From positions 3,422,501-3,486,500 of the forward strand of contig NZ_CP098755.1 of NCBI RefSeq assembly GCF_023746555.1: DNA of 64,000 nt, in the 5' to 3' direction. Made by a program: the position numbers and the translations under genes. How positions within the stretch are numbered: the first letter of the stretch is position 1; every line of letters begins with the position of its first letter. This DNA comes from Brevibacillus ruminantium. GTDB taxonomy: Bacteria; Bacillota; Bacilli; Brevibacillales; Brevibacillaceae. Below are positions 1 to 64,000 of this stretch, piece after piece. The notes beneath the pieces were generated by a model that ran no database searches, was not told the DNA's origin, and saw only the letters and a list, made by a program, of their open reading frames with translations.

Positions 1-106
1 CGCGCTCCATGAAAAATTGAAGTCCCGGAGCTTTCCCAGCAGCAATGCATTGTTCCAAGACATCAGGCATCATGGAGTCGATTAAAAAGAGAAGTACTTT
101 TTTCAT
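1..106 (-). CDS. Phosphodiesterase / alkaline-phosphatase-superfamily protein, N-terminal fragment
   Basis: Only the first 35 residues are inside the window; the gene continues beyond base 1. The visible start is MKKVLLFLIDSMMPDVLEQC, a hydrophobic beta strand ending in a D-S pair. This is the usual opening of type I phosphodiesterase / nucleotide pyrophosphatase proteins, whose first Asp binds metal. The ATG is preceded by AAGGAAGG at good spacing, so the start is firm. The family name rests on this short N-terminus alone, so it is tentative. Confidence 0.55.
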   Translation of the reverse strand, partial: MKKVLLFLIDSMMPDVLEQCIAAGKAPGLQFFMER

Positions 107-186
107 CCGTCTGCCTTCCTTTTTCCAGAGAAATTGTAATCATACTTGTTATTGTTTTGCCGATCCCATTCCCCTATGCGTCAAAA

Positions 187-213
187 GAAAAAAGCCTCCC
201 GTAGCTGGGAGAC
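187..213 (-). terminator. Rho-independent terminator after the S41 protease gene
   Basis: On the minus strand a 7-bp stem (GTCTCCC / GGGAGGC, one G-T pair) with a 6-nt loop is followed by a run of six T. It lies just past the stop codon of the S41 protease gene and ends the SLH-protease transcript. Confidence 0.8.
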
Positions 214-221
214 TTCCTCAT

Positions 222-1736
222 TTATTGGGTTGTAGTAGTAGTGACGTGATAGGTAATGACCGGAGCTCCGTACTCCAGCTTCATTTGCAAGGTGGGATGC
301 GTCTTCAGGTACGTATCGATCTCCACATAGTCCGCCTCACCTTGCTTCTCCTTGCCGAGCAGACTGGACAGGACCTGCCCACGGATCAGCCAATTCCCCT
401 TTTCATCTTTTTTGAAAATCGGATCGACGGCAGCGAAGGCAATCCCGTTGATCACAGTATCTCCATCCTCTGCTTCTAATTGAAAGGACGTGACGCCCAG
501 GGAATGAAGCGCACGAATCACCTGTGCAGCGTAGTCTTGTTCCACCACATCAGGTTCCAGCCCAATGTGATTGACCTTGGTATGATTGGGCGTAAAATAT
601 TCGTTCAACGTGATTTTCAAGGCATCTCCATCAGAAAGGGGAATGATTTGTTGAGCGCTCCCTTTTCCATAGGTCTTGGTGCCGACCAGTTTGGCAATCC
701 CGTGATCGCGCAAAGCCCCGGCCAACAATTCCGAAGCAGATGCCGTCCCTTCATTGACCAGGATACGGACTGGGTAATGGATATTTCGGCCATTTCGTAC
801 CCAGGTTTGCACTTCCACTCCGTTTCGGTTGGTGGTGTACATCAGCAGACCATCTTGAAAGAACAAACTGGCAACATCCCTCGCTGAGGTGAGATAACCA
901 CCGCTGTTATCGCGCAGGTCGACGATCAATCCCTTCAGAGAAGGCGATTCTCTGGTGAGCTGATCCAATTTGTCCCGAAATTGATAGGCCGCCTCCGATC
1001 CAAACGTCTCCAAGCTGATGTACCCGATCTTGTCGTCTTGAAAGAGGTTTCCTTCGACCTCCGGAACAGTAATCGCCGCCCTTTTCAGCTTGATTTGCAG
1101 CTCCCGCTTTTCAGATGGGCGATACACGGTTAAAACCGCTTCTGTCCCCTCTTCCCCTCTGAGGAAATTGAATGCATCTTCAGCGGTCTTTTCTTTGAGC
1201 GAAGTGCCATCAACCCCGATTAGCTGGTCTCCTTTTTTCAACCCCGAAGCAGCCGCTGGTGTCTGGGGGATAATCTCCCGTACCAGCATCAAGCCGTTTT
1301 GAAATCGCAAACGAAAGCCAAAGCCGACTAATTGATTCTCTACACCAGCCTGAAAGGAATTCAGTTCTTTTTTCGTAAAGAACATGGTATGCGGATCGTC
1401 CAGCGTGGCCAGCATACCCTCGATGGCCCCTCGGTTTATCGTCGCTTCGTCAAGCTTGCTCTTTTCTTTCCACTCTGTCAGACGTTGGATCAGCTCCGAG
1501 AGTGTGTCATCATCCTGTGACAGGGACAAGGAGACGTTCTTGGCTTCCTTGGCCAGCTTTTGCACATGCTCAAGCGCGCCTTGGACGAGTTGCTTTTCGT
1601 TTGGTCTACTGAGATGATTGTCCAGCACCTGATGGTATACTTCTACGGTTTCCACAAACGGGTCGGCAGCCGCATGAACGGGGATTCCGCCCAACGCGAT
1701 ACCGGCAGCCAGTAGCCATGATAAGATTCGTTTCAT
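222..1736 (-). CDS. Secreted S41-family C-terminal processing peptidase with PDZ domain
   Basis: A 504-aa carboxyl-terminal-processing serine protease. Residues 1-23 form a signal peptide (hydrophobic core, cleavage near HAAA). A helical segment follows, then a PDZ domain around residues 130-215 with the GLKKGDQLIGVDG loop. The S41 catalytic core follows, with the LIVDLRDNSGG strand, the serine in GTASASELLAGAL and the lysine in TYGKGSAQ, which form the Ser/Lys dyad. This is typical of CtpA/CtpB proteases that work outside the membrane. The ATG has GAAGGAGG 7 nt upstream and overlaps the stop of the upstream SLH gene (ATGA), so the two are translationally coupled. Coupling to an SLH protein suggests a joint cell-surface role; the substrate is unknown. 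Confidence 0.9.
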   Translation of the reverse strand: MKRILSWLLAAGIALGGIPVHAAADPFVETVEVYHQVLDNHLSRPNEKQLVQGALEHVQKLAKEAKNVSLSLSQDDDTLSELIQRLTEWKEKSKLDEATINRGAIEGMLATLDDPHTMFFTKKELNSFQAGVENQLVGFGFRLRFQNGLMLVREIIPQTPAAASGLKKGDQLIGVDGTSLKEKTAEDAFNFLRGEEGTEAVLTVYRPSEKRELQIKLKRAAITVPEVEGNLFQDDKIGYISLETFGSEAAYQFRDKLDQLTRESPSLKGLIVDLRDNSGGYLTSARDVASLFFQDGLLMYTTNRNGVEVQTWVRNGRNIHYPVRILVNEGTASASELLAGALRDHGIAKLVGTKTYGKGSAQQIIPLSDGDALKITLNEYFTPNHTKVNHIGLEPDVVEQDYAAQVIRALHSLGVTSFQLEAEDGDTVINGIAFAAVDPIFKKDEKGNWLIRGQVLSSLLGKEKQGEADYVEIDTYLKTHPTLQMKLEYGAPVITYHVTTTTTQ

Positions 1737-3733
1737 CTTGCCGCCTCCTTCAGCGCTTCCCGTGGAACATACACGCGAAAATCCTTGTTTGTTAGATAAC
1801 TCTCTGTACCTGCATAGGCTACGTATTCCTGCGTATCGTAGACTTCCTCATAACGCCACATGCTCTGCACAACCAGATCGGAATCCTTGTCGACGATATA
1901 TTTATTCATATAGATGGGAACGCGCTTTACTTTCCCGTGACGCAGGGTCACCTTTTTGCTTTCCTCAAGAATGTTTTCACCCGGAATCCATTCGGTGATG
2001 ATGTTGTATTCTCCGAATGATTGCTTATAGTATCGGGCTCCGAGGATACTCGCCCGGTCCTTGATGCTCATGTTTTGTACGTATTCATGCATGAATTCGA
2101 GCTCACCGATTTTTGACGGCTCCCATTTCTCTTCGTCAAAATTCCGCTCGTATTGAACCATATTTTTCAAATCGGTATAGTTTTCCCACTTGTCTAGCAC
2201 CAGCTTTTGCGGAGATTGATAAATCCCCGTCGTATGCGACCACTGGCCGATACGGTCGATGTCTTGTGTGTACTTCATGAGGAATCCGCTGAGAACAGCT
2301 TCTCCCTCCACGCGATAGTCCTTCAGGTTCTCCATACGGCCCATCGCAAATTGCAGACTATGAACGATGGATTCCTGATTGTCAAAACGGGCCAAATCTT
2401 GCTCCAACAGACGGGAGAGCTTAATGATTTCGGTCTCTGTCCGCTTGGGCTGGAGAGAGGCGAGGAATGACTTCGCTTCTTCTACCCGATTGGTTTGGAC
2501 GAGGTAGTAGACGAGGTTTGTCAAAGCGGCCGGTACATGCGCTGCGATCGCCCGATAATGTTCAAGCGCACCTTCCACATTACCCAACTTGACTTCCAAA
2601 GCTGCCTGGTAAACAACGAGGGCTTCCCACTCTTTCGTTCCGGGCCTTACTTTTTCTTCGTATGCTTTCAGCTTTGTCAGCACCTGCTCGAAAATCGCTG
2701 GCGTTTCCATCCCTATCTGCAAGGCAATATCGTATACATTGGCGGTCAGAAGCTGCTGCGTTTCCGGTATAACGATTCTATCCGCAAAATAAGCATCCAT
2801 CGCAAGAAAAGCCTCCGACAGATTTTCTTCCAACGAAGCAGAAGGGTTCCAGCTCAGGTAATAATGGACACCCACCGTATTGTCAAAGCCTCCCTCTGCC
2901 AACTTGTGCAAAGTACGGAAGGTCTCATCGCTGTCTTCATGGTACCGGATGGCTTCGACCGCATCCACGTACAACTTGTCATCCCCTTGAGATTGCTCTA
3001 AATAGGGACTGAACAGTGGAAACATGTCCTCAATCTCCGGAACCATCGGAAACTTTTGACCGTCGTAATCAAGCAGCGGCAAAATGGTATCGCTTTGCAT
3101 GAAATCAATCAACCGGTCGAAGGCAACCGCAGCCTCTCCGCGCTTCAGCTTGTTATTTGGCCGACCATCCAGCCATCCCCATCCCGAGACCATTTCCCAC
3201 GCTTTTGACTCATCCGCACCCATCGTGTAGATCGCCAGCAATTTGGCTGCCTCTTCGCGGGTGATGGGCTTGTTCGGCTGGAATTCCTCTCCGGGAAAGA
3301 TTTTTTGGATCGCGCCGGGACCGTACAGACGCTGCAGCAGGACCGACATACGCAGGGTCGATCCGTACATCCAGGTAAGCCGATCTACGTCTTTATAAGG
3401 AAGATATGGTTCGTCGAAGCCTTCTCCCCTTCCATACGCCTCGCGCTCGGAGAGAAAAGTGAGCGGGTACAAATGAATTTGTCCCAGCTCAAATACGCGA
3501 TCCATCAAGGCCATAAATTCAGCACGGGTCATCTCCCGATTCGGATAAAAATGGGGCACGGACTGGCCGGTGGCAAAGAGGCCGTAATAGGCCCCGTTCA
3601 AAATCGAATTTCTTGCCCAGTGCTTGCTGATATCATCATACGGGAGGTAATAGCTCTCTGCTTTTGCAAAGGAAGGAGTAAGCAAGCTACAGACAAGAAG
3701 CGCGCAGGTAAAAGCTTGTATCTTTTTTTGCAC
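1733..3733 (-). CDS. S-layer-homology (SLH) domain surface protein
   Basis: A 666-aa exported protein. It starts at GTG behind GGGGGATTTAC and has a signal peptide ending near AKAES. One clear SLH repeat lies at about residues 30-75 (ISKHWARNSI ... NREMTRAEFMALMDRVF). A second lies at about 110-170 (FQPNKPITREEAAKLLAIY), and a degenerate third follows near residues 185-215. SLH repeats normally bind pyruvylated secondary cell-wall polymer. The middle region has TPR-like helix pairs (EGALEHYRAIAAHVPAA), and the C-terminal 200 residues are beta-rich with no family I recognise. It overlaps the S41 protease gene by 4 nt. Function beyond wall attachment is unknown. Confidence 0.85.
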   Translation of the reverse strand: MQKKIQAFTCALLVCSLLTPSFAKAESYYLPYDDISKHWARNSILNGAYYGLFATGQSVPHFYPNREMTRAEFMALMDRVFELGQIHLYPLTFLSEREAYGRGEGFDEPYLPYKDVDRLTWMYGSTLRMSVLLQRLYGPGAIQKIFPGEEFQPNKPITREEAAKLLAIYTMGADESKAWEMVSGWGWLDGRPNNKLKRGEAAVAFDRLIDFMQSDTILPLLDYDGQKFPMVPEIEDMFPLFSPYLEQSQGDDKLYVDAVEAIRYHEDSDETFRTLHKLAEGGFDNTVGVHYYLSWNPSASLEENLSEAFLAMDAYFADRIVIPETQQLLTANVYDIALQIGMETPAIFEQVLTKLKAYEEKVRPGTKEWEALVVYQAALEVKLGNVEGALEHYRAIAAHVPAALTNLVYYLVQTNRVEEAKSFLASLQPKRTETEIIKLSRLLEQDLARFDNQESIVHSLQFAMGRMENLKDYRVEGEAVLSGFLMKYTQDIDRIGQWSHTTGIYQSPQKLVLDKWENYTDLKNMVQYERNFDEEKWEPSKIGELEFMHEYVQNMSIKDRASILGARYYKQSFGEYNIITEWIPGENILEESKKVTLRHGKVKRVPIYMNKYIVDKDSDLVVQSMWRYEEVYDTQEYVAYAGTESYLTNKDFRVYVPREALKEAAR

Positions 3734-3853
3734 GTAAATCCCCCTACACCAAATTGGTTTACATAGGCTGACACGGGCAACGAGAGCGCCGCCTGGTCGG
3801 CGGAATAAAACCCGCTTTTCCAGAACCGTTTCCTATGTGACCCCGTTATTCTT

Positions 3854-4969
3854 TTACAAGAATTGATAAGGATCCGTATGTACGTTGGAAGCGACCACTT
3901 CAGATGCGTACCCTGCATCGTGCAGAGACGCGCGCAGATAGGCTGCCAGCTTCTCTTTCATGATCTTCTCAATGTTGTGGCCCGCATCGATGATAAACAG
4001 ACCATCAGCCTGAGCATCATGAGCGGTATGGTAGCCGATGTCCCCCGTTACCAGTACGTCAGCCCCGCGAAACACTGCCTTGGAGACGTACGAGCTGCCG
4101 TCTCCACCCACAACAGCTACCTTGCGAACCGGGGCGTCCAGATCGCCCACCACTCGCAGACCTTGGAGTGAAAAATGCTCCTTGATCTGCAGAGCAAGCT
4201 CGCGAAGAGTCAGTTCTGCCGGAAGTTTTCCGATCCGGCCAATGCCCAGAGAAGCTCCGGCGTTTTCCAGAGGGATCAGATCAAAGGCAACCTCTTCGTA
4301 CGGATGGGCAGCGAGCATGGCTTTGACCACGGCGTTCTGACGTGCAGATGTAATCACCGTCTCGATGCGAACCTCTTCCACCTTCTCCAGCTTTCCGGTC
4401 TCCCCGATATGCGGATTCGTTCCCTCCCGGGGAAGAAACGTGCCCGTCCCATCTGTCTGGAACGTGCAGTGGCTGTAGTTGCCGACAAAGCCGGCTCCTG
4501 CCTCACTGATCGCCCGGAAAACCTGATCGCGGTGGGAATGAGGTACATACACCACCAGCTTTTTCTGCGTCTCTCGGTAACTCACATCCAGCACTTCCAC
4601 GTTTTCCAGCCCGATCGCCTCTGCCAGCCAGTCGTTCATGCCGCCAGCCGCTACGTCCAGATTGGTATGTGCCGTATAGACCGCGATGTCGTGCTTGAGC
4701 AGTTTTTCAAAGACTTTGCCTGCAGGCAGATCCGTTCGCAAATGCTTCAGGGGGCGGTAAATGACAGCGTGGTGCGCAACGATCAAATCCACACCGCCTG
4801 CGATCGCTTCATCCACTACGCTCTCCAGTACATCCAGCGCGACCATTACTTTTTTCACCGGCTTCTGCAAGGTACCCACATGCAGACCGATCTTGTCACC
4901 CTCAAGTGCCATCACTTTGGGCGCCAGCTTTTCCACATATTGAATCACGGTTTGTCCGTGCGCAAACAT
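3854..4969 (-). CDS. Nif3-like dinuclear metal centre hexameric protein (YqfO type)
   Basis: A 371-aa member of the NIF3 / 'GTP cyclohydrolase 1 type 2' family, orthologous in position to B. subtilis yqfO. Metal-binding His/Asp/Glu motifs are visible: [18 protein letters not shown], and the C-terminal [12 protein letters not shown] with DAGHNIE. The central insert (residues about 130-235, with [20 protein letters not shown]) is the PII-like CutA1-type domain of the longer Gram-positive form. The gene overlaps trmK by 26 nt, the same pairing as yqfN-yqfO near sigA in Bacillus. Biochemical function is unsettled for the family. Confidence 0.9.
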
Positions 4970-5679
4970 GCGATCACCTCATCCATCCATTCGAGTTCCT
5001 TTTCTACCTGGCGGGCACGCTCCTGTGCCTCCTCCTTTTCCGAACGGCTCAACTGTTCCAGAACCTTTCGCCACTTGTCCCTCTCCCGCATCCATTTGCT
5101 GGTCAGTACAGGCGATTTTTCCTCCCAAAGAAATGGTCCTAGACGCAGCAATTCCTCTTCAGTGCGCTCTTTACCCAGATACGGAGTATCGGGCACACCA
5201 CGGTCAGCCACGAGAATCTCATAGATGATCCCGTCTTCCTCCAGGATTGTCTCGTGCGTCAACTGCCAGCCGTTTTCCTGCATCCAGCGCCGCACCAGCT
5301 CTTCGCCCACATTGGGCTGCAAAATCAATCGGTTGACGCCCTCCAACTTTTCGGCGCCATCCGCCAAAATCGATACAATCAACTGTCCGCCCATGCCTGC
5401 AATGCAGATCACATCGACTTCACCAGGCGCAAGTACCGCCAGGCCGTCACCTTTCCGAACACTGACACGGTCTTCGGCACCAATCGATTGGATTTGTTTC
5501 TTCGCAGCCTGGAAAGGCCCTTCGTTCAACTCCCCCGCTACGACATGGGAAGCCATTTTGTTTTCAATCAAATAAGAAGCCAATAACGCGTGATCCGAAC
5601 CGATGTCGGCAACGCGGGCTCCCTCTGGGCAAAAACTGGCAATTGTTTGCAATCGCCGAGATATCATCCACGATGTCAT
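4945..5679 (-). CDS. trmK: tRNA (adenine-N1)-methyltransferase, m1A22
   Basis: A 244-aa SAM-dependent methyltransferase that modifies A22 of tRNAs. The N-terminal Rossmann fold shows motif [16 protein letters not shown], then [13 protein letters not shown], which is characteristic of TrmK, then [10 protein letters not shown]-terminal helical coiled-coil domain covers about the last 60 residues. I chose the ATG at 5677-5679: it has GGAAGGTG 9 nt upstream, whereas the in-frame GTG four codons earlier sits directly on that SD. It overlaps the downstream nif3-like gene, and the pair belongs to the sigA neighbourhood. Confidence 0.92.
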
Positions 5680-5747
5680 ACTCTCTTTCACCTTCCAATG
5701 CCTCTATTCTACCCTATTTGTCCGTATTTTCCCATTGCAAAAAAACG

Positions 5748-5779
5748 CGAAAAAGCCTCGTCTTTCGTCAAGACGAGGC
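5748..5779 (-). terminator. Rho-independent terminator after acyl-CoA dehydrogenase
   Basis: A perfect 9-bp stem (GCCTCGTCT / AGACGAGGC) with a 7-nt loop is followed on the minus strand by TTTTTCGCG and a later T run. It separates the acyl-CoA dehydrogenase transcript from trmK. Confidence 0.85.
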
Positions 5780-5792
5780 CTTTATCCACAAA

Positions 5793-6932
5793 TTAACAGC
5801 CGATCTCACGGGCGATGACATTGCGCAAGATTTCCGAGGTTCCTTCGCCAATCTCCAGCAGGCGGGCATCACGGAAAAAGCGTTCCACCTGATATTCTTT
5901 CATGTACCCATAGCCGCCATGGATTTGGATGGCCTGATGCGTGGCGGACATGGCTACCTCAGAAGCATAGAGTTTAGCCATAGCTGCTTCCTTGGTAAAT
6001 TTCCGCTTGTTGTCCTTCAGCCATGCAGCCTTGTATACCATGTTGCGCGCCAGTTCGATCTGCATGGCCATGTCGGCCAGTTTGTGCTGAATCGCCTGAA
6101 ACCGGGAGATGGACTGCCCGAATGCGGTCCGCTGGTTCGCGTATTGAAGCGCTTTATCGTAAGCCGCTTGGGCAATCCCGACTGCCATGGCGCCAATACC
6201 GATGCGCCCGCCATCCAGGGTAATCAAAAATTGCTTGAAGCCCTCTCCTTCTTTTCCCAGAATGTAATCGCCGGGGACCCGAACGTTTTCCAGCACCAGC
6301 TCTGTTGTATTGGAGCTGTGGAGCCCCAACTTTTCATAGTTATCGAGCACGGTAAAACCCGGGGTGTCAGTAGGCACGATAAATGCGGTAATACCGCGCG
6401 TCCCTTGTGTTTTGTCAGTAACGGCAGTCAATGCCAGAAATTTTGCGTACGTAGCATTTGTGATAAAGCATTTGGCGCCATTGATCACCCACTCTTCCCC
6501 ATCGCGCACAGCAGATGTTTTTGTCCCGCCTGCATCAGAACCAGCATTGGGCTCGGTCAAGCCAAATGCCCCCAGACTTTCCCCGCTGCAAATTTTGCTC
6601 AAATAGGTCTGCTTTTGCTCCTCTGTGCCAAACATGGCGATAGGCGCTCCCCCAAGAGAAATATGAGCCGAGTAGGTAATCCCCGTCGACGCACAGACCC
6701 TGCTCAGCTCTTCAACGACAATCGCAAAGCTGATGGTGTCTGCACCCGCTCCCCCGTATTCCTCCGGAAACGGTAGCCCCATCATATTCAGATCGGCCAT
6801 TTGTCGAAAAATTTCCGTGGGAAAGGCTTTCGTCCGATCCCGTTCGTCCGCCCCCGGTGCTACTACTTCATCCGCAAAGGAACGCACCATGTTTTTGAGC
6901 ATTAGCTGTTCCGTATTCAGATCATAATTCAT
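5793..6932 (-). CDS. Acyl-CoA dehydrogenase
   Basis: A 379-aa flavoprotein of the standard acyl-CoA dehydrogenase length, which oxidises acyl-CoA thioesters to trans-2-enoyl-CoA. The N-terminal helical domain is followed by the FAD/beta domain signature GAFGLTEPNAGSDAGGTKTSA and by the C-terminal helical domain. The catalytic base region is DARLLEIGEGTSEILRNVIA, after QIHGGYGYMKEYQVERFFRD. Short- or branched-chain substrates are typical for this size. It is monocistronic between its own terminator and an upstream promoter/operator region, and stands apart from other beta-oxidation genes. The exact substrate cannot be read from the sequence. Confidence 0.93.
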   Translation of the reverse strand: MNYDLNTEQLMLKNMVRSFADEVVAPGADERDRTKAFPTEIFRQMADLNMMGLPFPEEYGGAGADTISFAIVVEELSRVCASTGITYSAHISLGGAPIAMFGTEEQKQTYLSKICSGESLGAFGLTEPNAGSDAGGTKTSAVRDGEEWVINGAKCFITNATYAKFLALTAVTDKTQGTRGITAFIVPTDTPGFTVLDNYEKLGLHSSNTTELVLENVRVPGDYILGKEGEGFKQFLITLDGGRIGIGAMAVGIAQAAYDKALQYANQRTAFGQSISRFQAIQHKLADMAMQIELARNMVYKAAWLKDNKRKFTKEAAMAKLYASEVAMSATHQAIQIHGGYGYMKEYQVERFFRDARLLEIGEGTSEILRNVIAREIGC

Positions 6933-6994
6933 CGTTTGTCCAGCCCCTTTGTAAGCGCTTTTTCACATGACCTGCAATAACCTCACTATTCTGA

Positions 6995-7010
6995 CTGAGC
7001 GTTTGTTCAG
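6995..7010 (-). promoter_or_regulatory. Possible TetR-type operator and promoter of the acyl-CoA dehydrogenase gene
   Basis: The 16-bp imperfect palindrome CTGAGCGTTTGTTCAG lies just downstream of a TATAAT hexamer (minus strand, near 7020-7025) and about 65 nt upstream of the dehydrogenase start. Fatty-acid degradation genes in Firmicutes are often controlled by TetR-family FadR-like repressors binding such sites. The assignment is inference; the palindrome matches at 5 of 7 positions per half. Confidence 0.35.
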
Positions 7011-7134
7011 ATTAGTAACAATATTATACACCAACACTCCTGTGCTTGTGTAAGTCTTTTTTGTACTTTCTGAAAATTCGACTTTGCTAACGCATGAAAT
7101 GACGAAAGTATATCTAACAAAAAAGGGAGTACGC

Positions 7135-7299
7135 TTATGACCTGCGTGCTCCCACCAGAACAGCTCCCAAAAATGAAACAATTCCGCCAATATAGCCAAT
7201 CCCATGTGTTTGGATATTCATCACCATAGCAAATCCTTCAAATCCAAAGAAGGCGGCCGCCAGAACGATTCCGGTCAGCACCCACATTTTACTGCTCAA
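7135..7299 (-). CDS. Small two-helix membrane protein
   Basis: A 54-aa protein starting at TTG 5-6 nt behind GGGGGGAG; an in-frame ATG follows four codons later. Two hydrophobic segments are visible, about residues 5-25 (TGIVLAAAFFGFEGFAMVM) and 34-49 (YIGGIVSFLGAVLVG), with a short Arg-rich tail. It resembles small DUF5325/YlaF-like membrane proteins of bacilli in size and layout, but I cannot confirm the family. It sits alone between the acyl-CoA dehydrogenase and a larger membrane protein on the same strand. Function unknown. Confidence 0.65.
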   Translation of the reverse strand: MSSKMWVLTGIVLAAAFFGFEGFAMVMNIQTHGIGYIGGIVSFLGAVLVGARRS

Positions 7300-7390
7300 A
7301 ATTTGCTCCCCCCATTTGTTATGCTCCCGCTATTATTGTAACAAGAATGAGGGACAGGAAAAAGCTTTGTCCACAAGAGCCATGATTCTG

Positions 7391-8335
7391 TCACAAACGA
7401 AGCCACTGATACCAGTACCCCCGTGTGAAAAAGAAGAAAAGCGAGCTCATAAAAACCTTGATGAAGAGCAAAAGCTGGATGAGCTCCTGTCGGGAAGACG
7501 GTATGTACAGCGACTGAATCTCCGCGCCGAAAAATGCGATCATTCCGCAAATGGCGAATACACCGGCCCATTTGGGGTTATTCTGGTGAACCAAAAATCC
7601 CAGACCAGTCATCAAGCAAGCAATGGGCACCCAATACAGCTCAGCTTTCCACCAAGAATAATCGTCCCCCACCCGCTCTACCGTTGCCATACCGTAAACC
7701 AGTGCCAGGGAAAGCAATCCGCAATACAGGAGATAGGAAAAGCCAAATAAAAACGCACTTCCACACAAAACCAAGGAAATAATTGTCAAGTAAAGAAGCA
7801 TGAACGTTAGCGGTGCGCTCATCTGTATCAGGATGTAAAAACCACCCAATAGCAGAACTAAAAAGGAAATGCCAAGAAGCAGATGGGTGATCATCGGTGC
7901 GGATTTCCGGAAAAGATACCCCAAAAAATAGCAAACCACCGATAAAAAACCAAAAATGGCAATTTGCATTGGCAAAGTAAAACGGTTAAAATGAAAAGCA
8001 AGCAAGATCAAACCGGCAATCAAACAAGCACCCAGCAGCCAGGACAGGACCATTTTTCCAGATATGGCCGCAGAATTTCCCGACACGTACGGAGCCGTTG
8101 CCCTGATACCTCCTGTTGTGCCTGATCCTCCCGCCGTTCCTGATCCTCCTGCCGCAGCGACTTGTGCATGACTTGCCGCTCCTCCGCTTCCTTTTTTTCC
8201 CGGAGCGGATGTTTGGGGCCGATCACCTTCCGTATACAGATTTAATAGGAAGATGCAGTAATGTTCAGGCAGCAGATGATTGCGACGCCAATTTTCAATT
8301 TCGGAAATGATGATACGCTTGCGCTGGTCGTCCAA
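7391..8335 (-). CDS. Polytopic membrane protein of unknown function
   Basis: A 314-aa protein starting at TTG with the very strong AAAGGAGGGG about 5 nt upstream. Residues 1-35 form a soluble helical head (IISEIENWRRNHLLPEHYC), like the N-terminus of DUF2157-type membrane proteins. A Gly/Ser/Ala-rich linker follows (repeats of GGSGTAGGSG), then about eight to ten transmembrane helices run to the C-terminus. An open frame extends 26 codons further upstream but has no SD there. It lies downstream of rpoD behind a terminator. No function can be assigned. Confidence 0.75.
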   Translation of the reverse strand: MDDQRKRIIISEIENWRRNHLLPEHYCIFLLNLYTEGDRPQTSAPGKKGSGGAASHAQVAAAGGSGTAGGSGTTGGIRATAPYVSGNSAAISGKMVLSWLLGACLIAGLILLAFHFNRFTLPMQIAIFGFLSVVCYFLGYLFRKSAPMITHLLLGISFLVLLLGGFYILIQMSAPLTFMLLYLTIISLVLCGSAFLFGFSYLLYCGLLSLALVYGMATVERVGDDYSWWKAELYWVPIACLMTGLGFLVHQNNPKWAGVFAICGMIAFFGAEIQSLYIPSSRQELIQLLLFIKVFMSSLFFFFTRGYWYQWLRL

Positions 8336-8379
8336 CGCGGCCCCTCCTTTAGCTTGACGGATGGATTCGCCGACTGGGC

Positions 8380-8410
8380 AAAAGAAAGACCTACGCCGGC
8401 TAACGTAGGC
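8380..8410 (-). terminator. Rho-independent terminator after rpoD
   Basis: The minus-strand hairpin CCTACG / CGTAGG with an 8-nt loop is followed by TCTTTCTTTT, placed directly after the rpoD stop codon. The stem is short but the U-rich tract is convincing. Confidence 0.65.
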
Positions 8411-8427
8411 CATACTTCCATTATCGG

Positions 8428-9558
8428 TTATTCCAGGAAATCTTTTAAGCGTTTGCTTCGGCTTGGATGTCGAAGTTTACGCAGCGCCTTTGCTTCAATC
8501 TGTCTGATCCGTTCACGCGTAACGCCGAACACCTTCCCCACTTCTTCCAGAGTCCGGGTGCGTCCGTCGTCCAGTCCAAAACGCAGACGAAGTACGTTTT
8601 CTTCCCGATCCGTCAATGTATCCAGCACGTCTTCCAATTGTTCTTTCAACAACTCGTAAGCTGCCGCATCAGAAGGCTCAAGCGCATCCTGATCTTCAAT
8701 GAAATCACCCAGATGAGAATCATCTTCTTCACCGATCGGCGTTTCCAGAGAAACAGGCTCTTGTGCGATCTTCATGATTTCTCGAACTTTTTCAGGGGTC
8801 AAATCCATTTTTTCCGCAATTTCTTCAGGCAGCGGTTCACGCCCCAGCTCCTGCAGCAATTGGCGGGATACGCGGATTAATTTATTGATGGTCTCGACCA
8901 TATGCACAGGAATCCGAATCGTTCTCGCTTGGTCAGCGATGGCCCGCGTAATCGCCTGGCGAATCCACCAGGTCGCATAGGTACTAAACTTGAACCCCTT
9001 GCGATAGTCAAATTTCTCAACGGCTTTGATCAAGCCCATATTACCTTCCTGGATCAAATCGAGGAATAGCATTCCCCGGCCTACGTAGCGTTTGGCAATA
9101 GAGACAACGAGACGCAGGTTTGCTTCCGCCAGACGGCGCTTGGCTTCCTCGTCACCTTGTTCAATCCGATTTGCCAGTTTAATCTCCTCTTCAGCGGAGA
9201 GCAGAGGAACACGGCCGATTTCTTTCAAATACATGCGTACAGGGTCGTTGATCTTGATTCCGGGCGGTACGGAGAGATCGTCAAAGTCGAACTCCTCGTT
9301 ATCGTTTTCCTCATCCTTCATGATCATATTGTCCACTTCATCGTCGTCATCGCTGTCGTTGTTGACCTCGATTCCCTGATCACCCAGATATTCAAAAAAC
9401 TCATCCATTTGGTCAGAATCCTGCTCAAAGCCAGAGATCCGGTCCACAATCTCCTTATACGACAACGCGCCGCGCTTCTTTCCTAATTCGACCAGTTGTT
9501 CTTTCACTTGCTCAATGGACGTCGCTTCCATGTCTGAAGTGATGTTTTGTTTGTTCAT
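8428..9558 (-). CDS. rpoD: RNA polymerase primary sigma factor (sigma A)
   Basis: A 376-aa housekeeping sigma-70 factor (sigA/rpoD). A short region 1.1 and an acidic linker ([11 protein letters not shown]) come first. Then region 1.2 ([11 protein letters not shown]), region 2 with the -10 recognition helix ([20 protein letters not shown]), region 3, and region 4 with the -35 helix-turn-helix ([20 protein letters not shown]) follow. Length and motifs match the Bacillus group-1 factor. An AAGGAGG SD precedes the ATG, and dnaG lies 34 nt upstream, forming the classical dnaG-sigA macromolecular-synthesis operon. Confidence 0.98.
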
Positions 9559-9592
9559 CTACTATCCCTCCTTCCCCGGGAATGATCTGATG

Positions 9593-11449
9593 CTACCCTT
9601 CTTTTAAAGCATTTTCCAATTCAAGAATCTTCATCCCTACGACGGCAGCTTGAATTTCCAGTTCTCTACGCGCTTCCGGGCTGTCGGCTGCAGCTGCTTG
9701 CATGTGAAGAGTTCGCTGTTCTTCACGCAGCTGCTCCAGCTCCGTGCGCTGCGGGTAGTGATTCACTTGCTTGATGTAGTCCCCGATCTCTTGATCAGAT
9801 ACGTCGTCTCTGCACTCCATCATGGCCAATCCCGAGGCTAGTTGCTTTAACTGTTCGTCTTGCAGGTAATGTATAAACTGTCCAGGGTCTTCCGGAAATC
9901 CTTCTGCAAAGTATGCATATAAGTAGGCTGCTAATGCATCGTGTTCATCCACTTGAAACGAACCTGTACATTCCGCCTGAACCCGATCCGCAATATGCCG
10001 ATGGCGCATCATGTAGCCAAGAAGCATGCGCTCGGCAGTATAATAAGCCGGCGGAAGTGTTTTAGCGAGCGTAACTTTGCCATTATTTATACTATTATTC
10101 CATGCTGGCGTTACTTTATCCCTTTGTCGCTCACTTTTTTGCTGTTTGTAAAGCCTTCGCGACTCCCACTTCACTGCATCTAGCGTTAAGGAGTGTTCTT
10201 CCGCCAATTGGCGTAAATACAAGTCCCGTTCGACCGGGCTGTCCAGCTCATTGACGATTTCAATCGCTTTTTCGATGAACTGTTTCTGGTCGGTCTCATC
10301 CTGTATTACGTGCTTGGCCCTCAAATGTTTCAGTCGAAATGCCGTGACAGGCATCGCTTGCAGCAGAACCTGCTGTGAGAAAGCCTCTGCGCCGTGCTGC
10401 CGAATGTAATCGTCAGGATCCGTTCCCTGAGGCAATGGCGCTACGCGAACCACAACACCCGCTTGCTGTAGTATATGGATCGCTTTGGACGTCGCTTCCT
10501 GGCCGGCTGCGTCTCCGTCGAAAAGGAGCACAACAGACTCTGCATTGCGCCTGATCATTCTCGCCTGCTGCTCGGTCAAAGCTGTTCCCAGAGTTGCGAT
10601 TCCCTGGTGAAAGCCTGCTTGCCATGCAGAAATGACATCCACGTAACCCTCGAATAGAAAAGCCTGTTTTCGTTTTCGAATCACGGGACGGGCACGATGA
10701 AGATTGAACAGTGTTGTACTCTTGTTGAAAAGAGGGCTTTCCGGGCTGTTCAGATATTTGGCAGGAGCCGCGCTGTCCATGGCCCTGCCGCCGAAGCCGA
10801 TCACATTTCCCTGTGAATTGTGAATCGGAAACATAATCCTGCCTCGAAAGCGATCAAATATCTTGCCCGCCTCGCTTTTGGCCAACAGGCCAGCTTCAAC
10901 CATCAAGTCAGGAGGAAAAGTACGATTTTGTAAAAACGAAGTGACGAAGTTCCAGGAGTCTGGGGCAAAACCGATCTGAAAATCTTCGATCGTCTGCTGA
11001 GTAATTCCCCGCTTCTGCAGATACCTCATCGCCTCTTGCCCGTAAGGTGTTTCCATCAAGACGTAATGATAAAGCTTGCTAACCAATTGGTGGGCGTCCA
11101 GCATAAGCTGCTTGGCCTTTTTTTCCGGAGCCTCTTCTTCCTCCACATGTGTCTGGGGCAGCGCAATCCCCGCTCGTTCCGCCAGCTTGCTTAGGGCTTC
11201 GGGGAACGTCAACTGCTCCATCTTCATTAAAAAGGAAAAGACATCTCCACCTGCCCCACAACCAAAGCAATGAAAAAATTGTCGCTCCGCATTGACATTA
11301 AAGGAGGGTGTCTTTTCCGAGTGGAAGGGACACAAGCCTAGAAACGCACGGCCGCTTTTCCGCAGCTGCAGGTATTCTCCTACCACATCTACGATGTCAG
11401 TAGCGGACCGGACTTGGTTCACAAAATCAGCTGAATTTCCACCAGCCAT
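9593..11449 (-). CDS. dnaG: DNA primase
   Basis: A 618-aa primase that makes RNA primers at replication forks. The N-terminal CHC2 zinc finger shows CPFHSEKTPSF and FHCFGCGAGGD. The TOPRIM catalytic core contains VVLLFDGDAAGQEA, and a C-terminal helicase-binding helical domain follows. I chose ATG 11447-11449 (MAGGNSADFVNQV) because it aligns with the usual start and has AAAGGTGG 6 nt upstream. A GTG ten codons earlier sits almost on top of its SD. The gene is cotranscribed with rpoD downstream. Confidence 0.96.
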   Translation of the reverse strand: MAGGNSADFVNQVRSATDIVDVVGEYLQLRKSGRAFLGLCPFHSEKTPSFNVNAERQFFHCFGCGAGGDVFSFLMKMEQLTFPEALSKLAERAGIALPQTHVEEEEAPEKKAKQLMLDAHQLVSKLYHYVLMETPYGQEAMRYLQKRGITQQTIEDFQIGFAPDSWNFVTSFLQNRTFPPDLMVEAGLLAKSEAGKIFDRFRGRIMFPIHNSQGNVIGFGGRAMDSAAPAKYLNSPESPLFNKSTTLFNLHRARPVIRKRKQAFLFEGYVDVISAWQAGFHQGIATLGTALTEQQARMIRRNAESVVLLFDGDAAGQEATSKAIHILQQAGVVVRVAPLPQGTDPDDYIRQHGAEAFSQQVLLQAMPVTAFRLKHLRAKHVIQDETDQKQFIEKAIEIVNELDSPVERDLYLRQLAEEHSLTLDAVKWESRRLYKQQKSERQRDKVTPAWNNSINNGKVTLAKTLPPAYYTAERMLLGYMMRHRHIADRVQAECTGSFQVDEHDALAAYLYAYFAEGFPEDPGQFIHYLQDEQLKQLASGLAMMECRDDVSDQEIGDYIKQVNHYPQRTELEQLREEQRTLHMQAAAADSPEARRELEIQAAVVGMKILELENALKEG

Positions 11450-11694
11450 GTCTTTCCACCTTTTTACCTTTGCATCCACGCCTCCTGTATAAGTACATCA
11501 GAAAAGGCATGGCTACGGATAAAATTACGCAATGAGGTTATTTAGTTCGTCAAAATTCGTCATTTTCCTTCTTGGAAATGTTCTTCTTTTCTACTTTTCC
11601 ACAATTTCATTCACGATAAACGCTTCAAACCCCCGCTGTTTTAGGGGACGAATACAGTTTATTCTACAAAAAGAGCCAAAACCCTCCCTAAGAC

Positions 11695-12525
11695 CTATTT
11701 ATTTTCTTTGCGAAGCTTGTTTTTGCGAATCATTTCCAGGATAATATTGGCCGTCTCTTCTACGGCTTTGTTGGAGACATCGATGACGGGACAACCCACC
11801 CGCTCCATGATTTTTTCGGAATATGCCAGCTCTTCGTTGATTCTGTCGAGATTCGCATAATTTGCCTGGGCGGTAAGACCAAGTGCTTTCAATCTTTCCG
11901 TGCGAATGCCGTTGAGCTGCTCCGGATTGATCGTCAGCCCGATACAGCGCTCGGGTGGGAGCAAAAACAGCTCCTCCGGCGGTTCGACTTCAGGGACGAT
12001 CGGGACGTTGGCAACCTTCAAACGCTTGTTCGCCAGGTACATGGAGAGCGGTGTCTTCGACGTGCGGGACACGCCAATCAGTACAACATCAGCGCGCAAA
12101 AGCCCACGCGGGTCCCGGCCATCATCGTATTTCACTGCGAATTCGATCGCGTCCACTTTGCGGAAATACTCTTCGTCCAGCCGGCGTACCAGTCCCGGCT
12201 TTCCGGTTGGCGGTTCGTGAAGCATTTCTTCCAACGTGGTAAGCAGTGGTCCCATGACATCGATCGTGCGAATGCCATGCCTTGTTGCCTGCTGTAAAAT
12301 ATACTCTTTCAACTCGGGTACAACCAGCGTAAATACAACCATTGCATTCATTTCCCTGGCAGACGCAATGATTTCATCAATCGAATCTTTGTCTTCTATG
12401 TACGGATATTTGTGAACATCGATAGAAAAGCGGTCGAACTGGCTGGCTACGGCGCGCACGACCAACTCCGCTGTTTCGCCGATCGAGTCTGAAACCACGT
12501 AGATAAGCTGTCTTTGTTGATTCAT
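11695..12525 (-). CDS. Pyruvate, phosphate dikinase regulatory protein (bifunctional kinase/phosphorylase, PPSR family)
   Basis: A 276-aa DUF299/PPSR protein (B. subtilis YqfL). It controls pyruvate-phosphate dikinase or PEP synthase by ADP-dependent phosphorylation and Pi-dependent dephosphorylation. Motifs: [11 protein letters not shown] near the N-terminus, the P-loop-like [15 protein letters not shown] in the middle, and the C-terminal [14 protein letters not shown]. The start is the ATG reading [10 protein letters not shown], with TAGGAGGAG upstream; longer in-frame extension lacks an SD. It lies 16 nt downstream of ccpN, the gluconeogenic repressor, and the same pair occurs in Bacillus. 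Confidence 0.93.
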
Positions 12526-12541
12526 AGTATCGCTTCTCCTC

Positions 12542-13186
12542 CTACACCTTCGGTTCGCTGCCCAATTCGACAAACGCTTTGGCAATTGTCGTTTTCGTTA
12601 CTCTTCCCATCAGCTCAAACTGTTTGCTGTCCTCTTCTCCCGGACGGACGACGGGCAAGGAGTCAATTTGAAAGTCGATCAGTTTTTTCGCTGCAGAATA
12701 AAGCGTCTCCTCCGGTGTACAGGTCACAATGTTGGGCATCCGGGTCATGATAATCCCGACGGGGACGTCCTCCAGAGTTTTGTTGCCCAGCGAAGCTCGG
12801 AGCAAATCTTTGCGCGAAAGAACACCGGCCAAAAAGCCTTTTTGATTGACCACAAACAGTGTTCCCACATCCTCCAAAAAGAGAGTGACGATCGCATCGT
12901 AAGCTGATGCTGATTCGGATACGACGATAGGCATCGCCTTGTAGTCTTTTACGAGAAGCTTATGAAGCCGTTCACTAATGACCGAGCCCGCAGGTCGGCC
13001 CGCATAAAAATAACCGACTCGAGGTCTGGCTTCTAAATAACCTGACATAGTCAGGATCGATAAGTCAGGGCGGAGAGTGGCGCGTGTCAGATTCAGCTTT
13101 TCAGCAATCTGTTCACCTGTAATCGGCCCTTCATCCTTTACGATCTGGATAATATGCTCTTGTCGTTTCGTCAGCTCGATGACCAA
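12542..13186 (-). CDS. ccpN: Transcriptional repressor of gluconeogenesis (HTH + CBS)
   Basis: A 214-aa regulator with an N-terminal winged HTH ([20 protein letters not shown], residues about 20-39) and two CBS modules ([20 protein letters not shown] and [20 protein letters not shown]). It matches CcpN (YqzB), which represses gapB and pckA on glucose and senses adenine nucleotides. The start is TTG with GGGGTGA very close upstream, and residues line up with B. subtilis CcpN from there. The PPDK regulator follows, so both control the PEP-pyruvate node. Confidence 0.94.
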
Positions 13187-13307
13187 TCACCCCGGTTCTG
13201 TCTGGTTACTACCCCTAGTATTACTCTATTCGACGGGATTTTCCTTCTTTCCGCTTTAGAAAACTTGATTTGGCATCAGTTTTTCCCCATTCAAAATCTT
13301 GATGAAC

Positions 13308-13352
13308 GAAAAAAAGGTCGCCCCCGCATGATGCAGCGGAGGCGATTTTTTT
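13308..13352 (-). terminator. Rho-independent terminator after glyS
   Basis: A 10-bp stem (TCGCCTCCGC / GCGGGGGCGA on the minus strand) with an 8-nt loop is followed by CCTTTTTTTC. T-runs on both strands make it potentially bidirectional. It ends the glyQS transcript before ccpN. Confidence 0.85.
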
Positions 13353-13378
13353 GTGTAAGAGACGGCTTGAGATCGTGA

Positions 13379-15451
13379 TCAAGCAAACACCAATTTTGAA
13401 AAATCAGCGTAGCCGAAAATCAGTCGGGACAAGCCAGACAGAAGGGCAAGACGATTGTGACGGACAGCCTGGTCTTCAGCCATGACCATCACTTTGTCAA
13501 AAAACGCCTGAATCGGCTCGCGCAAAGTGCCCAGAGTGGCCAAGATTTGCTGTTGATTGTTCAAACCGCTAACCTCTTGCTGCACGGAAAGGTAGGCTTG
13601 GTAAAGAGCTCGCTCCACTTCTTCTGCAAAAAGCGCTTCCTCAATAGCATCGGACTCTGCCTTTTGTGCCAGGTTGTTTACACGGTTAAACTGTTCGACA
13701 GTAAATTTGAACGCATCCGTCTGTACCTCGTCCATCAGGGCTTTTGCCTTGTTCAAAAGGTCGGGCAGGACATTCCAATCAGCCGACAGAACCGCATCGA
13801 TGACATCGTAACGGACCGCTGCCTCCTGCAGCACATTTTTCAGGCGGAGCGCAAAGAAATCGCGGAGGTCTTTCATGACTTCTTCGCTCGGGCGTTTGCT
13901 GACACCCTGCGCTGTGAGCGGAGCCAGAGCAGCCTCCCACAGTTGCTCCAGCGAAAGTGTCCAGCCTTTATCAAGCAGAATGGCCACCACTCCTGCTGCC
14001 ATCCGGCGCAGTCCATACGGGTCCTGTGATCCTGTAGGCACGATGCCAATCGCGAAGCATCCGGCAATCGTGTCCAGCTTGTCAGCCAAACTGACGATCG
14101 CGCCAGTTGGCGACTGCGGGAGCTGGTCACCTGCATGACGCGGCAGATAATGCTCAAAGACACCGCGGGCTACTGCTTCGCTCTCTCCTGCCTTGCGGGC
14201 GTAATCTTCTCCCATGACCCCTTGCAGCTCGGGGAATTCGCCCACCATATTAGTAACGAGGTCAAACTTGGCAATTTCGGCAATCCGATCTGCGTATTTC
14301 GCTTCTTCTGCAGATACACCCAGCTTCTCTGCGATCCAGGCAGCGGTTTTGCGGACACGGCGCACTTTGTCACCAATCGTTCCCAGCTCCTCGTGGAAAA
14401 CGATCGTTTCTAAACGCTTCAGGCAGCTGTCAATTGACAGCTTTTGGTCTTCCTCGTAAAAGAAGCGGGCATCGGAGAGACGGGCACGCAGGACCTTTTC
14501 ATTTCCTTTTGCGACATTTTCCAAAGCGCGGCTGTCCCCATTGCGAACGGTCACAAAATGGTTCAGCAGCTGGCCGTTTGCATCCTCAACCGGGAAATAG
14601 CGCTGATGCTCACGCATGGAAGTGACCAGCACCTCGCGCGGAATCGACAGGAATTCAGGCTCAAATGTGCCGAACAAAGCCGTAGGATACTCCACCAGAT
14701 GTACGATCTCGTCCAGCAATCCCTCATCCATCGGAATGCGCCAGCCATTTTCCGCCTCCAGGCGGCGGATTTGCTCGACGATCAGCTTGCGGCGTTCCTC
14801 CGCGCTGACGATGACGTGCTCATCGCCTAGTCTGGACGCGTATTGTGCCGGGTCTTGCAATTCGATGTGCTGACCTCCGAGGAAACGATGGCCTCTGGTC
14901 ACCGCACCGGTTTTCACACCGGCAATTTCCATGTCGACCAGTTCGTCACCAAACAGGGCAACCAGCCAACGGATCGGCCGCACATAGCGAAGATCATTGG
15001 CACCCCAACGCATGTTCTTTGGAAAATGCATCGAGGTGATCACGTCCGCCAGTGCAGGCAGCAGGGCTTTTGTTTCTTTCCCGGCTTCCGATTTACGGGC
15101 ATAGACGTACTCTACACCGTTCAGTTCCTTGAAATACAACTGCTCCGGAGCAATCCCGTTACTGCGTGCAAAGCCTTGTGCCGCTTTGGACCAGTTGCCT
15201 GCTTCATCGATTGCGATCTTTTTCGCTGGCCCCTTGGCTTCTTCATTTTTATCCGGCTGCTTCTCGGCCAGACCGTGAATCAGCAGGGCAAGGCGGCGCG
15301 GCGTTTCAAAGGAATCGATCCGATCATAAGGGATTCGCTCTGCCTCCAGCCACTTCTCTACTTTTTCCCGCAATTGTGCCGCCGCCCCCGTAATAAACCG
15401 GGCAGGCATCTCTTCTGTACCAATCTCCAGCAAAAAATCTCGTTTACTCAT
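13379..15451 (-). CDS. glyS: Glycyl-tRNA synthetase beta subunit
   Basis: A 690-aa subunit of the bacterial alpha2beta2 glycyl-tRNA synthetase. It provides tRNA recognition and editing-like domains. The family start [14 protein letters not shown] is present, followed by the HD-like domain with [29 protein letters not shown], and the C-terminal anticodon-binding DALR-type helical domain ending with [18 protein letters not shown]. The gene overlaps glyQ by 8 nt, which gives coupled translation of equal subunits. Expression is controlled by the upstream glycine T-box. Confidence 0.97.
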
Positions 15452-16352
15452 CTGCGCTCTCTCCTTCCTGACTGCTTGCCTGTTTCAACAGAGGGAAGCC
15501 CAGTCGCTCACGCTCAGCCAGATAGGTTTGGGCGACTTCCCGCGACAGATTGCGCACCCGTGCGATATACCCGGTCCGCTCCGTGACACTGATTGCGCCC
15601 CGCGCATCCAGCAGGTTGAAGGTATGGGAGCACTTCAATACATAATCGTAAGCCGGGAACACGAGATGCTCCTTCATCAACCGCTTGGCTTCTGCTTCAT
15701 ACGTGTTGTAAAGGTTGAAGAGCATGTCCACGTCAGACAGCTCAAACGTGTATTTGGAGTGTTCGTATTCCGGCTGAAGGAAGACATCCCCGTACGTGAC
15801 GCCGTCAACGTACTCCAGTTCAAACACATTTTCTTTTTCCTGAATATAAGAGGCAAGCCGCTCCAGGCCGTAGGTCAGCTCAACCGCCACAGGCTTGCAC
15901 TCCAGACCGCCGACCTGTTGGAAGTAGGTAAACTGGGTGATTTCCATTCCGTCCAGCCATACTTCCCAGCCAAGTCCCCACGCTCCGAGTCCAGGATGCT
16001 CCCAGTTATCCTCCACGAAGCGAATATCATGCTCCAGGGGTTCAATCCCCAAAAGACGCAGACTTTCCAGATACAGCTCCTGGATGTTGTCCGGAGATGG
16101 CTTCATGATCACCTGAAATTGATGATGCTGATACAAACGATTTGGGTTTTCACCGTAACGGCCGTCTGCCGGGCGACGGGAAGGCTCCACATAGGCCACA
16201 TTCCAGGGCTCCGGCCCGATCGAACGCAGAAATGTCATCGGGTTCAGCGTACCGGCCCCTTTTTCTACGTCATAGGGTTGAACGATGAGGCAGTTTTGTT
16301 TTGCCCAATAATTTTGCAGAGTCAAAATGATGTCTTGAAAAGACATGCTCAT
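15444..16352 (-). CDS. glyQ: Glycyl-tRNA synthetase alpha subunit
   Basis: A 302-aa catalytic subunit that activates glycine and charges tRNA-Gly. Class II synthetase motifs are present, including the opening [55 protein letters not shown], and [21 protein letters not shown]. The length is that of the family. The ATG lies 10 nt behind AGGAGG; a second ATG two codons in is also possible. It is the first gene of the glyQS operon under the T-box leader. Confidence 0.97.
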
Positions 16353-16384
16353 GGTCTTTCCACCTCCTGTTTAATTCGGGGCAA

Positions 16385-16664
16385 CCGTGTGGGGGAAAAT
16401 AAAAAACCTCTCGCCGCCTACACTGTTACCCAACAGTGTAGGGACGAGAGGATTTCCCGCGGTTCCACCCTACTTGACGACACGCCGAACGCATCGTCCT
16501 CTTTCCGATTCAAAGCGTTGCTCCAGAATGCCCTTCATCAGCATGGTTACCGGGCTTCCACTCTCCCCGATTCGCTAGCAGGCCTGCACTGAATGTCTCA
16601 GCACGAATGCCCGAAAAACCAGCGGCCGACTACTCCTTTCCTTCTCCACAACGTATTAAAGTTG
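16385..16664 (-). promoter_or_regulatory. Glycine-type T-box leader of glyQS
   Basis: The minus strand carries the hallmark T-box sequence GGGTGGAACCGCGGGAAA at 16453-16470. It is followed by a long terminator (CCTCTCG ... CGAGAGG enclosing a CCTACACTGTT hairpin, 16407-16451) and T6. The T-box overlaps the 5' arm of the terminator, so antitermination by uncharged tRNA is the expected mechanism. The gene downstream is glyQ, which fixes the specificity as tRNA-Gly. I did not fold stem I well enough to name the GGC specifier. Confidence 0.93.
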
Positions 16665-16670
16665 CTATTT

Positions 16671-16699
16671 ATCATAACGAAAAGTGCTGCCAATGTCAA
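16671..16699 (-). promoter_or_regulatory. Sigma-A promoter of glyQS
   Basis: The -35 TTGACA (16694-16699) and -10 TATGAT (16671-16676) are separated by 17 nt, close to consensus on the minus strand. Transcription would start near 16664, at the head of the T-box leader. The -35 box overlaps the TGA stop codon of recO (16696-16698). Confidence 0.85.
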
Positions 16700-17460
16700 T
16701 CACTCCCGCCGGGCGAAATCCGCTCCATCTGATCCAGAAAGGATCGACTCTTCAGCCGCAGGTCGAGATGTTCGTCCATGTAGCTTCGCAGGACGTGTTT
16801 CAATTGGCTTCTTGTCGTCGCCTTGACTTCAATTTCTCCCAGACGTTCCAGATCAAATACCTGAAACAGCCTGAGCAGCTTCCAGACCGTAGAGGTGATT
16901 GCAAAGGCATAGGGATCTGTCTCGAGGCATGCCGGACACAGCAAGCCGCCTTGTGAGATGCTGAAGACAAATGGTTCGCGCTGCATACCGCAGTTCGCAC
17001 AAGCCGTCAACTTCGGGGAGATCCCTGCAACCTGCAGCATTTTCGTCTCGAATATCCGGCACAGTATCTCTGCATCGCGGCCTTCGTCCAAATGATGAAA
17101 GAGCTGATACAATAACTGGAACAGATAGGGATTGGCTTCCTCCTGCTCTGTCAAGCGGTCCAACAGCTCAGCTATGTACGCGGCGTAGGCCGTCGCCATC
17201 AGGTCCTGCCGCAGTTCCCGAAAGGAGTCAACAATCTCTCCCTGCGAGAGATCGGACATCCCGCTTCCGGGTCCTGTTTTACACAAGTAATAGCCATGTG
17301 TAAAAAGTTGGGAGACGGCGCTCAATCGACTCTTGGCCCGCTTGGCACCACGAGCCATTATCGCAACCTTGCCGCGCTCCCGGGTAAACAGAGTCACCAC
17401 TTTGCTGGACTCTCCGTAGTCCACGCTCCTGATGACTATTCCTTCCCACTTTACAAGCAT
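16696..17460 (-). CDS. recO: DNA repair protein RecO
   Basis: A 254-aa recombination mediator that loads RecA on SSB-coated DNA. The N-terminal OB fold begins [19 protein letters not shown]. The helical domain holds a CxxC pair (CANCG and CPACLE, around residues 150 and 175) forming the family's zinc site. The ATG overlaps the last codons of yqzL, so the two are translationally coupled. The stop codon is embedded in the glyQS -35 box. Confidence 0.95.
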
Positions 17461-17606
17461 GCGTGTGTTTCACCCAATTCCTCCTGGGCGAACTCAAACG
17501 GGGCCTCCTCACCGGCTCCTGACGTTTGATGGTGCTCTTTGTAGAGGAGGTAAGCATGGATATCACCGGTTGAAGCGAAATAACTCCATGAAAAATCTTT
17601 GATCAA
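17451..17606 (-). CDS. yqzL: YqzL family small protein
   Basis: A 51-aa protein with start TTG, 9 nt behind AAAGGA. It reads [20 protein letters not shown] at the N-terminus, the pattern of the YqzL family encoded between era and recO in bacilli. It overlaps the recO start by 10 nt, which supports coupled translation. Function is unknown in the family. A different frame across the same DNA is longer but lacks a sensible SD and has no known match. Confidence 0.85.
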
Positions 17607-17736
17607 GGAGCATCATCCTTTCTGGTATCGGCTAAATCCACTTCCTTCTTAGATTCACCTGCGCCCGTTATTCTATGCCTTGGAAAATTTCCCTTGCCAC
17701 AAACAACTCCCCGTTACCCCTGCGCTTGCTCTGTCA

Positions 17737-19054
<1,318 letters not shown>

Positions 19055-19729
19055 TCACTGTTCTGTGAAAATTGTTTGATCCGTCAGTCGTGCTTTAGGG
19101 GGAACAACCCCACCGGAAATGACAAACTTTAACCCGTCCTCGATAGACATGTCCAGAAAGGTCACCTCTTTGCGAGGCACCAGGGCAAGCCAGCCGTTGG
19201 TCGGATTGGGAGACTTGGGTAAAAAGACGTTGACGTATTCCTCTCCTGTAAATTGCAGGACACCGCCCTGTGATTCGCCTGTGAGGAAGCCAACTGTGTA
19301 GACTCCTGGACGCGGATACTCGACGAGCACGACTTGTTTAAAACTGGAACGCTCATGGACGAGGGCTTGCGATACTTGCTGGACGGTCGAGTAGACGCCG
19401 CGGGCCACCGGAATAAATCCAAAAAAACGCTCGATCTTGGCAAAGAGAAATCTTCCAGCAGGGGTCCGGGCGATCCCGCCGATCAACAGCAGTATCAACA
19501 GCAGCAAGATCACGCCGATAACCGGGATATGGTCATGAAATGGGACGCCAAGAAACCAGACGAGCTCTCCTTGCCGAAAGGCCAGTCCGGTTGTCAGCAT
19601 CAGTTCTGTCAGCCATCCTCCAACAGCTCGATCTACCATGAAAAAGATGAATTGCAACAAGTAGACAGTGACGAACAACGGAAGCAATACCATGAACCCT
19701 GCGAATACTCGTTGCCACACAGATGTCAT
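19055..19729 (-). CDS. DUF502 family membrane protein
   Basis: A protein of about 224 aa with two transmembrane segments (FMVLLPLFVTVYLLQFIFFMV at the N-terminus, IPVIGVILLLLILLLIGGIA near residue 75). A soluble C-terminal half follows with the DUF502 signature FGFIPVARGVYSTVQQV and FLPKSPNPTNGWLALVPR. AAAGGAGT sits just before the ATG at 19727-19729, so a GTG three codons later is an equally likely start. The gene sits between dgkA and cdd, where B. subtilis has no gene. The family's role is unknown in bacteria. Confidence 0.85.
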   Translation of the reverse strand: MTSVWQRVFAGFMVLLPLFVTVYLLQFIFFMVDRAVGGWLTELMLTTGLAFRQGELVWFLGVPFHDHIPVIGVILLLLILLLIGGIARTPAGRFLFAKIERFFGFIPVARGVYSTVQQVSQALVHERSSFKQVVLVEYPRPGVYTVGFLTGESQGGVLQFTGEEYVNVFLPKSPNPTNGWLALVPRKEVTFLDMSIEDGLKFVISGGVVPPKARLTDQTIFTEQ

Positions 19730-19748
19730 ACTCCTTTCACACTGGCAG

Positions 19749-20120
19749 CTATAGGGATAATTTCTGCATAAGAGGGGGGCCAAATACCACGACTCCGACA
19801 ATCACGGACAAGACCGCTGCGACCAGGACAGCTCCTGCAGCCGCATCCTTGGCCGCCTTGGCCTTCGCATGCTTCTCTGGCGAGGCCAAATCCACCGCTT
19901 CCTCAATCGCCGTGTTGACCAGTTCCAGAGAGAAGACAAATGCGATAGAAAAAAAGACCAGCAAAACATCTTCGCGGGAAATCTCCAGCCACCAGGCTGC
20001 CAAAAGGGCCAGTACGGCTGCGACGAGATGAATCCGCATGTTTCGCTCAGTCTTTACGGTATGGGCAATTCCTGCTACAGCAAACGAAAAACTGCGGGCA
20101 AAGCGGCGCCATTCTTTCAA
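19749..20120 (-). CDS. dgkA: Diacylglycerol / undecaprenol kinase
   Basis: A 123-aa integral membrane lipid kinase. It has three hydrophobic helices and the family motif LELVNTAIEEAVDLASPEKHAKAKAAKD, residues about 64-92, with the catalytic Glu. Gram-positive members phosphorylate undecaprenol for cell-wall lipid recycling. The start is TTG with GAGGTAGG upstream. It is spaced 11 nt from ybeY and 19 nt from the DUF502 gene in one operon. Confidence 0.93.
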   Translation of the reverse strand: MKEWRRFARSFSFAVAGIAHTVKTERNMRIHLVAAVLALLAAWWLEISREDVLLVFFSIAFVFSLELVNTAIEEAVDLASPEKHAKAKAAKDAAAGAVLVAAVLSVIVGVVVFGPPLMQKLSL

Positions 20121-20131
20121 GGGTTATCAGC

Positions 20132-20611
20132 CTACCTCGTCAAGCCAATTTGCTGCAAAACCTCTTCCTGACGGGAAAACATCTCTTTTTCTTCCTGCTC
20201 TGTCTGATGGTCGTATCCGAGCAGATGAAGAAAGCCATGTACGGCGAGGAATCCCAGCTCACGCTCCAGGGAATGTCCGTAATCATCTGCCTGTTCCTTT
20301 GCTTTGGGCAGAGAAATGATGATATCCCCCAGCATATTGGGAAACTGGTCAATCTCATCCTCGTCTATGAAAATCTCCATTTCTTCTTCGCCCGCCTCGT
20401 TCATGGCAAATGAGAGCACATCAGTGGGGCGGTCGACACCTCTGTAATCGCGATTCAGCTCGTGAATGCGCTCGTTGGTTACCAGCGTCACGACAACCTC
20501 GCCGCTTACTTCTTCACGCTCGGCTGAGGCCTGCAGACAGCGCTTGATCAAGTCCTCCAGATGTTCGCTGATCGGTTCGATCTCTTCATGCAGTACTTCG
20601 ATGGATAACAC
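20132..20611 (-). CDS. ybeY: Endoribonuclease YbeY
   Basis: A 159-aa zinc endoribonuclease for 16S rRNA 3' maturation and 70S quality control. The zinc motif [11 protein letters not shown] lies near residue 120, and the family motif [21 protein letters not shown] precedes it. The start is GTG behind AAAGGAG. It lies 15 nt downstream of phoH. In B. subtilis yqfF (pgpH) sits between the two genes, but here the junction has no room for it. Confidence 0.96.
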
Positions 20612-20626
20612 GAATGCTATTCTCCT

Positions 20627-21601
20627 TTATCGGATGCTTGGATCCTCTTCATTCTTGGCATAGGCTTCAATAATTTTCTGTACCAGGCTGTGACGCACAA
20701 CATCGGCATCCTGAAAACGGATGAACGCCACCTCCGGAATCGGCCCCAGAATGCGCTCAGCTTCGCGCAAACCTGACTTTTTCCCCTTCGGCAGGTCAAT
20801 CTGCGTCACGTCCCCGGTGATCACCATTTTGGAACCGAAGCCCAGCCTCGTTAGAAACATTTTCATTTGCTCAGGCGTAGTGTTCTGCGCCTCGTCAAGA
20901 ATGACAAAGCTGTCCTCCAGGGTCCTCCCCCGCATATATGCCAACGGAGCTACTTCGATCAGTCCCCGCTCCATCATTTTGGCCACTTGTTCAACGCCAA
21001 GCATATCGTATAAGGCATCATACAGTGGCCGCAAGTAAGGATCTACCTTCTCCTGCAAATCACCTGGCAGAAAACCGAGACTCTCTCCGGCTTCTACAGC
21101 TGGTCGGGTCAGGACGATTTTTTTGACTCGTCCATTTTTCAGAGCCGTGACTGCCATGACGACAGCCAGATAGGTTTTCCCTGTCCCTGCCGGACCAATC
21201 CCAAAAACGATATCATGCCGTTTGATCTCAGCCAGATAGTGACGCTGTCCCAGTGTTTTCGCCCGGATCAGCTTTCCTTTCTGCGTACGTGCCACTTCCT
21301 CCTCGTATACATGAAGCAACTGTTCCACTTCACCCTGCTCCAAAAATTGAAGCGCATAGGAGACATCTCGCTCGGAGAGGGGAATGCCTCTGCGAATCAA
21401 TTGAAGCAATACGGCAAACAAGCGAGACAGCTTATCCACCTCAGGCTTATCGCCGGCGATGAGAACCTCACCGCTGCGTGAAATGACTTTTGCATTGGTT
21501 TTTTCCTCGATAATCTTCAAGTAGGCATCATGTGGCCCAAACAACAAAAGTGCTTCAGACGCATCTGTAAACGGGATTTTTACCTCTTCTTTTACGTGCA
21601 A
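20627..21601 (-). CDS. phoH: PhoH family ATPase
   Basis: A 324-aa PhoH-like protein (YqfE/PhoH) with Walker A GPAGTGKTYLAVVMAV, Walker B SFVILDEAQNTTPEQMKMFL, and the downstream GFGSKMVITGDVTQIDLP. An N-terminal KH-like segment (about residues 10-60) precedes the ATPase. The start is TTG behind AAGGAG. It is grouped with ybeY and era, which suggests a role in RNA metabolism. Confidence 0.95.
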   Translation of the reverse strand: MHVKEEVKIPFTDASEALLLFGPHDAYLKIIEEKTNAKVISRSGEVLIAGDKPEVDKLSRLFAVLLQLIRRGIPLSERDVSYALQFLEQGEVEQLLHVYEEEVARTQKGKLIRAKTLGQRHYLAEIKRHDIVFGIGPAGTGKTYLAVVMAVTALKNGRVKKIVLTRPAVEAGESLGFLPGDLQEKVDPYLRPLYDALYDMLGVEQVAKMMERGLIEVAPLAYMRGRTLEDSFVILDEAQNTTPEQMKMFLTRLGFGSKMVITGDVTQIDLPKGKKSGLREAERILGPIPEVAFIRFQDADVVRHSLVQKIIEAYAKNEEDPSIR

Positions 21602-21639
21602 CAGGCTTCCATCTCCTTGCAGCGGTAATCAGCATTATG

Positions 21640-22848
21640 TTAGGGAGCTGGAGCAGGCGGCTGCGGCAAGGCCACAATCGGCTGTTCCTCTGTAATGTCT
21701 TCGATGACAGAAAAATGAATGCTCAAGTAAACTTTACCATTCTCTGTCTTGCGGTGCAAAACTTTTTCATCACGAATGACAGTGTCAGGACCCGCTTTTC
21801 GCAAAATGTCCTCACGTGCTGCCTGTTTTGCCAAAGCGACCGCTTCTTCTTCATTCAGTTGGCGGGTGATCAACTCCACTTGAGCATGTGTGATGCTCTT
21901 CCAACCGACAGGTATGGAGTAACCGGCAATCGACGGAGAGAACCTGTCTTCTGTAGACTCTGCGCTCGCAAAAGGCTCCAGCCTCCAGGGCCAGACCTGC
22001 AGCGCATACGGACCGATCAAAAGGTACTGCTGCGTTTGTTTTTCACCCGTTAACTGGTGCTGGGTACGTTGCAGCGGAACCGTCACATCGCTGACATACC
22101 AAACTTCCCCTTTAACGGTTCCTTGCGCGGATACTACCTTTTGCCGTTCATCATTTCCGATCACACCGGAGATTAACAGTTGCCCTTTATTGACGACCTG
22201 ATTGACGGAAACCATCTTTTTGCCAACCTCGGGCAGAATGGTAGAAACAACCGCCCGCTTTTTTGCCACCAGATGACGTGGACTGAGCGGGACTGGCTTC
22301 TCCGGCTCTTCTTTTTCCACCACCTGGATGACCGCCTTTGTTCCCTGGATCTTTACACTGATCCAGGATGCTTGCGGAACGAGCTTCAGGATTTCTCTCT
22401 GGAGCTCTTGCGGTTCTCTTAGTTTGACCTTCCATACCCCTTCTTTAATCCCCACTTGTTCTGCTGCATGAATCACCGCTCGCGGATGCAGCCGCTTTGT
22501 CCCCTGCACCTCCACTTCCCAAACAAACGAAGAGAGCATGTACAATCCGAAGCAAAACAAAGCAACTCCCGTGAAGAAACCCGCCCTCTTTCGCATCGAA
22601 ACTAGCAGAAAGGGAAAGCCTTCCCGCTTCTGGATATGAGCACGACAGCCCGTCTCTTTTAAAAGCGGACGAAGATGAAAAAAGTCATGAACGAGGATTT
22701 CACAGCTGCTCATCTCGCTTCCTACCTTGCGTATGTTCCAAATTCGTATTCCCTGGCGAATGGCCAGATTGAGAAATCTCTCAAAGCGTTTGCCACGGAC
22801 CGTGATCGTGATATGTCCACTCAACCATTCCCGCAGTCCATTGCGCAT
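21640..22848 (-). CDS. yqfD: Sporulation protein YqfD
   Basis: A 402-aa membrane protein of the YqfD family, expressed in the mother cell during sporulation in B. subtilis. The N-terminal cytosolic part (GHITITVRGKRFERFLNLAI) is followed by one transmembrane helix near residue 95 (GVALFCFGLYMLSSFVWEV) and a large extracytoplasmic domain with a POTRA-like start. The C-terminus is Pro-rich. A plausible SD is weak (GGTGACG). It lies 82 nt downstream of yqfC and upstream of phoH. Confidence 0.93.
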   Translation of the reverse strand: MRNGLREWLSGHITITVRGKRFERFLNLAIRQGIRIWNIRKVGSEMSSCEILVHDFFHLRPLLKETGCRAHIQKREGFPFLLVSMRKRAGFFTGVALFCFGLYMLSSFVWEVEVQGTKRLHPRAVIHAAEQVGIKEGVWKVKLREPQELQREILKLVPQASWISVKIQGTKAVIQVVEKEEPEKPVPLSPRHLVAKKRAVVSTILPEVGKKMVSVNQVVNKGQLLISGVIGNDERQKVVSAQGTVKGEVWYVSDVTVPLQRTQHQLTGEKQTQQYLLIGPYALQVWPWRLEPFASAESTEDRFSPSIAGYSIPVGWKSITHAQVELITRQLNEEEAVALAKQAAREDILRKAGPDTVIRDEKVLHRKTENGKVYLSIHFSVIEDITEEQPIVALPQPPAPAP

Positions 22849-22930
22849 GTTTCGTCACCACTTTCCAGACGTATTCTCCCTGCGCAGGAGTTGGCAGACC
22901 ACCATCAAGTGGCCCCCACCCTGCTCTCCC

Positions 22931-23215
22931 TTACGACTTTTCTAGAAACTTGACGCCGCCTATCCGGCCTTCCAGCAAAACTTCTTCGGGAAGAATGGCC
23001 CGGATCACGAGTTGTTCTCCCGTCACAATCAACTGACCGTTGGTTAACAACAAACGGAGCTCTTTCTCAGTAAAATGGAGAACTCCGCGATGGTTTTCAA
23101 TATACATCTGCAGGTGACCAATCATCGTGATGCGCGGGACTTCGAGAACCACATCCTGCGGTAAATCCAGCACGCCTACTGCCAGATTTCGCAAACGGCG
23201 GCTCCAACGCCTCAT
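22931..23215 (-). CDS. yqfC: Sporulation protein YqfC
   Basis: A 94-aa YabP/YqfC family protein. Typical features are LDLPQDVVLEVPRITMIG near the start, the strand MYIENHRGVLHF, and LVIRAILPEEVLLEGRI near the end. Partner of YqfD in the sporulation programme; a mother-cell SigE promoter is expected but I did not identify one. The gene follows the terminator of the 62-aa HTH gene, so it starts a transcription unit. Confidence 0.92.
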   Translation of the reverse strand: MRRWSRRLRNLAVGVLDLPQDVVLEVPRITMIGHLQMYIENHRGVLHFTEKELRLLLTNGQLIVTGEQLVIRAILPEEVLLEGRIGGVKFLEKS

Positions 23216-23365
23216 GAGTAAGCCCCCCTCTCTCCTGGCGCATCAATGGAATTGCAAATTGAACCCGAAAGCGTAATGCCCGGAAATCTTCTCTTATAAC
23301 GGTATGCGCGATGGGTAGGAGAACATGCAGAAAACTTCTCCCCCTCCTGGCCCGCTCTCTCACAA

Positions 23366-23402
23366 CAAAAAAGCCCGTCGTTCCCTTGTCGGAACAACAG
23401 GC
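23366..23402 (-). terminator. Rho-independent terminator after the 62-aa HTH gene
   Basis: A 12-bp stem (GCCTGTTGTTCC / GGAACGACGGGC, two G-T pairs) with a 6-nt loop is followed by TTTTTTG on the minus strand. Confidence 0.85.
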
Positions 23403-23416
23403 TTGTCTATTTTTGT

Positions 23417-23605
23417 TTAGTGAAAATGCTCAGCTTTATTCAAGGAACGGGAGGTATGCTTCCACTTTTTTAGTACCCGCCTTACCTTTTCCACGGAGCA
23501 ACCGCAGGCGATGGCCGTTTCATAGATTGATTTTTTTTCAAAGATGACTAGCCGGATGACTTTTTGACGAAAGCGGCCCATTTTTTCTAAAGTCTGTGGG
23601 TTCAT
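23417..23605 (-). CDS. Small helix-turn-helix protein of unknown function
   Basis: A 62-aa basic protein. Residues about 26-48 (SIYETAIACGCSVEKVRRVL) look like a helix-turn-helix of the sigma-70 region 4 / IS-helper type, preceded by an Arg/Lys-rich helix. AGGATGAA lies just before the ATG. It has its own strong downstream terminator, so it looks like an expressed monocistronic gene. I do not recognise the family. Its place between floA and yqfC suggests a conserved small regulator, but this is inference. Confidence 0.6.
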   Translation of the reverse strand: MNPQTLEKMGRFRQKVIRLVIFEKKSIYETAIACGCSVEKVRRVLKKWKHTSRSLNKAEHFH

Positions 23606-23772
23606 TTCATCCTACCCCTTACCTAATAATTGTCATTCTTTTCCTTTCTATAAGAATAGGAGATGGCCGCTTTCGACACAAGTGGATCTATTCGTTTTCT
23701 TTCGACATCGGGACCGAAAAGAAGTTTGATGTCAGAATATTAGAAAAACTTGGCTTATCTTTCCGAAAGTAC

Positions 23773-23819
23773 AAAAAAGAGCCGCCTGTCCTGAATGGAA
23801 TCATCCTTGGCAGACGGCT
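23773..23819 (-). terminator. Rho-independent terminator after the floA operon
   Basis: The minus strand shows AGCCGTCTG pairing with CAGGCGGCT (one G-T), then TCTTTTTTG. The loop is long at 22 nt. It follows the 165-aa gene that ends the nfeD-floA transcript. Confidence 0.7.
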
Positions 23820-23830
23820 GCTCCTGTGTA

Positions 23831-24328
23831 TTAGAATCCTCGACGAGATGGCAGGGGTGACGTTCGTGCTCGGGGCGCTCCGTAGATGATCGCCCACTTC
23901 ATGCCTTCCCTTGCATCGAGATGGTTTTGGTGCTGTTTTTCCGCATTGGGAGTTTTTGTAGCTGCTGCAGCCACAGACGGCTTTTCTACCTCGACAGACG
24001 GCTCTTCCTCATAGGTTGGCAACGGCTGCGCGTCGGCAGCTACCTCTTGCCAATCCTCCGCGTAGATATCTTTTTCCGGAGACATGACCTTCCGATTTTC
24101 CAGCGGAGTTACCGTGCGCCGCTCTTCCTGCTCTTGCTCCCAAGGCCAGCCGCCGGACTCCACCGGGGTGAGCACTGGGCGTCGAGCAGGTCTTCCGCGC
24201 TGCGGTTTTTTGGTTTGTTTGCCGAAAAGTATATAGCCCAAATACCCTAAAATCAAAAACCAGAACTTACCGATTAGCGGCAAAGCCCAACCCAGCAGAT
24301 CAAATAGCAGATCCAACAGATCATCCAT
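23831..24328 (-). CDS. Membrane-anchored protein in the YqfB position of the floA operon
   Basis: A 165-aa protein with one N-terminal hydrophobic stretch (about residues 9-35, GWALPLIGKFWFLILGYLGY). A basic patch (KKPQRGRPARRP), a disordered acidic/Ala-rich middle and a C-terminal motif GMKWAIIYGAPRAR follow. It is third after nfeD and floA, 11 nt below floA, where B. subtilis has the small SigW-dependent yqfB. No catalytic motif is visible. A role with the flotillin is inferred from position only. Confidence 0.75.
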   Translation of the reverse strand: MDDLLDLLFDLLGWALPLIGKFWFLILGYLGYILFGKQTKKPQRGRPARRPVLTPVESGGWPWEQEQEERRTVTPLENRKVMSPEKDIYAEDWQEVAADAQPLPTYEEEPSVEVEKPSVAAAATKTPNAEKQHQNHLDAREGMKWAIIYGAPRARTSPLPSRRGF

Positions 24329-24339
24329 GATCCCAGCCC

Positions 24340-25341
24340 CTACTTCTTGTCATCTGTGTGAGGCTTGTGTTTGTCTTCGGTATGACCAAACGCTTGGCGC
24401 ATTTGCGTATCTGCTGTGATATTCTGCAGGTTGTAGTAATCCATAACGCCTAACTTGCCGCTTTTTAAAGCCTCGGACAGCGCCAGTGGAACTTGCGCCT
24501 CCGCTTCTACTACTTTTGCTTTCATTTCTTCGACACGGGCTTTCATTTCCTGTTCGGTTGCAACCGCCATTGCGCGGCGTTCTTCTGCCTTGGCCTGCGC
24601 AATCCGTTTGTCCGCTTCTGCCTGGTCTGTTTGAAGCTGTGCCCCGATGTTTTTCCCGATATCAACATCCGCGATGTCAATGGACAAGATTTCAAAAGCC
24701 GTTCCAGCGTCAAGACCTTTGTTCAAAACGGTTTGAGAGATGCGATCCGGATTTTCCAGCACGTCTTTATGCGCTTCGGAAGAACCGATCGTGGTGACAA
24801 TCCCTTCTCCTACACGGGCGATGATCGTCTCTTCACCGGCACCCCCGACCAGTCGGTCAATATTGGCGCGAACCGTTACTTTTGCTTTTGCTTTCACTTC
24901 AATCCCGTTTTTCGCCATGGCTGCTACGGTCGGTGTTTCGATCACTTTCGGGTTGACACTCATCTGAACAGCTTCCAATACGTCACGACCGGCCAGGTCA
25001 ATCGCTGCGGCACGCTCAAACCCGAGCGGAATATCCGCCCGCTGCGCTGCTACCAGCGCATCCACGACACGGTCTACGTTACCACCGGCGAGATAATGGC
25101 TTTCCAACTGGTTGGTATCCAGCTCAAGTCCGGCTTTCCGCGCCTTGATCAACGGGTTGACGATTCGGGAAGGCACGACACGACGCAAGCGCATGGCCAC
25201 CAGTGTAATGATGCCGATCCGCACACCGGATGCTAATGCCGAAACCCAGAGCATTACTGGTACAAAAGAGAAAAAGATGGACAGTACGACGATGGCTACT
25301 GCCACCATAAAAATAACAGGAATCAATCCGCTTTCTAGCAT
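24340..25341 (-). CDS. floA: Flotillin-like protein FloA
   Basis: A 333-aa FloA (YqfA) scaffold of functional membrane microdomains. An N-terminal membrane hairpin ([20 protein letters not shown]) is followed by the SPFH-like domain with [21 protein letters not shown] Glu/Ala-rich coiled coil comes next ([19 protein letters not shown]), then a C-terminal [20 protein letters not shown]. The ATG lies 10 nt behind AAAGGAG; TTG two codons earlier is too close. It directly follows nfeD in a SigW-type operon. Confidence 0.96.
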
Positions 25342-25348
25342 ATACAAT

Positions 25349-26692
25349 CTACTCCTTTGCCTCGTTTTCCTGTACGACTACTCTTGTTCCTTCTACCTGA
25401 ACGACCATAACTGATGTCCCCGCGGTGATAAAACCGCCGACGCTTACTGCATCAATTCGACTTCCGTCAATCCTGACGACACCAGCCGGACGCAGCGGAG
25501 TCAACGCAATTCCTACTTGGCCCAGCAAATCGCGCTGGTCCTTCGGTGCCACATAACCAGCTTCGTTGCGTTGGACCTCGCCCAGGATAAACTTGTTAAA
25601 CAAGGTCTTGAACCCGTATTTCTTGATGAGAAGGAAGGTGACAATAGCGGTGACCAGCACAGCGATTCCCAAGGATGCAAGCCCTTGCTTCGTATCGTAG
25701 GCAGCCATGATCAATCCGGTCACAATTCCGATAAAACCGATTGCACCCACGATGCCACCGGGCAAGAAGATTTCCAGAATCATTAAAAGGATGCCGAGAA
25801 CAAACAGACCGATGTGAAGCCAGTTGGCAAAACCAGCCACATAATGCCCAAAAAAGTACAGTCCAAACGCACACAGGGAAATCGTCCCCGCTACACCAAA
25901 ACCGGGAGCAAACAATTCAATTACAATTCCCAAAAGACCGATAATCAAGAGAAGACTCATCACTACCGGACTGGTGACAACGCGAGCAACGCGTTCCCCG
26001 ATAGTGGGTTCAATCGTCTGCATGCTGTCGGGCTGCACACCCAGGTAGGTAAACAATTCAGTTTTGTTCGCAACCACCTGATCAGCATACCCGAGCTCTT
26101 TGGCCCGATCGGCTCCCAGGGAAAGAACAGATCCTTTTTCCTTCAATCCCGGATACTCGGTATCAATTTCGACCATCGCCCGGGCAACCATTTCATCGCG
26201 ATTGTTCAGGCTGGCCGCTTCCGCCATTTTCGTAGACCATCCTGAAATGATTTTTACATCTGCCGCATTTCCCGCCATATCAATTGGCGTCGCTGCTCCG
26301 ATGCTGCTTCCGGGCGTCATGACGATCTCATTGGCATTTAGCGCAATATACGTGCCCGCTGAAAATGCCTGGTTGTCAATATAAGCCACAACATGGATCG
26401 GTGATTGCCTGATCAATTGCCCGATCGCATCTGCAGCGCCTACTTCGCCGCCTGGCGTGTTAATGTGAAGAATAATCAGGTCTGCCCCTTCGCTTTCAGC
26501 CTGGGTAAATGCCCGTTTGAGAAAGCTTCCCAGCCCTTGCTCGATCTGCTGATCAACCGGAACCCAGACCACTTTTTGGTAGCCTTTCGCATTCGCGAAG
26601 CTCCCCATCGACAGACCGAGAAAAGCGATGGCCAGACAGATCACGGAGAGCCACAGGCGCACGTGGCTTAGTGCCTGCTTTCTTGGACGCAT
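25349..26692 (-). CDS. NfeD family serine protease (ClpP-class, YqeZ type)
   Basis: A 447-aa membrane protein of the long NfeD group. It has a signal/anchor at residues 13-35 and a ClpP-like protease domain with the nucleophile in [20 protein letters not shown] and the motif [15 protein letters not shown]. Four or five membrane helices (residues about 230-350) and a C-terminal OB-fold domain ([20 protein letters not shown]) follow. Usual partner of flotillins, confirmed here by the adjacent floA. The ATG follows GAAAGGAGG, and a SigW promoter lies upstream. Confidence 0.94.
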
Positions 26693-26736
26693 TTTGTATA
26701 CCTCCTTTCTAACAGCTCTGATGTCAGCTACTAAGG

Positions 26737-26764
26737 TATACGGAAAACCTCTGCAATCGTTTCA
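26737..26764 (-). promoter_or_regulatory. SigW-type promoter of the nfeD-floA operon
   Basis: The minus strand reads TGAAAC, 16 nt, CGTATA: a perfect match to the B. subtilis SigW consensus. It lies about 45 nt upstream of the nfeD start. The B. subtilis yqeZ-floA-yqfB operon is under SigW, so envelope-stress control appears conserved. Confidence 0.88.
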
Positions 26765-26828
26765 TTTTTTCTGTGGATTTAACAAAGATCGACATTTTAC
26801 GCATTAGGGACAACAGACTGTTTCTTAC

Positions 26829-26848
26829 ATTCATTTTATTAAATGAAT
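26829..26848. repeat. Perfect 8-bp palindrome in the nfeD-yqeY intergenic region
   Basis: ATTCATTT-TATT-AAATGAAT is a perfect inverted repeat in the 312-nt gap 26693-27004. The rest of that gap holds the SigW promoter and the yqeY terminator. It has no U-tract and could be an operator; nothing links it to a regulator. Confidence 0.4.
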
Positions 26849-26944
26849 CCCAAAGGTTCAATTCCGGGCTATATGCAGTTTTTACAAGTCTGCCATCGGC
26901 ATTTCATGATGCGCTTGGAAAGGCTTCCCGGTTACAGGCAAAAG

Positions 26945-26975
26945 AAAAACTCAGCCAATTCAGGACTGAGTTTTT
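26945..26975 (-). terminator. Terminator after yqeY
   Basis: The 10-bp stem AAAAACTCAG / CTGAGTTTTT with an 11-nt loop and A/T runs on both sides acts as a bidirectional rho-independent terminator. It closes the rpsU-yqeY operon before the nfeD promoter. Confidence 0.88.
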
Positions 26976-27004
26976 CTGTCGTATCTATATGAGGTTGTTC
27001 CTTT

Positions 27005-27451
27005 TTATGTTGGTAGTTCCTCAGATACAATCTTTTGCACGATCGTACCGTCAGCTTTCCCCTTTACTTTTGGCATGATAACGCCCATGACCTTGCCCAT
27101 TTCCTTTTTGGAAGAGGCACCGGTGGCAGCGATGGCTTCGCGGACGATATCACGAACTTCGTCTTCACTCAGTTGTTCGGGCAGATAGGCTGTAAGTACT
27201 TCAATTTCTTCGCGCGTTTTTTCAGCCAGGTCATCCCGACCGGCCTTTTCAAACTCGTGGAGGGATTCACGGCGCTGTTTTAACTCACGGGTCAAGATGG
27301 TCAGCTCTTCGTCTTCAGACAAACGTCCACCTTTGTTAATCTCTTCATTCTTGATAGCGGCTTTCACCATGCGAATAACAGAGAGTTTTAGCGCAGCTTT
27401 GTCCTTCATCGCTTGCTTTATATCTTGATCGAGTCGCTCCATTACACTCAT
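27005..27451 (-). CDS. yqeY: GatB/YqeY domain protein
   Basis: A 148-aa YqeY family protein, all-helical and related to the tail domain of GatB. Motifs: [39 protein letters not shown], and the C-terminal [25 protein letters not shown] precedes the ATG. It follows rpsU by 17 nt, the conserved rpsU-yqeY operon. A role in tRNA-dependent amidation has been proposed but is not established. Confidence 0.94.
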
Positions 27452-27468
27452 GATGGGCCCTCCGTTAA

Positions 27469-27642
27469 TTAATACTTGCGCTTACGAGCTGCTTCGGATT
27501 TTTTCTTACGCTTGATGCTCGGCTTTTCAAAGTGACGACGTTTACGCAGTTCCGCCATCACACCGGACTTGGCGCTTTCACGCTTAAAGCGGCGAAGTGC
27601 GCTATCCAAAGACTCGTTTTTCTTGACTCGAATTTCTGCCAT
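27469..27642 (-). CDS. rpsU: 30S ribosomal protein bS21
   Basis: A 57-aa ribosomal protein: [19 protein letters not shown] at the N-terminus, a central [10 protein letters not shown], and a basic tail ([13 protein letters not shown]). It is too short for long-ORF finders but unmistakable. A strong SD (GGAGGGAGG) precedes the ATG. It is first in the operon with yqeY and has its own consensus promoter. Confidence 0.97.
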
Positions 27643-27991
27643 CTGTCTTCCCTCCCTCCGCTAAAAACCGTGGGACACCTGTTACCTACAGACTGTCACA
27701 CTTCATTATAGGACAGAAAACCAAGGCAGGTCAACCTTTCTTTCCCCGCACAACGGAAAATAATAAAATTTACCTGTAGACAAAGCAGACGCGTTCCTCT
27801 CTCACTCCTGGTCATAATGTCCTTTCAGAGTTTGTATATATTTTCTGATGATACGGCAGCCGTACAAAAAAAACTTGCGGTGTCACAACAGGAGTGATAG
27901 CATGGCTTCGTAGTTTTACAAGGCTTTTAGCAGGAAGTTCTCGAAGCGCCGTCTTACATAAAGGAAATCCATGATAAAGGAGATTGTGCAC
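27643..27991. other. rpsU-murF divergent intergenic region
   Basis: This 349-nt gap holds the rpsU promoter (27705-27734) and the untranslated leader of murF. A near-perfect palindrome TACGGC-A-GCCGTA (27852-27864) is followed by A8 on the plus strand; it could be an operator or leader hairpin. I found no convincing plus-strand promoter for murF and no small gene. Confidence 0.5.
27705..27734 (-). promoter_or_regulatory. Sigma-A promoter of rpsU-yqeY
   Basis: The -35 TTGACC (27729-27734) and -10 TATAAT (27705-27710) have an 18-nt spacer on the minus strand. The start site would be near 27698, giving a leader of about 55 nt. Confidence 0.82.
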
Positions 27992-29380
27992 ATGAATCCC
28001 ATCAAACTGGAACAGCTCGCCGTCATGGCTGAGGGCCTGCTCCTGGCAGGTGATCCGGAGCTTGCGCTGACCAGTGTCCATTTTGACACCAGACAGTTGG
28101 AGAAGGGTGCACTCTTTGTCGCCGTTCAGGGCGTCCGTGACGGACATGATTTTCTCCAGCAGGCTGTAGAAAATGGAGCTTGCGCAGCGATTGTTTCCAA
28201 TCAGGAGAAAATTCCTGACGTGCTTCCCACTGGATTTGGGCTAATTCTGGTTAACGATACATTGCGTGCTTATCAGAAACTAGCCGGGTATTACAGAAAG
28301 TCCTTCGCCATTCCGATGATCGCCATCACCGGAAGCATCGGAAAAACAACGACCAAAGATATCGTCTCCCATGTCTTGGCATGCAAGCTTCCGATCTACA
28401 AAACTTACAAGAACTTAAACAACCATCTTGGCGTCCCGTACTCGCTGTTGCAACTGGAAGACCGTCATCAGGCCGCAGTCTTGGAGCTGGGCATGAATCA
28501 TGCCGGCGAGATCGATCTTTTGGCGTCGCTGGTAAAACCGCAGATTAGTGTGATCACCTACATCGGAGAATCTCATCTCGAGCATTTTGGTTCGCGCGAA
28601 AAAATTGCTCTGGCCAAAGCGGAGCTTTTGCCGCATACCGACCCTGAGGGCTTCGTCCTGCTCAACGGGGACAACGAATACCTGAAAAAGATCACTCACC
28701 TTTATCCCGGACAGGTCCTCACCTATTCCGTGCGTGAGCCTGCTGATATCTGGGCAGAAAAAATAACGGCTGAGGAAAACGGGACGAGATTTGACATCTG
28801 TTTCCGCAATGGTGACCGATTCTCTGCTTTCCTCCCTCTGTTCGGCAATCACAACGTATTAAATGCCCTTCCTGCTGTGGTCATCGCCCGGCACTTTGGC
28901 TTGTCCGCAAGCGAAATCACGCATGCGCTGGCTACCGTACAGCTGTCAGCTATGCGATTTGAACGCCGTGATTCCAGCACAGGAGCTGTCTATATCAACG
29001 ATGCTTACAATGCAAGTCCAACTTCGATGGAAGCAGCGATCTCCACTTTTGCGGATGTTCTTCCGGAACGCTCCAAGGTGCTGGTATTGGCAGACATGTT
29101 TGAGCTTGGACCGGACAGCCTGGAGATGCACGCACAGGTGGGGCGATTTGCCAGCAAGCTGCGTGATCACTTCCAGCAGCTGATTGCGATTGGAGATCAT
29201 GCCCGTGCGCTGTATGACGCATATGAGGGTGAAAAATACTTCTTCTCCACCAAAGAAGAAGCAGTGGATACGCTTGCCGCGCTTTGTACCCCAGACCGCG
29301 CCTTTCTTTTCAAGGCTTCTCGGGGCATGGAGCTGTGGACGCTGATCGATGATATCGAGAAGCGAGCAGGTCATAGATAG
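27992..29380 (+). CDS. murF: UDP-N-acetylmuramoyl-tripeptide--D-alanyl-D-alanine ligase
   Basis: A 462-aa Mur ligase that adds D-Ala-D-Ala to UDP-MurNAc-tripeptide, the last cytoplasmic step of the peptidoglycan precursor. The ATP-binding loop AITGSIGKTTTKDIV, LELGMNHAGEIDLLA and LNGDNEYLKK of the central domain are present, with YNASPTSMEAAI and VLADMFELG in the C-terminal domain. The ATG lies 9 nt behind AAAGGAG; a start seven codons earlier would contain the SD. One of few plus-strand genes here, it faces ddl, which makes its dipeptide substrate. Confidence 0.96.
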   Translation: MNPIKLEQLAVMAEGLLLAGDPELALTSVHFDTRQLEKGALFVAVQGVRDGHDFLQQAVENGACAAIVSNQEKIPDVLPTGFGLILVNDTLRAYQKLAGYYRKSFAIPMIAITGSIGKTTTKDIVSHVLACKLPIYKTYKNLNNHLGVPYSLLQLEDRHQAAVLELGMNHAGEIDLLASLVKPQISVITYIGESHLEHFGSREKIALAKAELLPHTDPEGFVLLNGDNEYLKKITHLYPGQVLTYSVREPADIWAEKITAEENGTRFDICFRNGDRFSAFLPLFGNHNVLNALPAVVIARHFGLSASEITHALATVQLSAMRFERRDSSTGAVYINDAYNASPTSMEAAISTFADVLPERSKVLVLADMFELGPDSLEMHAQVGRFASKLRDHFQQLIAIGDHARALYDAYEGEKYFFSTKEEAVDTLAALCTPDRAFLFKASRGMELWTLIDDIEKRAGHR

Positions 29381-29390
29381 GAAAAGCAAA

Positions 29391-29452
29391 AAGACAGGCT
29401 GCCGGATGAATGATATGCTCTCCACATATCAGGACTCCGACAGCCTGTTCTT
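29391..29452. terminator. Shared bidirectional terminator between murF and ddl
   Basis: A 13-bp stem (ACAGGCTGCCGGA / TCCGACAGCCTGT, one G-T type mismatch depending on strand) encloses a long loop. On the minus strand it is followed by CTTTTTGCTTTT, on the plus strand by TCTTTATT. It serves both converging genes, better for ddl. Confidence 0.8.
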
Positions 29453-29479
29453 TATTCCGTTTTGATTTTATTTGCGGCG

Positions 29480-30601
29480 CTATTCCAATTCTTCTGCATC
29501 GACAATATTTCGCTGTTTGTCAGCATGCCGCTCCAATCCCAGCTTCACCAAACGGTCGATCAGATCGCTATACCCAATTCCCGAAGCTTGAAAGAGCATC
29601 GGATACATGCTGTACGGGGTAAATCCAGGCATGGTATTGACTTCATTGATATAGAGCTTGTCATTGGCTTCATCCCAGAAAAAATCTACCCTGGACAAAC
29701 CGGAGCCGTCCAATTCCCGAAATGCTGTTTTGGCCATTTCTTCCATCTGCACCGCTACATGTGCGGGAACCTCGGCCGGGATTTGCAGTTCCGTCCCTGC
29801 CCCCTTATATTTGGCCTCATAGTCGTAAAATTCTTTGGCTGCAATCACTTCGCCAACGACAGAGGTGATCAGTTCCTCGTTGCCCAACACCCCGATTTCC
29901 AGTTCACGCGCCTGGACGAACTCCTCGATGATCAAGCGGCGGTCAAACTTGGCTGCCAAGGACATGGCTTCGATCAGTTGGTCGCGATCCTTTGCTTTGC
30001 TTACCCCTACACTGGAACCCATATTGGCCGGTTTTACAAAGCAAGGGTACCCCAGTTGCTGTTCAATCCGTCCAATCGTCTCCTCCTGCTTCTTCTCCCA
30101 CTCAGAGCGGAGCACGCCTATAAATTTGACTTGCGGCAAACCCGCTTGCGCAAATACATTTTTCATCATCCATTTATCCATGCCGACCGCAGAAGCCATC
30201 ACTCCTGCGCCCACATAGGGCAGATTGGCCAGCTCGAGCAATCCCTGGATGGTTCCATCCTCACCATTGGGGCCGTGAACGACCGGGAAGATCACGTCTA
30301 TTTCCTGACCGATGGCAAATACAGATGCCGGCTTTGCGGCAGGGATGATCTCGCCCCCCGCCCTTTCTTCATCAGGACGCTCGTTTCCATCCGTCAAACG
30401 AAGGGGCTGAACTCCTTCGAGTACCCCCCCTGATAATTTTTCCCCTTTTATCCAAGAGCCGTCCAACTGCACATAGACGGGCAGAATTTCATATTTGTCA
30501 GCATCTACCGCTTTAATGATGGAGTAAGCGGTGCGCAGCGAAACTTCATGTTCCGAGGACTTTCCTCCGTAAATAATTCCCAGCCGTATTTTGTTCCCCA
30601 T
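29480..30601 (-). CDS. ddl: D-alanine--D-alanine ligase
   Basis: A 373-aa ATP-grasp ligase joining two D-Ala. N-terminal YGGKSSEHEVSLRTA, HGPNGEDGTIQGLLELANLPYVG (as separate loops), the grasp strand CFVKPANMGSSVGVSKA, and the metal site RVDFFWDEANDKLYINEVNT followed by MPGFTPYSMYPMLF. The longer form (about 370 aa) with an omega-loop region is typical of Gram-positive Ddl. It is convergent with murF, unlike Bacillus, where ddl and murF are tandem. Confidence 0.96.
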   Translation of the reverse strand: MGNKIRLGIIYGGKSSEHEVSLRTAYSIIKAVDADKYEILPVYVQLDGSWIKGEKLSGGVLEGVQPLRLTDGNERPDEERAGGEIIPAAKPASVFAIGQEIDVIFPVVHGPNGEDGTIQGLLELANLPYVGAGVMASAVGMDKWMMKNVFAQAGLPQVKFIGVLRSEWEKKQEETIGRIEQQLGYPCFVKPANMGSSVGVSKAKDRDQLIEAMSLAAKFDRRLIIEEFVQARELEIGVLGNEELITSVVGEVIAAKEFYDYEAKYKGAGTELQIPAEVPAHVAVQMEEMAKTAFRELDGSGLSRVDFFWDEANDKLYINEVNTMPGFTPYSMYPMLFQASGIGYSDLIDRLVKLGLERHADKQRNIVDAEELE

Positions 30602-30783
30602 GAACCTTTTGCTCCTTTCGCCTCTGCGCGGGCAGCGAGCGATCCTACCCGTGTCTACAGTCTCTCCCTATCGTATGCGTAAGCCCTGTTCTCTTCTACT
30701 CTCTGGGCCAATTCATCATTCAGCATACACAATCCCCTTTTCAAATTCAAGGGACGTTCGTTTCGGAGCGAAGCCGAAGCACG

Positions 30784-30811
30784 AAAAAAGAGCGGCGCAA
30801 CTGTCCGCTCT
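30784..30811 (-). terminator. Terminator after the secreted hydrolase gene
   Basis: The minus strand forms AGAGCGG / CCGCTCT with a 9-nt loop followed by TTTTTTCG. It sits 9 nt past the hydrolase stop codon. Confidence 0.85.
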
Positions 30812-30819
30812 CTTCGGGA

Positions 30820-32337
30820 TTAGTAAGGCTCGATTTCTTCGCCGGTTACGATATCGATCACGTTGACAGAAGAATCAGGGACGGGGATGGTCTGATTCTC
30901 GGGCGGGGTGCTTGCTTCCTCTACCCACCGAACCAATGCATCAAAGCTTTGATGAACATAGGGGAGCAGCGGCTGTATTTCTTTGTCTGGATCGGAATTG
31001 CTCCATACCAGACCGTCGACATGATTCCCCTTTTCCACCAAATACAATCGGTGCAGATGCTCCCGTCCTGCTTCTTTGATCAACTCCTGGTAAGGAGTGG
31101 CATGCACGTCGGGAAAAATCAGGGTATCCCAGGTACCTGCAATGGACAGGAGTGGAACATTGATTTTGCCTGTATTGGCAATCTGGTCTACAGCATCTTT
31201 TACATGCTTCGGCCGTTTGGCAAAATCATAGTTTCGAAAGATATCATCATGGGTGCGGTCACGAATCCCGTTTTCGTTCATTCGCAGATAATCGGGCCAT
31301 TGCAATCTTTTCGGGGCCCGGGGATCAAACTCGTCCCGATAGATGTTTAGGCTGATAAACCAATAGACCTGGTCGTGGTAAGCCCAGAGATGTTCGGAGC
31401 CTCGCGGAACGTGAGCCCGGTACAGCGCTTCCCGTGCTTTCTCCTGCTTTTCCCCTGTCCCGTACAGGGCATCCTCGGCATGATTCACTACCTCTGTCAG
31501 GGTGGAGATGAGATTAGGGCGATCCGAACGCCACAAGACTCCTTCCCAGTCTATGCCGCCGTCAAACAGTCTTGGCTCTTTGGTAATGGCCGGGTCGTCA
31601 TTTTCCAAGGCATACCGGACCACATAGCCCCCGTTGGAAATCCCGATTGCATAAGTAGGGATCGGGTGCTGCTTGGTGATCAGCTTGCTCGATCTCGGGC
31701 CAAGGTCAGACGAGTCCAGCAGGTGGTCTGCATGAAAGGTGGTCAGGTATTTCTGAGCAGCTTTTGTCACTTGGCGAAACCGCTGATGCCATTCGGCTAC
31801 AGAATCCTCTTCGGCAGCAAGTGCATTTTTGGCTTTGGCAAAGGGATCGGATGGGTCAATTTCTCCTTGTGTTCCTTTGTCGATGGCAGCAAAAGCGAAT
31901 CCTTTGCCCAGCACGTAGTCACTGAACAGCAAATCGGTAGCGGTTTCATTTCGCGTAGCAGGGATACCGGCCACCACCAATCTGCCGTTCCACTTGTCGG
32001 GCACCCGGATGACAAACTTGGCGTCGTCAAACATCCCGTTGATCTGGACACCTGTTACCTCGGCGGGTTGATACATCTTGCTCCATCCTCCCCACGTCAT
32101 CGGCGCCAGGCCACCGTTTCCAAACTGCAGGGCAGCGGCCAGCTGAACCGGATTTTTTGTCGTGAGCCAATTTTCCCCTTTCCCATCGAAGTGATTGACC
32201 ATGACGCTGTGTGCACCAGGGATGACCGGCGAAGTAGCAGCCTGGGAGGATTGTCCGCTCACCCAAAAGGGAATGGTCAGGCTCAAAGCTACCAACGCTT
32301 TTCCCCATGTTTTCATCCTTTTCATCCTATCACCCAC
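30820..32337 (-). CDS. Secreted alpha/beta hydrolase (tannase / hydroxybutyrate-oligomer-hydrolase-like)
   Basis: A 505-aa exported serine hydrolase. Signal peptide residues 9-34 end near QAATS. The mature part shows an oxyanion-side strand ([14 protein letters not shown]), the nucleophile elbow [13 protein letters not shown], a candidate acid in [14 protein letters not shown] and a candidate His in [11 protein letters not shown]. The G-I-S-N-G-G elbow and large cap resemble tannase/feruloyl-esterase and extracellular 3-hydroxybutyrate oligomer hydrolases; the substrate is not readable. GTG at 32335-32337 (GAGGATAA upstream) or ATG four codons later may be the start. It is monocistronic. Confidence 0.75.
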
Positions 32338-32463
32338 TTATCCTCAAATAATGGTTGCCATTGCCTTATTTTTACAGCAACTATCATGCCAACTCATACA
32401 AGCGTCGTGATTGACTGCGGCCGTAGCAAAACGTCGCCCGCCTGCAACACGGAGCCTAAACAA

Positions 32464-32501
32464 AAAAGCGACATGTCGCATCATCGCAACATATCGCTTT
32501 T
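32464..32501. other. Terminator-like hairpin in the hydrolase-yqeW divergent intergenic region
   Basis: AAAAGCGACATGT pairs with ACATATCGCTTTT (12 of 13) around a 12-nt loop, with A6 and T4 flanks. It lies in the 296-nt gap between two divergent genes, where no transcript needs ending. It may reduce spurious transcription or be part of a leader. No clear promoter was found. Confidence 0.45.
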
Positions 32502-32633
32502 CACTATTCTATATGCATACGTACTTCGGCCGATTTGCGCAGGTTTCGACAGGTTTTTGCAGCCTGCCTGTCATGCTCGTCTCGGTACAGGCATACGTAT
32601 TGGTATACCCTGACACGTAAGGAGGATCACTTT

Positions 32634-33572
32634 TTGATTGGTGCTGTCCTCGCTCCGTTTACCTTTGGCCTGAGTTTCTTTCTGTTGGGAATGTACGCCA
32701 TGCGAACGGGCTTCCAGAACCTTGCCGGCAAACAAATGGCAGACTGGCTGTCACGCTTTACCCGCACACCCCTGCTCAGCTTTTGGGTGGGCTTGCTGTC
32801 CACATTTGTCTTGCAAAGCTCCAGTGCGGTCACGGTACTGACCATCGGTTTGACCCATGCGGGGATGATCGGCTTTGCGCAAACCGTCGGCATTATTCTG
32901 GGAACCAACGTGGGCACAACCGTCACGACCGAACTGATCGCTCTACGCCTGGAGACCTTTGCGGTTCCGATGCTGCTCGTGGGCATCGCTCTGTGGCTCA
33001 TGCCGCGGCGACTGACGCGCTGCATCGGACTGGTCATCGCCGGCTTTGGCCTGATTTTTCTGGGGATCGATACGATGCAGGTAATGGCAAAGCCGCTGCA
33101 GCAATCGGAGACTTTTCGTGCGCTCTTTCTGGAAAGCACTCACTCCGTCTGGCTCGGCCTTTTGACCGGCACCGTTTTTACCGGCCTGATCCACAGCAGC
33201 TCTGCAACGACAGCGATCACCATGGGGCTGATGTCCCATCAGGTTCTCGGTATCGAAACTGCTTTAGCCATTGTGCTTGGCGCCAATATCGGCACCTGCT
33301 TTACGGCCCTGATCGCCAGTATCGGCACCAATACCGCATCCAAGCAAGTGGCCTGGTGCCATACCCTTTTCAACATCGTCGGAGCCCTGTTGTTTTTGCC
33401 GTTTTTGCCCCAACTGGGCGCGATCAGTGCATTTCTGACAGCCAGCCCTTCTATGCAGATCGCCCACTCACAAACGATATTCAATGTGGTTTGTTCCCTC
33501 GTCGCCCTGCCTTATACCAAGCAGATCGCCGCGTTTATCCAGTGGATGTTTCCGGGGAAAAGAAAGCGCTGA
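32634..33572 (+). CDS. yqeW: Na/Pi cotransporter family protein (YqeW type)
   Basis: A 312-aa membrane protein with the duplicated Na/Pi-cotransporter II core (PF02690 type). The two inverted QSSSA-like repeats are LQSSSAVTVLTIGLTHAG near residue 62 and HSSSATTAITMGLM near residue 188. Each is followed by a GTNVGTT / GANIGTC motif. About eight transmembrane helices are visible. The start is TTG, 8 nt behind AAGGAGG. Substrate is probably phosphate with sodium, by family. In B. subtilis yqeW lies between yqeV and rpsU on the same strand; here it is inverted and separated from both. Confidence 0.92.
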   Translation: MIGAVLAPFTFGLSFFLLGMYAMRTGFQNLAGKQMADWLSRFTRTPLLSFWVGLLSTFVLQSSSAVTVLTIGLTHAGMIGFAQTVGIILGTNVGTTVTTELIALRLETFAVPMLLVGIALWLMPRRLTRCIGLVIAGFGLIFLGIDTMQVMAKPLQQSETFRALFLESTHSVWLGLLTGTVFTGLIHSSSATTAITMGLMSHQVLGIETALAIVLGANIGTCFTALIASIGTNTASKQVAWCHTLFNIVGALLFLPFLPQLGAISAFLTASPSMQIAHSQTIFNVVCSLVALPYTKQIAAFIQWMFPGKRKR

Positions 33573-33609
33573 TCACTGCCTGGCATTGTAAAAAAATGGA
33601 TATCGTCAT

Positions 33610-34284
33610 TCATAATGTAAAAGGGATCAAATAGATCGCGGTCACCACTCCAGCCAAGATCATGGCCACACTGGAAGCAGCCGTTTGAACCTGTGAGATT
33701 CGATGCAGGCTGGCGGTTCCCATGGCGTGCGCACTGGTCCCGATGGCAATCCCGATCGCCCAGTCATCCTTCACTCCGCACAGTGCAAGGAGCGGTCGCC
33801 CAAATGCCACACCGGCTATTCCCGTCAAGGCTACAAAGAAGGCAGCAAGCGCGGGGGCTCCTCCGATATTTTTCGTCAGTTCCACCGCAATCGGCGTCGA
33901 CACGGATTTAGTCAGCATGCTTTTGACCAGTAAATCATCTGTGTGGAAAATCCAGCCAAATGCCAGCACGGTAAGTATGGCAACCGCGCATCCTGCCAGT
34001 ACACCCAGTAGAACACCTTTCCAGATATCAGAAAACACCCGCATTTGTTTAGCCAAGGGAACAGCGAGCGCTACCGTTGCCGGGCCGACCCAGAATGAAA
34101 TCCATTCACCCCCGAGCTGATAGGACTCCCAGTCCCCGTTGATCAGCCACCAGACAAACCATGTGCTGACCGTGGATACAATAATCGGTTGGATCCAGGA
34201 GTAGCGATTCACTACAACCATCGCCAGCTTGTAACCGGCCAATGTCACGAGAATGGCAAGAATCGCGAGCAAAACATCAAGCAT
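33610..34284 (-). CDS. lrgB: LrgB/CidB family antiholin-like protein
   Basis: A 224-aa membrane protein with about six to seven helices. LrgB motifs are VGPATVALAVPLAKQ, SVSTPIAVELTKNIGG and IGTSAHAMGTASL. In staphylococci the LrgAB/CidAB systems modulate murein hydrolase activity and cell death, and some homologues export pyruvate or similar metabolites. It overlaps lrgA by 8 nt. It has no associated lytSR-type regulator in the window. Confidence 0.92.
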   Translation of the reverse strand: MLDVLLAILAILVTLAGYKLAMVVVNRYSWIQPIIVSTVSTWFVWWLINGDWESYQLGGEWISFWVGPATVALAVPLAKQMRVFSDIWKGVLLGVLAGCAVAILTVLAFGWIFHTDDLLVKSMLTKSVSTPIAVELTKNIGGAPALAAFFVALTGIAGVAFGRPLLALCGVKDDWAIGIAIGTSAHAMGTASLHRISQVQTAASSVAMILAGVVTAIYLIPFTL

Positions 34285-34675
34285 CCATAGTCCTCCTCTC
34301 CAGCTCGATTGAGGAAGTGCTTGCTTCTTTTCTGCGCCGATCCAAATACCACTGAATCAGACGGCCCGTCACAACCATGACAAAGGCAGGACCGAGAACC
34401 ATCGCCAAAATCAGCGCCACGGGATGTTCTCCCAGTATTTTCAGGTAAGACGATACACCAATCATAATAGGGACAAAAAATAGCATCATATGACGGATTA
34501 ATAACTGACTTGCTTTGTCCACCCAATTCATTTTGACGACCCCGGTTACAAGAGCCAGAGTTAGCAGCAGCATCCCGATGATATTGCCGGGCAACGGGAT
34601 GTGTAGCCACTTTCCTGCTGCGATACCAATCCCATAAAAGGCAAGCAGCAAAATAATGCCCTTGATGGTTTCCAC
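34277..34675 (-). CDS. lrgA: LrgA/CidA family holin-like protein
   Basis: A 132-aa protein with four transmembrane helices and family motifs LHIPLPGNIIGMLLL, LIRHMMLFFVPIMIGV and a charged C-terminus. The start is GTG at 34673-34675, 9 nt behind GAGGAGAG. The frame stays open ten codons further upstream but those codons encode the SD. It is first of a two-gene lrgAB unit. Holin-like pore partner of LrgB. Confidence 0.92.
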   Translation of the reverse strand: METIKGIILLLAFYGIGIAAGKWLHIPLPGNIIGMLLLTLALVTGVVKMNWVDKASQLLIRHMMLFFVPIMIGVSSYLKILGEHPVALILAMVLGPAFVMVVTGRLIQWYLDRRRKEASTSSIELERRTMDA

Positions 34676-34826
34676 GACGACTCGCTCTCCTCTCTCCTCA
34701 TCCAATCTCTTTCTATTATTCTATAAGCTACTTTCTCTTATTTCTTTAGCAGGGCAATTCTCTCTACCATTCGAAAATACAAACGTACAGAATCATCCAA
34801 GAATCCCAAAAAATCCTGCGGACTTG

Positions 34827-34860
34827 TAAAAAAGCCCGACCACAACATAGGTCAGGCTTT
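34827..34860 (-). terminator. Terminator after deoC
   Basis: The minus-strand stem AGCCTGACC / GGTCGGGCT (one G-T) with an 8-nt loop is followed by TTTTTTAC. It ends the transcript running through mtaB, the Nudix gene and deoC. Confidence 0.88.
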
Positions 34861-34867
34861 GTTCCTA

Positions 34868-35533
34868 TTAATAACCGCTCCCCGATGCTTCCCCACCGCT
34901 TACAATGGCGATGCCGGAGCTTGCTCCGATACGCGTAGCTCCTGCCTCGATCATGGCCAGGGCTGCAGCGCGATCACGCACCCCGCCGGAAGCTTTGACG
35001 CCGATGTCGGCACCTACTGCTTTTCGCATCAGGGCAATATCTTCGACGGTTGCCCCACCAGGACCAAAACCGGTGGAAGTCTTCACGTAGTCGGCACCCG
35101 CTTCTACACAAAGCTTGCAGGCTGCTTCTTTTTCCTCGTCGGTCAGAAGCCCCGTCTCCAGGATCACTTTCAGCAGAATTTCTCCTGCAGCTTCCTTCAC
35201 AGCCGCCACATCCTGCTTCACAGTTTCCAGATCCCCTGATTTCAATGCACCTACATTCAGAACCATGTCGATTTCGGTCGCACCGTTTAAAATGGCGTCA
35301 CGGGTTTCTGCCACCTTTACTGCGGTGGTATTGGCGCCCAAAGGAAAACCGATCACGGTACATACTTTTACATCCGTACCTGCCAGCAGCTCAGCAGAGC
35401 GCTTTACCCAGTAGGGATTGACGCAGACCGAAGCAAAATCATGTTCTTTAGCCTCTGCGCACAGCTTTTCAATCATCGCCACTGTAGTTTCCGGCTTTAA
35501 CAGCGTATGGTCGATATACTTGTTCAAATTCAT
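34868..35533 (-). CDS. deoC: Deoxyribose-phosphate aldolase
   Basis: A 221-aa class I aldolase that splits 2-deoxyribose-5-phosphate into acetaldehyde and glyceraldehyde-3-phosphate in deoxynucleoside catabolism. Motifs: [36 protein letters not shown] (catalytic Asp), the Schiff-base Lys in [16 protein letters not shown], and [20 protein letters not shown] precedes the ATG, 3 nt after the Nudix gene. It is not grouped with other deo genes. Confidence 0.96.
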
Positions 35534-35536
35534 TTC

Positions 35537-35965
35537 CTACACCTCAATCCCGAAATGGTGCAAAGCCAATCGCAGCACATTATCATTATTTCGATACCCA
35601 CGGCTAAGCTGCAGGGACCACGCCTCTTCCGGCGAATGCCAGTGAACGGCGTTGATCTCTTCTTCCTGCACAACAATCTCCGTAGAGTAGGCCTCCACCA
35701 GATAGTAGTGCACCTCTTTATTCACAAGCTCCCCTGTTACCGGATGGTGATAGTTGTAGTAGATGGTGTCCAGCTTATCCATCAGACGCCCGCCAACACC
35801 TGTCTCCTCCAAAACCTCTCGGAGCGCAGTTTCTTCAATCGTTTCCCCCAGTTCCTGCTTGCCTTTGGCAAGGGTCACTTTCCCATAGCGATCTTCAATC
35901 AACATGATCAAAAGACCGTTGTCCGTGGCCTGATAGACGACGCCGCCTGCCGAGATCTCTTTCAT
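35537..35965 (-). CDS. Nudix hydrolase
   Basis: A 142-aa Nudix protein. The Nudix box is intact at about residues 36-58: GKQELGETIEETAL then REVLEETGV, with the metal-binding Glu residues present. The remainder is ISAGGVVYQ at the start and VHYYLVEA in the middle. The ATG overlaps the mtaB stop (ATGA), so translation is coupled; the frame is open further upstream inside mtaB but without an SD. Nucleoside diphosphate-X substrate unknown. Confidence 0.9.
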   Translation of the reverse strand: MKEISAGGVVYQATDNGLLIMLIEDRYGKVTLAKGKQELGETIEETALREVLEETGVGGRLMDKLDTIYYNYHHPVTGELVNKEVHYYLVEAYSTEIVVQEEEINAVHWHSPEEAWSLQLSRGYRNNDNVLRLALHHFGIEV

Positions 35966-37320
35966 ACGACCTTTTCCTTCAACGCTGCTGGCACAGGATA
36001 GTCCAGCACGCGGACAAAGGTGCCCTTGCAATATTCGGAGCCGGCTTCATCGAGACGAACCTTACAGATTTTACCAATCATCGATTCATCGCCTGGGAAA
36101 ACAAGATTGAGGTAATTGTCAGAATACCCCATCAAGAGGCCGCTTTCTGGTGCTTCTTTATAAGGTCTTTCGGGAATCACCTCGAGGACGTCTCCCACGA
36201 ATTTTTTCGCGTATTGGAGTGTCAGCTGTTGGTTCAGCTCAAGCAGTTGGGTGACCCGCTCATGCTTGATCTCTTCTGGAATCTGATCCGTCATGCGGGC
36301 AGCCGGTGTACCCGTCCGCATGGAATACGGGAAGACATGAAGCTCCGCAAAACCGATTTTTTGAATAAACTCGTAACCATTCCGGAACTGCTCGTCCGTT
36401 TCTCCCGGAAAGCCGACGATCACATCTGTAGTCAACGCGACGCCAGGCAAGGCTTCCCGTACCTTGACCATTTTTTCGTAGAATTCAGCCGTCGTGTATT
36501 TCCGGCGCATCCGCTTCAAGACTTCATCGTCTCCAGCCTGAAGCGGTACGTGCAGATGGCGGACGACGAGATCCGAATGATTGATCACATCGATCACTTC
36601 GTCGGTAATCTGGCTGGCTTCAATGGAGCTGATGCGGATACGTTTAAGCCCTTCCACCTGGTGCAAATCAACCAGCAGCTTGGCCAGGTTGTAATCCTCC
36701 AGGTCTTCGCCATAGCCGCCTGTGTGAATACCGGTCAGGACGATTTCCAAATAACCGGCTGCGACCAGTTGTCTTGCTTGCTCCAGCACGCTCTCCGGTT
36801 TGCGGGAGCGCATCAGTCCGCGCGCCCACGGAATAATGCAGAAGGTGCAAAAGTTGTTGCAGCCCTCCTGGATTTTCAAGGAAGCACGTGTGCGGTCTGT
36901 AAAGTTGGGTACATCCAACTCTTCAAATTCTCGCGCCTTCATAATATTCCCGACAGCATTGATCGGGGTGCGTTCTCTGCGAATCTGGTCCACATACTCG
37001 ATCAAATTCTCGCGTCCCTGTGTCCCAACGATAATATCCACTCCGGGAATCTGGGCAATCTCACCTGGAGAGGTTTGCGCATAGCAACCGGTCACGGCAA
37101 CAATCGCGTCTGGATTGCGGCGGATCGCCCGACGAATGACCTGACGGCTTTTCTTGTCGCCTGTGTTGGTTACTGTGCATGTATTAATGACGTAAACGTC
37201 AGCTTCATCCTGTTCAAAGTCGACTCGCTCGTAGCCGTTGTTTTTAAATAACTGCCAAATCGCTTCCGTCTCGTAGCTGTTTACTTTACATCCCAATGTA
37301 TGGAAAGCAACCGTTGACAT
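35962..37320 (-). CDS. mtaB: tRNA (N6-threonylcarbamoyladenosine-37)-C2-methylthiotransferase
   Basis: A 452-aa radical-SAM methylthiotransferase (YqeV) making ms2t6A37. The N-terminal MTTase domain has Cys ligands in HTLGCKVNSYE, NTCTVTNTGDKKSRQ and AVTGCYAQTSP. The radical-SAM CxxxCxxC is in CNNFCTFCIIPWARG, and a C-terminal TRAM domain is visible. The ATG follows AAAGGAGG by 6-7 nt. It overlaps the Nudix gene and follows rsmE as in B. subtilis yqeTUV. Confidence 0.96.
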   Translation of the reverse strand: MSTVAFHTLGCKVNSYETEAIWQLFKNNGYERVDFEQDEADVYVINTCTVTNTGDKKSRQVIRRAIRRNPDAIVAVTGCYAQTSPGEIAQIPGVDIIVGTQGRENLIEYVDQIRRERTPINAVGNIMKAREFEELDVPNFTDRTRASLKIQEGCNNFCTFCIIPWARGLMRSRKPESVLEQARQLVAAGYLEIVLTGIHTGGYGEDLEDYNLAKLLVDLHQVEGLKRIRISSIEASQITDEVIDVINHSDLVVRHLHVPLQAGDDEVLKRMRRKYTTAEFYEKMVKVREALPGVALTTDVIVGFPGETDEQFRNGYEFIQKIGFAELHVFPYSMRTGTPAARMTDQIPEEIKHERVTQLLELNQQLTLQYAKKFVGDVLEVIPERPYKEAPESGLLMGYSDNYLNLVFPGDESMIGKICKVRLDEAGSEYCKGTFVRVLDYPVPAALKEKVV

Positions 37321-37382
37321 TGCGCTTCCTCCTTTCAAACTGTATGATTCATTATCCGATCTGCATGCAGAACCGGCAAATA

Positions 37383-38114
37383 CTACTCAAACTGAAAAGA
37401 TGCCGCCGCCAATACGTATTGGCAAGCGGTTTCCGTCCGCAGGATACGAGGGCCAAGAGCGACAGACGCAATGCCGGCTGCCTCTGCTGCTGACACTTCC
37501 TCCGGAGTAAATCCACCTTCTGGTCCAATCAAAACCAGCAGGGAATCACCTGGTGAAAGGGCAGGAAAGACCTGGTGCAGTGTTTGGGTGCCTTCCTTTT
37601 CATAAGCAATGACCGCTCGGGTGTAACGAGTGGAGGCTTCCAAAATCTGACGAAAGGAAACAGGTGCGAGCAGCTCCGGCAGCACGCTGCGATGAGACTG
37701 TTCAGCCGCTTCCTTCACGATTTTGCGCCAACGCTCCAGCTTCTTGGCTTCTTTCTTTGCATCCAGCTTGACAATCGTGCGTTCTGAGGAAAAAGGAAAA
37801 AAAGCGAACGCGCCCATTTCCGTTCCCTTTTGCAGGATCCACTCCATCTTTTCACCTTTTGGTAATCCCTGTCCAATGGTAATGTGAATCGGCAGTTCTC
37901 GCTTCTCTTCCAGAAACTCCGTGACAGCAGCCACCACTTCTTTTGCTGACAAGGATTCCAATCGGGCGCGAGCAGATCGGCCAGCACCATCGCTGACGAT
38001 GATTTCCTCGCCGCTCTTTGCCCGCATGACATTTACAATATGATGAACGTCGTCGCCTGTTATCCGAACCTCTTGTTCAGAAAAGAGGTGTGGCTCGACA
38101 AAATATCTTTGCAT
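37383..38114 (-). CDS. rsmE: 16S rRNA (uracil1498-N3)-methyltransferase
   Basis: A 243-aa SPOUT methyltransferase (YqeU). The N-terminal PUA-like domain starts QRYFVEPHLF. The knot region carries LVLIGPEGGFTPEEVSAA and VALGPRILRTETACQYVLAA, with KGTEMGAFAFFPFSSERTIVK before it. Its genome position, between prmA and mtaB, is conserved. Confidence 0.96.
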   Translation of the reverse strand: MQRYFVEPHLFSEQEVRITGDDVHHIVNVMRAKSGEEIIVSDGAGRSARARLESLSAKEVVAAVTEFLEEKRELPIHITIGQGLPKGEKMEWILQKGTEMGAFAFFPFSSERTIVKLDAKKEAKKLERWRKIVKEAAEQSHRSVLPELLAPVSFRQILEASTRYTRAVIAYEKEGTQTLHQVFPALSPGDSLLVLIGPEGGFTPEEVSAAEAAGIASVALGPRILRTETACQYVLAAASFQFE

Positions 38115-38132
38115 CTCGCCAACCCCATTATT

Positions 38133-39074
38133 TTAACGTTTTTTTGCAGTAATGGCTACCCAATCGTCAATGAAAATGGTTTCCACGATGTCGAGACCGG
38201 AAGCAGTCATGGCCGCCTTTACATCATCCGCCTTGATTTCGATAATGCCGGAAGCGATAAAGGTACCGCCTGGTTTCAGCACGCGATAGACGTCATCGGT
38301 AAAGCGGACAATAATCTCGGCCAGAATATTGGCGACGACAACCTCTACCGGGTCCTCGACACCTTCCAGCAGGTTGTTTTGTCTCACCGTAATTTTCTGA
38401 TCGACACCGTTTAATTCGGTATTGGACTGAGCGGATCGGACAGCCACTTCATCCAGGTCCATCGCCAAAACGTGCTCTGCTCCCAGCTTCACAGCGGCAA
38501 TACTGAGGATGGCCGTTCCCGTACCGACATCATAGACGCGATCTCCCGGTTGCAGGTACTTCTCCAAGGCACGCAGACAAAGGATAGTCGTCGGATGAGT
38601 CCCTGTGCCAAATGCCATGCCCGGGTCCATTTCGATAATTACTTCGTCTGCACCCTTCGGCTGATACTCCTCCCACACGGGCTTAATCGTCATCCGCTCG
38701 GATACGTGCACGGGCTTATAGTACTTTTTCCAGGCGTGGGCCCATTCGTCTTCATGAACATCATTGACGGCGATGGTGCCTTTCCCAATGTCCAAGCCAT
38801 AGCCTGTCAACTGGTCGAGCTGCTGCTTCAGTTCTTCCAGCAGCTCATTCAGCGCACTGCTCTCTGCTGCGAGATACGCTTTGACGAATACGCCCTCGGC
38901 CGGAAAGTCATCCGGGGATAGCTGGTAGATTTCACCAAACGGTGTATCCCAGTCGCGATGCAGTACCTCCGGGTCTTCGATCACTACCCCGTTGGCTCCG
39001 ATCTCGTAAAATAGATTGGACACTGCGTCTACTGCCTCTGCTGTTGTATGGATACTAATTTCCGACCATTTCAT
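38133..39074 (-). CDS. prmA: Ribosomal protein L11 methyltransferase
   Basis: A 313-aa enzyme that trimethylates L11. The N-terminal substrate domain (KWSEISIHTTAEAVDAVSNL) is followed by a SAM domain with MDPGMAFGTGTHPTTILC, VYDVGTGTAILSIAA and VVANILAEIIV. I chose the ATG of MKWSEI, 10 nt behind GGGGAG, rather than the earlier in-frame start. It is in one unit with dnaJ above and rsmE below. Confidence 0.96.
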   Translation of the reverse strand: MKWSEISIHTTAEAVDAVSNLFYEIGANGVVIEDPEVLHRDWDTPFGEIYQLSPDDFPAEGVFVKAYLAAESSALNELLEELKQQLDQLTGYGLDIGKGTIAVNDVHEDEWAHAWKKYYKPVHVSERMTIKPVWEEYQPKGADEVIIEMDPGMAFGTGTHPTTILCLRALEKYLQPGDRVYDVGTGTAILSIAAVKLGAEHVLAMDLDEVAVRSAQSNTELNGVDQKITVRQNNLLEGVEDPVEVVVANILAEIIVRFTDDVYRVLKPGGTFIASGIIEIKADDVKAAMTASGLDIVETIFIDDWVAITAKKR

Positions 39075-39115
39075 GAAATACCAACTCCCCAATCTGCTCA
39101 TTTCCTCAGGCGAGG

Positions 39116-40243
39116 TTATTCTCCTCGAAAAGCCCGTTTCATTCGTTCAAAAAAGCTCTCGTTGTCCTCAGTGGCATGATGACCCGGCGCTTCTCCCGAT
39201 AACTCTGCAAACTCACGCAACAGTTCTTTTTGTCTGTCGTTCAATTTTTTCGGCGTAACGACACGCGCCTTTACATGCTGGTCGCCGCGCCCATTTCCGC
39301 GCAAGAACGGAACGCCTTTTCCACGCAGACGGAAAAAGGTCTCCGTTTGTGTACCGGCGGGAATTTTTAGTTTGACACGACCATCTACCGTCGGCACCTC
39401 AATCTCGTCACCCAGCGCTGCCTGGGCAAAGGTAATCGGCACCTCACAGTAAATATCGTTCCCTTCCCTTTCAAAAAACTCATGCGCTTTCACGCGCAAG
39501 ACGACGTACAAATCGCCTGGAGGGCCTCCGTTGAAACCGGGTTCTCCCTCGCCCGATACGCGAAGCTGCGCACCGTCATCCACGCCGGCCGGTATGTTGA
39601 GATGGATTTTGCGGCGGATTTTTACGCGGCCTGCTCCGCGGCATGACGTACATTTTTCTCTGACCACTTTTCCTTTGCCCTCGCATGTCGGGCAAACGCG
39701 CTTATTGACAATACGGCCAAACGGCGTGTTGGCCACAACCTCCTGCTGACCCGTACCTTTGCAGGTCTGGCAGGTGTCCACGGGGGAACCTGGCTTGGCA
39801 CCGGAGCCGTGGCAGGTGTCGCATTCTGCTTCTTTGGGAATTTCCACGTCTGTTTCTTTGCCAAAAACAGCCTCCGTAAAATCAATCGACAAGCCGAATT
39901 GCAGGTCTGCGCCTTTGCGCGGCGCATTGGGATTGGCACGTCTGCCGCCGCCGAAGAACATATCAAAAATGTCCCCAAAGCCGCCCATATTGGAAGAATC
40001 GAAACCGCTAAAGCCGCCAAAGCCCTGATTCGGGTCCTGATGGCCAAACTGGTCATACTGCGCGCGTTTTTGCTGATCCGAGAGAGTGTCGTAGGCTTCC
40101 TTCACCTCTTTGAACTTCTCTTCGGCATCTGCCTCTTTATTTACATCGGGGTGGTACTGACGGGCCAATTTCCGGTACGCCTTTTTGATTTCCTCGGCAT
40201 CCGCATCCTTGGAGACACCCAGTACCTCATAATAATCCCGTTT
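39116..40243 (-). CDS. dnaJ: Chaperone DnaJ
   Basis: A 375-aa Hsp40 co-chaperone. J domain residues 1-65 include HPD in [11 protein letters not shown] Gly/Phe-rich linker follows, then four CxxCxGxG zinc repeats ([32 protein letters not shown]) and the C-terminal substrate domains. The start [11 protein letters not shown] is standard; GGGAGTG lies about 9 nt upstream. A strong hairpin terminator separates it from dnaK, so dnaJ is likely expressed below dnaK. Confidence 0.97.
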
Positions 40244-40300
40244 CATCTCCTGAATCACTCCCATGACAGTCAACTGTTATCATAGCATGTGGCAGACTTG

Positions 40301-40342
40301 AAAAAAAGTCAAAGTCAGTGTTCCGTGACTTTGACTTTTTTT
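40301..40342. terminator. Strong terminator/attenuator between dnaK and dnaJ
   Basis: A perfect 17-bp inverted repeat, AAAAAAAGTCAAAGTCA and its complement, surrounds an 8-nt loop. On the minus strand it ends in T7, a textbook rho-independent terminator. It sits between dnaK and dnaJ. Confidence 0.93.
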
Positions 40343-40354
40343 CTTGCTCTCATC

Positions 40355-42208
<1,854 letters not shown>

Positions 42209-42262
42209 TCACGCTTCACGAACTGATTTTCGGGTTATGTGTATGTTTCAGGGAAATTGCGG

Positions 42263-42832
42263 TTAGGCGTTTACTTTTACCATCGCCGGACGAATCACAC
42301 GATCTTTGAAGAGATACCCCTTTTGGAACTCTTCCACGACCACGCCCGACTCCTGGTCAGGTTCACTCACTTGCATAACCGCCTGGTGGACATGCGGATC
42401 AAAAGGATGTCCGGTTGCCTGAATCGGGGCAAGTCCTTCCTTTTCAAAGACCTGCACCATTTGTCGGTACACCATATCGACACCCGTCAGGAGCGAGTCG
42501 ACCGTCATCGTCTCTTTGTCCGCTGACAGGGCACGCTCGAAGTTGTCCAGGACTGGCAGCAATTCCTCCACTACTTTTTGCGAGGCGTATTTGGCCAAAT
42601 CCTCTTGTTCTTTCCGCAGACGGCGTCTCATGTTTTCCATGTCGGCCATTGCTCGGAGAAGTCGGTTGTTCAGCTCTTCTGCCTGTGCTTTGTAGCGTTC
42701 GGCTTGCTGTTGCCAATCTTCTTGTGCCGCATCCCCCTGATTCAGATCAGACTGCTCGCTTTCTGGAGCAGCTTTCTCCTCTTCTTGCTCAAGTGAAACA
42801 TCCTGTTCCTGGTTCCATTTTTCATCCTTCAA
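42263..42832 (-). CDS. grpE: Nucleotide exchange factor GrpE
   Basis: A 189-aa DnaK exchange factor. A long N-terminal acidic helix (EQEEEKAAPESEQ) is followed by coiled coil and the core RAMADMENMRRRLRKEQEDLA, ending with the beta domain (GHPFDPHVHQAVMQV, GYLFKDRVIRPAMVKV). The start is TTG, about 11 nt behind GGGAGG. It lies between hrcA and dnaK. Confidence 0.96.
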   Translation of the reverse strand: MKDEKWNQEQDVSLEQEEEKAAPESEQSDLNQGDAAQEDWQQQAERYKAQAEELNNRLLRAMADMENMRRRLRKEQEDLAKYASQKVVEELLPVLDNFERALSADKETMTVDSLLTGVDMVYRQMVQVFEKEGLAPIQATGHPFDPHVHQAVMQVSEPDQESGVVVEEFQKGYLFKDRVIRPAMVKVNA

Positions 42833-42887
42833 GATTCACAATACCTCCCATGACCGCCGTGGCATGATTGCCGAGACGTCCATCATA

Positions 42888-43916
42888 CTATTTCTCAAAT
42901 TCCGAGGTCAGCATATGAGAAAGACCTTCCGCGAGGTAATTGAGCACGGTGATCACCTTGCTGTATTCCATACGCGTTGGCCCCAGTATTCCAACCATCC
43001 CTACAGGCTTGCCGCCGAGGGAATAGGAAGTGGTAATGATACTGCACTGCTTGACCGCGGCCAATTGATTTTCCTGCCCGATTCGCACAGTCAGACCTGC
43101 TGCCGGTGCTCCAAACAGATGGATCAGTTGATCGTTTTGTTCCAAAAGCTGCAGAATGTCTTTTACCTTATCCACATCCCGGAACTCCGGCTGATCCATA
43201 ATTTTGGTCGCGCCGCGCAGATAGACGCGCTCGGATTCATCCTGACTCAAGGAATCCTCCAGTATGTGCAGCATCTCTTCGTATTGCTCCACATGACGCC
43301 TCATCTCACTGGCGATCTCCTGATAAAGCCGCTGTCGCAGCTGCCACAACGGAACCTCAGAAAGTTTGGCATTCAATATGTTAACCAGCTTTTCGATTTC
43401 TTGCGGGAGAACTCCCTTGGGAAGATCGATCAGCTTGTTCTCCACTCGCCCGGTATTTGTCACCATGATGGCCACTGCCTGCTCTTCGTTTAACGGGACA
43501 ATCTGAATATGCTTCAAACGATGCTCGAAAATCTCAGGCCCCAGTACAATGGCTGTGTAGTTGGTCACATGGGAAAGGATTTGCGCGGTGTATTCAATCA
43601 CTTGCTCAAAGTGATGAATGCGTTCGGCAAACAGATGTTTCAGCTTACCCAGCTCCAGATCGCTCAACAAATGCGGCTGAATCAGGTTGTCAACATAAAA
43701 GCGATACCCTTTGGTAGACGGCACTCGACCTGCAGAGGTGTGAGGCTGCTCCAGGTATCCCAGCTCCTCTAGGTCGGCCATATCGTTGCGAATGGTTGCC
43801 GAGCTAAAGCCGATACCCTCTCGTTTGGAAATCGTACGGGAGCCTACAGGTTCGGCCGAATGAATGTAATTATCGACGATCGCATTGAGGATTAATCTTT
43901 GCCGGTCCGATAACAT
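42888..43916 (-). CDS. hrcA: Heat-inducible transcription repressor HrcA
   Basis: A 342-aa class I heat-shock repressor. The N-terminal winged HTH (QRLILNAIVDNYIHSAEPVG ... SSATIRNDMADLEELGYL) binds CIRCE. The C-terminal GAF-like part holds VRIGQENQLAAVKQCSII and LGGKPVGMVGILGPTRMEYS. First gene of the hrcA-grpE-dnaK operon and autoregulated through the CIRCE element just upstream. Confidence 0.97.
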   Translation of the reverse strand: MLSDRQRLILNAIVDNYIHSAEPVGSRTISKREGIGFSSATIRNDMADLEELGYLEQPHTSAGRVPSTKGYRFYVDNLIQPHLLSDLELGKLKHLFAERIHHFEQVIEYTAQILSHVTNYTAIVLGPEIFEHRLKHIQIVPLNEEQAVAIMVTNTGRVENKLIDLPKGVLPQEIEKLVNILNAKLSEVPLWQLRQRLYQEIASEMRRHVEQYEEMLHILEDSLSQDESERVYLRGATKIMDQPEFRDVDKVKDILQLLEQNDQLIHLFGAPAAGLTVRIGQENQLAAVKQCSIITTSYSLGGKPVGMVGILGPTRMEYSKVITVLNYLAEGLSHMLTSEFEK

Positions 43917-43937
43917 GATGCCTTCGCCTCCCTGTTG

Positions 43938-43964
43938 TTAGCACTCATTACGATCGAGTGCTAA
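43938..43964 (-). promoter_or_regulatory. CIRCE operator of hrcA-grpE-dnaK
   Basis: TTAGCACTC-N9-GAGTGCTAA is a perfect match to the CIRCE consensus, 22 nt upstream of the hrcA start and downstream of the -10 region. Confidence 0.98.
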
Positions 43965-43975
43965 TTCTATTTATT

Positions 43976-44004
43976 AAGGTATCAATATGCGAGGAATTTG
44001 TCAA
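43976..44004 (-). promoter_or_regulatory. Sigma-A promoter of the hrcA operon
   Basis: The -35 TTGACA (43999-44004), a 17-nt spacer and -10 TACCTT (43976-43981) lie on the minus strand, with CIRCE starting about 12 nt downstream, the expected layout for HrcA repression. Confidence 0.75.
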
Positions 44005-44041
44005 TGTTTTCCCGAAAACCCTTCGTATTTCTTCTTTCCAA

Positions 44042-45187
44042 TTACTCTCCCAGGAAACGGGCGAAAACCTCGTTTCCCAGCGGCAATGCCTGTCGGGTCA
44101 ACCGAACCCCGCCATCTTTCCATTCCAGCATGCCTTTCGCTACCTCTTCTTCGATAATGGCTCCGAATTGCTCCCGTAACGGTTTGCCAAACCTGCGCTC
44201 AAACCGCTGCGCATCCACCCCTTCACGCAGTCTCAGACCCATGATCATGTGGTCTTCCATCGCTTCCTTCTCTTCCACTCGGAACTGCTCAACCCGCGGC
44301 AGACCCTCCTTGCATTTTTGCAGATAGACGGCCAGCGGTCCGGCATTTACATGGCGTTCCTGGTTCACATAGCCGTGGGCGCCAGCACCCAATCCATAAT
44401 ATTCTTCGTTGAGCCAGTAGGTTTTATTATGTCTGCTTTCAAAACCGGGCTTTGCAAAGTTGCTGATCTCGTATTGCAGGTAGCCGTGGCGCTCCATCTC
44501 CTCGATCAGCAGCAGGTACATATCCAGCTCTGTCTCTTCGGACGGCAGCGGCAGCTGATCCTTTTGGTACAAGGTGTGAAACAGCGTATTTTCTTCTACC
44601 TTTAAACTGTATGCAGAGAAATGGGTGGTGGGCAATTGAAAGGCTTTGTGCAGGGTATCCCGAAAAATGTCCATGGTCTGGTCCGGCAGACCGAACATCA
44701 GGTCAATCGTCAAGTTGTCGAACCCGACAGAGACAGCGTTGTCAATGCTTTGGTAAACCTGCTCCACATCGTGAATCCGCCCCAGACGCTTCAGCAAAGC
44801 AGAGTCGAATGACTGCACGCCAAAGCTGAGTCTGTTTACTCCCATATCGCGCATCAAGCGCAGCTTATCCTTGTCCGTCGTTCCCGGATTGGCTTCCATC
44901 GAAAATTCCAGATCAGGCGCAGCAAAAGCGCCAAGATGCTTCTGCACCATCTCCAGAAATCGCTTCATCTGGGCCTGATCAAGAAACGTGGGTGTCCCAC
45001 CGCCGACAAAAATAGTTTTTACCTGCTGGACTGGCCATTTCGCAAAGGTCAGCTCCATTTCGCTCTCCAGTGCGTCCAGGTAATCCCAAATCAACTGCGG
45101 GTTATTGGTGACAAACGAGTTGAAGTCACAATAATAACATTTATTGGTACAAAAAGGAATATGAATATAAACCGATTGGGGGGCCAT
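44042..45187 (-). CDS. hemW: Radical SAM heme chaperone HemW
   Basis: A 381-aa radical-SAM protein often mislabelled coproporphyrinogen oxidase. The cluster motif CxxxCxxC is in PFCTNKCYYCDFNSFV, with VGGGTPTFLD and EFSMEANPGTTD following, and a HemN-type C-terminal domain. HemW inserts heme into respiratory proteins; the missing extra Cys of true HemN (CxxxCxxCxC) fits this. GGAGGGAG precedes the ATG. It lies between lepA and hrcA as in Bacillus. Confidence 0.93.
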   Translation of the reverse strand: MAPQSVYIHIPFCTNKCYYCDFNSFVTNNPQLIWDYLDALESEMELTFAKWPVQQVKTIFVGGGTPTFLDQAQMKRFLEMVQKHLGAFAAPDLEFSMEANPGTTDKDKLRLMRDMGVNRLSFGVQSFDSALLKRLGRIHDVEQVYQSIDNAVSVGFDNLTIDLMFGLPDQTMDIFRDTLHKAFQLPTTHFSAYSLKVEENTLFHTLYQKDQLPLPSEETELDMYLLLIEEMERHGYLQYEISNFAKPGFESRHNKTYWLNEEYYGLGAGAHGYVNQERHVNAGPLAVYLQKCKEGLPRVEQFRVEEKEAMEDHMIMGLRLREGVDAQRFERRFGKPLREQFGAIIEEEVAKGMLEWKDGGVRLTRQALPLGNEVFARFLGE

Positions 45188-45221
45188 TGCTGTGCTCCCT
45201 CCTTTACAAAAGAAAGTGAAA

Positions 45222-45246
45222 AGACCTGACGTGATGGGTCAGGTCT
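45222..45246 (-). terminator. Terminator after lepA
   Basis: A 9-bp perfect stem AGACCTGAC / GTCAGGTCT with a 7-nt loop and TTTTC on the minus strand. A second hairpin lies next to it at 45257-45281. Confidence 0.7.
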
Positions 45247-45256
45247 GTCAATCTGC

Positions 45257-45281
45257 AACCTGCACATTTTTCGTGCAGGTT
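45257..45281. other. Second hairpin in tandem downstream of lepA
   Basis: AACCTGCAC pairs perfectly with GTGCAGGTT around ATTTTTC. It has no U-tract on the minus strand, so it may protect the 3' end or aid the adjacent terminator. Confidence 0.6.
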
Positions 45282-45309
45282 TGATCACATGCTTGCGGTT
45301 GCTTCGTTA

Positions 45310-47127
45310 TTATTTCTTCTCATCCATGCGCAAGACAGCCATAAACGCTTCCTGTGGCACTTCGACGGAGCCGACGGATTTCATCCGCTTTTTCCCCTCT
45401 TTTTGTTTCTCCAGGAGCTTCCGTTTCCGGCTGATGTCCCCGCCGTAACACTTGGCCAATACGTTTTTGCGAAGCGCGCTGATGGTTTCACGCGCGACAA
45501 CCTTATGTCCGATTGTAGCCTGAATCGGCACCTCGAACTGCTGGCGCGGGATCAGCTCCTTCAGCTTTTCACAAATGGTGCGGCCGCGTGGGTAGGCACT
45601 GTCTTTATGGACGATGAAGGACAGAGCATCCACTACTTCGCTGTTCAGGAGGATATCCATCTTAACCAGCTTGGACGGTTTGTAACCTGCCAACTCGTAG
45701 TCAAACGACGCGTAGCCTTTGGTACCCGACTTCAACAGATCAAAGAAATCGTAGACGATCTCGGAGAGAGGCATGTCGTATTTCAACTGTACGCGATTCT
45801 CGCCCATGTACTGCATGTCGAGAAACTCTCCCCGTTTACCTTGGCAAAGCTGCATGACGTCGCCCACGTAATCTTTGGGAACCATGACAGTAGCCGTTAC
45901 ATACGGCTCCTCGATCATCTCGATCTTCTGCACTTCCGGCATTTTCGACGGGTTGTCGATCTCGATGACATCCCCGTTGGTCATGGTGACCCGATAGATC
46001 ACGCTTGGTGCCGTGGTGATCAGGTCGATATTGAACTCTCGCTCAATCCGCTCCTGGATGATCTCCATGTGCAAAAGTCCAAGGAATCCGCAGCGGAAGC
46101 CAAAGCCAAGGGCCTGGGATGTCTCCGGCTCATACTGGAGCGAAGCATCGTTCAATTGAAGTTTTTCCAGGGCTTCACGCAAATCGTTGTAATCACTGGT
46201 GTCGATCGGATAGAGACCGCAGAACACCATCGGATTGATTTTCCGGTATCCAGGGAGCGGCTCTGCTGCCGGACGGGTAGCATCGGTAATCGTATCCCCG
46301 ACCCGTGTGTCTCCCACTGTTTTAATGGCGGCCGCCACATAGCCTACGTCACCCACTGTCAATTCTTCAACGGGGCGTTGGCGCGGCATAGAGGCGCCTA
46401 CTTCCGTCACTTCAAAGATTTTGCCTGTCGCCATCATTTTGATCTTCATGCCTTTTCGGAGGCTTCCGTTCACGATTCGGACAGACGCGATAACTCCCCG
46501 GTATGGGTCAAAGTACGAGTCAAAGATCAAGGCTTGCAGCGGCGCATCGGGATCTCCCTCTGGCGCTGGCACTTTTTTGACGACAGCTTCCAGTACGTCC
46601 TTGATCCCGATTCCGGCTTTGGCGGAAGTCAGACAGGCATCGCTTGCGTCCAGCCCGATGACATCCTCTACTTCTTGCTTGACACGTTCTGGCTCCGCGC
46701 TTGGCAGGTCGATCTTGTTGATGACCGGAATGATTTCCAGATCGTTGTCCAGTGCCAGATACACGTTGGCCAGCGTCTGTGCTTCGATGCCCTGAGCCGC
46801 GTCCACGACCAGCAAGGCTCCTTCACAAGCAGCCAGACTGCGGGAGACTTCATAGGTGAAGTCGACGTGTCCAGGTGTATCGATCAAGTGCAGAATGTAC
46901 TCTTCCCCGTCGTCCGCTTTATACTTTAACTGTACTGCGTTCAATTTGATTGTAATCCCGCGCTCTTTTTCCAGATCCATCGAATCCAGAAACTGTGCTT
47001 CTTTTTCCCTCTCAGACAAAGCACCAGTCGATTCCAAAATGCGGTCAGCCAATGTAGACTTCCCGTGGTCAATATGCGCGATGATGGAAAAATTGCGAAT
47101 GCGTTTTTGTCTTTCACGGCGATCCAT
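45310..47127 (-). CDS. lepA: Translation elongation factor 4 (LepA)
   Basis: A 605-aa ribosome-bound GTPase. G1 [16 protein letters not shown]3 [11 protein letters not shown] and G4 [11 protein letters not shown] are present. EF-G-like domains follow, with the LepA-specific C-terminal domain ([20 protein letters not shown]). GGGAGGG precedes the ATG. A TATAAT promoter lies upstream, so lepA likely starts the lepA-hemW unit. Confidence 0.98.
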
Positions 47128-47211
47128 GTGTTGTCAGTTCCCTCCCACGCCATCTGAACGACGCCTGTATACCTGCTTCAGACCGCGTTCCGAAAAAATA
47201 CACTAACGTTT

Positions 47212-47240
47212 ATTATATCAAAGCGCGGTATTGCGAGCAA
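47212..47240 (-). promoter_or_regulatory. Probable sigma-A promoter of lepA
   Basis: The -10 TATAAT (47212-47217) is perfect; the -35 TTGCTC (47235-47240) is weak, with a 17-nt spacer. Start near 47205, about 78 nt upstream of the lepA ATG. Confidence 0.6.
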
Positions 47241-47368
47241 CAAAGCGTTTGTCACGATGTTGCCGTTTCCTTACCAACAGGTATGGAAGGGGCAAACAGC
47301 GAAATATATAAAGCGGCTGGTTAAAAATGATGCAGATGAGAAAATGATGCAGGAAAGGAAAATTTGCC

Positions 47369-47830
47369 ATGCAACAAATCGAATACTCCCATACATCCAT
47401 AGCAGTTGGAAATTGTGTCGGATGCCACTTGGCTCTTGGCTTCGAAGCTGTTCATACCGTTTACGAAAATGATCGGCTTCGCTGCATTCTGGATATCGAT
47501 CCTTTCGCAGAAGGCCATACTCTCGTCTTGCCAAAGGAGCACGTGAAAGAGTGGAGCGAGATGGATGACGCGCTGGCGCTTGCCGTCATCGAGGCAATTC
47601 AAAAGGTATCAGCTGCGCTGAACGAACTTTATCAGCCAGACGGCATCACTGTCTGTCAGAACGGAGGCCGCTTCAGTGACCTCAATCACTTTCACCTTCA
47701 TATTATTCCCCGATTTCAAGGGGATGGATTTGCCTGGAGTGAGCCCATCCATCTCCATGGAGCTGAGGAGCGTTTGGCGGAGACGAGAGAAAAGATCGCC
47801 GCCATGATTTCCTCACTGCAGAGTCGTTAA
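47369..47830 (+). CDS. HIT family hydrolase
   Basis: A 153-aa histidine-triad protein. The active site is HFHLHIIPR (residues about 110-118), after VCQNGGRFSDLN; DPFAEGHTLVLPKEHVKEW lies in the middle. An N-terminal CxxC pair (NCVGCHLALG) is like the zinc site in some HIT proteins. Nucleotidyl hydrolase or transferase by family. AAAGGAAAA precedes the ATG. It is divergent from lepA and converges with the anti-sigma gene. Confidence 0.92.
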   Translation: MQQIEYSHTSIAVGNCVGCHLALGFEAVHTVYENDRLRCILDIDPFAEGHTLVLPKEHVKEWSEMDDALALAVIEAIQKVSAALNELYQPDGITVCQNGGRFSDLNHFHLHIIPRFQGDGFAWSEPIHLHGAEERLAETREKIAAMISSLQSR

Positions 47831-47865
47831 CATTTCTTCCGGCGCAGTTGTGTCCTGTCCGTCTG

Positions 47866-48891
47866 TCACGGCCTTTTAATCTCATCGAGCCGCTTCAGAT
47901 ATTTCTCGGGAAACATCTCTCTCAAACTGCTCTGATAAAGCGAGCCATCTTCCGGAATGCGGTGACCGACTACCCGGTAATCGCCTTTTCCCAGCGATTG
48001 TGTATAGAAAATATCCAGGACAATCGGACAGCTCAGACCGGGAGAAGCTTCTCCTGCTTTGCCTATTATGCTAACCCATGCGTAAACCCGTCTTTTTTCG
48101 GGATTAGGCGCTTCAACACCGACCAAAGCGAGCTTTACCTCCCGATCTGTGCCCAGCCCGGCCAAATCCCCTTGAGCAGACTGCAAATAACTGGTTACCA
48201 GCGGTGTAAGGAAATCTCGATTGACAGGAGAGATTCCTTCTTTCACTTCGATAAATACCTGTCCAAAGTGCTTGCCTTCGGAGAGCACCTGGATTTTCCA
48301 TACGCCTGGGTCAGGCAAAGCAACTCCCGCACGAAAATGCCCATCTGCATCATAGAGCGTCCCCATCACTTGGTAGGTTCCCAGCTCGACTTTTTTGCTT
48401 TTTGTGCTGTATGCCACCAGTTGCACTTCTTTGGCAAAGCTGCCGTTTAACAGCACGGTCATGGTCTGTGTCTGGTCCTCATAATATCCGTGCTCATCTG
48501 TAATAACGCGCACCGGCTTTTCTCCGAGATAACTGAAAACCCCATCGTCCTTTTGTTCCACGGTGGGCGGGGAAGGCTTCCATAGATCAGGGGGATTGAC
48601 GACTGTTCCGGGCAGCCAGGGGCGCTCCTGCAGCGGCTCCCTCGCATGGTGATTCTCCGGCAAGCGTATCACGGCAGAGCCGAGGAGAATCAACAAGAAT
48701 ACAACAGCTGCCACCGATGCTGCCGACCGGAAGGCCCACACCCTGCGGACAAAATAGGCTCTCTTCCCTTGCCTTTCCCGTTCTGCTGCCCGTCTGACCT
48801 TCTCTTCCATCGACGGGGAAAAGGCAACATCATGAAGTACGGCCCGATCCGCTCGCTCTTTCAATTCCTTTAGCCATTGGTCTCGGTCCAT
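47866..48891 (-). CDS. Transmembrane anti-sigma factor
   Basis: A 341-aa protein with a charged cytoplasmic N-terminus (residues 1-55) that would bind the sigma factor. One transmembrane helix follows (about 58-78, SAASVAAVVFLLILLGSAVI), then a large extracytoplasmic domain of about 250 residues rich in beta strands. This domain contains repeated immunoglobulin-like patterns (GTLYDADGHFRAGVALPDPG, VWKIQVLSEGKHFGQVFIEV). The start overlaps the sigma gene by 22 nt. Classification as anti-sigma is by pairing and topology; no HxxxCxxC ZAS motif is seen. The outer domain may be the signal sensor. Confidence 0.75.
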   Translation of the reverse strand: MDRDQWLKELKERADRAVLHDVAFSPSMEEKVRRAAERERQGKRAYFVRRVWAFRSAASVAAVVFLLILLGSAVIRLPENHHAREPLQERPWLPGTVVNPPDLWKPSPPTVEQKDDGVFSYLGEKPVRVITDEHGYYEDQTQTMTVLLNGSFAKEVQLVAYSTKSKKVELGTYQVMGTLYDADGHFRAGVALPDPGVWKIQVLSEGKHFGQVFIEVKEGISPVNRDFLTPLVTSYLQSAQGDLAGLGTDREVKLALVGVEAPNPEKRRVYAWVSIIGKAGEASPGLSCPIVLDIFYTQSLGKGDYRVVGHRIPEDGSLYQSSLREMFPEKYLKRLDEIKRP

Positions 48892-49409
48892 TCCCAACCC
48901 TCCCCGTTCCTCATGTCTTCTTTCAGCCTCTGTCTGGCCCGATGAAGCCTCGTCCGAACCGTCCCCTCGGTGACTCCCAGCACTTCTGCCACTTCGGCAA
49001 TCGACATCTCTGCATAGTAATGAAGCGCGACGGCCTGCCGATAGAGTGGGGGCAACGCTAACACAAGGCGAACAAGCTCATCTTTAGCCGCCCGCTCCAC
49101 CACGATCCCTTCCGTCGATACGTCACCCGCTTTTTGTATCCAGGAGTGCGGCAGCAAATTGCGAAATGCCCAAGAGCGCATATGTCCCTTGCACTCATTT
49201 ACTGCGATGCGATAAATCCAGGTGTGGACGCTGCTTTCCCCGCGGAATGCTGCGAGGTTGCGGTAGACTTTGAGAAACACATCCTGGGTAATATCCTCCG
49301 CCAGGGCTCGGTCCTTCACCATCAAGGTAACCAGCCGGAGAACACGCGTCCCGTATTCCCTCATCAGGCGATCCAAAGAAGCTTCTGTAGTCTGCTGAAG
49401 CTTATCCAC
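48870..49409 (-). CDS. ECF RNA polymerase sigma factor
   Basis: A 179-aa extracytoplasmic-function sigma factor. Region 2 (about 12-80) has AEDITQDVFLKVYRNLAAFR and VHTWIYRIAVNECK. Region 4 (about 118-168) has LPPLYRQAVALHYYAEMSIA then VAEVLGVTEGTVRTRLHRAR. The GTG start, 8 nt behind GGGAGG, is preferred over earlier in-frame codons. The anti-sigma gene overlaps its end. A self-type promoter lies just upstream within the end of the methyltransferase gene. Confidence 0.93.
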   Translation of the reverse strand: MDKLQQTTEASLDRLMREYGTRVLRLVTLMVKDRALAEDITQDVFLKVYRNLAAFRGESSVHTWIYRIAVNECKGHMRSWAFRNLLPHSWIQKAGDVSTEGIVVERAAKDELVRLVLALPPLYRQAVALHYYAEMSIAEVAEVLGVTEGTVRTRLHRARQRLKEDMRNGEGWEWTETNG

Positions 49410-49442
49410 CGGGCGCGCCTCCCTTCCTGCTTCTTCCTTGAT

Positions 49443-49470
49443 TAGATGCACCTGACGGTTATTTGTTACA
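49443..49470 (-). promoter_or_regulatory. Candidate autoregulatory ECF promoter
   Basis: The minus strand reads TGTAAC, 16 nt, CATCTA, one mismatch from TGTAAC-N16-CGTCTA-like ECF promoters. It starts transcription about 27 nt before the sigma GTG, with the SD in between. It overlaps the last codons of the methyltransferase gene. Inference from sequence only. Confidence 0.5.
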
Positions 49471-50503
49471 ACGTTTTTTTCTGTGCGATCACAATGATTC
49501 TCGCTGCACCTGTATTGCATTCTCCAGGGCCGCTGACAAACGGGTAACCGCCTTCCCTCCAGCGGTCGGGATCATAGTTTGCTTTCGTGCGTTTTTCTGA
49601 TGAGAAAGAGGGCTTCTCTTCCTGTGAAGCGTCGGAGACAGTCGGTCGTGGAAAGGTGTCGTCTTCATGTACGGCGACTATCCGCCATTGTTCAGCTTCG
49701 AGCAGCAGCTCCAGTTCCCCTGGCAGAATCAAGGCCATTTCCCGTTCGACCCGGTAACGCGGCTGTTCTACCTGCTCCAAGTAGGTTTCATACGTAAGCG
49801 AGTAGCGGAATAATTGCCGGGCAAGCGATGTCTCTCCCGCTATATGCTGATAGACCATCTTGTCCGGAAAAACCCATTTGCGCTGCTGGGTTCTCCACTC
49901 ATGACCGGCGGGGGGAAGAATAATCTCCACTGCGGCAAATCCACCCGTGCTCAAGTGTTCCCAGATCCTCTGCAATACTTGTCTTTGTTCCGAACGTCTT
50001 GTAAAGTGCTGCAGAAAGCCTTCGTTTAGCAGGACATGCGTAAAGCTGCGATTCAGGTTCAGCTGCAAGGCGTCTTGTTCAACGAGCTCCCACAAGTGCT
50101 CTTTGCCTTTTCCCAGACGACTTCTCTTTTTTCCTGCCAGCTCCAGCATGTCCGGACTGTTATCCACACCGCAGACAGTAATGCCGTGTTTGACCAGCTC
50201 CATGGCTATTCGGCCCGTTCCTACGCCCAGCTCCAGCACGGAAGCAGGCAGCTCCCCGTTTAAAATCCAGTCTCGAAAAAAGACTAGACCTGTTTTTCCT
50301 GCGAACTGATCATAATAGGTGGCTTCAAGCCCCGTGTATCTGGCCCCCGGCAATCGCTCATGCCTTCCGCCTGTAAGTCCACAGGTGGAGCAGACCGAGC
50401 CTGCCAGCCGTTCAAAAGAAATGCCGGGCGGCACGCCATTTTTACTGTCACCCAGCCATTCATCGTAGCGAAATCCGCATACTGTGCACAGATAGACACT
50501 CAT
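49466..50503 (-). CDS. Rubredoxin-domain / SAM-methyltransferase fusion protein
   Basis: A 345-aa protein. Residues 1-45 are a rubredoxin-type iron site: CTVCGFRYD (C6, C9), GDSKNGVPPGISFERL, and CSTCGL (C38, C41). Residues about 80-200 are a class I methyltransferase with motif I LELGVGTGRIAMELVKHG and the acidic GVDNSPDMLELAG. The ATG overlaps the ATPase stop (ATGA), so it is the last gene of the cobalamin-riboswitch operon. Four Cys residues would bind Fe or Zn. This fusion is unusual and its substrate is unknown; a role in corrinoid handling follows from context, not from motifs. Confidence 0.8.
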   Translation of the reverse strand: MSVYLCTVCGFRYDEWLGDSKNGVPPGISFERLAGSVCSTCGLTGGRHERLPGARYTGLEATYYDQFAGKTGLVFFRDWILNGELPASVLELGVGTGRIAMELVKHGITVCGVDNSPDMLELAGKKRSRLGKGKEHLWELVEQDALQLNLNRSFTHVLLNEGFLQHFTRRSEQRQVLQRIWEHLSTGGFAAVEIILPPAGHEWRTQQRKWVFPDKMVYQHIAGETSLARQLFRYSLTYETYLEQVEQPRYRVEREMALILPGELELLLEAEQWRIVAVHEDDTFPRPTVSDASQEEKPSFSSEKRTKANYDPDRWREGGYPFVSGPGECNTGAARIIVIAQKKTL

Positions 50504-51309
50504 AGCGCTGTCGATACCTCCTCTTTTTCCCAACGGGATGTATGCATGCCGGAAAAAAAGACGATATGCTTCTTTTGTGTTTTTGGATGCACGTAGATTT
50601 CTGTTTCCACCCCAAACACTTCATGAATCAAATTGGGTGTGAGCACCTCTTCCGGGGTGCCATTGGCTGCGATCCGCCCTTCGTTGATCACATACAGATG
50701 GTCACAGTACATGGCTGCGATGTTTAAATCATGCAGCGCTGCAAGGACGGTCAGCCGAAGATTTCTCAACAGATCCATGATTTGCAGCTGGTAACGTATA
50801 TCCAGATGATTGGTAGGCTCGTCCAATATCAGCAGCTTGGCTTCCTGAACCAGTGCCCGGGCAATCATGACGCGCTGCTTCTCGCCTCCAGAAAGGGACT
50901 GAAAGCTTCTCTCCGCATATTCCTCCATACCCGTGCGGACCAAGGCCTCATGAACCAAACGGGTGTCTTCGGCCGTATCGGTTTGAAACAATCTTTTATG
51001 AGCGGTGCGGCCCATCATAACAATCTCCCGCACTGTAAAATCAAACTCCACCGTAGATTCCTGGCGAACAACCGCCATGCGCTGCGCAGCTTGACGCGCC
51101 GAGAGTTGGTAGACGTCTTCCCCATTCAAGGAGACGATCCCATCATCCGGTTTTTTGATCCGGTACATGCTTTTCAGCAATGTCGATTTTCCGCTCCCGT
51201 TCGGCCCAATCAACCCGACGAACATTCCCTGACTCACCTGGACATCGATGTGCTCCAGGATCTTTTTCCCGGACAGCGCTACCGAAACCTGCCTGGCTTG
51301 GAGATTCAT
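50500..51309 (-). CDS. btuD: ABC transporter ATP-binding protein (cobalamin/siderophore type)
   Basis: A 269-aa FecE/BtuD-like ATPase. Walker A is GLIGPNGSGKSTLL, the signature is SLSGGEKQRVMIARALVQ, Walker B is LLILDEPTNHLDIRYQ, and the H-loop is LAALHDLNIAA. The start at 51307-51309 overlaps the permease stop (ATGA). The frame is open far upstream, but that part lies inside the permease gene and is not translated as one protein. Corrinoid specificity comes from the riboswitch upstream. Confidence 0.92.
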   Translation of the reverse strand: MNLQARQVSVALSGKKILEHIDVQVSQGMFVGLIGPNGSGKSTLLKSMYRIKKPDDGIVSLNGEDVYQLSARQAAQRMAVVRQESTVEFDFTVREIVMMGRTAHKRLFQTDTAEDTRLVHEALVRTGMEEYAERSFQSLSGGEKQRVMIARALVQEAKLLILDEPTNHLDIRYQLQIMDLLRNLRLTVLAALHDLNIAAMYCDHLYVINEGRIAANGTPEEVLTPNLIHEVFGVETEIYVHPKTQKKHIVFFSGMHTSRWEKEEVSTAL

Positions 51310-52436
51310 GAGTTCCCCCCTCCAAACGAATAAGAGTTGCGCAGCATGAGCCAGATAAAGAACGGCCCGCCGCAAAGTGACGTGATGATTCCGATCGGCA
51401 GTTCCTGCGGGGCGAATAGCAGCCTCGCCAGAACATCCGCCCAGATCAGAAAAATCGCGCCAAACAAAGCACTGACCGGCAGTACTCTGCGATGGTCGGA
51501 CCCCACCGCAATGCGTACCATGTGAGGTATCATCAGTCCGACAAAGCCAATGGCTCCGGTTATCGAGACGATGACACCTGTCAACAAAGCAGTAATCACC
51601 AACAGTATTTTTCGGAATCGCTCCGTATTGACCCCCAAGGTACGGGCCGTTTCCTCTCCCATCATGATGGCATTGAGGGAGCGGTACTGTAGCATCAATG
51701 CGAAAAGCCCAACCAGAACAATAAAAGAAGGCATGCCGAGATACGTCCATTTCCCCCCGGCCAAGCTGCCCTGCATCCAGAACAGGACCGTCTGAATGCC
51801 GTGCTCGTTTGGTGCCGTAAAGATGATCATGCTGGTAATGGCTGACAACACAGCCGCTACGGCGATGCCGGACATGAGCAATCGGACTGTCGAGTTCTGT
51901 CCTCCCATCCGGGACAGCGTAAACACCAAGATGGTGGAAATGAGCGAGCCAGTAAATGCTGCCATTGAAACGGCATATTGCCCGTACATGCTGAATGCTC
52001 CAAGCAGAATGGCGAGCGTGGCACCAACGGATGCGCCCGAGGAAACGCCAAGCAGATACGGATCTGCCAGCGAATTTCGCACCAGTGCCTGAATCGTCAC
52101 GCCGACCACTGACAGACCCGCTCCCACAATCACGGCCAGGAGCACGCGTGGAAAACGGATTTGCCATATGATGGTTTCTTCCGATTTTGACCAGTCTGCC
52201 TCTGCCCAACCCCCGATCACTGGCACATGGGAGAGGGCGATTCGCCATACCGTTTCCGGTTGAATTGCAACTGACCCAAGCGTAACGGCCAACGTCACAC
52301 TGGCAACGAGGCCGATACCCAGAAGCAGCAAAATCGATGAAAACCATGCCTTCGACCTTCTGATGTCTTTTGTGAGCATTTCGCTGCTTTCCGGTCCCTT
52401 CGTGGAGACCATTTTCTCAACCGTTGTTTTAGGCAT
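51306..52436 (-). CDS. btuC: FecCD-family ABC permease (cobalamin uptake)
   Basis: A 376-aa membrane permease with about ten helices. Family motifs include RFPRVLLAVIVGAGLSVVGV, RNSLADPYLLGVSSGAS, LLVITALLTGVIVSITGAIG and FVGLMIPHMVRIAVG. GGGAGGATAAG precedes the ATG. It lies between the binding protein and the ATPase. Vitamin B12 is the likely substrate because the operon starts with a cobalamin riboswitch; siderophore transporters share the fold. Confidence 0.92.
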   Translation of the reverse strand: MPKTTVEKMVSTKGPESSEMLTKDIRRSKAWFSSILLLLGIGLVASVTLAVTLGSVAIQPETVWRIALSHVPVIGGWAEADWSKSEETIIWQIRFPRVLLAVIVGAGLSVVGVTIQALVRNSLADPYLLGVSSGASVGATLAILLGAFSMYGQYAVSMAAFTGSLISTILVFTLSRMGGQNSTVRLLMSGIAVAAVLSAITSMIIFTAPNEHGIQTVLFWMQGSLAGGKWTYLGMPSFIVLVGLFALMLQYRSLNAIMMGEETARTLGVNTERFRKILLVITALLTGVIVSITGAIGFVGLMIPHMVRIAVGSDHRRVLPVSALFGAIFLIWADVLARLLFAPQELPIGIITSLCGGPFFIWLMLRNSYSFGGGNS

Positions 52437-52493
52437 CTTATCCTCCCTTCGACGCGATCAGCAATAACAGGCCAGGGCGGCGGGTTACCAGGA

Positions 52494-53528
52494 TTATTGC
52501 TTAAATGCTTCCGGATAGAACCCTTCGGCAAGTGTTTGCAAGGCAAGCGGCGCTCGTACCCCTTCTGCGGCTGCAGACAAAGGCAGCACAATCAGTCGCT
52601 TGTTCTGGATGGCAGGCAGCTCCGCCAGTTCTTTTTTCGACAGCAGGAAGTTGCGTTTCTGCTCCACAGTCTTATCTCCGTAATCGACGATGACGATGAC
52701 GTCCGCTTTGCGCGCGACTACTTCTTCCCAGCTAGTGGTTGTCCAGCCTTTCGGGATATCATCAAATACGTTTTTGCCTCCTGCAAGTCGAATCAAAGTC
52801 GTCATATAGTTATTAGCCGCCGTAAAAGGCTGGTCTTCTCCATTGTCGTAGACGAAAACACGCAGCGGTTCTTTTTGTTCCCCAATTCGGTCAGTAATTT
52901 CTTTCATCTCTTTTTTGATTTTCTCAATCAGTTCGTCTGCCTTCTCTTCCACCCGGAAAATACGGCCGATATTGCTGATGTCAGCAAAAACATCTTCGGG
53001 CTCTGGCCCTGTCATGTTGGAGGATTGGTGGAGATACGGCTTAATCCCTAATTTTTCCAATCCATCAATCGTTCCGACCGCTTTCTCTGTAAAAGCACTT
53101 TTCCAGCCAGCGTAGACAAAGTCCGGCTCTGCTGCAAGCAGCACTTCTTTGGATGGGTACTTCGCAGAAAGAACGGGAACCTTGGCGTAGGCGTCCTGGT
53201 ATTCCGGCAAAATGCTGTCGTCCAGATACGCGGTCCCGGCCATCTTGTCTTCAAGACCGAGGGCAAGCATCACCTCAGTCACATGTTGATTGAGGGAAAC
53301 TGCTCTTTTGGGCACCTCGGTGAACGTAACTGTTCTCCCATCTATTTGGACAGTAACCGGATTCGTGCTGTTTCCGTCACCAGCTTTCGCCGTTTCCTGC
53401 GACGGAGTATTATTGGGAGCAGACGCGTTGTTTGCTGGAGTGGCGCTGCCGCAGCCGGTGAGGAACAGGACAGCCGCGATCCCTGTTAGCATCCAGTTCC
53501 GAATTCCTATGTACTTAGCTTTCATCAT
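52494..53528 (-). CDS. btuF: Cobalamin-type ABC substrate-binding lipoprotein
   Basis: A 344-aa lipoprotein: signal peptide with lipobox LFLTGCG, then a Ser/Pro/Thr-rich linker, then the class III binding-protein fold with two lobes. Typical segments are EVPKRAVSLNQHVTEVMLALG and AEPDFVYAGWKSAF. Start ATG behind GGGAGGAAG; further in-frame residues upstream lack a signal peptide start. First gene after the riboswitch terminator. Binds corrinoid by context. Confidence 0.9.
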   Translation of the reverse strand: MMKAKYIGIRNWMLTGIAAVLFLTGCGSATPANNASAPNNTPSQETAKAGDGNSTNPVTVQIDGRTVTFTEVPKRAVSLNQHVTEVMLALGLEDKMAGTAYLDDSILPEYQDAYAKVPVLSAKYPSKEVLLAAEPDFVYAGWKSAFTEKAVGTIDGLEKLGIKPYLHQSSNMTGPEPEDVFADISNIGRIFRVEEKADELIEKIKKEMKEITDRIGEQKEPLRVFVYDNGEDQPFTAANNYMTTLIRLAGGKNVFDDIPKGWTTTSWEEVVARKADVIVIVDYGDKTVEQKRNFLLSKKELAELPAIQNKRLIVLPLSAAAEGVRAPLALQTLAEGFYPEAFKQ

Positions 53529-53638
53529 GTTACTTCCTCCCTTTTCATCACTACACATTTATGAAAAACCACGTGTTCGCCTCTCGTCTCTTGATGTCTG
53601 TAACGCGGTGGTTTTACCAGTGTGAGCGGAGGGATGCC

Positions 53639-53676
53639 AGAAAAAAAGCACCTTCCGATGTTTGCGGAAGATGCTT
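53639..53676 (-). terminator. Expression-platform terminator of the cobalamin riboswitch
   Basis: The minus-strand hairpin AAGCATCTTCCG / CGGAAGGTGCTT (one G-T pair) with a 7-nt loop is followed by TTTTTTT. It lies between the aptamer and btuF, so ligand-dependent termination is likely. Confidence 0.9.
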
Positions 53677-53769
53677 CTTATAGCTTGCATGTGCATAGAA
53701 ACAAAAGGATAGCCGGATAGCGTCTACGCTGATGCTCCTGATACACTTTCCCCATCCGCGTGGGTTCAT

Positions 53770-53942
53770 CGTGCGTGCTTCATGGCAGGTCTCCTGGCTT
53801 GGGTTCATCACGCCTTGCTCCTTCCCATTTCGCGCTCTGGCAAAACAGTGGATTCACGCAAGGACGCTCCCCTTCACAGTGGCGGGACCGCGTCGGATTT
53901 TCACCGATCTTCCCTATTAAGTAACCGGAACGATGTTCGCTC
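53770..53942 (-). promoter_or_regulatory. Cobalamin riboswitch
   Basis: The minus strand carries the conserved aptamer elements in order: AATAGGGAA, GGTGAAAATCC, GACGCGGTCCCGCCACTG and, near the 3' end, the B12 box AAGCCAGGAGACCTGCC. The following hairpin terminator fits transcriptional control. The region 53529-53974 otherwise holds only the btuF leader. It senses adenosylcobalamin or another corrinoid and would shut off btuFCD and the methyltransferase. Confidence 0.96.
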
Positions 53943-53974
53943 CGGATTACACCATGAAACGAGTAGCTCGTATT

Positions 53975-55069
53975 CTATTTTCCAATCACTTGCAGTTGCT
54001 TCGGATATTGCGTCAACACTTCGCATCCGTCCGCTGTAACCAGAATGTCGTCCTCAATTCGCACACCGCCAACACCCGGCACATAAACACCCGGCTCGAT
54101 GGTAAATACCATTCCTGGACGAAGTGTATCCTGGTTTTGCCCATGGACGGAAGGATACTCGTGCACATCCATCCCCAGGCCGTGTCCCAGTCGGTGAATA
54201 AAGTACTCTCCGTATCCCTTGTCTGAAATCACGCGGCGTGCGGTTTGGTCCAAATGGGCCAGGGTTACACCCGGGCGAACCTCGGCAATCGCCGCTTCAT
54301 TGGCGGCCAGCACGGTTTCATAGATATCCCGAAGCTGCTCGCTGATTTCACCAACGGCAAAGGTGCGCGTGATGTCTGACACGTACCCGTCTGCCAGGAC
54401 TCCGAGGTCAAACAAAAGCAGCTCACCTTCTCGGACCTCACGGCTGCCTGGTTTTCCATGAGGCAGGGCGGACTTTTCGCCGGCCAGCACCATCGTGCTA
54501 AACGATGGTCCCTCCGCGCCCAAACGTTTCATCTGGTATTCCAGGTCAGCAACCACTTCCGCTTCGGTGACGCCAGGCTTCAGTGACTTCACAACCGCGT
54601 CCAAAGCAGCTTCCACCAGCTTGACAGCGTGCTTCATGCGCTCTACTTCATCCGCTGATTTGATTAAACGCATTTCACGAAGCGGCTCCTCTACATCGAC
54701 ATAGCTTTCAGCAGCAATCTGCGCACTCATCGCTTCAAAGCGGTCAACTGTCATGTGACTTTTTTCCAGCCCCAGCGTTTTTAGTCCGGGTGGCAAGGCG
54801 TTCTTCAAGACATCATAAGGGTTGTCTGTATCAGTATGGGTCAGAATGTTTTTCATGGCAGACGCTTCGGCCGCAGCCGACCGGTCCAGTGCCGGAACGA
54901 TCAGGGAAGGTTCTCCGGCAGCTGGGATTACCAGGCCCATGAACCGCTCGTGCGGCTCGGTCAAAAACCCTGTCAGGTAGTAAACGTGCTTTGGCAATGT
55001 AATCAAAGCAACGTCTATTCCTTCCTTTTGCATATAGGCAAGAATGCGCTGAATACGTTCTTGATACAA
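53975..55069 (-). CDS. M24 family Xaa-Pro peptidase
   Basis: A 364-aa creatinase-fold metallopeptidase. The N-terminal domain is followed by the catalytic domain with metal ligands in LLLFDLGVLADGYVSDITRT (two Asp), HRLGHGLGMDVHEYPSV (His), and TIEPGVYVPGVGGVRIEDD (two Glu). Xaa-Pro dipeptidase or aminopeptidase activity is expected. Start TTG with AAGGCGG about 10 nt upstream. It lies directly upstream of the riboswitch on the same strand. Confidence 0.93.
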   Translation of the reverse strand: MYQERIQRILAYMQKEGIDVALITLPKHVYYLTGFLTEPHERFMGLVIPAAGEPSLIVPALDRSAAAEASAMKNILTHTDTDNPYDVLKNALPPGLKTLGLEKSHMTVDRFEAMSAQIAAESYVDVEEPLREMRLIKSADEVERMKHAVKLVEAALDAVVKSLKPGVTEAEVVADLEYQMKRLGAEGPSFSTMVLAGEKSALPHGKPGSREVREGELLLFDLGVLADGYVSDITRTFAVGEISEQLRDIYETVLAANEAAIAEVRPGVTLAHLDQTARRVISDKGYGEYFIHRLGHGLGMDVHEYPSVHGQNQDTLRPGMVFTIEPGVYVPGVGGVRIEDDILVTADGCEVLTQYPKQLQVIGK

Positions 55070-55195
55070 AGGGGGTCAACCGCCTTTCTTTGGGTATCAT
55101 ACTGCGAGGATACCATTTCCTCACCAAAAAAAGAAGCGAACGGACGAAAAAACTATGCGCAGTTTCGGACAGGATAAAACAGAGGTGAATCACGA

Positions 55196-55987
55196 ATGAG
55201 CGAAACATCAATCGTTTCATCTGCTAAAGGCTCCAAGCTAGCGGTGCAGCTGTACGGCAACGGCCAGCCGCTTGTATGCATCCATGCGCCTGGCATCGGG
55301 ATGATCAATTTCTCCCGTTTACACGAATTAGCCGAGCACTTTCAACTTATCCTCCCTGATCTTCCCGGCCACGGAGCGAGCGATCCGCTGCCCATCCCTT
55401 TTACGATGGCCGATCTTAGCGAGACGTTGGAGGAAACGATTCACGCTCTCGGACATGAGCGAGTGGTCGTGATGGGCTATTCCCAAGGGGCTTCTCTCGC
55501 CCTGAAATGGTGCCTGCGCCATCCGCATTCAATCGCGGGTCTTGTGCTGGTCAGCGGTTTTTCCGAGGTGAATGAGTGGTACCTGCACTCGCGCTTTTAT
55601 TTGGCCGAGGCAATTGCCAGGATGGGTGGTGTGGGAGTATTGGCCCGCTCGACTGCCTCCTCACACCTGGACAAAGAGTCAGACAAAGAACGATGGATCA
55701 CGCATGGCAGCCGGACGGACGCCAAGACCCTTCATCACCTGTATACGATCGGCCATCGCTACCGCTGCACAGAGCGCTTGCATGAGATCAAGCAGCCCGT
55801 GCTGCTCTTGTATGGCCAGCAGGACACGCACATGCATCCGTACGGCAAGCTTATGGGAAAACACTTACCGCAAGCCCGAATGGTTTCCGTTCCTGGAGTA
55901 AAGCACCAGATCGTGACTCGCGCTGCAGAGCCTTTGAGTCGACTTTGCATAGAATTTATCGGTTCTATCCCTGTCTCTTCGGTCTGA
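55196..55987 (+). CDS. Alpha/beta hydrolase
   Basis: A 263-aa hydrolase of the small soluble type. Oxyanion loop IHAPGIGM, nucleophile elbow VMGYSQGASLA, acid in LLLYGQQDTHMH, His in VPGVKHQIVTR. AGAGGTG precedes the ATG. It is divergent from the M24 gene and converges with lanC. Substrate unknown; adjacency to the lanthipeptide genes alone is not evidence of a role there. Confidence 0.88.
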   Translation: MSETSIVSSAKGSKLAVQLYGNGQPLVCIHAPGIGMINFSRLHELAEHFQLILPDLPGHGASDPLPIPFTMADLSETLEETIHALGHERVVVMGYSQGASLALKWCLRHPHSIAGLVLVSGFSEVNEWYLHSRFYLAEAIARMGGVGVLARSTASSHLDKESDKERWITHGSRTDAKTLHHLYTIGHRYRCTERLHEIKQPVLLLYGQQDTHMHPYGKLMGKHLPQARMVSVPGVKHQIVTRAAEPLSRLCIEFIGSIPVSSV

Positions 55988-56037
55988 TCGTGCTTGGAGT
56001 TGACCAGCACAGACAACGTGCTGTGTACTCCCGGTTT

Positions 56038-57405
56038 TTACGAAAGCAAAAGAGCCGCTTCCCATTCCGGCGGCTCAGCACGCAACAGGCTGAGAAGCAC
56101 AAGAGCGGTACCGGCCGCGCCATCGAGAAGTCCAGGGTAATGAAGCCGTCTGTCACCGGATGCAAGCCGCTGTACCTCGTAGTAACCGAAAGGCGCTTCT
56201 GACGAAAACATGGTGATGACCTGTTCCGCGAGCCTGTCCCGTTCCGCTCTCAGCTCCCCGCTTTCGGCGTACATGCGCTGGGTCATCAGCAGCAAACCGG
56301 CATACCCGTGACAGATCGTCGGAGCGTAAAGATTCCACAATTCCTGCGGACGCCGAAACGTTCCCCGGTATGCCTTTAGTGCTGCCTGCTTCCAGTCTGC
56401 TTGCCCGAGCGATTCTCCCGCCAACCAGAGCGCACGGGCGACTCCCGGCGTTCCGTAGCACCACGCCTCCCGATGCACGAAGGGGTCTACTTTTCCCATT
56501 TCCCAATTCTCCAGGCTAAGCTGTGGAGCCCAGAGATCCCCGTACGCATCCGTCTGCTTCCATGCCAGCAGCCATTCTGCGATGCGCTGTATCGCCTCCC
56601 GCTGACCTTCTATCTCCACACCATGCTGCAAAGCGAGTGACAGCAAAGAGAGCACCCCTGGTATTCCGTGGGAGACACCACAGTTGAAATTTCCTTGGGG
56701 GAATCTCTCCGCATCTGCGATCGTCGCCTGCTTCTCTTTTGAGATGTGCCATGCCGGAACGCTCTTCCCTGCCACTTTTCTTTCGCCAGCGAGAGCCACC
56801 AGATAAGCGATCACATCATACAGGAGCTTCACCAGCTCGGGCTGGTCCTGCCGAAGCAGCAAGTAACGCCCAATCCCCGCTACGCCGTTGATCACGTCAT
56901 AGTCGCTCATCGCCGGACGATCCTGGAGCCGCGCTTTCGCCCCTGCGAGGTACTCGGGGAGTCGTTTTCCCAGCTGCTCCTCCAATTTTTGCAGAAAAAC
57001 CTGGTAACGGGTGCCTTGACGCGACAGCAGATGAACAGCAAAGCAGATGCCTGAAAGACCTGTCCACAGACCAAGTCCGTGGATGCCTGTACGCTGCACT
57101 TCCTGTTGGACTGCTGTCAACAGTGTGTGTCCTTTTACATCCCAGCCGTAGTTCGGATCGTTTTTGTCCAACTCGGCATACAGCAGACTGATCCCCGTAT
57201 AACCGCTTGCCAGCGACGCAGGATGAAACAAGGCATGCTGTGCACCCATGCTTTCAAACCGGTTTTCTGCGTTTTCGGCGATCTTGGCCGTGTACGCAGC
57301 ATCCTGCAGCCGAGCAGCTATCTCAAATACTTGCTTTTCGATCATCTCCCGCATCTGCGGAGACGAGACCGGCTTCCATTGGGACTTTGTTTGTTTCACC
57401 TGCAT
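56038..57405 (-). CDS. lanC: Lanthionine synthetase C-like cyclase (LanC)
   Basis: A 455-aa class I lanthipeptide cyclase. The LanC signatures are NFNCGVSHGIPGVLSL, the zinc ligand region WCYGTPGVARAL and the second zinc ligand plus His in TICHGYAGLLLM. Repeated toroid helices lie between. AAAGGAGG sits 7 nt before the chosen ATG. It is 25 nt downstream of lanB and completes the dehydration-cyclisation pair. It would join Cys thiols to dehydrated Ser/Thr in the precursor. Confidence 0.94.
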   Translation of the reverse strand: MQVKQTKSQWKPVSSPQMREMIEKQVFEIAARLQDAAYTAKIAENAENRFESMGAQHALFHPASLASGYTGISLLYAELDKNDPNYGWDVKGHTLLTAVQQEVQRTGIHGLGLWTGLSGICFAVHLLSRQGTRYQVFLQKLEEQLGKRLPEYLAGAKARLQDRPAMSDYDVINGVAGIGRYLLLRQDQPELVKLLYDVIAYLVALAGERKVAGKSVPAWHISKEKQATIADAERFPQGNFNCGVSHGIPGVLSLLSLALQHGVEIEGQREAIQRIAEWLLAWKQTDAYGDLWAPQLSLENWEMGKVDPFVHREAWCYGTPGVARALWLAGESLGQADWKQAALKAYRGTFRRPQELWNLYAPTICHGYAGLLLMTQRMYAESGELRAERDRLAEQVITMFSSEAPFGYYEVQRLASGDRRLHYPGLLDGAAGTALVLLSLLRAEPPEWEAALLLS

Positions 57406-57430
57406 GGGGGAACCTCCTTTCTTATGGCGC

Positions 57431-60400
57431 TCAAACCCGGTTTGCGCGCGCATGTCTGAGTCCGTACAGGGTGTGTCTGGCCAGGGCCATGACTTTTCGT
57501 TCACTCTCCCGGTCGGTGCCAAACAGGCGGTTTACGTTCATATGGATCACACTGGCCAAAATGTTGTCCGGCGTGTTGTGCAGTTCGTCGTTTTTGTAAG
57601 CCTCGCGAATTTTTGCCGCAAAACGGGAGAGAGCCGGCTTCCTTTGCTGAAGCAGCGGGAGGAGCTGTCGACCGTCGGGATGCGAAGCGAGTCCGGCCCA
57701 CTCACCATCTGCATTTCCAAGCGTCAAATACAGTCGCCTGGCTTCCCGAAATTCCTGTTGGTACGCTTTCTTTTCATAACGCCGCTCAAACCAGTCCAAT
57801 TGCTGCTCAAATGACATGCCAAATTGCTCCGCGATATCCAGTACGCTTATGACTCCGAGCAAGCTAAAAGCAATCCCGAGATTTCCGCCGCGTTTCAAGG
57901 CCAGCATTCCGCTGACTGCACGGCTGTCCGCTGCGAAGACGTCTTCCGCCAGCGCGATCAGAGCAGGTCCGCCATATCGCTCAATTTCCGGCTCATACGT
58001 GTCGATGACCAGTCTGGTCAGCATTCCCGCCTGCTGCAAGCCTCGTGCCCAAGCATGAAGCTCTGGCAACAGTTCGCTCGTCAGCCGCGAAGGCTCCCCG
58101 CGAAATCGCAATCGAACATGTGTCTCCGGGTCCTTATACCGCATAAAAAAGCAAGCGTCTGCCAGTCCTTTTCTCTCCATCTCCGCGCAAAACTGCCGCA
58201 TCGGAAAACCGATACACTCCTCTTCCCGGCTTTTACAGCCATACAGCTTGGCATAGAGCCACTGTCCTCCCGGCAAATGGTAACGGGCGGGGCCCTCAAG
58301 TATCCGGCTTGCCACAGTGCTTGGCAGTTTCTCCGTCACCGGCTGCCGCTGCCCTCTTTTCACCAGTGGGATGGCTACCTCCAGCCAGACCGGCCCGTCC
58401 GGGGTTTGCGCCAGATGCTCTCCATCCAGGATCGGGGTCTCAGTCAATACGAGCGATTCGCTTGGTTTCATTTGTTCAAACTCGCGGTGCAGCATCTCTA
58501 CATGCAGCGGATGCATGAGATCAAGTAAAATCCGGTTGTCCCCTTCGGTGAGAAACACCTGCTGAGGAAGCTTCCACTTCTCCCGCCATTCTTTTACAGC
58601 ATCCATCCAGGCTTCCTTTGACATCCGCTCGGAAAAAGGAGCCGTATGCTTGTAAATTCGCCATCTCGCCAACGACAGGATCGACTTCCCATAGCGTATT
58701 CGCGGTACATGCGGGGACTGTTCCAAGCCTCCCCATGAAAAGCTCCCCCAATTGCCCTGCCGTTCCTGAGCGATTTCCCGTAAAAAGCGATAGACGGGCG
58801 GAGTGTTCCTGAGGGTGAGCATATGTCCTGTCGTCGGGATAATCTCTTTTCCCAGCGACGCTGACCTTATGTACAGGGAGTCCAAGGTGGCGCCGACGAA
58901 CAGATCGGATAACGGCAACGCTTTTTCTTCCGCTTGCTCTCCCGGATTGGTCCCGAGAACGATCTCATATGGGCGAATGTTTGGAGACAGCGTAACATTC
59001 GATAATCGATCATGCGCAGGCAGATACGAGATTTCCGCATGGACCGCATCCGGGTCGAGAGCCTGTTCAGCGGCATGGACTTCACGTAATTGCTCCAAAA
59101 ACGACTCTCCGAACAGATCGGCGAAACGGCCAAACGTCTTTCCAGCTCCATTGGAACCCGGATTTGCTCCGACAATCAGGCGAAAGTCTCCTCGGCCAAG
59201 CTCATCTCTGTTCTTCGCTGAAAGAGTCGCGTACAGCTCGAGAGATTTTGGAGCCTTCCCTTCATCCCAACCACCTGGAGCCATTGCTTCCAAGTGCTCA
59301 TCCGTCAATTCGACTTCCTGTTTTCCTTCCATTTGTGCGGACAGAAGCAGTTCCAGCAAAAGGGAGCTCCGTTTGGTGGTTTTTCCCCTTGCCGATTTGT
59401 TTTCTGCCCTGAGCTCATACTCTTCCAAACTGCCTAATCCAAGGTCCTCGTCCAATAGCAGCAGCAAGGGGACTTCCCCGTGGATTCCGTACCTCTCGAT
59501 AAAATCAGTATGCAGCTCCTGAAGAAACGACGAGCGGTCTGCATTTGCCGACAGGCGGCAAAGGGCCTGAGCAGCACGGGCAGCCTCCTGCGCCACTTCT
59601 GCCGGCAGCTCTACCTGCTCTGCTGACAGCTGCAAGTCAACCTGCAAAGGATGATCTGTTTGGATGATTGACCTCATCTTGCTGGACAGTCCCCGATATC
59701 TCTCGGTCCCTTCCCCCAGCCGAAGCTGATCATAGTCAGCGATCAGAGTCGCGATATCCTTCAGTTCCTTTTTCAACTCGTCTATTCCCTGGACAGGCTG
59801 CAGACGCTCCAGCACGTACGCAAATGGACTGGGATGGGACAAAGGCGGTCTCAGCTCGCTGATCAGGTATTCTTGCCGAAAGAGCTGCCACAAAAAATGG
59901 CGAATTTTCTCGGGAGGTGTTTCAGGATGATCGGCCTCTACTTTTTTTCGCAAATCGAGATAGGGAATCATCTCTTTTGCTTCATGCAGCACCATCTGAA
60001 CGACCGGAGAAGCTTGAATGGACGAGCTCAAGCTTTTCTTCCGTCCCCCTCCCTCCTGTGGTCCAGTATTGATCAGATACGACAGCTTGGCTCGTGAACC
60101 TGTCAGGTACACAATCGAATTCGTACGCACCTGTAGCTGCTCAACCACATCAGGCATACTCTCCAGTGTGCGGATGAGTTCCATCAGCCATTCCATGTCA
60201 GGCCGCGTGCGCTTCTTGTGATCGGTAAAAGAGTGAAGCGCGATCCGGCCTCGACTTTCTTCTCCCCACTTTCCGCAAGCTACGCCGGAGCACAGCCCAA
60301 ATGGGGTCGGACGGGTGATCATGCGGATCACGTAACGCATAAAGCTGCGGACAGTCTGGTCCCGCTTCCGAGACTCTCCCGTATGCGCAAGGCTGTGTAA

Positions 60401-60661
60401 GGCTTCAAATAAGGTTGGCGAGGCAACTGCAATCGCTTCTCGTACCACCGGATGGCGAGATAGTGTCTCAAGCTTGGCGATGGCCGCCGCGTACTGAGCT
60501 TCAGAAGCGTCATCGCTTGCAGAAAAAAGATGTCCATACCATTCGGCGGGCAACAACGGCGTCCGCAGCATGAAGAACGGGAGCGGCCTGTAAACGGATA
60601 AGGATTCGTGGTTCTTCGTCACGTCTTCCATTACAGCTGGATGTTGGAGAAATCTACTCAT
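57431..60661 (-). CDS. lanB: Lantibiotic dehydratase (LanB), full length
   Basis: A 1076-aa class I dehydratase, the usual size. The N-terminal glutamylation domain has the start YRPLPFFMLRTPLLPAEW, then MITRPTPFGLCSGVACGKWG. The large middle follows, with PGSNGAGKTFGRFADLFG. The C-terminal SpaB_C elimination domain has FFMRYKDPETHVRLRFRGEP. The enzyme uses glutamyl-tRNA to dehydrate Ser and Thr. The ATG follows AGGGGGAT. Its promoter overlaps that of lanA, which is divergent. Confidence 0.94.
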   Translation of the reverse strand: MSRFLQHPAVMEDVTKNHESLSVYRPLPFFMLRTPLLPAEWYGHLFSASDDASEAQYAAAIAKLETLSRHPVVREAIAVASPTLFEALHSLAHTGESRKRDQTVRSFMRYVIRMITRPTPFGLCSGVACGKWGEESRGRIALHSFTDHKKRTRPDMEWLMELIRTLESMPDVVEQLQVRTNSIVYLTGSRAKLSYLINTGPQEGGGRKKSLSSSIQASPVVQMVLHEAKEMIPYLDLRKKVEADHPETPPEKIRHFLWQLFRQEYLISELRPPLSHPSPFAYVLERLQPVQGIDELKKELKDIATLIADYDQLRLGEGTERYRGLSSKMRSIIQTDHPLQVDLQLSAEQVELPAEVAQEAARAAQALCRLSANADRSSFLQELHTDFIERYGIHGEVPLLLLLDEDLGLGSLEEYELRAENKSARGKTTKRSSLLLELLLSAQMEGKQEVELTDEHLEAMAPGGWDEGKAPKSLELYATLSAKNRDELGRGDFRLIVGANPGSNGAGKTFGRFADLFGESFLEQLREVHAAEQALDPDAVHAEISYLPAHDRLSNVTLSPNIRPYEIVLGTNPGEQAEEKALPLSDLFVGATLDSLYIRSASLGKEIIPTTGHMLTLRNTPPVYRFLREIAQERQGNWGSFSWGGLEQSPHVPRIRYGKSILSLARWRIYKHTAPFSERMSKEAWMDAVKEWREKWKLPQQVFLTEGDNRILLDLMHPLHVEMLHREFEQMKPSESLVLTETPILDGEHLAQTPDGPVWLEVAIPLVKRGQRQPVTEKLPSTVASRILEGPARYHLPGGQWLYAKLYGCKSREEECIGFPMRQFCAEMERKGLADACFFMRYKDPETHVRLRFRGEPSRLTSELLPELHAWARGLQQAGMLTRLVIDTYEPEIERYGGPALIALAEDVFAADSRAVSGMLALKRGGNLGIAFSLLGVISVLDIAEQFGMSFEQQLDWFERRYEKKAYQQEFREARRLYLTLGNADGEWAGLASHPDGRQLLPLLQQRKPALSRFAAKIREAYKNDELHNTPDNILASVIHMNVNRLFGTDRESERKVMALARHTLYGLRHARANRV

Positions 60662-60705
60662 CGTATCCCCCTGTCCACAAATTTTTCCAAAAAATACTTT
60701 TTCTA

Positions 60706-60735
60706 TTGATTTTTGAATAGTCTAAATAGTATGAT
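60706..60735 (+). promoter_or_regulatory. Candidate lanA promoter
   Basis: The -35 TTGATT (60706-60711), an 18-nt spacer and -10 TATGAT (60730-60735) put the start near 60742, 36 nt before the lanA ATG. Confidence 0.6.
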
Positions 60736-60749
60736 ATGTATGCAGTGTA

Positions 60750-60778
60750 ATTATATGGTAGAGAGGATGAAAATTCAA
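60750..60778 (-). promoter_or_regulatory. Candidate lanBC promoter, face to face with the lanA promoter
   Basis: On the minus strand, -35 TTGAAT (60773-60778), a 17-nt spacer and -10 TATAAT (60750-60755) give a start near 60743. Its -35 includes the A of the lanA ATG. Each transcript would cross the other promoter. Confidence 0.55.
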
Positions 60779-60912
60779 TGAGCAAAGACATGTTTGACCT
60801 GGATCTGCAAGTAGCAGAAGTAAACTGTTCTTCTTCCAGCGAGGAGGCAGCGACGTTTACCTGCCATACCTACAACTGCAATTCCTACACCGATTGCATC
60901 CTCTGCAGCTGA
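60778..60912 (+). CDS. lanA: Class I lanthipeptide precursor (LanA)
   Basis: A 44-aa peptide, easily missed by gene callers. AGAGGATG lies about 8-10 nt before the ATG. Residues 6-11 are FDLDLQ, the FNLD-type box that LanB recognises in class I leaders. Residue C17 is followed by four Ser (18-21), then EEAA. The presumed core (residues 26-44) is TFTCHTYNCNSYTDCILCS: four Cys (29, 34, 40, 43) and donors T26, T28, T31, S36, T38. Several Thr/Ser lie three to five residues before a Cys, the usual ring spacing. No clear GG or PQ cleavage site is present. It is the only precursor seen. I do not recognise its core as a named lantibiotic. Confidence 0.85.
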   Translation: MSKDMFDLDLQVAEVNCSSSSEEAATFTCHTYNCNSYTDCILCS

Positions 60913-60965
60913 TTCTTCCGCCGAACCATCGCTTATCCATCTTGTGTGTCAGCATCTACGATAGG

Positions 60966-61003
60966 AAAAACCCCGAATCAAGTCTTCTTGATTTCGGGGT
61001 TTT
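60966..61003. terminator. Bidirectional terminator between lanA and the oligopeptide permease
   Basis: A stem of AACCCCGAATCAAG against CTTGATTTCGGGGTT (one bulged T), a 3-nt loop, and T4-T5 on both sides. It ends lanA on the plus strand and the permease gene on the minus strand. Confidence 0.9.
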
Positions 61004-61012
61004 CTGCTCTTC

Positions 61013-61906
61013 TCAATTTTTCATCCGTGGATCGAGTGCATCGCGGAGTCCGTCACCGATCAAGTTAAAGCCAAGAACAGTCAGCATGATGGACAAGCCT
61101 GGGAAAAAGACTGTCCACGGCGCTTTTTGAATATACTGGCGAGAGTCGGAGAGCATCAACCCCCACTCCGGCTGTGGCGGCTGAGCCCCCAAACCGAGAA
61201 AGCCCAGGGCTGCCGCTTCAATGATGGCTGTCGCTATCCCAAGCGTCCCCGTCACGATGATCGGAGCCAGACTGTTAGGAAGAATATGCTGCATGATGAT
61301 ATGCGAATGCTTTGACCCGATCGCCCTGGCAGCCATTACGTATTCTTCTTCCTTCAGACTCAGCACTCGTGATCGAACAAGTCGGCCGTAAGTGGGCACA
61401 TTCACGATGGCAATCGCAAGCAAAGCATTTTCAAGTGAAGGTCCGAGGATTGCTACAATTGCGATGGCCAGCAGGATGCTGGGAAACGCCAGCATAATGT
61501 CAAACAGCCGGGAGATGAGCGTGTCGACCCATCGGCCGAAATAGCCTGCCAACAGTCCAAGGAAGGTCCCTGCCACCACGGAACCGATCACGGCAAGCAG
61601 CCCTACCCTAAGAGAAATCTGTGCGCCGTAAATCACGCGGGTAAAGACGTCTCGACCGTTGTAGTCCGTGCCAAACCAGTGCTCAGCAGAGGGAGGCAAA
61701 TTTTTATCGACCAGTTCTCCTTTGTCGTAATCGTACGGGGTGATAAACGGAGCCAGGATCGCGAGCAAGACGAAGAAGAGAATGATGCAGAATCCGAGAA
61801 TTGCCATCTTGTTTTTGAGCAGGATCCTCCAAGCATCGCGCCACGGAGAGGAGAGCGGCTCATTTATCTGCTTGACTAGTACCGGTTGCACATGGGTTTC
61901 TGCCAT
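61013..61906 (-). CDS. oppC: Oligopeptide ABC transporter permease (OppC/DppC type)
   Basis: A 297-aa permease. N-terminal WRDAWRILLKNKMAILG, then six helices, the inner-membrane EAA region AARAIGSKHSHIIMQHILPNS, and family motifs AEHWFGTDYNGRDVFTRVIYG and GAQPPQPEWGLML. It lies 13 nt after oppB in one operon with an upstream substrate-binding protein. Di- or oligopeptide transport by family. Confidence 0.94.
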   Translation of the reverse strand: MAETHVQPVLVKQINEPLSSPWRDAWRILLKNKMAILGFCIILFFVLLAILAPFITPYDYDKGELVDKNLPPSAEHWFGTDYNGRDVFTRVIYGAQISLRVGLLAVIGSVVAGTFLGLLAGYFGRWVDTLISRLFDIMLAFPSILLAIAIVAILGPSLENALLAIAIVNVPTYGRLVRSRVLSLKEEEYVMAARAIGSKHSHIIMQHILPNSLAPIIVTGTLGIATAIIEAAALGFLGLGAQPPQPEWGLMLSDSRQYIQKAPWTVFFPGLSIMLTVLGFNLIGDGLRDALDPRMKN

Positions 61907-61919
61907 CTAAACAGCCTCC

Positions 61920-62930
61920 TCAGCGATATTTGATACGCGGATCGACGTAAGCATACAGGAGGTCGACCACCAGGTTTATCAAGACAAAAATCGTTGCGAT
62001 AACCAAAATCCCCGATTGAATGACGGGATAATCCCGGTTTCCGATCGCCGTATAGATGTATCTCCCCACACCCGGCCACCCGAATATCGTTTCAGTTAAA
62101 ACTGCACCACCGATCAGGAGACCTACTTGTACCCCTACAATCGTCAGCACGGGGATCAGCGCGTTTTTCAAGGCGTGCTTGTACACGACAAAGAACTGCC
62201 CCAACCCTTTTGCCCTTGCAGTCCGGATATAATCGGACCGCATGACCTCAAGCATACTGGAACGAGTAATCCGGGCAATAATCGCCATCGGAATCGTTCC
62301 GAGTGCTACTCCTGGAAGAATCAAGTGTTCAACGACATCTCGAAAATGATCCCAACGACCGGCAAGAATCGTATCAATTATATAAAAATGCGTAATCTCA
62401 ACTACTGGATCACGCGGATTGTCACGTCCAATAGAAGGCAGCCACTTTAATTCCTGAGCGAATACCCATTGTTCCATCAAGCCTAGCCAAAATACCGGCA
62501 TAGAGACCCCAATCAAAGCGATCAACATACAGATATAGTCAAACCACGAGTTTTGCTTCCAGGCAGAAATGATTCCTGCATTCACTCCGATAAAGACTGC
62601 GAACAGCATGCTTACCAAAGTCAGCTCAATCGTCGCCGCCAAATATGGTCCCATCTCAACTGTAATCGGTGCTTTGGAGTGCAAGGAGACTCCCAAATCC
62701 CCTTTTAGAAGATTTCCCAAGTAATGAAAGTATTGCGTATACCAAGGGTTGTTCAGCCCAAGCTGTTCCCGCAATTCTGCAAGTGCCTGCGGGCTTGCCT
62801 TTTCTCCCAAAATCGTCAGTGCCGGATCCCCCGGGATGGCGTGAATAATAGCAAATACAATTAGCGACATTCCTAGTAACACTGGAATCAGCATGAACAA
62901 TCTTCTAGCGGTGTAGGCCAGCAATGCCAT
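61920..62930 (-). CDS. oppB: Oligopeptide ABC transporter permease (OppB/DppB type)
   Basis: A 336-aa permease with the start YTARRLFMLIPVLLGMSLIV, AIPGDPALTILGE, and the EAA loop TARAKGLGQFFVVYKHALKN followed by ALIPVLTIVGVQVGLLIGGA. Six helices. It follows the binding-protein gene behind a hairpin, so it may be expressed at a lower level. Partner of oppC. Confidence 0.94.
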   Translation of the reverse strand: MALLAYTARRLFMLIPVLLGMSLIVFAIIHAIPGDPALTILGEKASPQALAELREQLGLNNPWYTQYFHYLGNLLKGDLGVSLHSKAPITVEMGPYLAATIELTLVSMLFAVFIGVNAGIISAWKQNSWFDYICMLIALIGVSMPVFWLGLMEQWVFAQELKWLPSIGRDNPRDPVVEITHFYIIDTILAGRWDHFRDVVEHLILPGVALGTIPMAIIARITRSSMLEVMRSDYIRTARAKGLGQFFVVYKHALKNALIPVLTIVGVQVGLLIGGAVLTETIFGWPGVGRYIYTAIGNRDYPVIQSGILVIATIFVLINLVVDLLYAYVDPRIKYR

Positions 62931-62973
62931 CTCCTCGCTTTCCTAGCGTCGTCCATCGTTGAACATAAAAGAG

Positions 62974-63005
62974 AAGGGCAAGAAGAAAGGGTTCTTCTTA
63001 CCCTT
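62974..63005 (-). terminator. Intercistronic attenuator between binding protein and oppB
   Basis: A 14-bp stem (AAGGGTAAGAAGAA / TTCTTCTTGCCCTT on the minus strand, one G-T pair) with a 4-nt loop, followed by CTCTTTTATG. A weak T-tract suggests partial termination or mRNA protection, giving more binding protein than permease. Confidence 0.65.
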
Positions 63006-63012
63006 GCCACAC

Positions 63013-64000
63013 TTACTGAATATCTACTTTTTCTACGCTCTCGCTGCCTTTTGGATGTGGCTGATAGCCAGTAACACCCGCTTTGGCGGCAATCGGTGGT
63101 GTAGAGTGAGCGATCGGAACGAGTGGTGCGTCGTTAAAGATCAGCTCTTGCGCCTTTTTGTACAGAGTTTCACGCTCTTTCTGGTCGGAGGCGCTCTGTG
63201 CTTTCAAGAGCAGCTGATGAACCTCTTCGTTGGAGTAGCGAGGGATATTGTTTCCGTTAATGGTATTCTTGTCGAGCAGTGTGTAAAGGAAGTTGTCCGG
63301 GTCTCCGTTGTCGCCCGTCCAGCCGAGCAGACACATCTCGTATTCGCCCTGTCTCGTCTTCTCGAGATACGTCGCCCACTCCATCGTGGCAATTTCCGCT
63401 TCGATACCGATCTTTTTCAAATCCTGCTGAATCGCTTCCGCCATCTTTTTGCCGTCCGGGATATACGGACGAGGCACTGGCATGGCCAGGAACTGCACCT
63501 TGAAGCCATTCGGGAATCCGGCTTCCGCTAACAGCTTTTTCGCTTCCTCGAGGTTGTAATCGCGGTCTTTGATCTGATCATTGTAACCCCAGAGGCTTGG
63601 CGGCATCGGGTTTGTTGCCGGTTCGCCAAGACCGCTGTAAAATGCTTTTACCATCTCCGGCTTATTGATCGCGTGACCGATCGCTTGACGCACCTTCGGA
63701 TTGTCAAACGGTTTTTTCTCCGTGTTGAACGCGAGGTAACCGACGTTCATCGATGGACGCAGGATCAGCTGCAGGTCTTTGTTCTCTTTCACCGCGTCCG
63801 CATCGTCCGGATTCAGGCCATCCATCAAATCGATCTCTCCGGATGTAAGCGCCGTCAGACGGGCTGTATTTTCCGGAATGACCTTGAAGACGACTTTGTC
63901 CAGCTTCGGATATTCTTTATTCCAGTAGTCCGGGTTTTTCTCCAGCGTGATGATGTCATTGCGCTTCCAGCCGGCAAACTTGAACGGTCCCGTACCGACA
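63013..64000 (-). CDS. oppA: Oligopeptide ABC transporter substrate-binding protein, partial
   Basis: The gene enters from beyond the window edge, so the N-terminus is missing; 329 residues of its C-terminal part are visible. Family 5 features are GTGPFKFAGWKRND, NPDYWNKEYPKLDKVVFKVI, PFDNPKVRQAIGHAINKPEM, and LLGWTGDNGDPDNFLYTLL. Oligopeptides or dipeptides are typical ligands. It precedes oppB and oppC. No ATPase genes of this transporter are in the window. Confidence 0.93.
   Translation of the reverse strand, partial: VGTGPFKFAGWKRNDIITLEKNPDYWNKEYPKLDKVVFKVIPENTARLTALTSGEIDLMDGLNPDDADAVKENKDLQLILRPSMNVGYLAFNTEKKPFDNPKVRQAIGHAINKPEMVKAFYSGLGEPATNPMPPSLWGYNDQIKDRDYNLEEAKKLLAEAGFPNGFKVQFLAMPVPRPYIPDGKKMAEAIQQDLKKIGIEAEIATMEWATYLEKTRQGEYEMCLLGWTGDNGDPDNFLYTLLDKNTINGNNIPRYSNEEVHQLLLKAQSASDQKERETLYKKAQELIFNDAPLVPIAHSTPPIAAKAGVTGYQPHPKGSESVEKVDIQ

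Follow-up and report, generated by a model that had tools for sequence, protein, structure and literature searches.

A predicted minimal class I lanthipeptide cluster with an FDLD-type precursor in Brevibacillus ruminantium

A frame of 44 codons in the 64,000-nucleotide stretch of Brevibacillus ruminantium DNA analysed here (the window) is, as the best explanation of the locus as a whole, very probably the lanA gene of a minimal class I lanthipeptide cluster. The cluster would be a compact set of substrate and enzymes, comprising a 44-residue precursor, one dehydratase and one cyclase, which suits reconstitution in E. coli, and the core of the precursor was matched nowhere else in the searches made. 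The coordinates of the features are given in Table 1.

Table 1. Position of the lan cassette and of adjoining features in the window
Feature	Position	Strand	Description and basis
lan cassette (lanC, lanB, lanA)	55995..60947		~4.95 kb, missing at the corresponding site of G024
lanC	56038..57405	-	predicted cyclase, by homology dependent on zinc; 455 aa if read from the ATG after AAAGGAGG; Pfam, alignment
lanB	57431..60661	-	predicted Ser/Thr dehydratase of 1076 aa, by homology dependent on glutamyl-tRNA; divergent from lanA; Pfam, catalytic residues
divergent intergenic region	60662..60777		116 bp, AT-rich (29% GC); one promoter-like site per strand
Shine-Dalgarno-like AGAGAGG of lanA	60760..60766	+	sequence; 11 nt before the ATG
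lanA	60778..60912	+	putative class I lanthipeptide precursor of the FDLD type, 44 aa; leader ~1-25, predicted core ~26-44
stem-loop, likely terminator	60964..61005		tail to tail between lanA and oppC; folding

The frame runs on the plus strand from an ATG at 60778 to a TGA ending at 60912 and encodes the peptide MSKDMFDLDLQVAEVNCSSSSEEAATFTCHTYNCNSYTDCILCS. The Shine-Dalgarno-like sequence, the FDLD box (residues 6-9) and the four C-terminal cysteines that a sequence-only reading had ascribed to it were all confirmed. Five cysteines are present (C17, C29, C34, C40 and C43), the last four of them within the final 16 residues; C17 is located in the leader, ahead of the likely core. In known class I peptides the FNLD/FDLD box starts 16-20 residues ahead of the cleavage site, as excerpted from PMC3930743, and therefore the leader/core border can reasonably be placed after residues 21-25, with a predicted core of approximately residues 26-44; the Pro at position -2 that the same source gives as common to many class I leaders is not found in LanA. 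Residues 26-44 contain six Ser/Thr (T26, T28, T31, S36, T38 and S44), so that up to six dehydrations are possible and the earlier figure of "up to four or five" is too low. The monoisotopic mass calculated for residues 26-44 is 2187.84 Da without modification and 2079.77 Da after six dehydrations. A mini-frame of four codons plus stop (ATG AAA ATT CAA TGA, 60767-60781) overlaps the lanA start and may be meaningless.

LanA scored 24.3 bits against the NCBIfam model NF038155 (FDLD family class I lanthipeptide), above the curated cut-off of 20. When all six frames of the 5.6 Mb genome were searched with the model, LanA scored 23.2 bits and was the sole match over the cut-off, the runner-up reaching 14.4 bits; among 14 control genomes, matches were found in two and matches over the cut-off in none. 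No Pfam model was matched, TIGR03731 (gallidermin/nisin family) gave no match at E up to 1, and the 23.0 bits scored against NF033457 (elgicin/penisin), reflecting similarity in the leader, stayed below the 40-bit cut-off of that model. A close homologue of the LanA core was not found in the sequence searches: 72,556 plasmid records gave no match, 60 genomes gave, besides the own genome, only weak partial matches (best E 0.0088), and the core string TFTCHTYNC was not found in the literature by string search. The earlier statement that no lantibiotic known to that reading is matched was upheld within these searches, and the novelty proposed with it would hold for the sequence but not for the kind of product, class I lanthipeptides being already known. 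From the sequence comparisons, the assignment of LanA as a class I lanthipeptide precursor, new in its sequence but of a known kind, is well supported. The expectation that the frame would be missed in routine annotation is doubtful: lanA may well be annotated, because its product passes the cut-off of an NCBIfam model with which NCBI names genes. In general the concern is fair, given that approximately 24% of class I precursors are listed as not annotated in the available part of PMC7268733.

Separate, full-length LanB and LanC genes adjoin lanA, lanB at a distance of 116 bp and lanC after it; their Pfam domains and catalytic residues, together with the NF038155 score, bear out the precursor-plus-enzymes arrangement that had been proposed from the sequence. 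LanB matched Lant_dehydr_N and Lant_dehydr_C over nearly the full model lengths. For LanC, a frame of 494 aa in the list of open reading frames was set aside, its start being an earlier TTG inside lanB. LanC was aligned with NisC and with 8byk, presumably MadC, the maddinglicin cyclase; C316 in the WCYG motif and C365 and H366 in the CHG motif are identical, and the zinc ligands lie in these motifs. The best solved relative of LanB is 9g04, which is named in the MadB paper (PMC12241602). The residues that the available part of that paper lists as essential to NisB and retained by MadB are Arg89, Arg93, Thr95, Asp128, Asp308, Arg483, Arg822, Arg864 and His1005 (MadB numbering), and by alignment all nine are found in LanB, as R113, R117, T119, D155, D342, R512, R852, R895 and H1040, i.e. 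the listed residues for glutamylation and elimination are conserved.

Three points had been absent from the sequence-only reading: the divergent orientation of lanA, the missing exporter and the position of the cassette at a site that is empty in relatives. In the nearest relative, G024, whose oppC is 96% identical, the DNA aligns to 55994 and again from 60948, with approximately 110 bp in between. An M24 peptidase gene and oppC were found in all 26 genomes of the genus; they are 5946 bp apart here versus 121-1149 bp in the 25 others, as taken from best matches, with the DNA of the site inspected for five of the 25. Since this gap is wide here and short in the others, the lan cassette looks like an insertion that, among the 26 genus genomes, is present in this one only. 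The GC content of 56038-60912 is 54.3% versus 51.5% for the window. A phage origin of the cassette is unsupported, LanB having only two matches of about 25% in phage records and the LanB alignment none in the viral contigs scanned.

On the side opposite oppC the cassette is flanked by an alpha/beta-hydrolase gene (55196-55987). The hydrolase and the opp genes were considered as cluster members and rejected, the oppC-M24 pair being close in all 25 other genus genomes and G024 having the hydrolase at the site without lan genes. Pfam scans of ten neighbours identified an oligopeptide-type ABC importer, the M24 peptidase, an ABC importer of the FecCD type along with the binding protein belonging to it, a rubredoxin-domain methyltransferase and a sigma factor of the ECF type; one protein matched no Pfam model.

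Two promoter-like sites were found in 60500-61100 versus a mean of 0.8 in shuffled sequences, both being matches to the consensus only. The one on the minus strand (60750-60778; TTGAAT, 17, TATAAT) overlaps the ribosome site and the start of lanA, an overlap through which interference might link the two transcripts. The stem-loop downstream of lanA has fold z-scores of -5.2 on both strands, and a pattern-based terminator scan of 60500-61100 reported none despite this strong stem. Since 60948-61003 aligns to G024, the stem-loop is located in shared sequence and predates the lan insertion.

No exporter, LanD, immunity (LanI, LanFEG) or regulatory gene was recognised beside the cassette, i.e. in the hydrolase gene and the ten neighbours scanned with Pfam, and therefore the cassette might be silent. 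A cognate LanT was not found beside lanB and lanC; the window holds only a 31% match to the ATPase domain (50641-51267), an ABC gene beside the FecCD and binding-protein genes. The best LanT-like gene of the whole genome is 31% identical over nearly the full length (312 bits versus 171 for the next), whereas related loci with a full-length LanT show 41-51% identity, a range that omits the query's own locus (100%) and a near twin (96%). LanT matches at E up to 1e-60 were obtained in two of the six genomes tested. G024 has a 32% LanT match but no LanB match, and its locus is homologous to the LanT-like locus of the window genome (ABC gene 52% identical, same neighbours); because the homologous locus occurs in this LanB-free genome, the LanT-like exporter is not part of the lan insertion. 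If export is borrowed, this ABC exporter, at G000:C1:1716502, is the leading candidate for it. A precursor was looked for beside this gene and none was recognised. The stretch around it (L049:6936-14604; G000:C1:1715936-1723604) also encodes a MauE protein (over the Pfam cut-off), a protein of 1381 aa and two redoxin- or thioredoxin-like proteins under the Pfam cut-off, and the exporter may serve some peptide. In L039, one of the related loci, MauE and a weak thioredoxin-like gene directly follow lanC. A leader protease was not recognised in the cluster, which is not unusual since class I clusters often have no protease of their own and are served by one encoded elsewhere, as stated in the available part of PMC8960859.

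LanB was found in five of the 26 genomes of the genus, that of the window being one of them, and in five of 39 from the order. With a threshold of E 1e-150 it was matched in 15 of the 398 Bacilli genomes sampled (again with the window's), where the closest LanBs, from G178, G188 and G208 (family f36) and from G387, are 44-47% identical. In a LanB tree of 22 rows the protein of the window sits on a long branch in no supported group, and therefore resemblance to the f36/G387 set is claimed here, not descent. A contig scan with a single LanB query found no relative; with the LanB alignment it yielded 11 loci, two of them on contigs already sampled (L034 = G005, L040 = G013). LanB matches were also found in 95 plasmid records, one of which (L050) was examined.

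For comparison, 23 distinct related LanB loci were used, the same-contig repeats L034, L040 and L072 being left out. A precursor was seen in 21 of them (in L050 by its annotation), on the strand of lanB in 18 and divergent in three loci of one genus (L063, L065 and L068); none was seen in L035 and in L038, which starts at a contig edge. A divergent lanA as a property of the window alone was rejected: the early loci were co-directional, but these three are not. Two further loci with short flanks were inspected for precursors: L060 has one on the plus strand, like its lanB, and L059 shows none. A search by tblastn with one LanT query gave a full-length LanT near lanB in 17 of the 23 loci and a partial match in L037; the L035 stretch stops at a contig edge, and in L039, L066, L067 and L069 no full-length LanT was seen in the stretch examined. 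Absence of an exporter, a divergent lanA and an acidic core are each seen in some relative, and a divergent lanA combined with no LanT was seen in none of the 23 loci. A pattern-based selection from the loci gave 52 FDLD precursors, that of the window among them; their C-terminal part is net negative in 40 and without Lys/Arg in 25, so that the core of the window is ordinary in charge.

Compared with known systems, the window shares with the FDLD class I lanthipeptides of NF038155 the leader box, the precursor size and the adjacent LanB and LanC; it differs from that family in a core matched nowhere else, a cassette without LanT and a lanA divergent from lanBC. The maddinglicin proteins (MadA/MadB, 9g04, and the cyclase 8byk) are the best solved relatives of LanB and LanC, with essential residues conserved, but the three N-terminal rings of MadA are nisin-like according to the available part of PMC12241602, whereas the core of the window has no CTPGC-like motif. 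The f36 clusters (G178, G188, G208, G138, G148 and G168), in which the LanBs of genus g84 are 44-47% identical to that of the window, resemble it in the divergent lanA of the three loci named above and in short FDLD cores, mostly net negative; most of them have several precursors and LanT, in contrast to the single precursor and missing LanT of the window. The precursors of four Brevibacillus relatives are also unlike that of the window, the cores of L030 and L031 having seven Cys and four Lys/Arg, and the two that were scanned (L028 and L030) pass NF038155 only. Class I clusters in other Brevibacillus isolates are reported in PMC9867215, the available part of which gives no sequences.

In the proposed pathway, the FDLD box of LanA would dock on LanB, which would dehydrate some of the six Ser/Thr of the core, and LanC would then join C29, C34, C40 and C43 to dehydrated residues, giving up to four (methyl)lanthionine rings; possible rings are T31-C34, S36-C40, T38-C43 and C29 with T26 or T28. 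The leader would be cut off near residues 21-26 by a protease from outside the recognised cluster genes, and export, if any, would proceed via a non-cognate transporter from another locus. Acquisition of the cassette, as lanA-lanBC, probably took place between the alpha/beta-hydrolase gene and oppC. CTPGC-like motifs form the A/B rings of lipid II-binding lantibiotics; such a motif is absent from LanA. The product is unlikely to be a lipid II-binding lantibiotic of the classic kind; as to its role, the likeliest guesses are a bacteriocin of narrow range or a signal. If it is secreted without a cognate LanT, a general exporter and protease able to serve class I lanthipeptides would be revealed.

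It is doubtful that the product is an antibacterial lantibiotic of one of the classic types (nisin, gallidermin or elgicin). The sub-threshold similarity to the elgicin/penisin model points in this direction. An argument against an antibiotic from the absence of Lys/Arg in the core was dropped, which slightly raised the odds of this reading: 25 of the 52 FDLD precursors are without these residues, among them the four L036 copies, which contain CTPGC and of which the one scanned matches the gallidermin/nisin model. The scores against both lantibiotic models argue against this type, as do the scanned neighbours, in which no lantibiotic immunity gene was recognised, and the absence from LanA of CTPGC, which is found in eight of the 52 precursors (L030, L031, the four L036 copies, L042 and L043).

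It is unlikely that the cassette is a decaying remnant that has lost lanT and other genes and no longer yields a secreted product. In favour of this reading, no cognate LanT was found anywhere in the genome, the surroundings of the cluster included, and 17 of the 23 related loci have a full-length LanT in the stretch examined; against it, the three lan genes are intact, the catalytic residues are in place, the ribosome sites are plausible, and four of the related loci are likewise without a full-length LanT in the stretch examined. Quite unlikely, too, is a transporter-less lanA-lanBC that makes an acidic polycyclic peptide, kept inside the cell or released via a borrowed exporter, for a role other than antibiosis. 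A chance frame beside an orphan lanBC whose real substrate is encoded elsewhere is highly improbable: f36 genomes do have FDLD precursors far from lanB, but LanA is the only match to NF038155 over the cut-off in its genome and lies next to lanB, and a crude motif test, with criteria chosen after the peptide had been seen, gave one match in the real window and none in 60 Markov-random sequences of 64 kb.

Further observations were made at the related loci. Around one class I LanB, L063 and L068-L071 (all f36) carry several FDLD precursors with short variable cores, and L065 (f36) carries one; in seven f36 genomes, NF038155 was matched 0-18 times per genome at E up to 0.01, many matches being far from lanB. 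Our guess is that f36 is Tumebacillus. The arrangement at the f36 loci is prochlorosin-like within class I and is partly reported for Tumebacillus; since a class I cluster with 10 distinct precursors is described for that genus in the available part of PMC7268733, such precursor arrays are not new. In L066:7102-10734 and L067:8540-13248 a lanA-lanB pair is followed by genes for a histidine kinase and ABC-type proteins (the kinase was domain-checked in L067); these stretches gave no LanC match, and both genomes have a second LanB locus with LanC. The Priestia megaterium plasmid locus L050:6342-10217 carries three lanA copies under one protein accession, and its lanB is annotated as two pieces, the gene being a single feature in the other Priestia plasmids listed.
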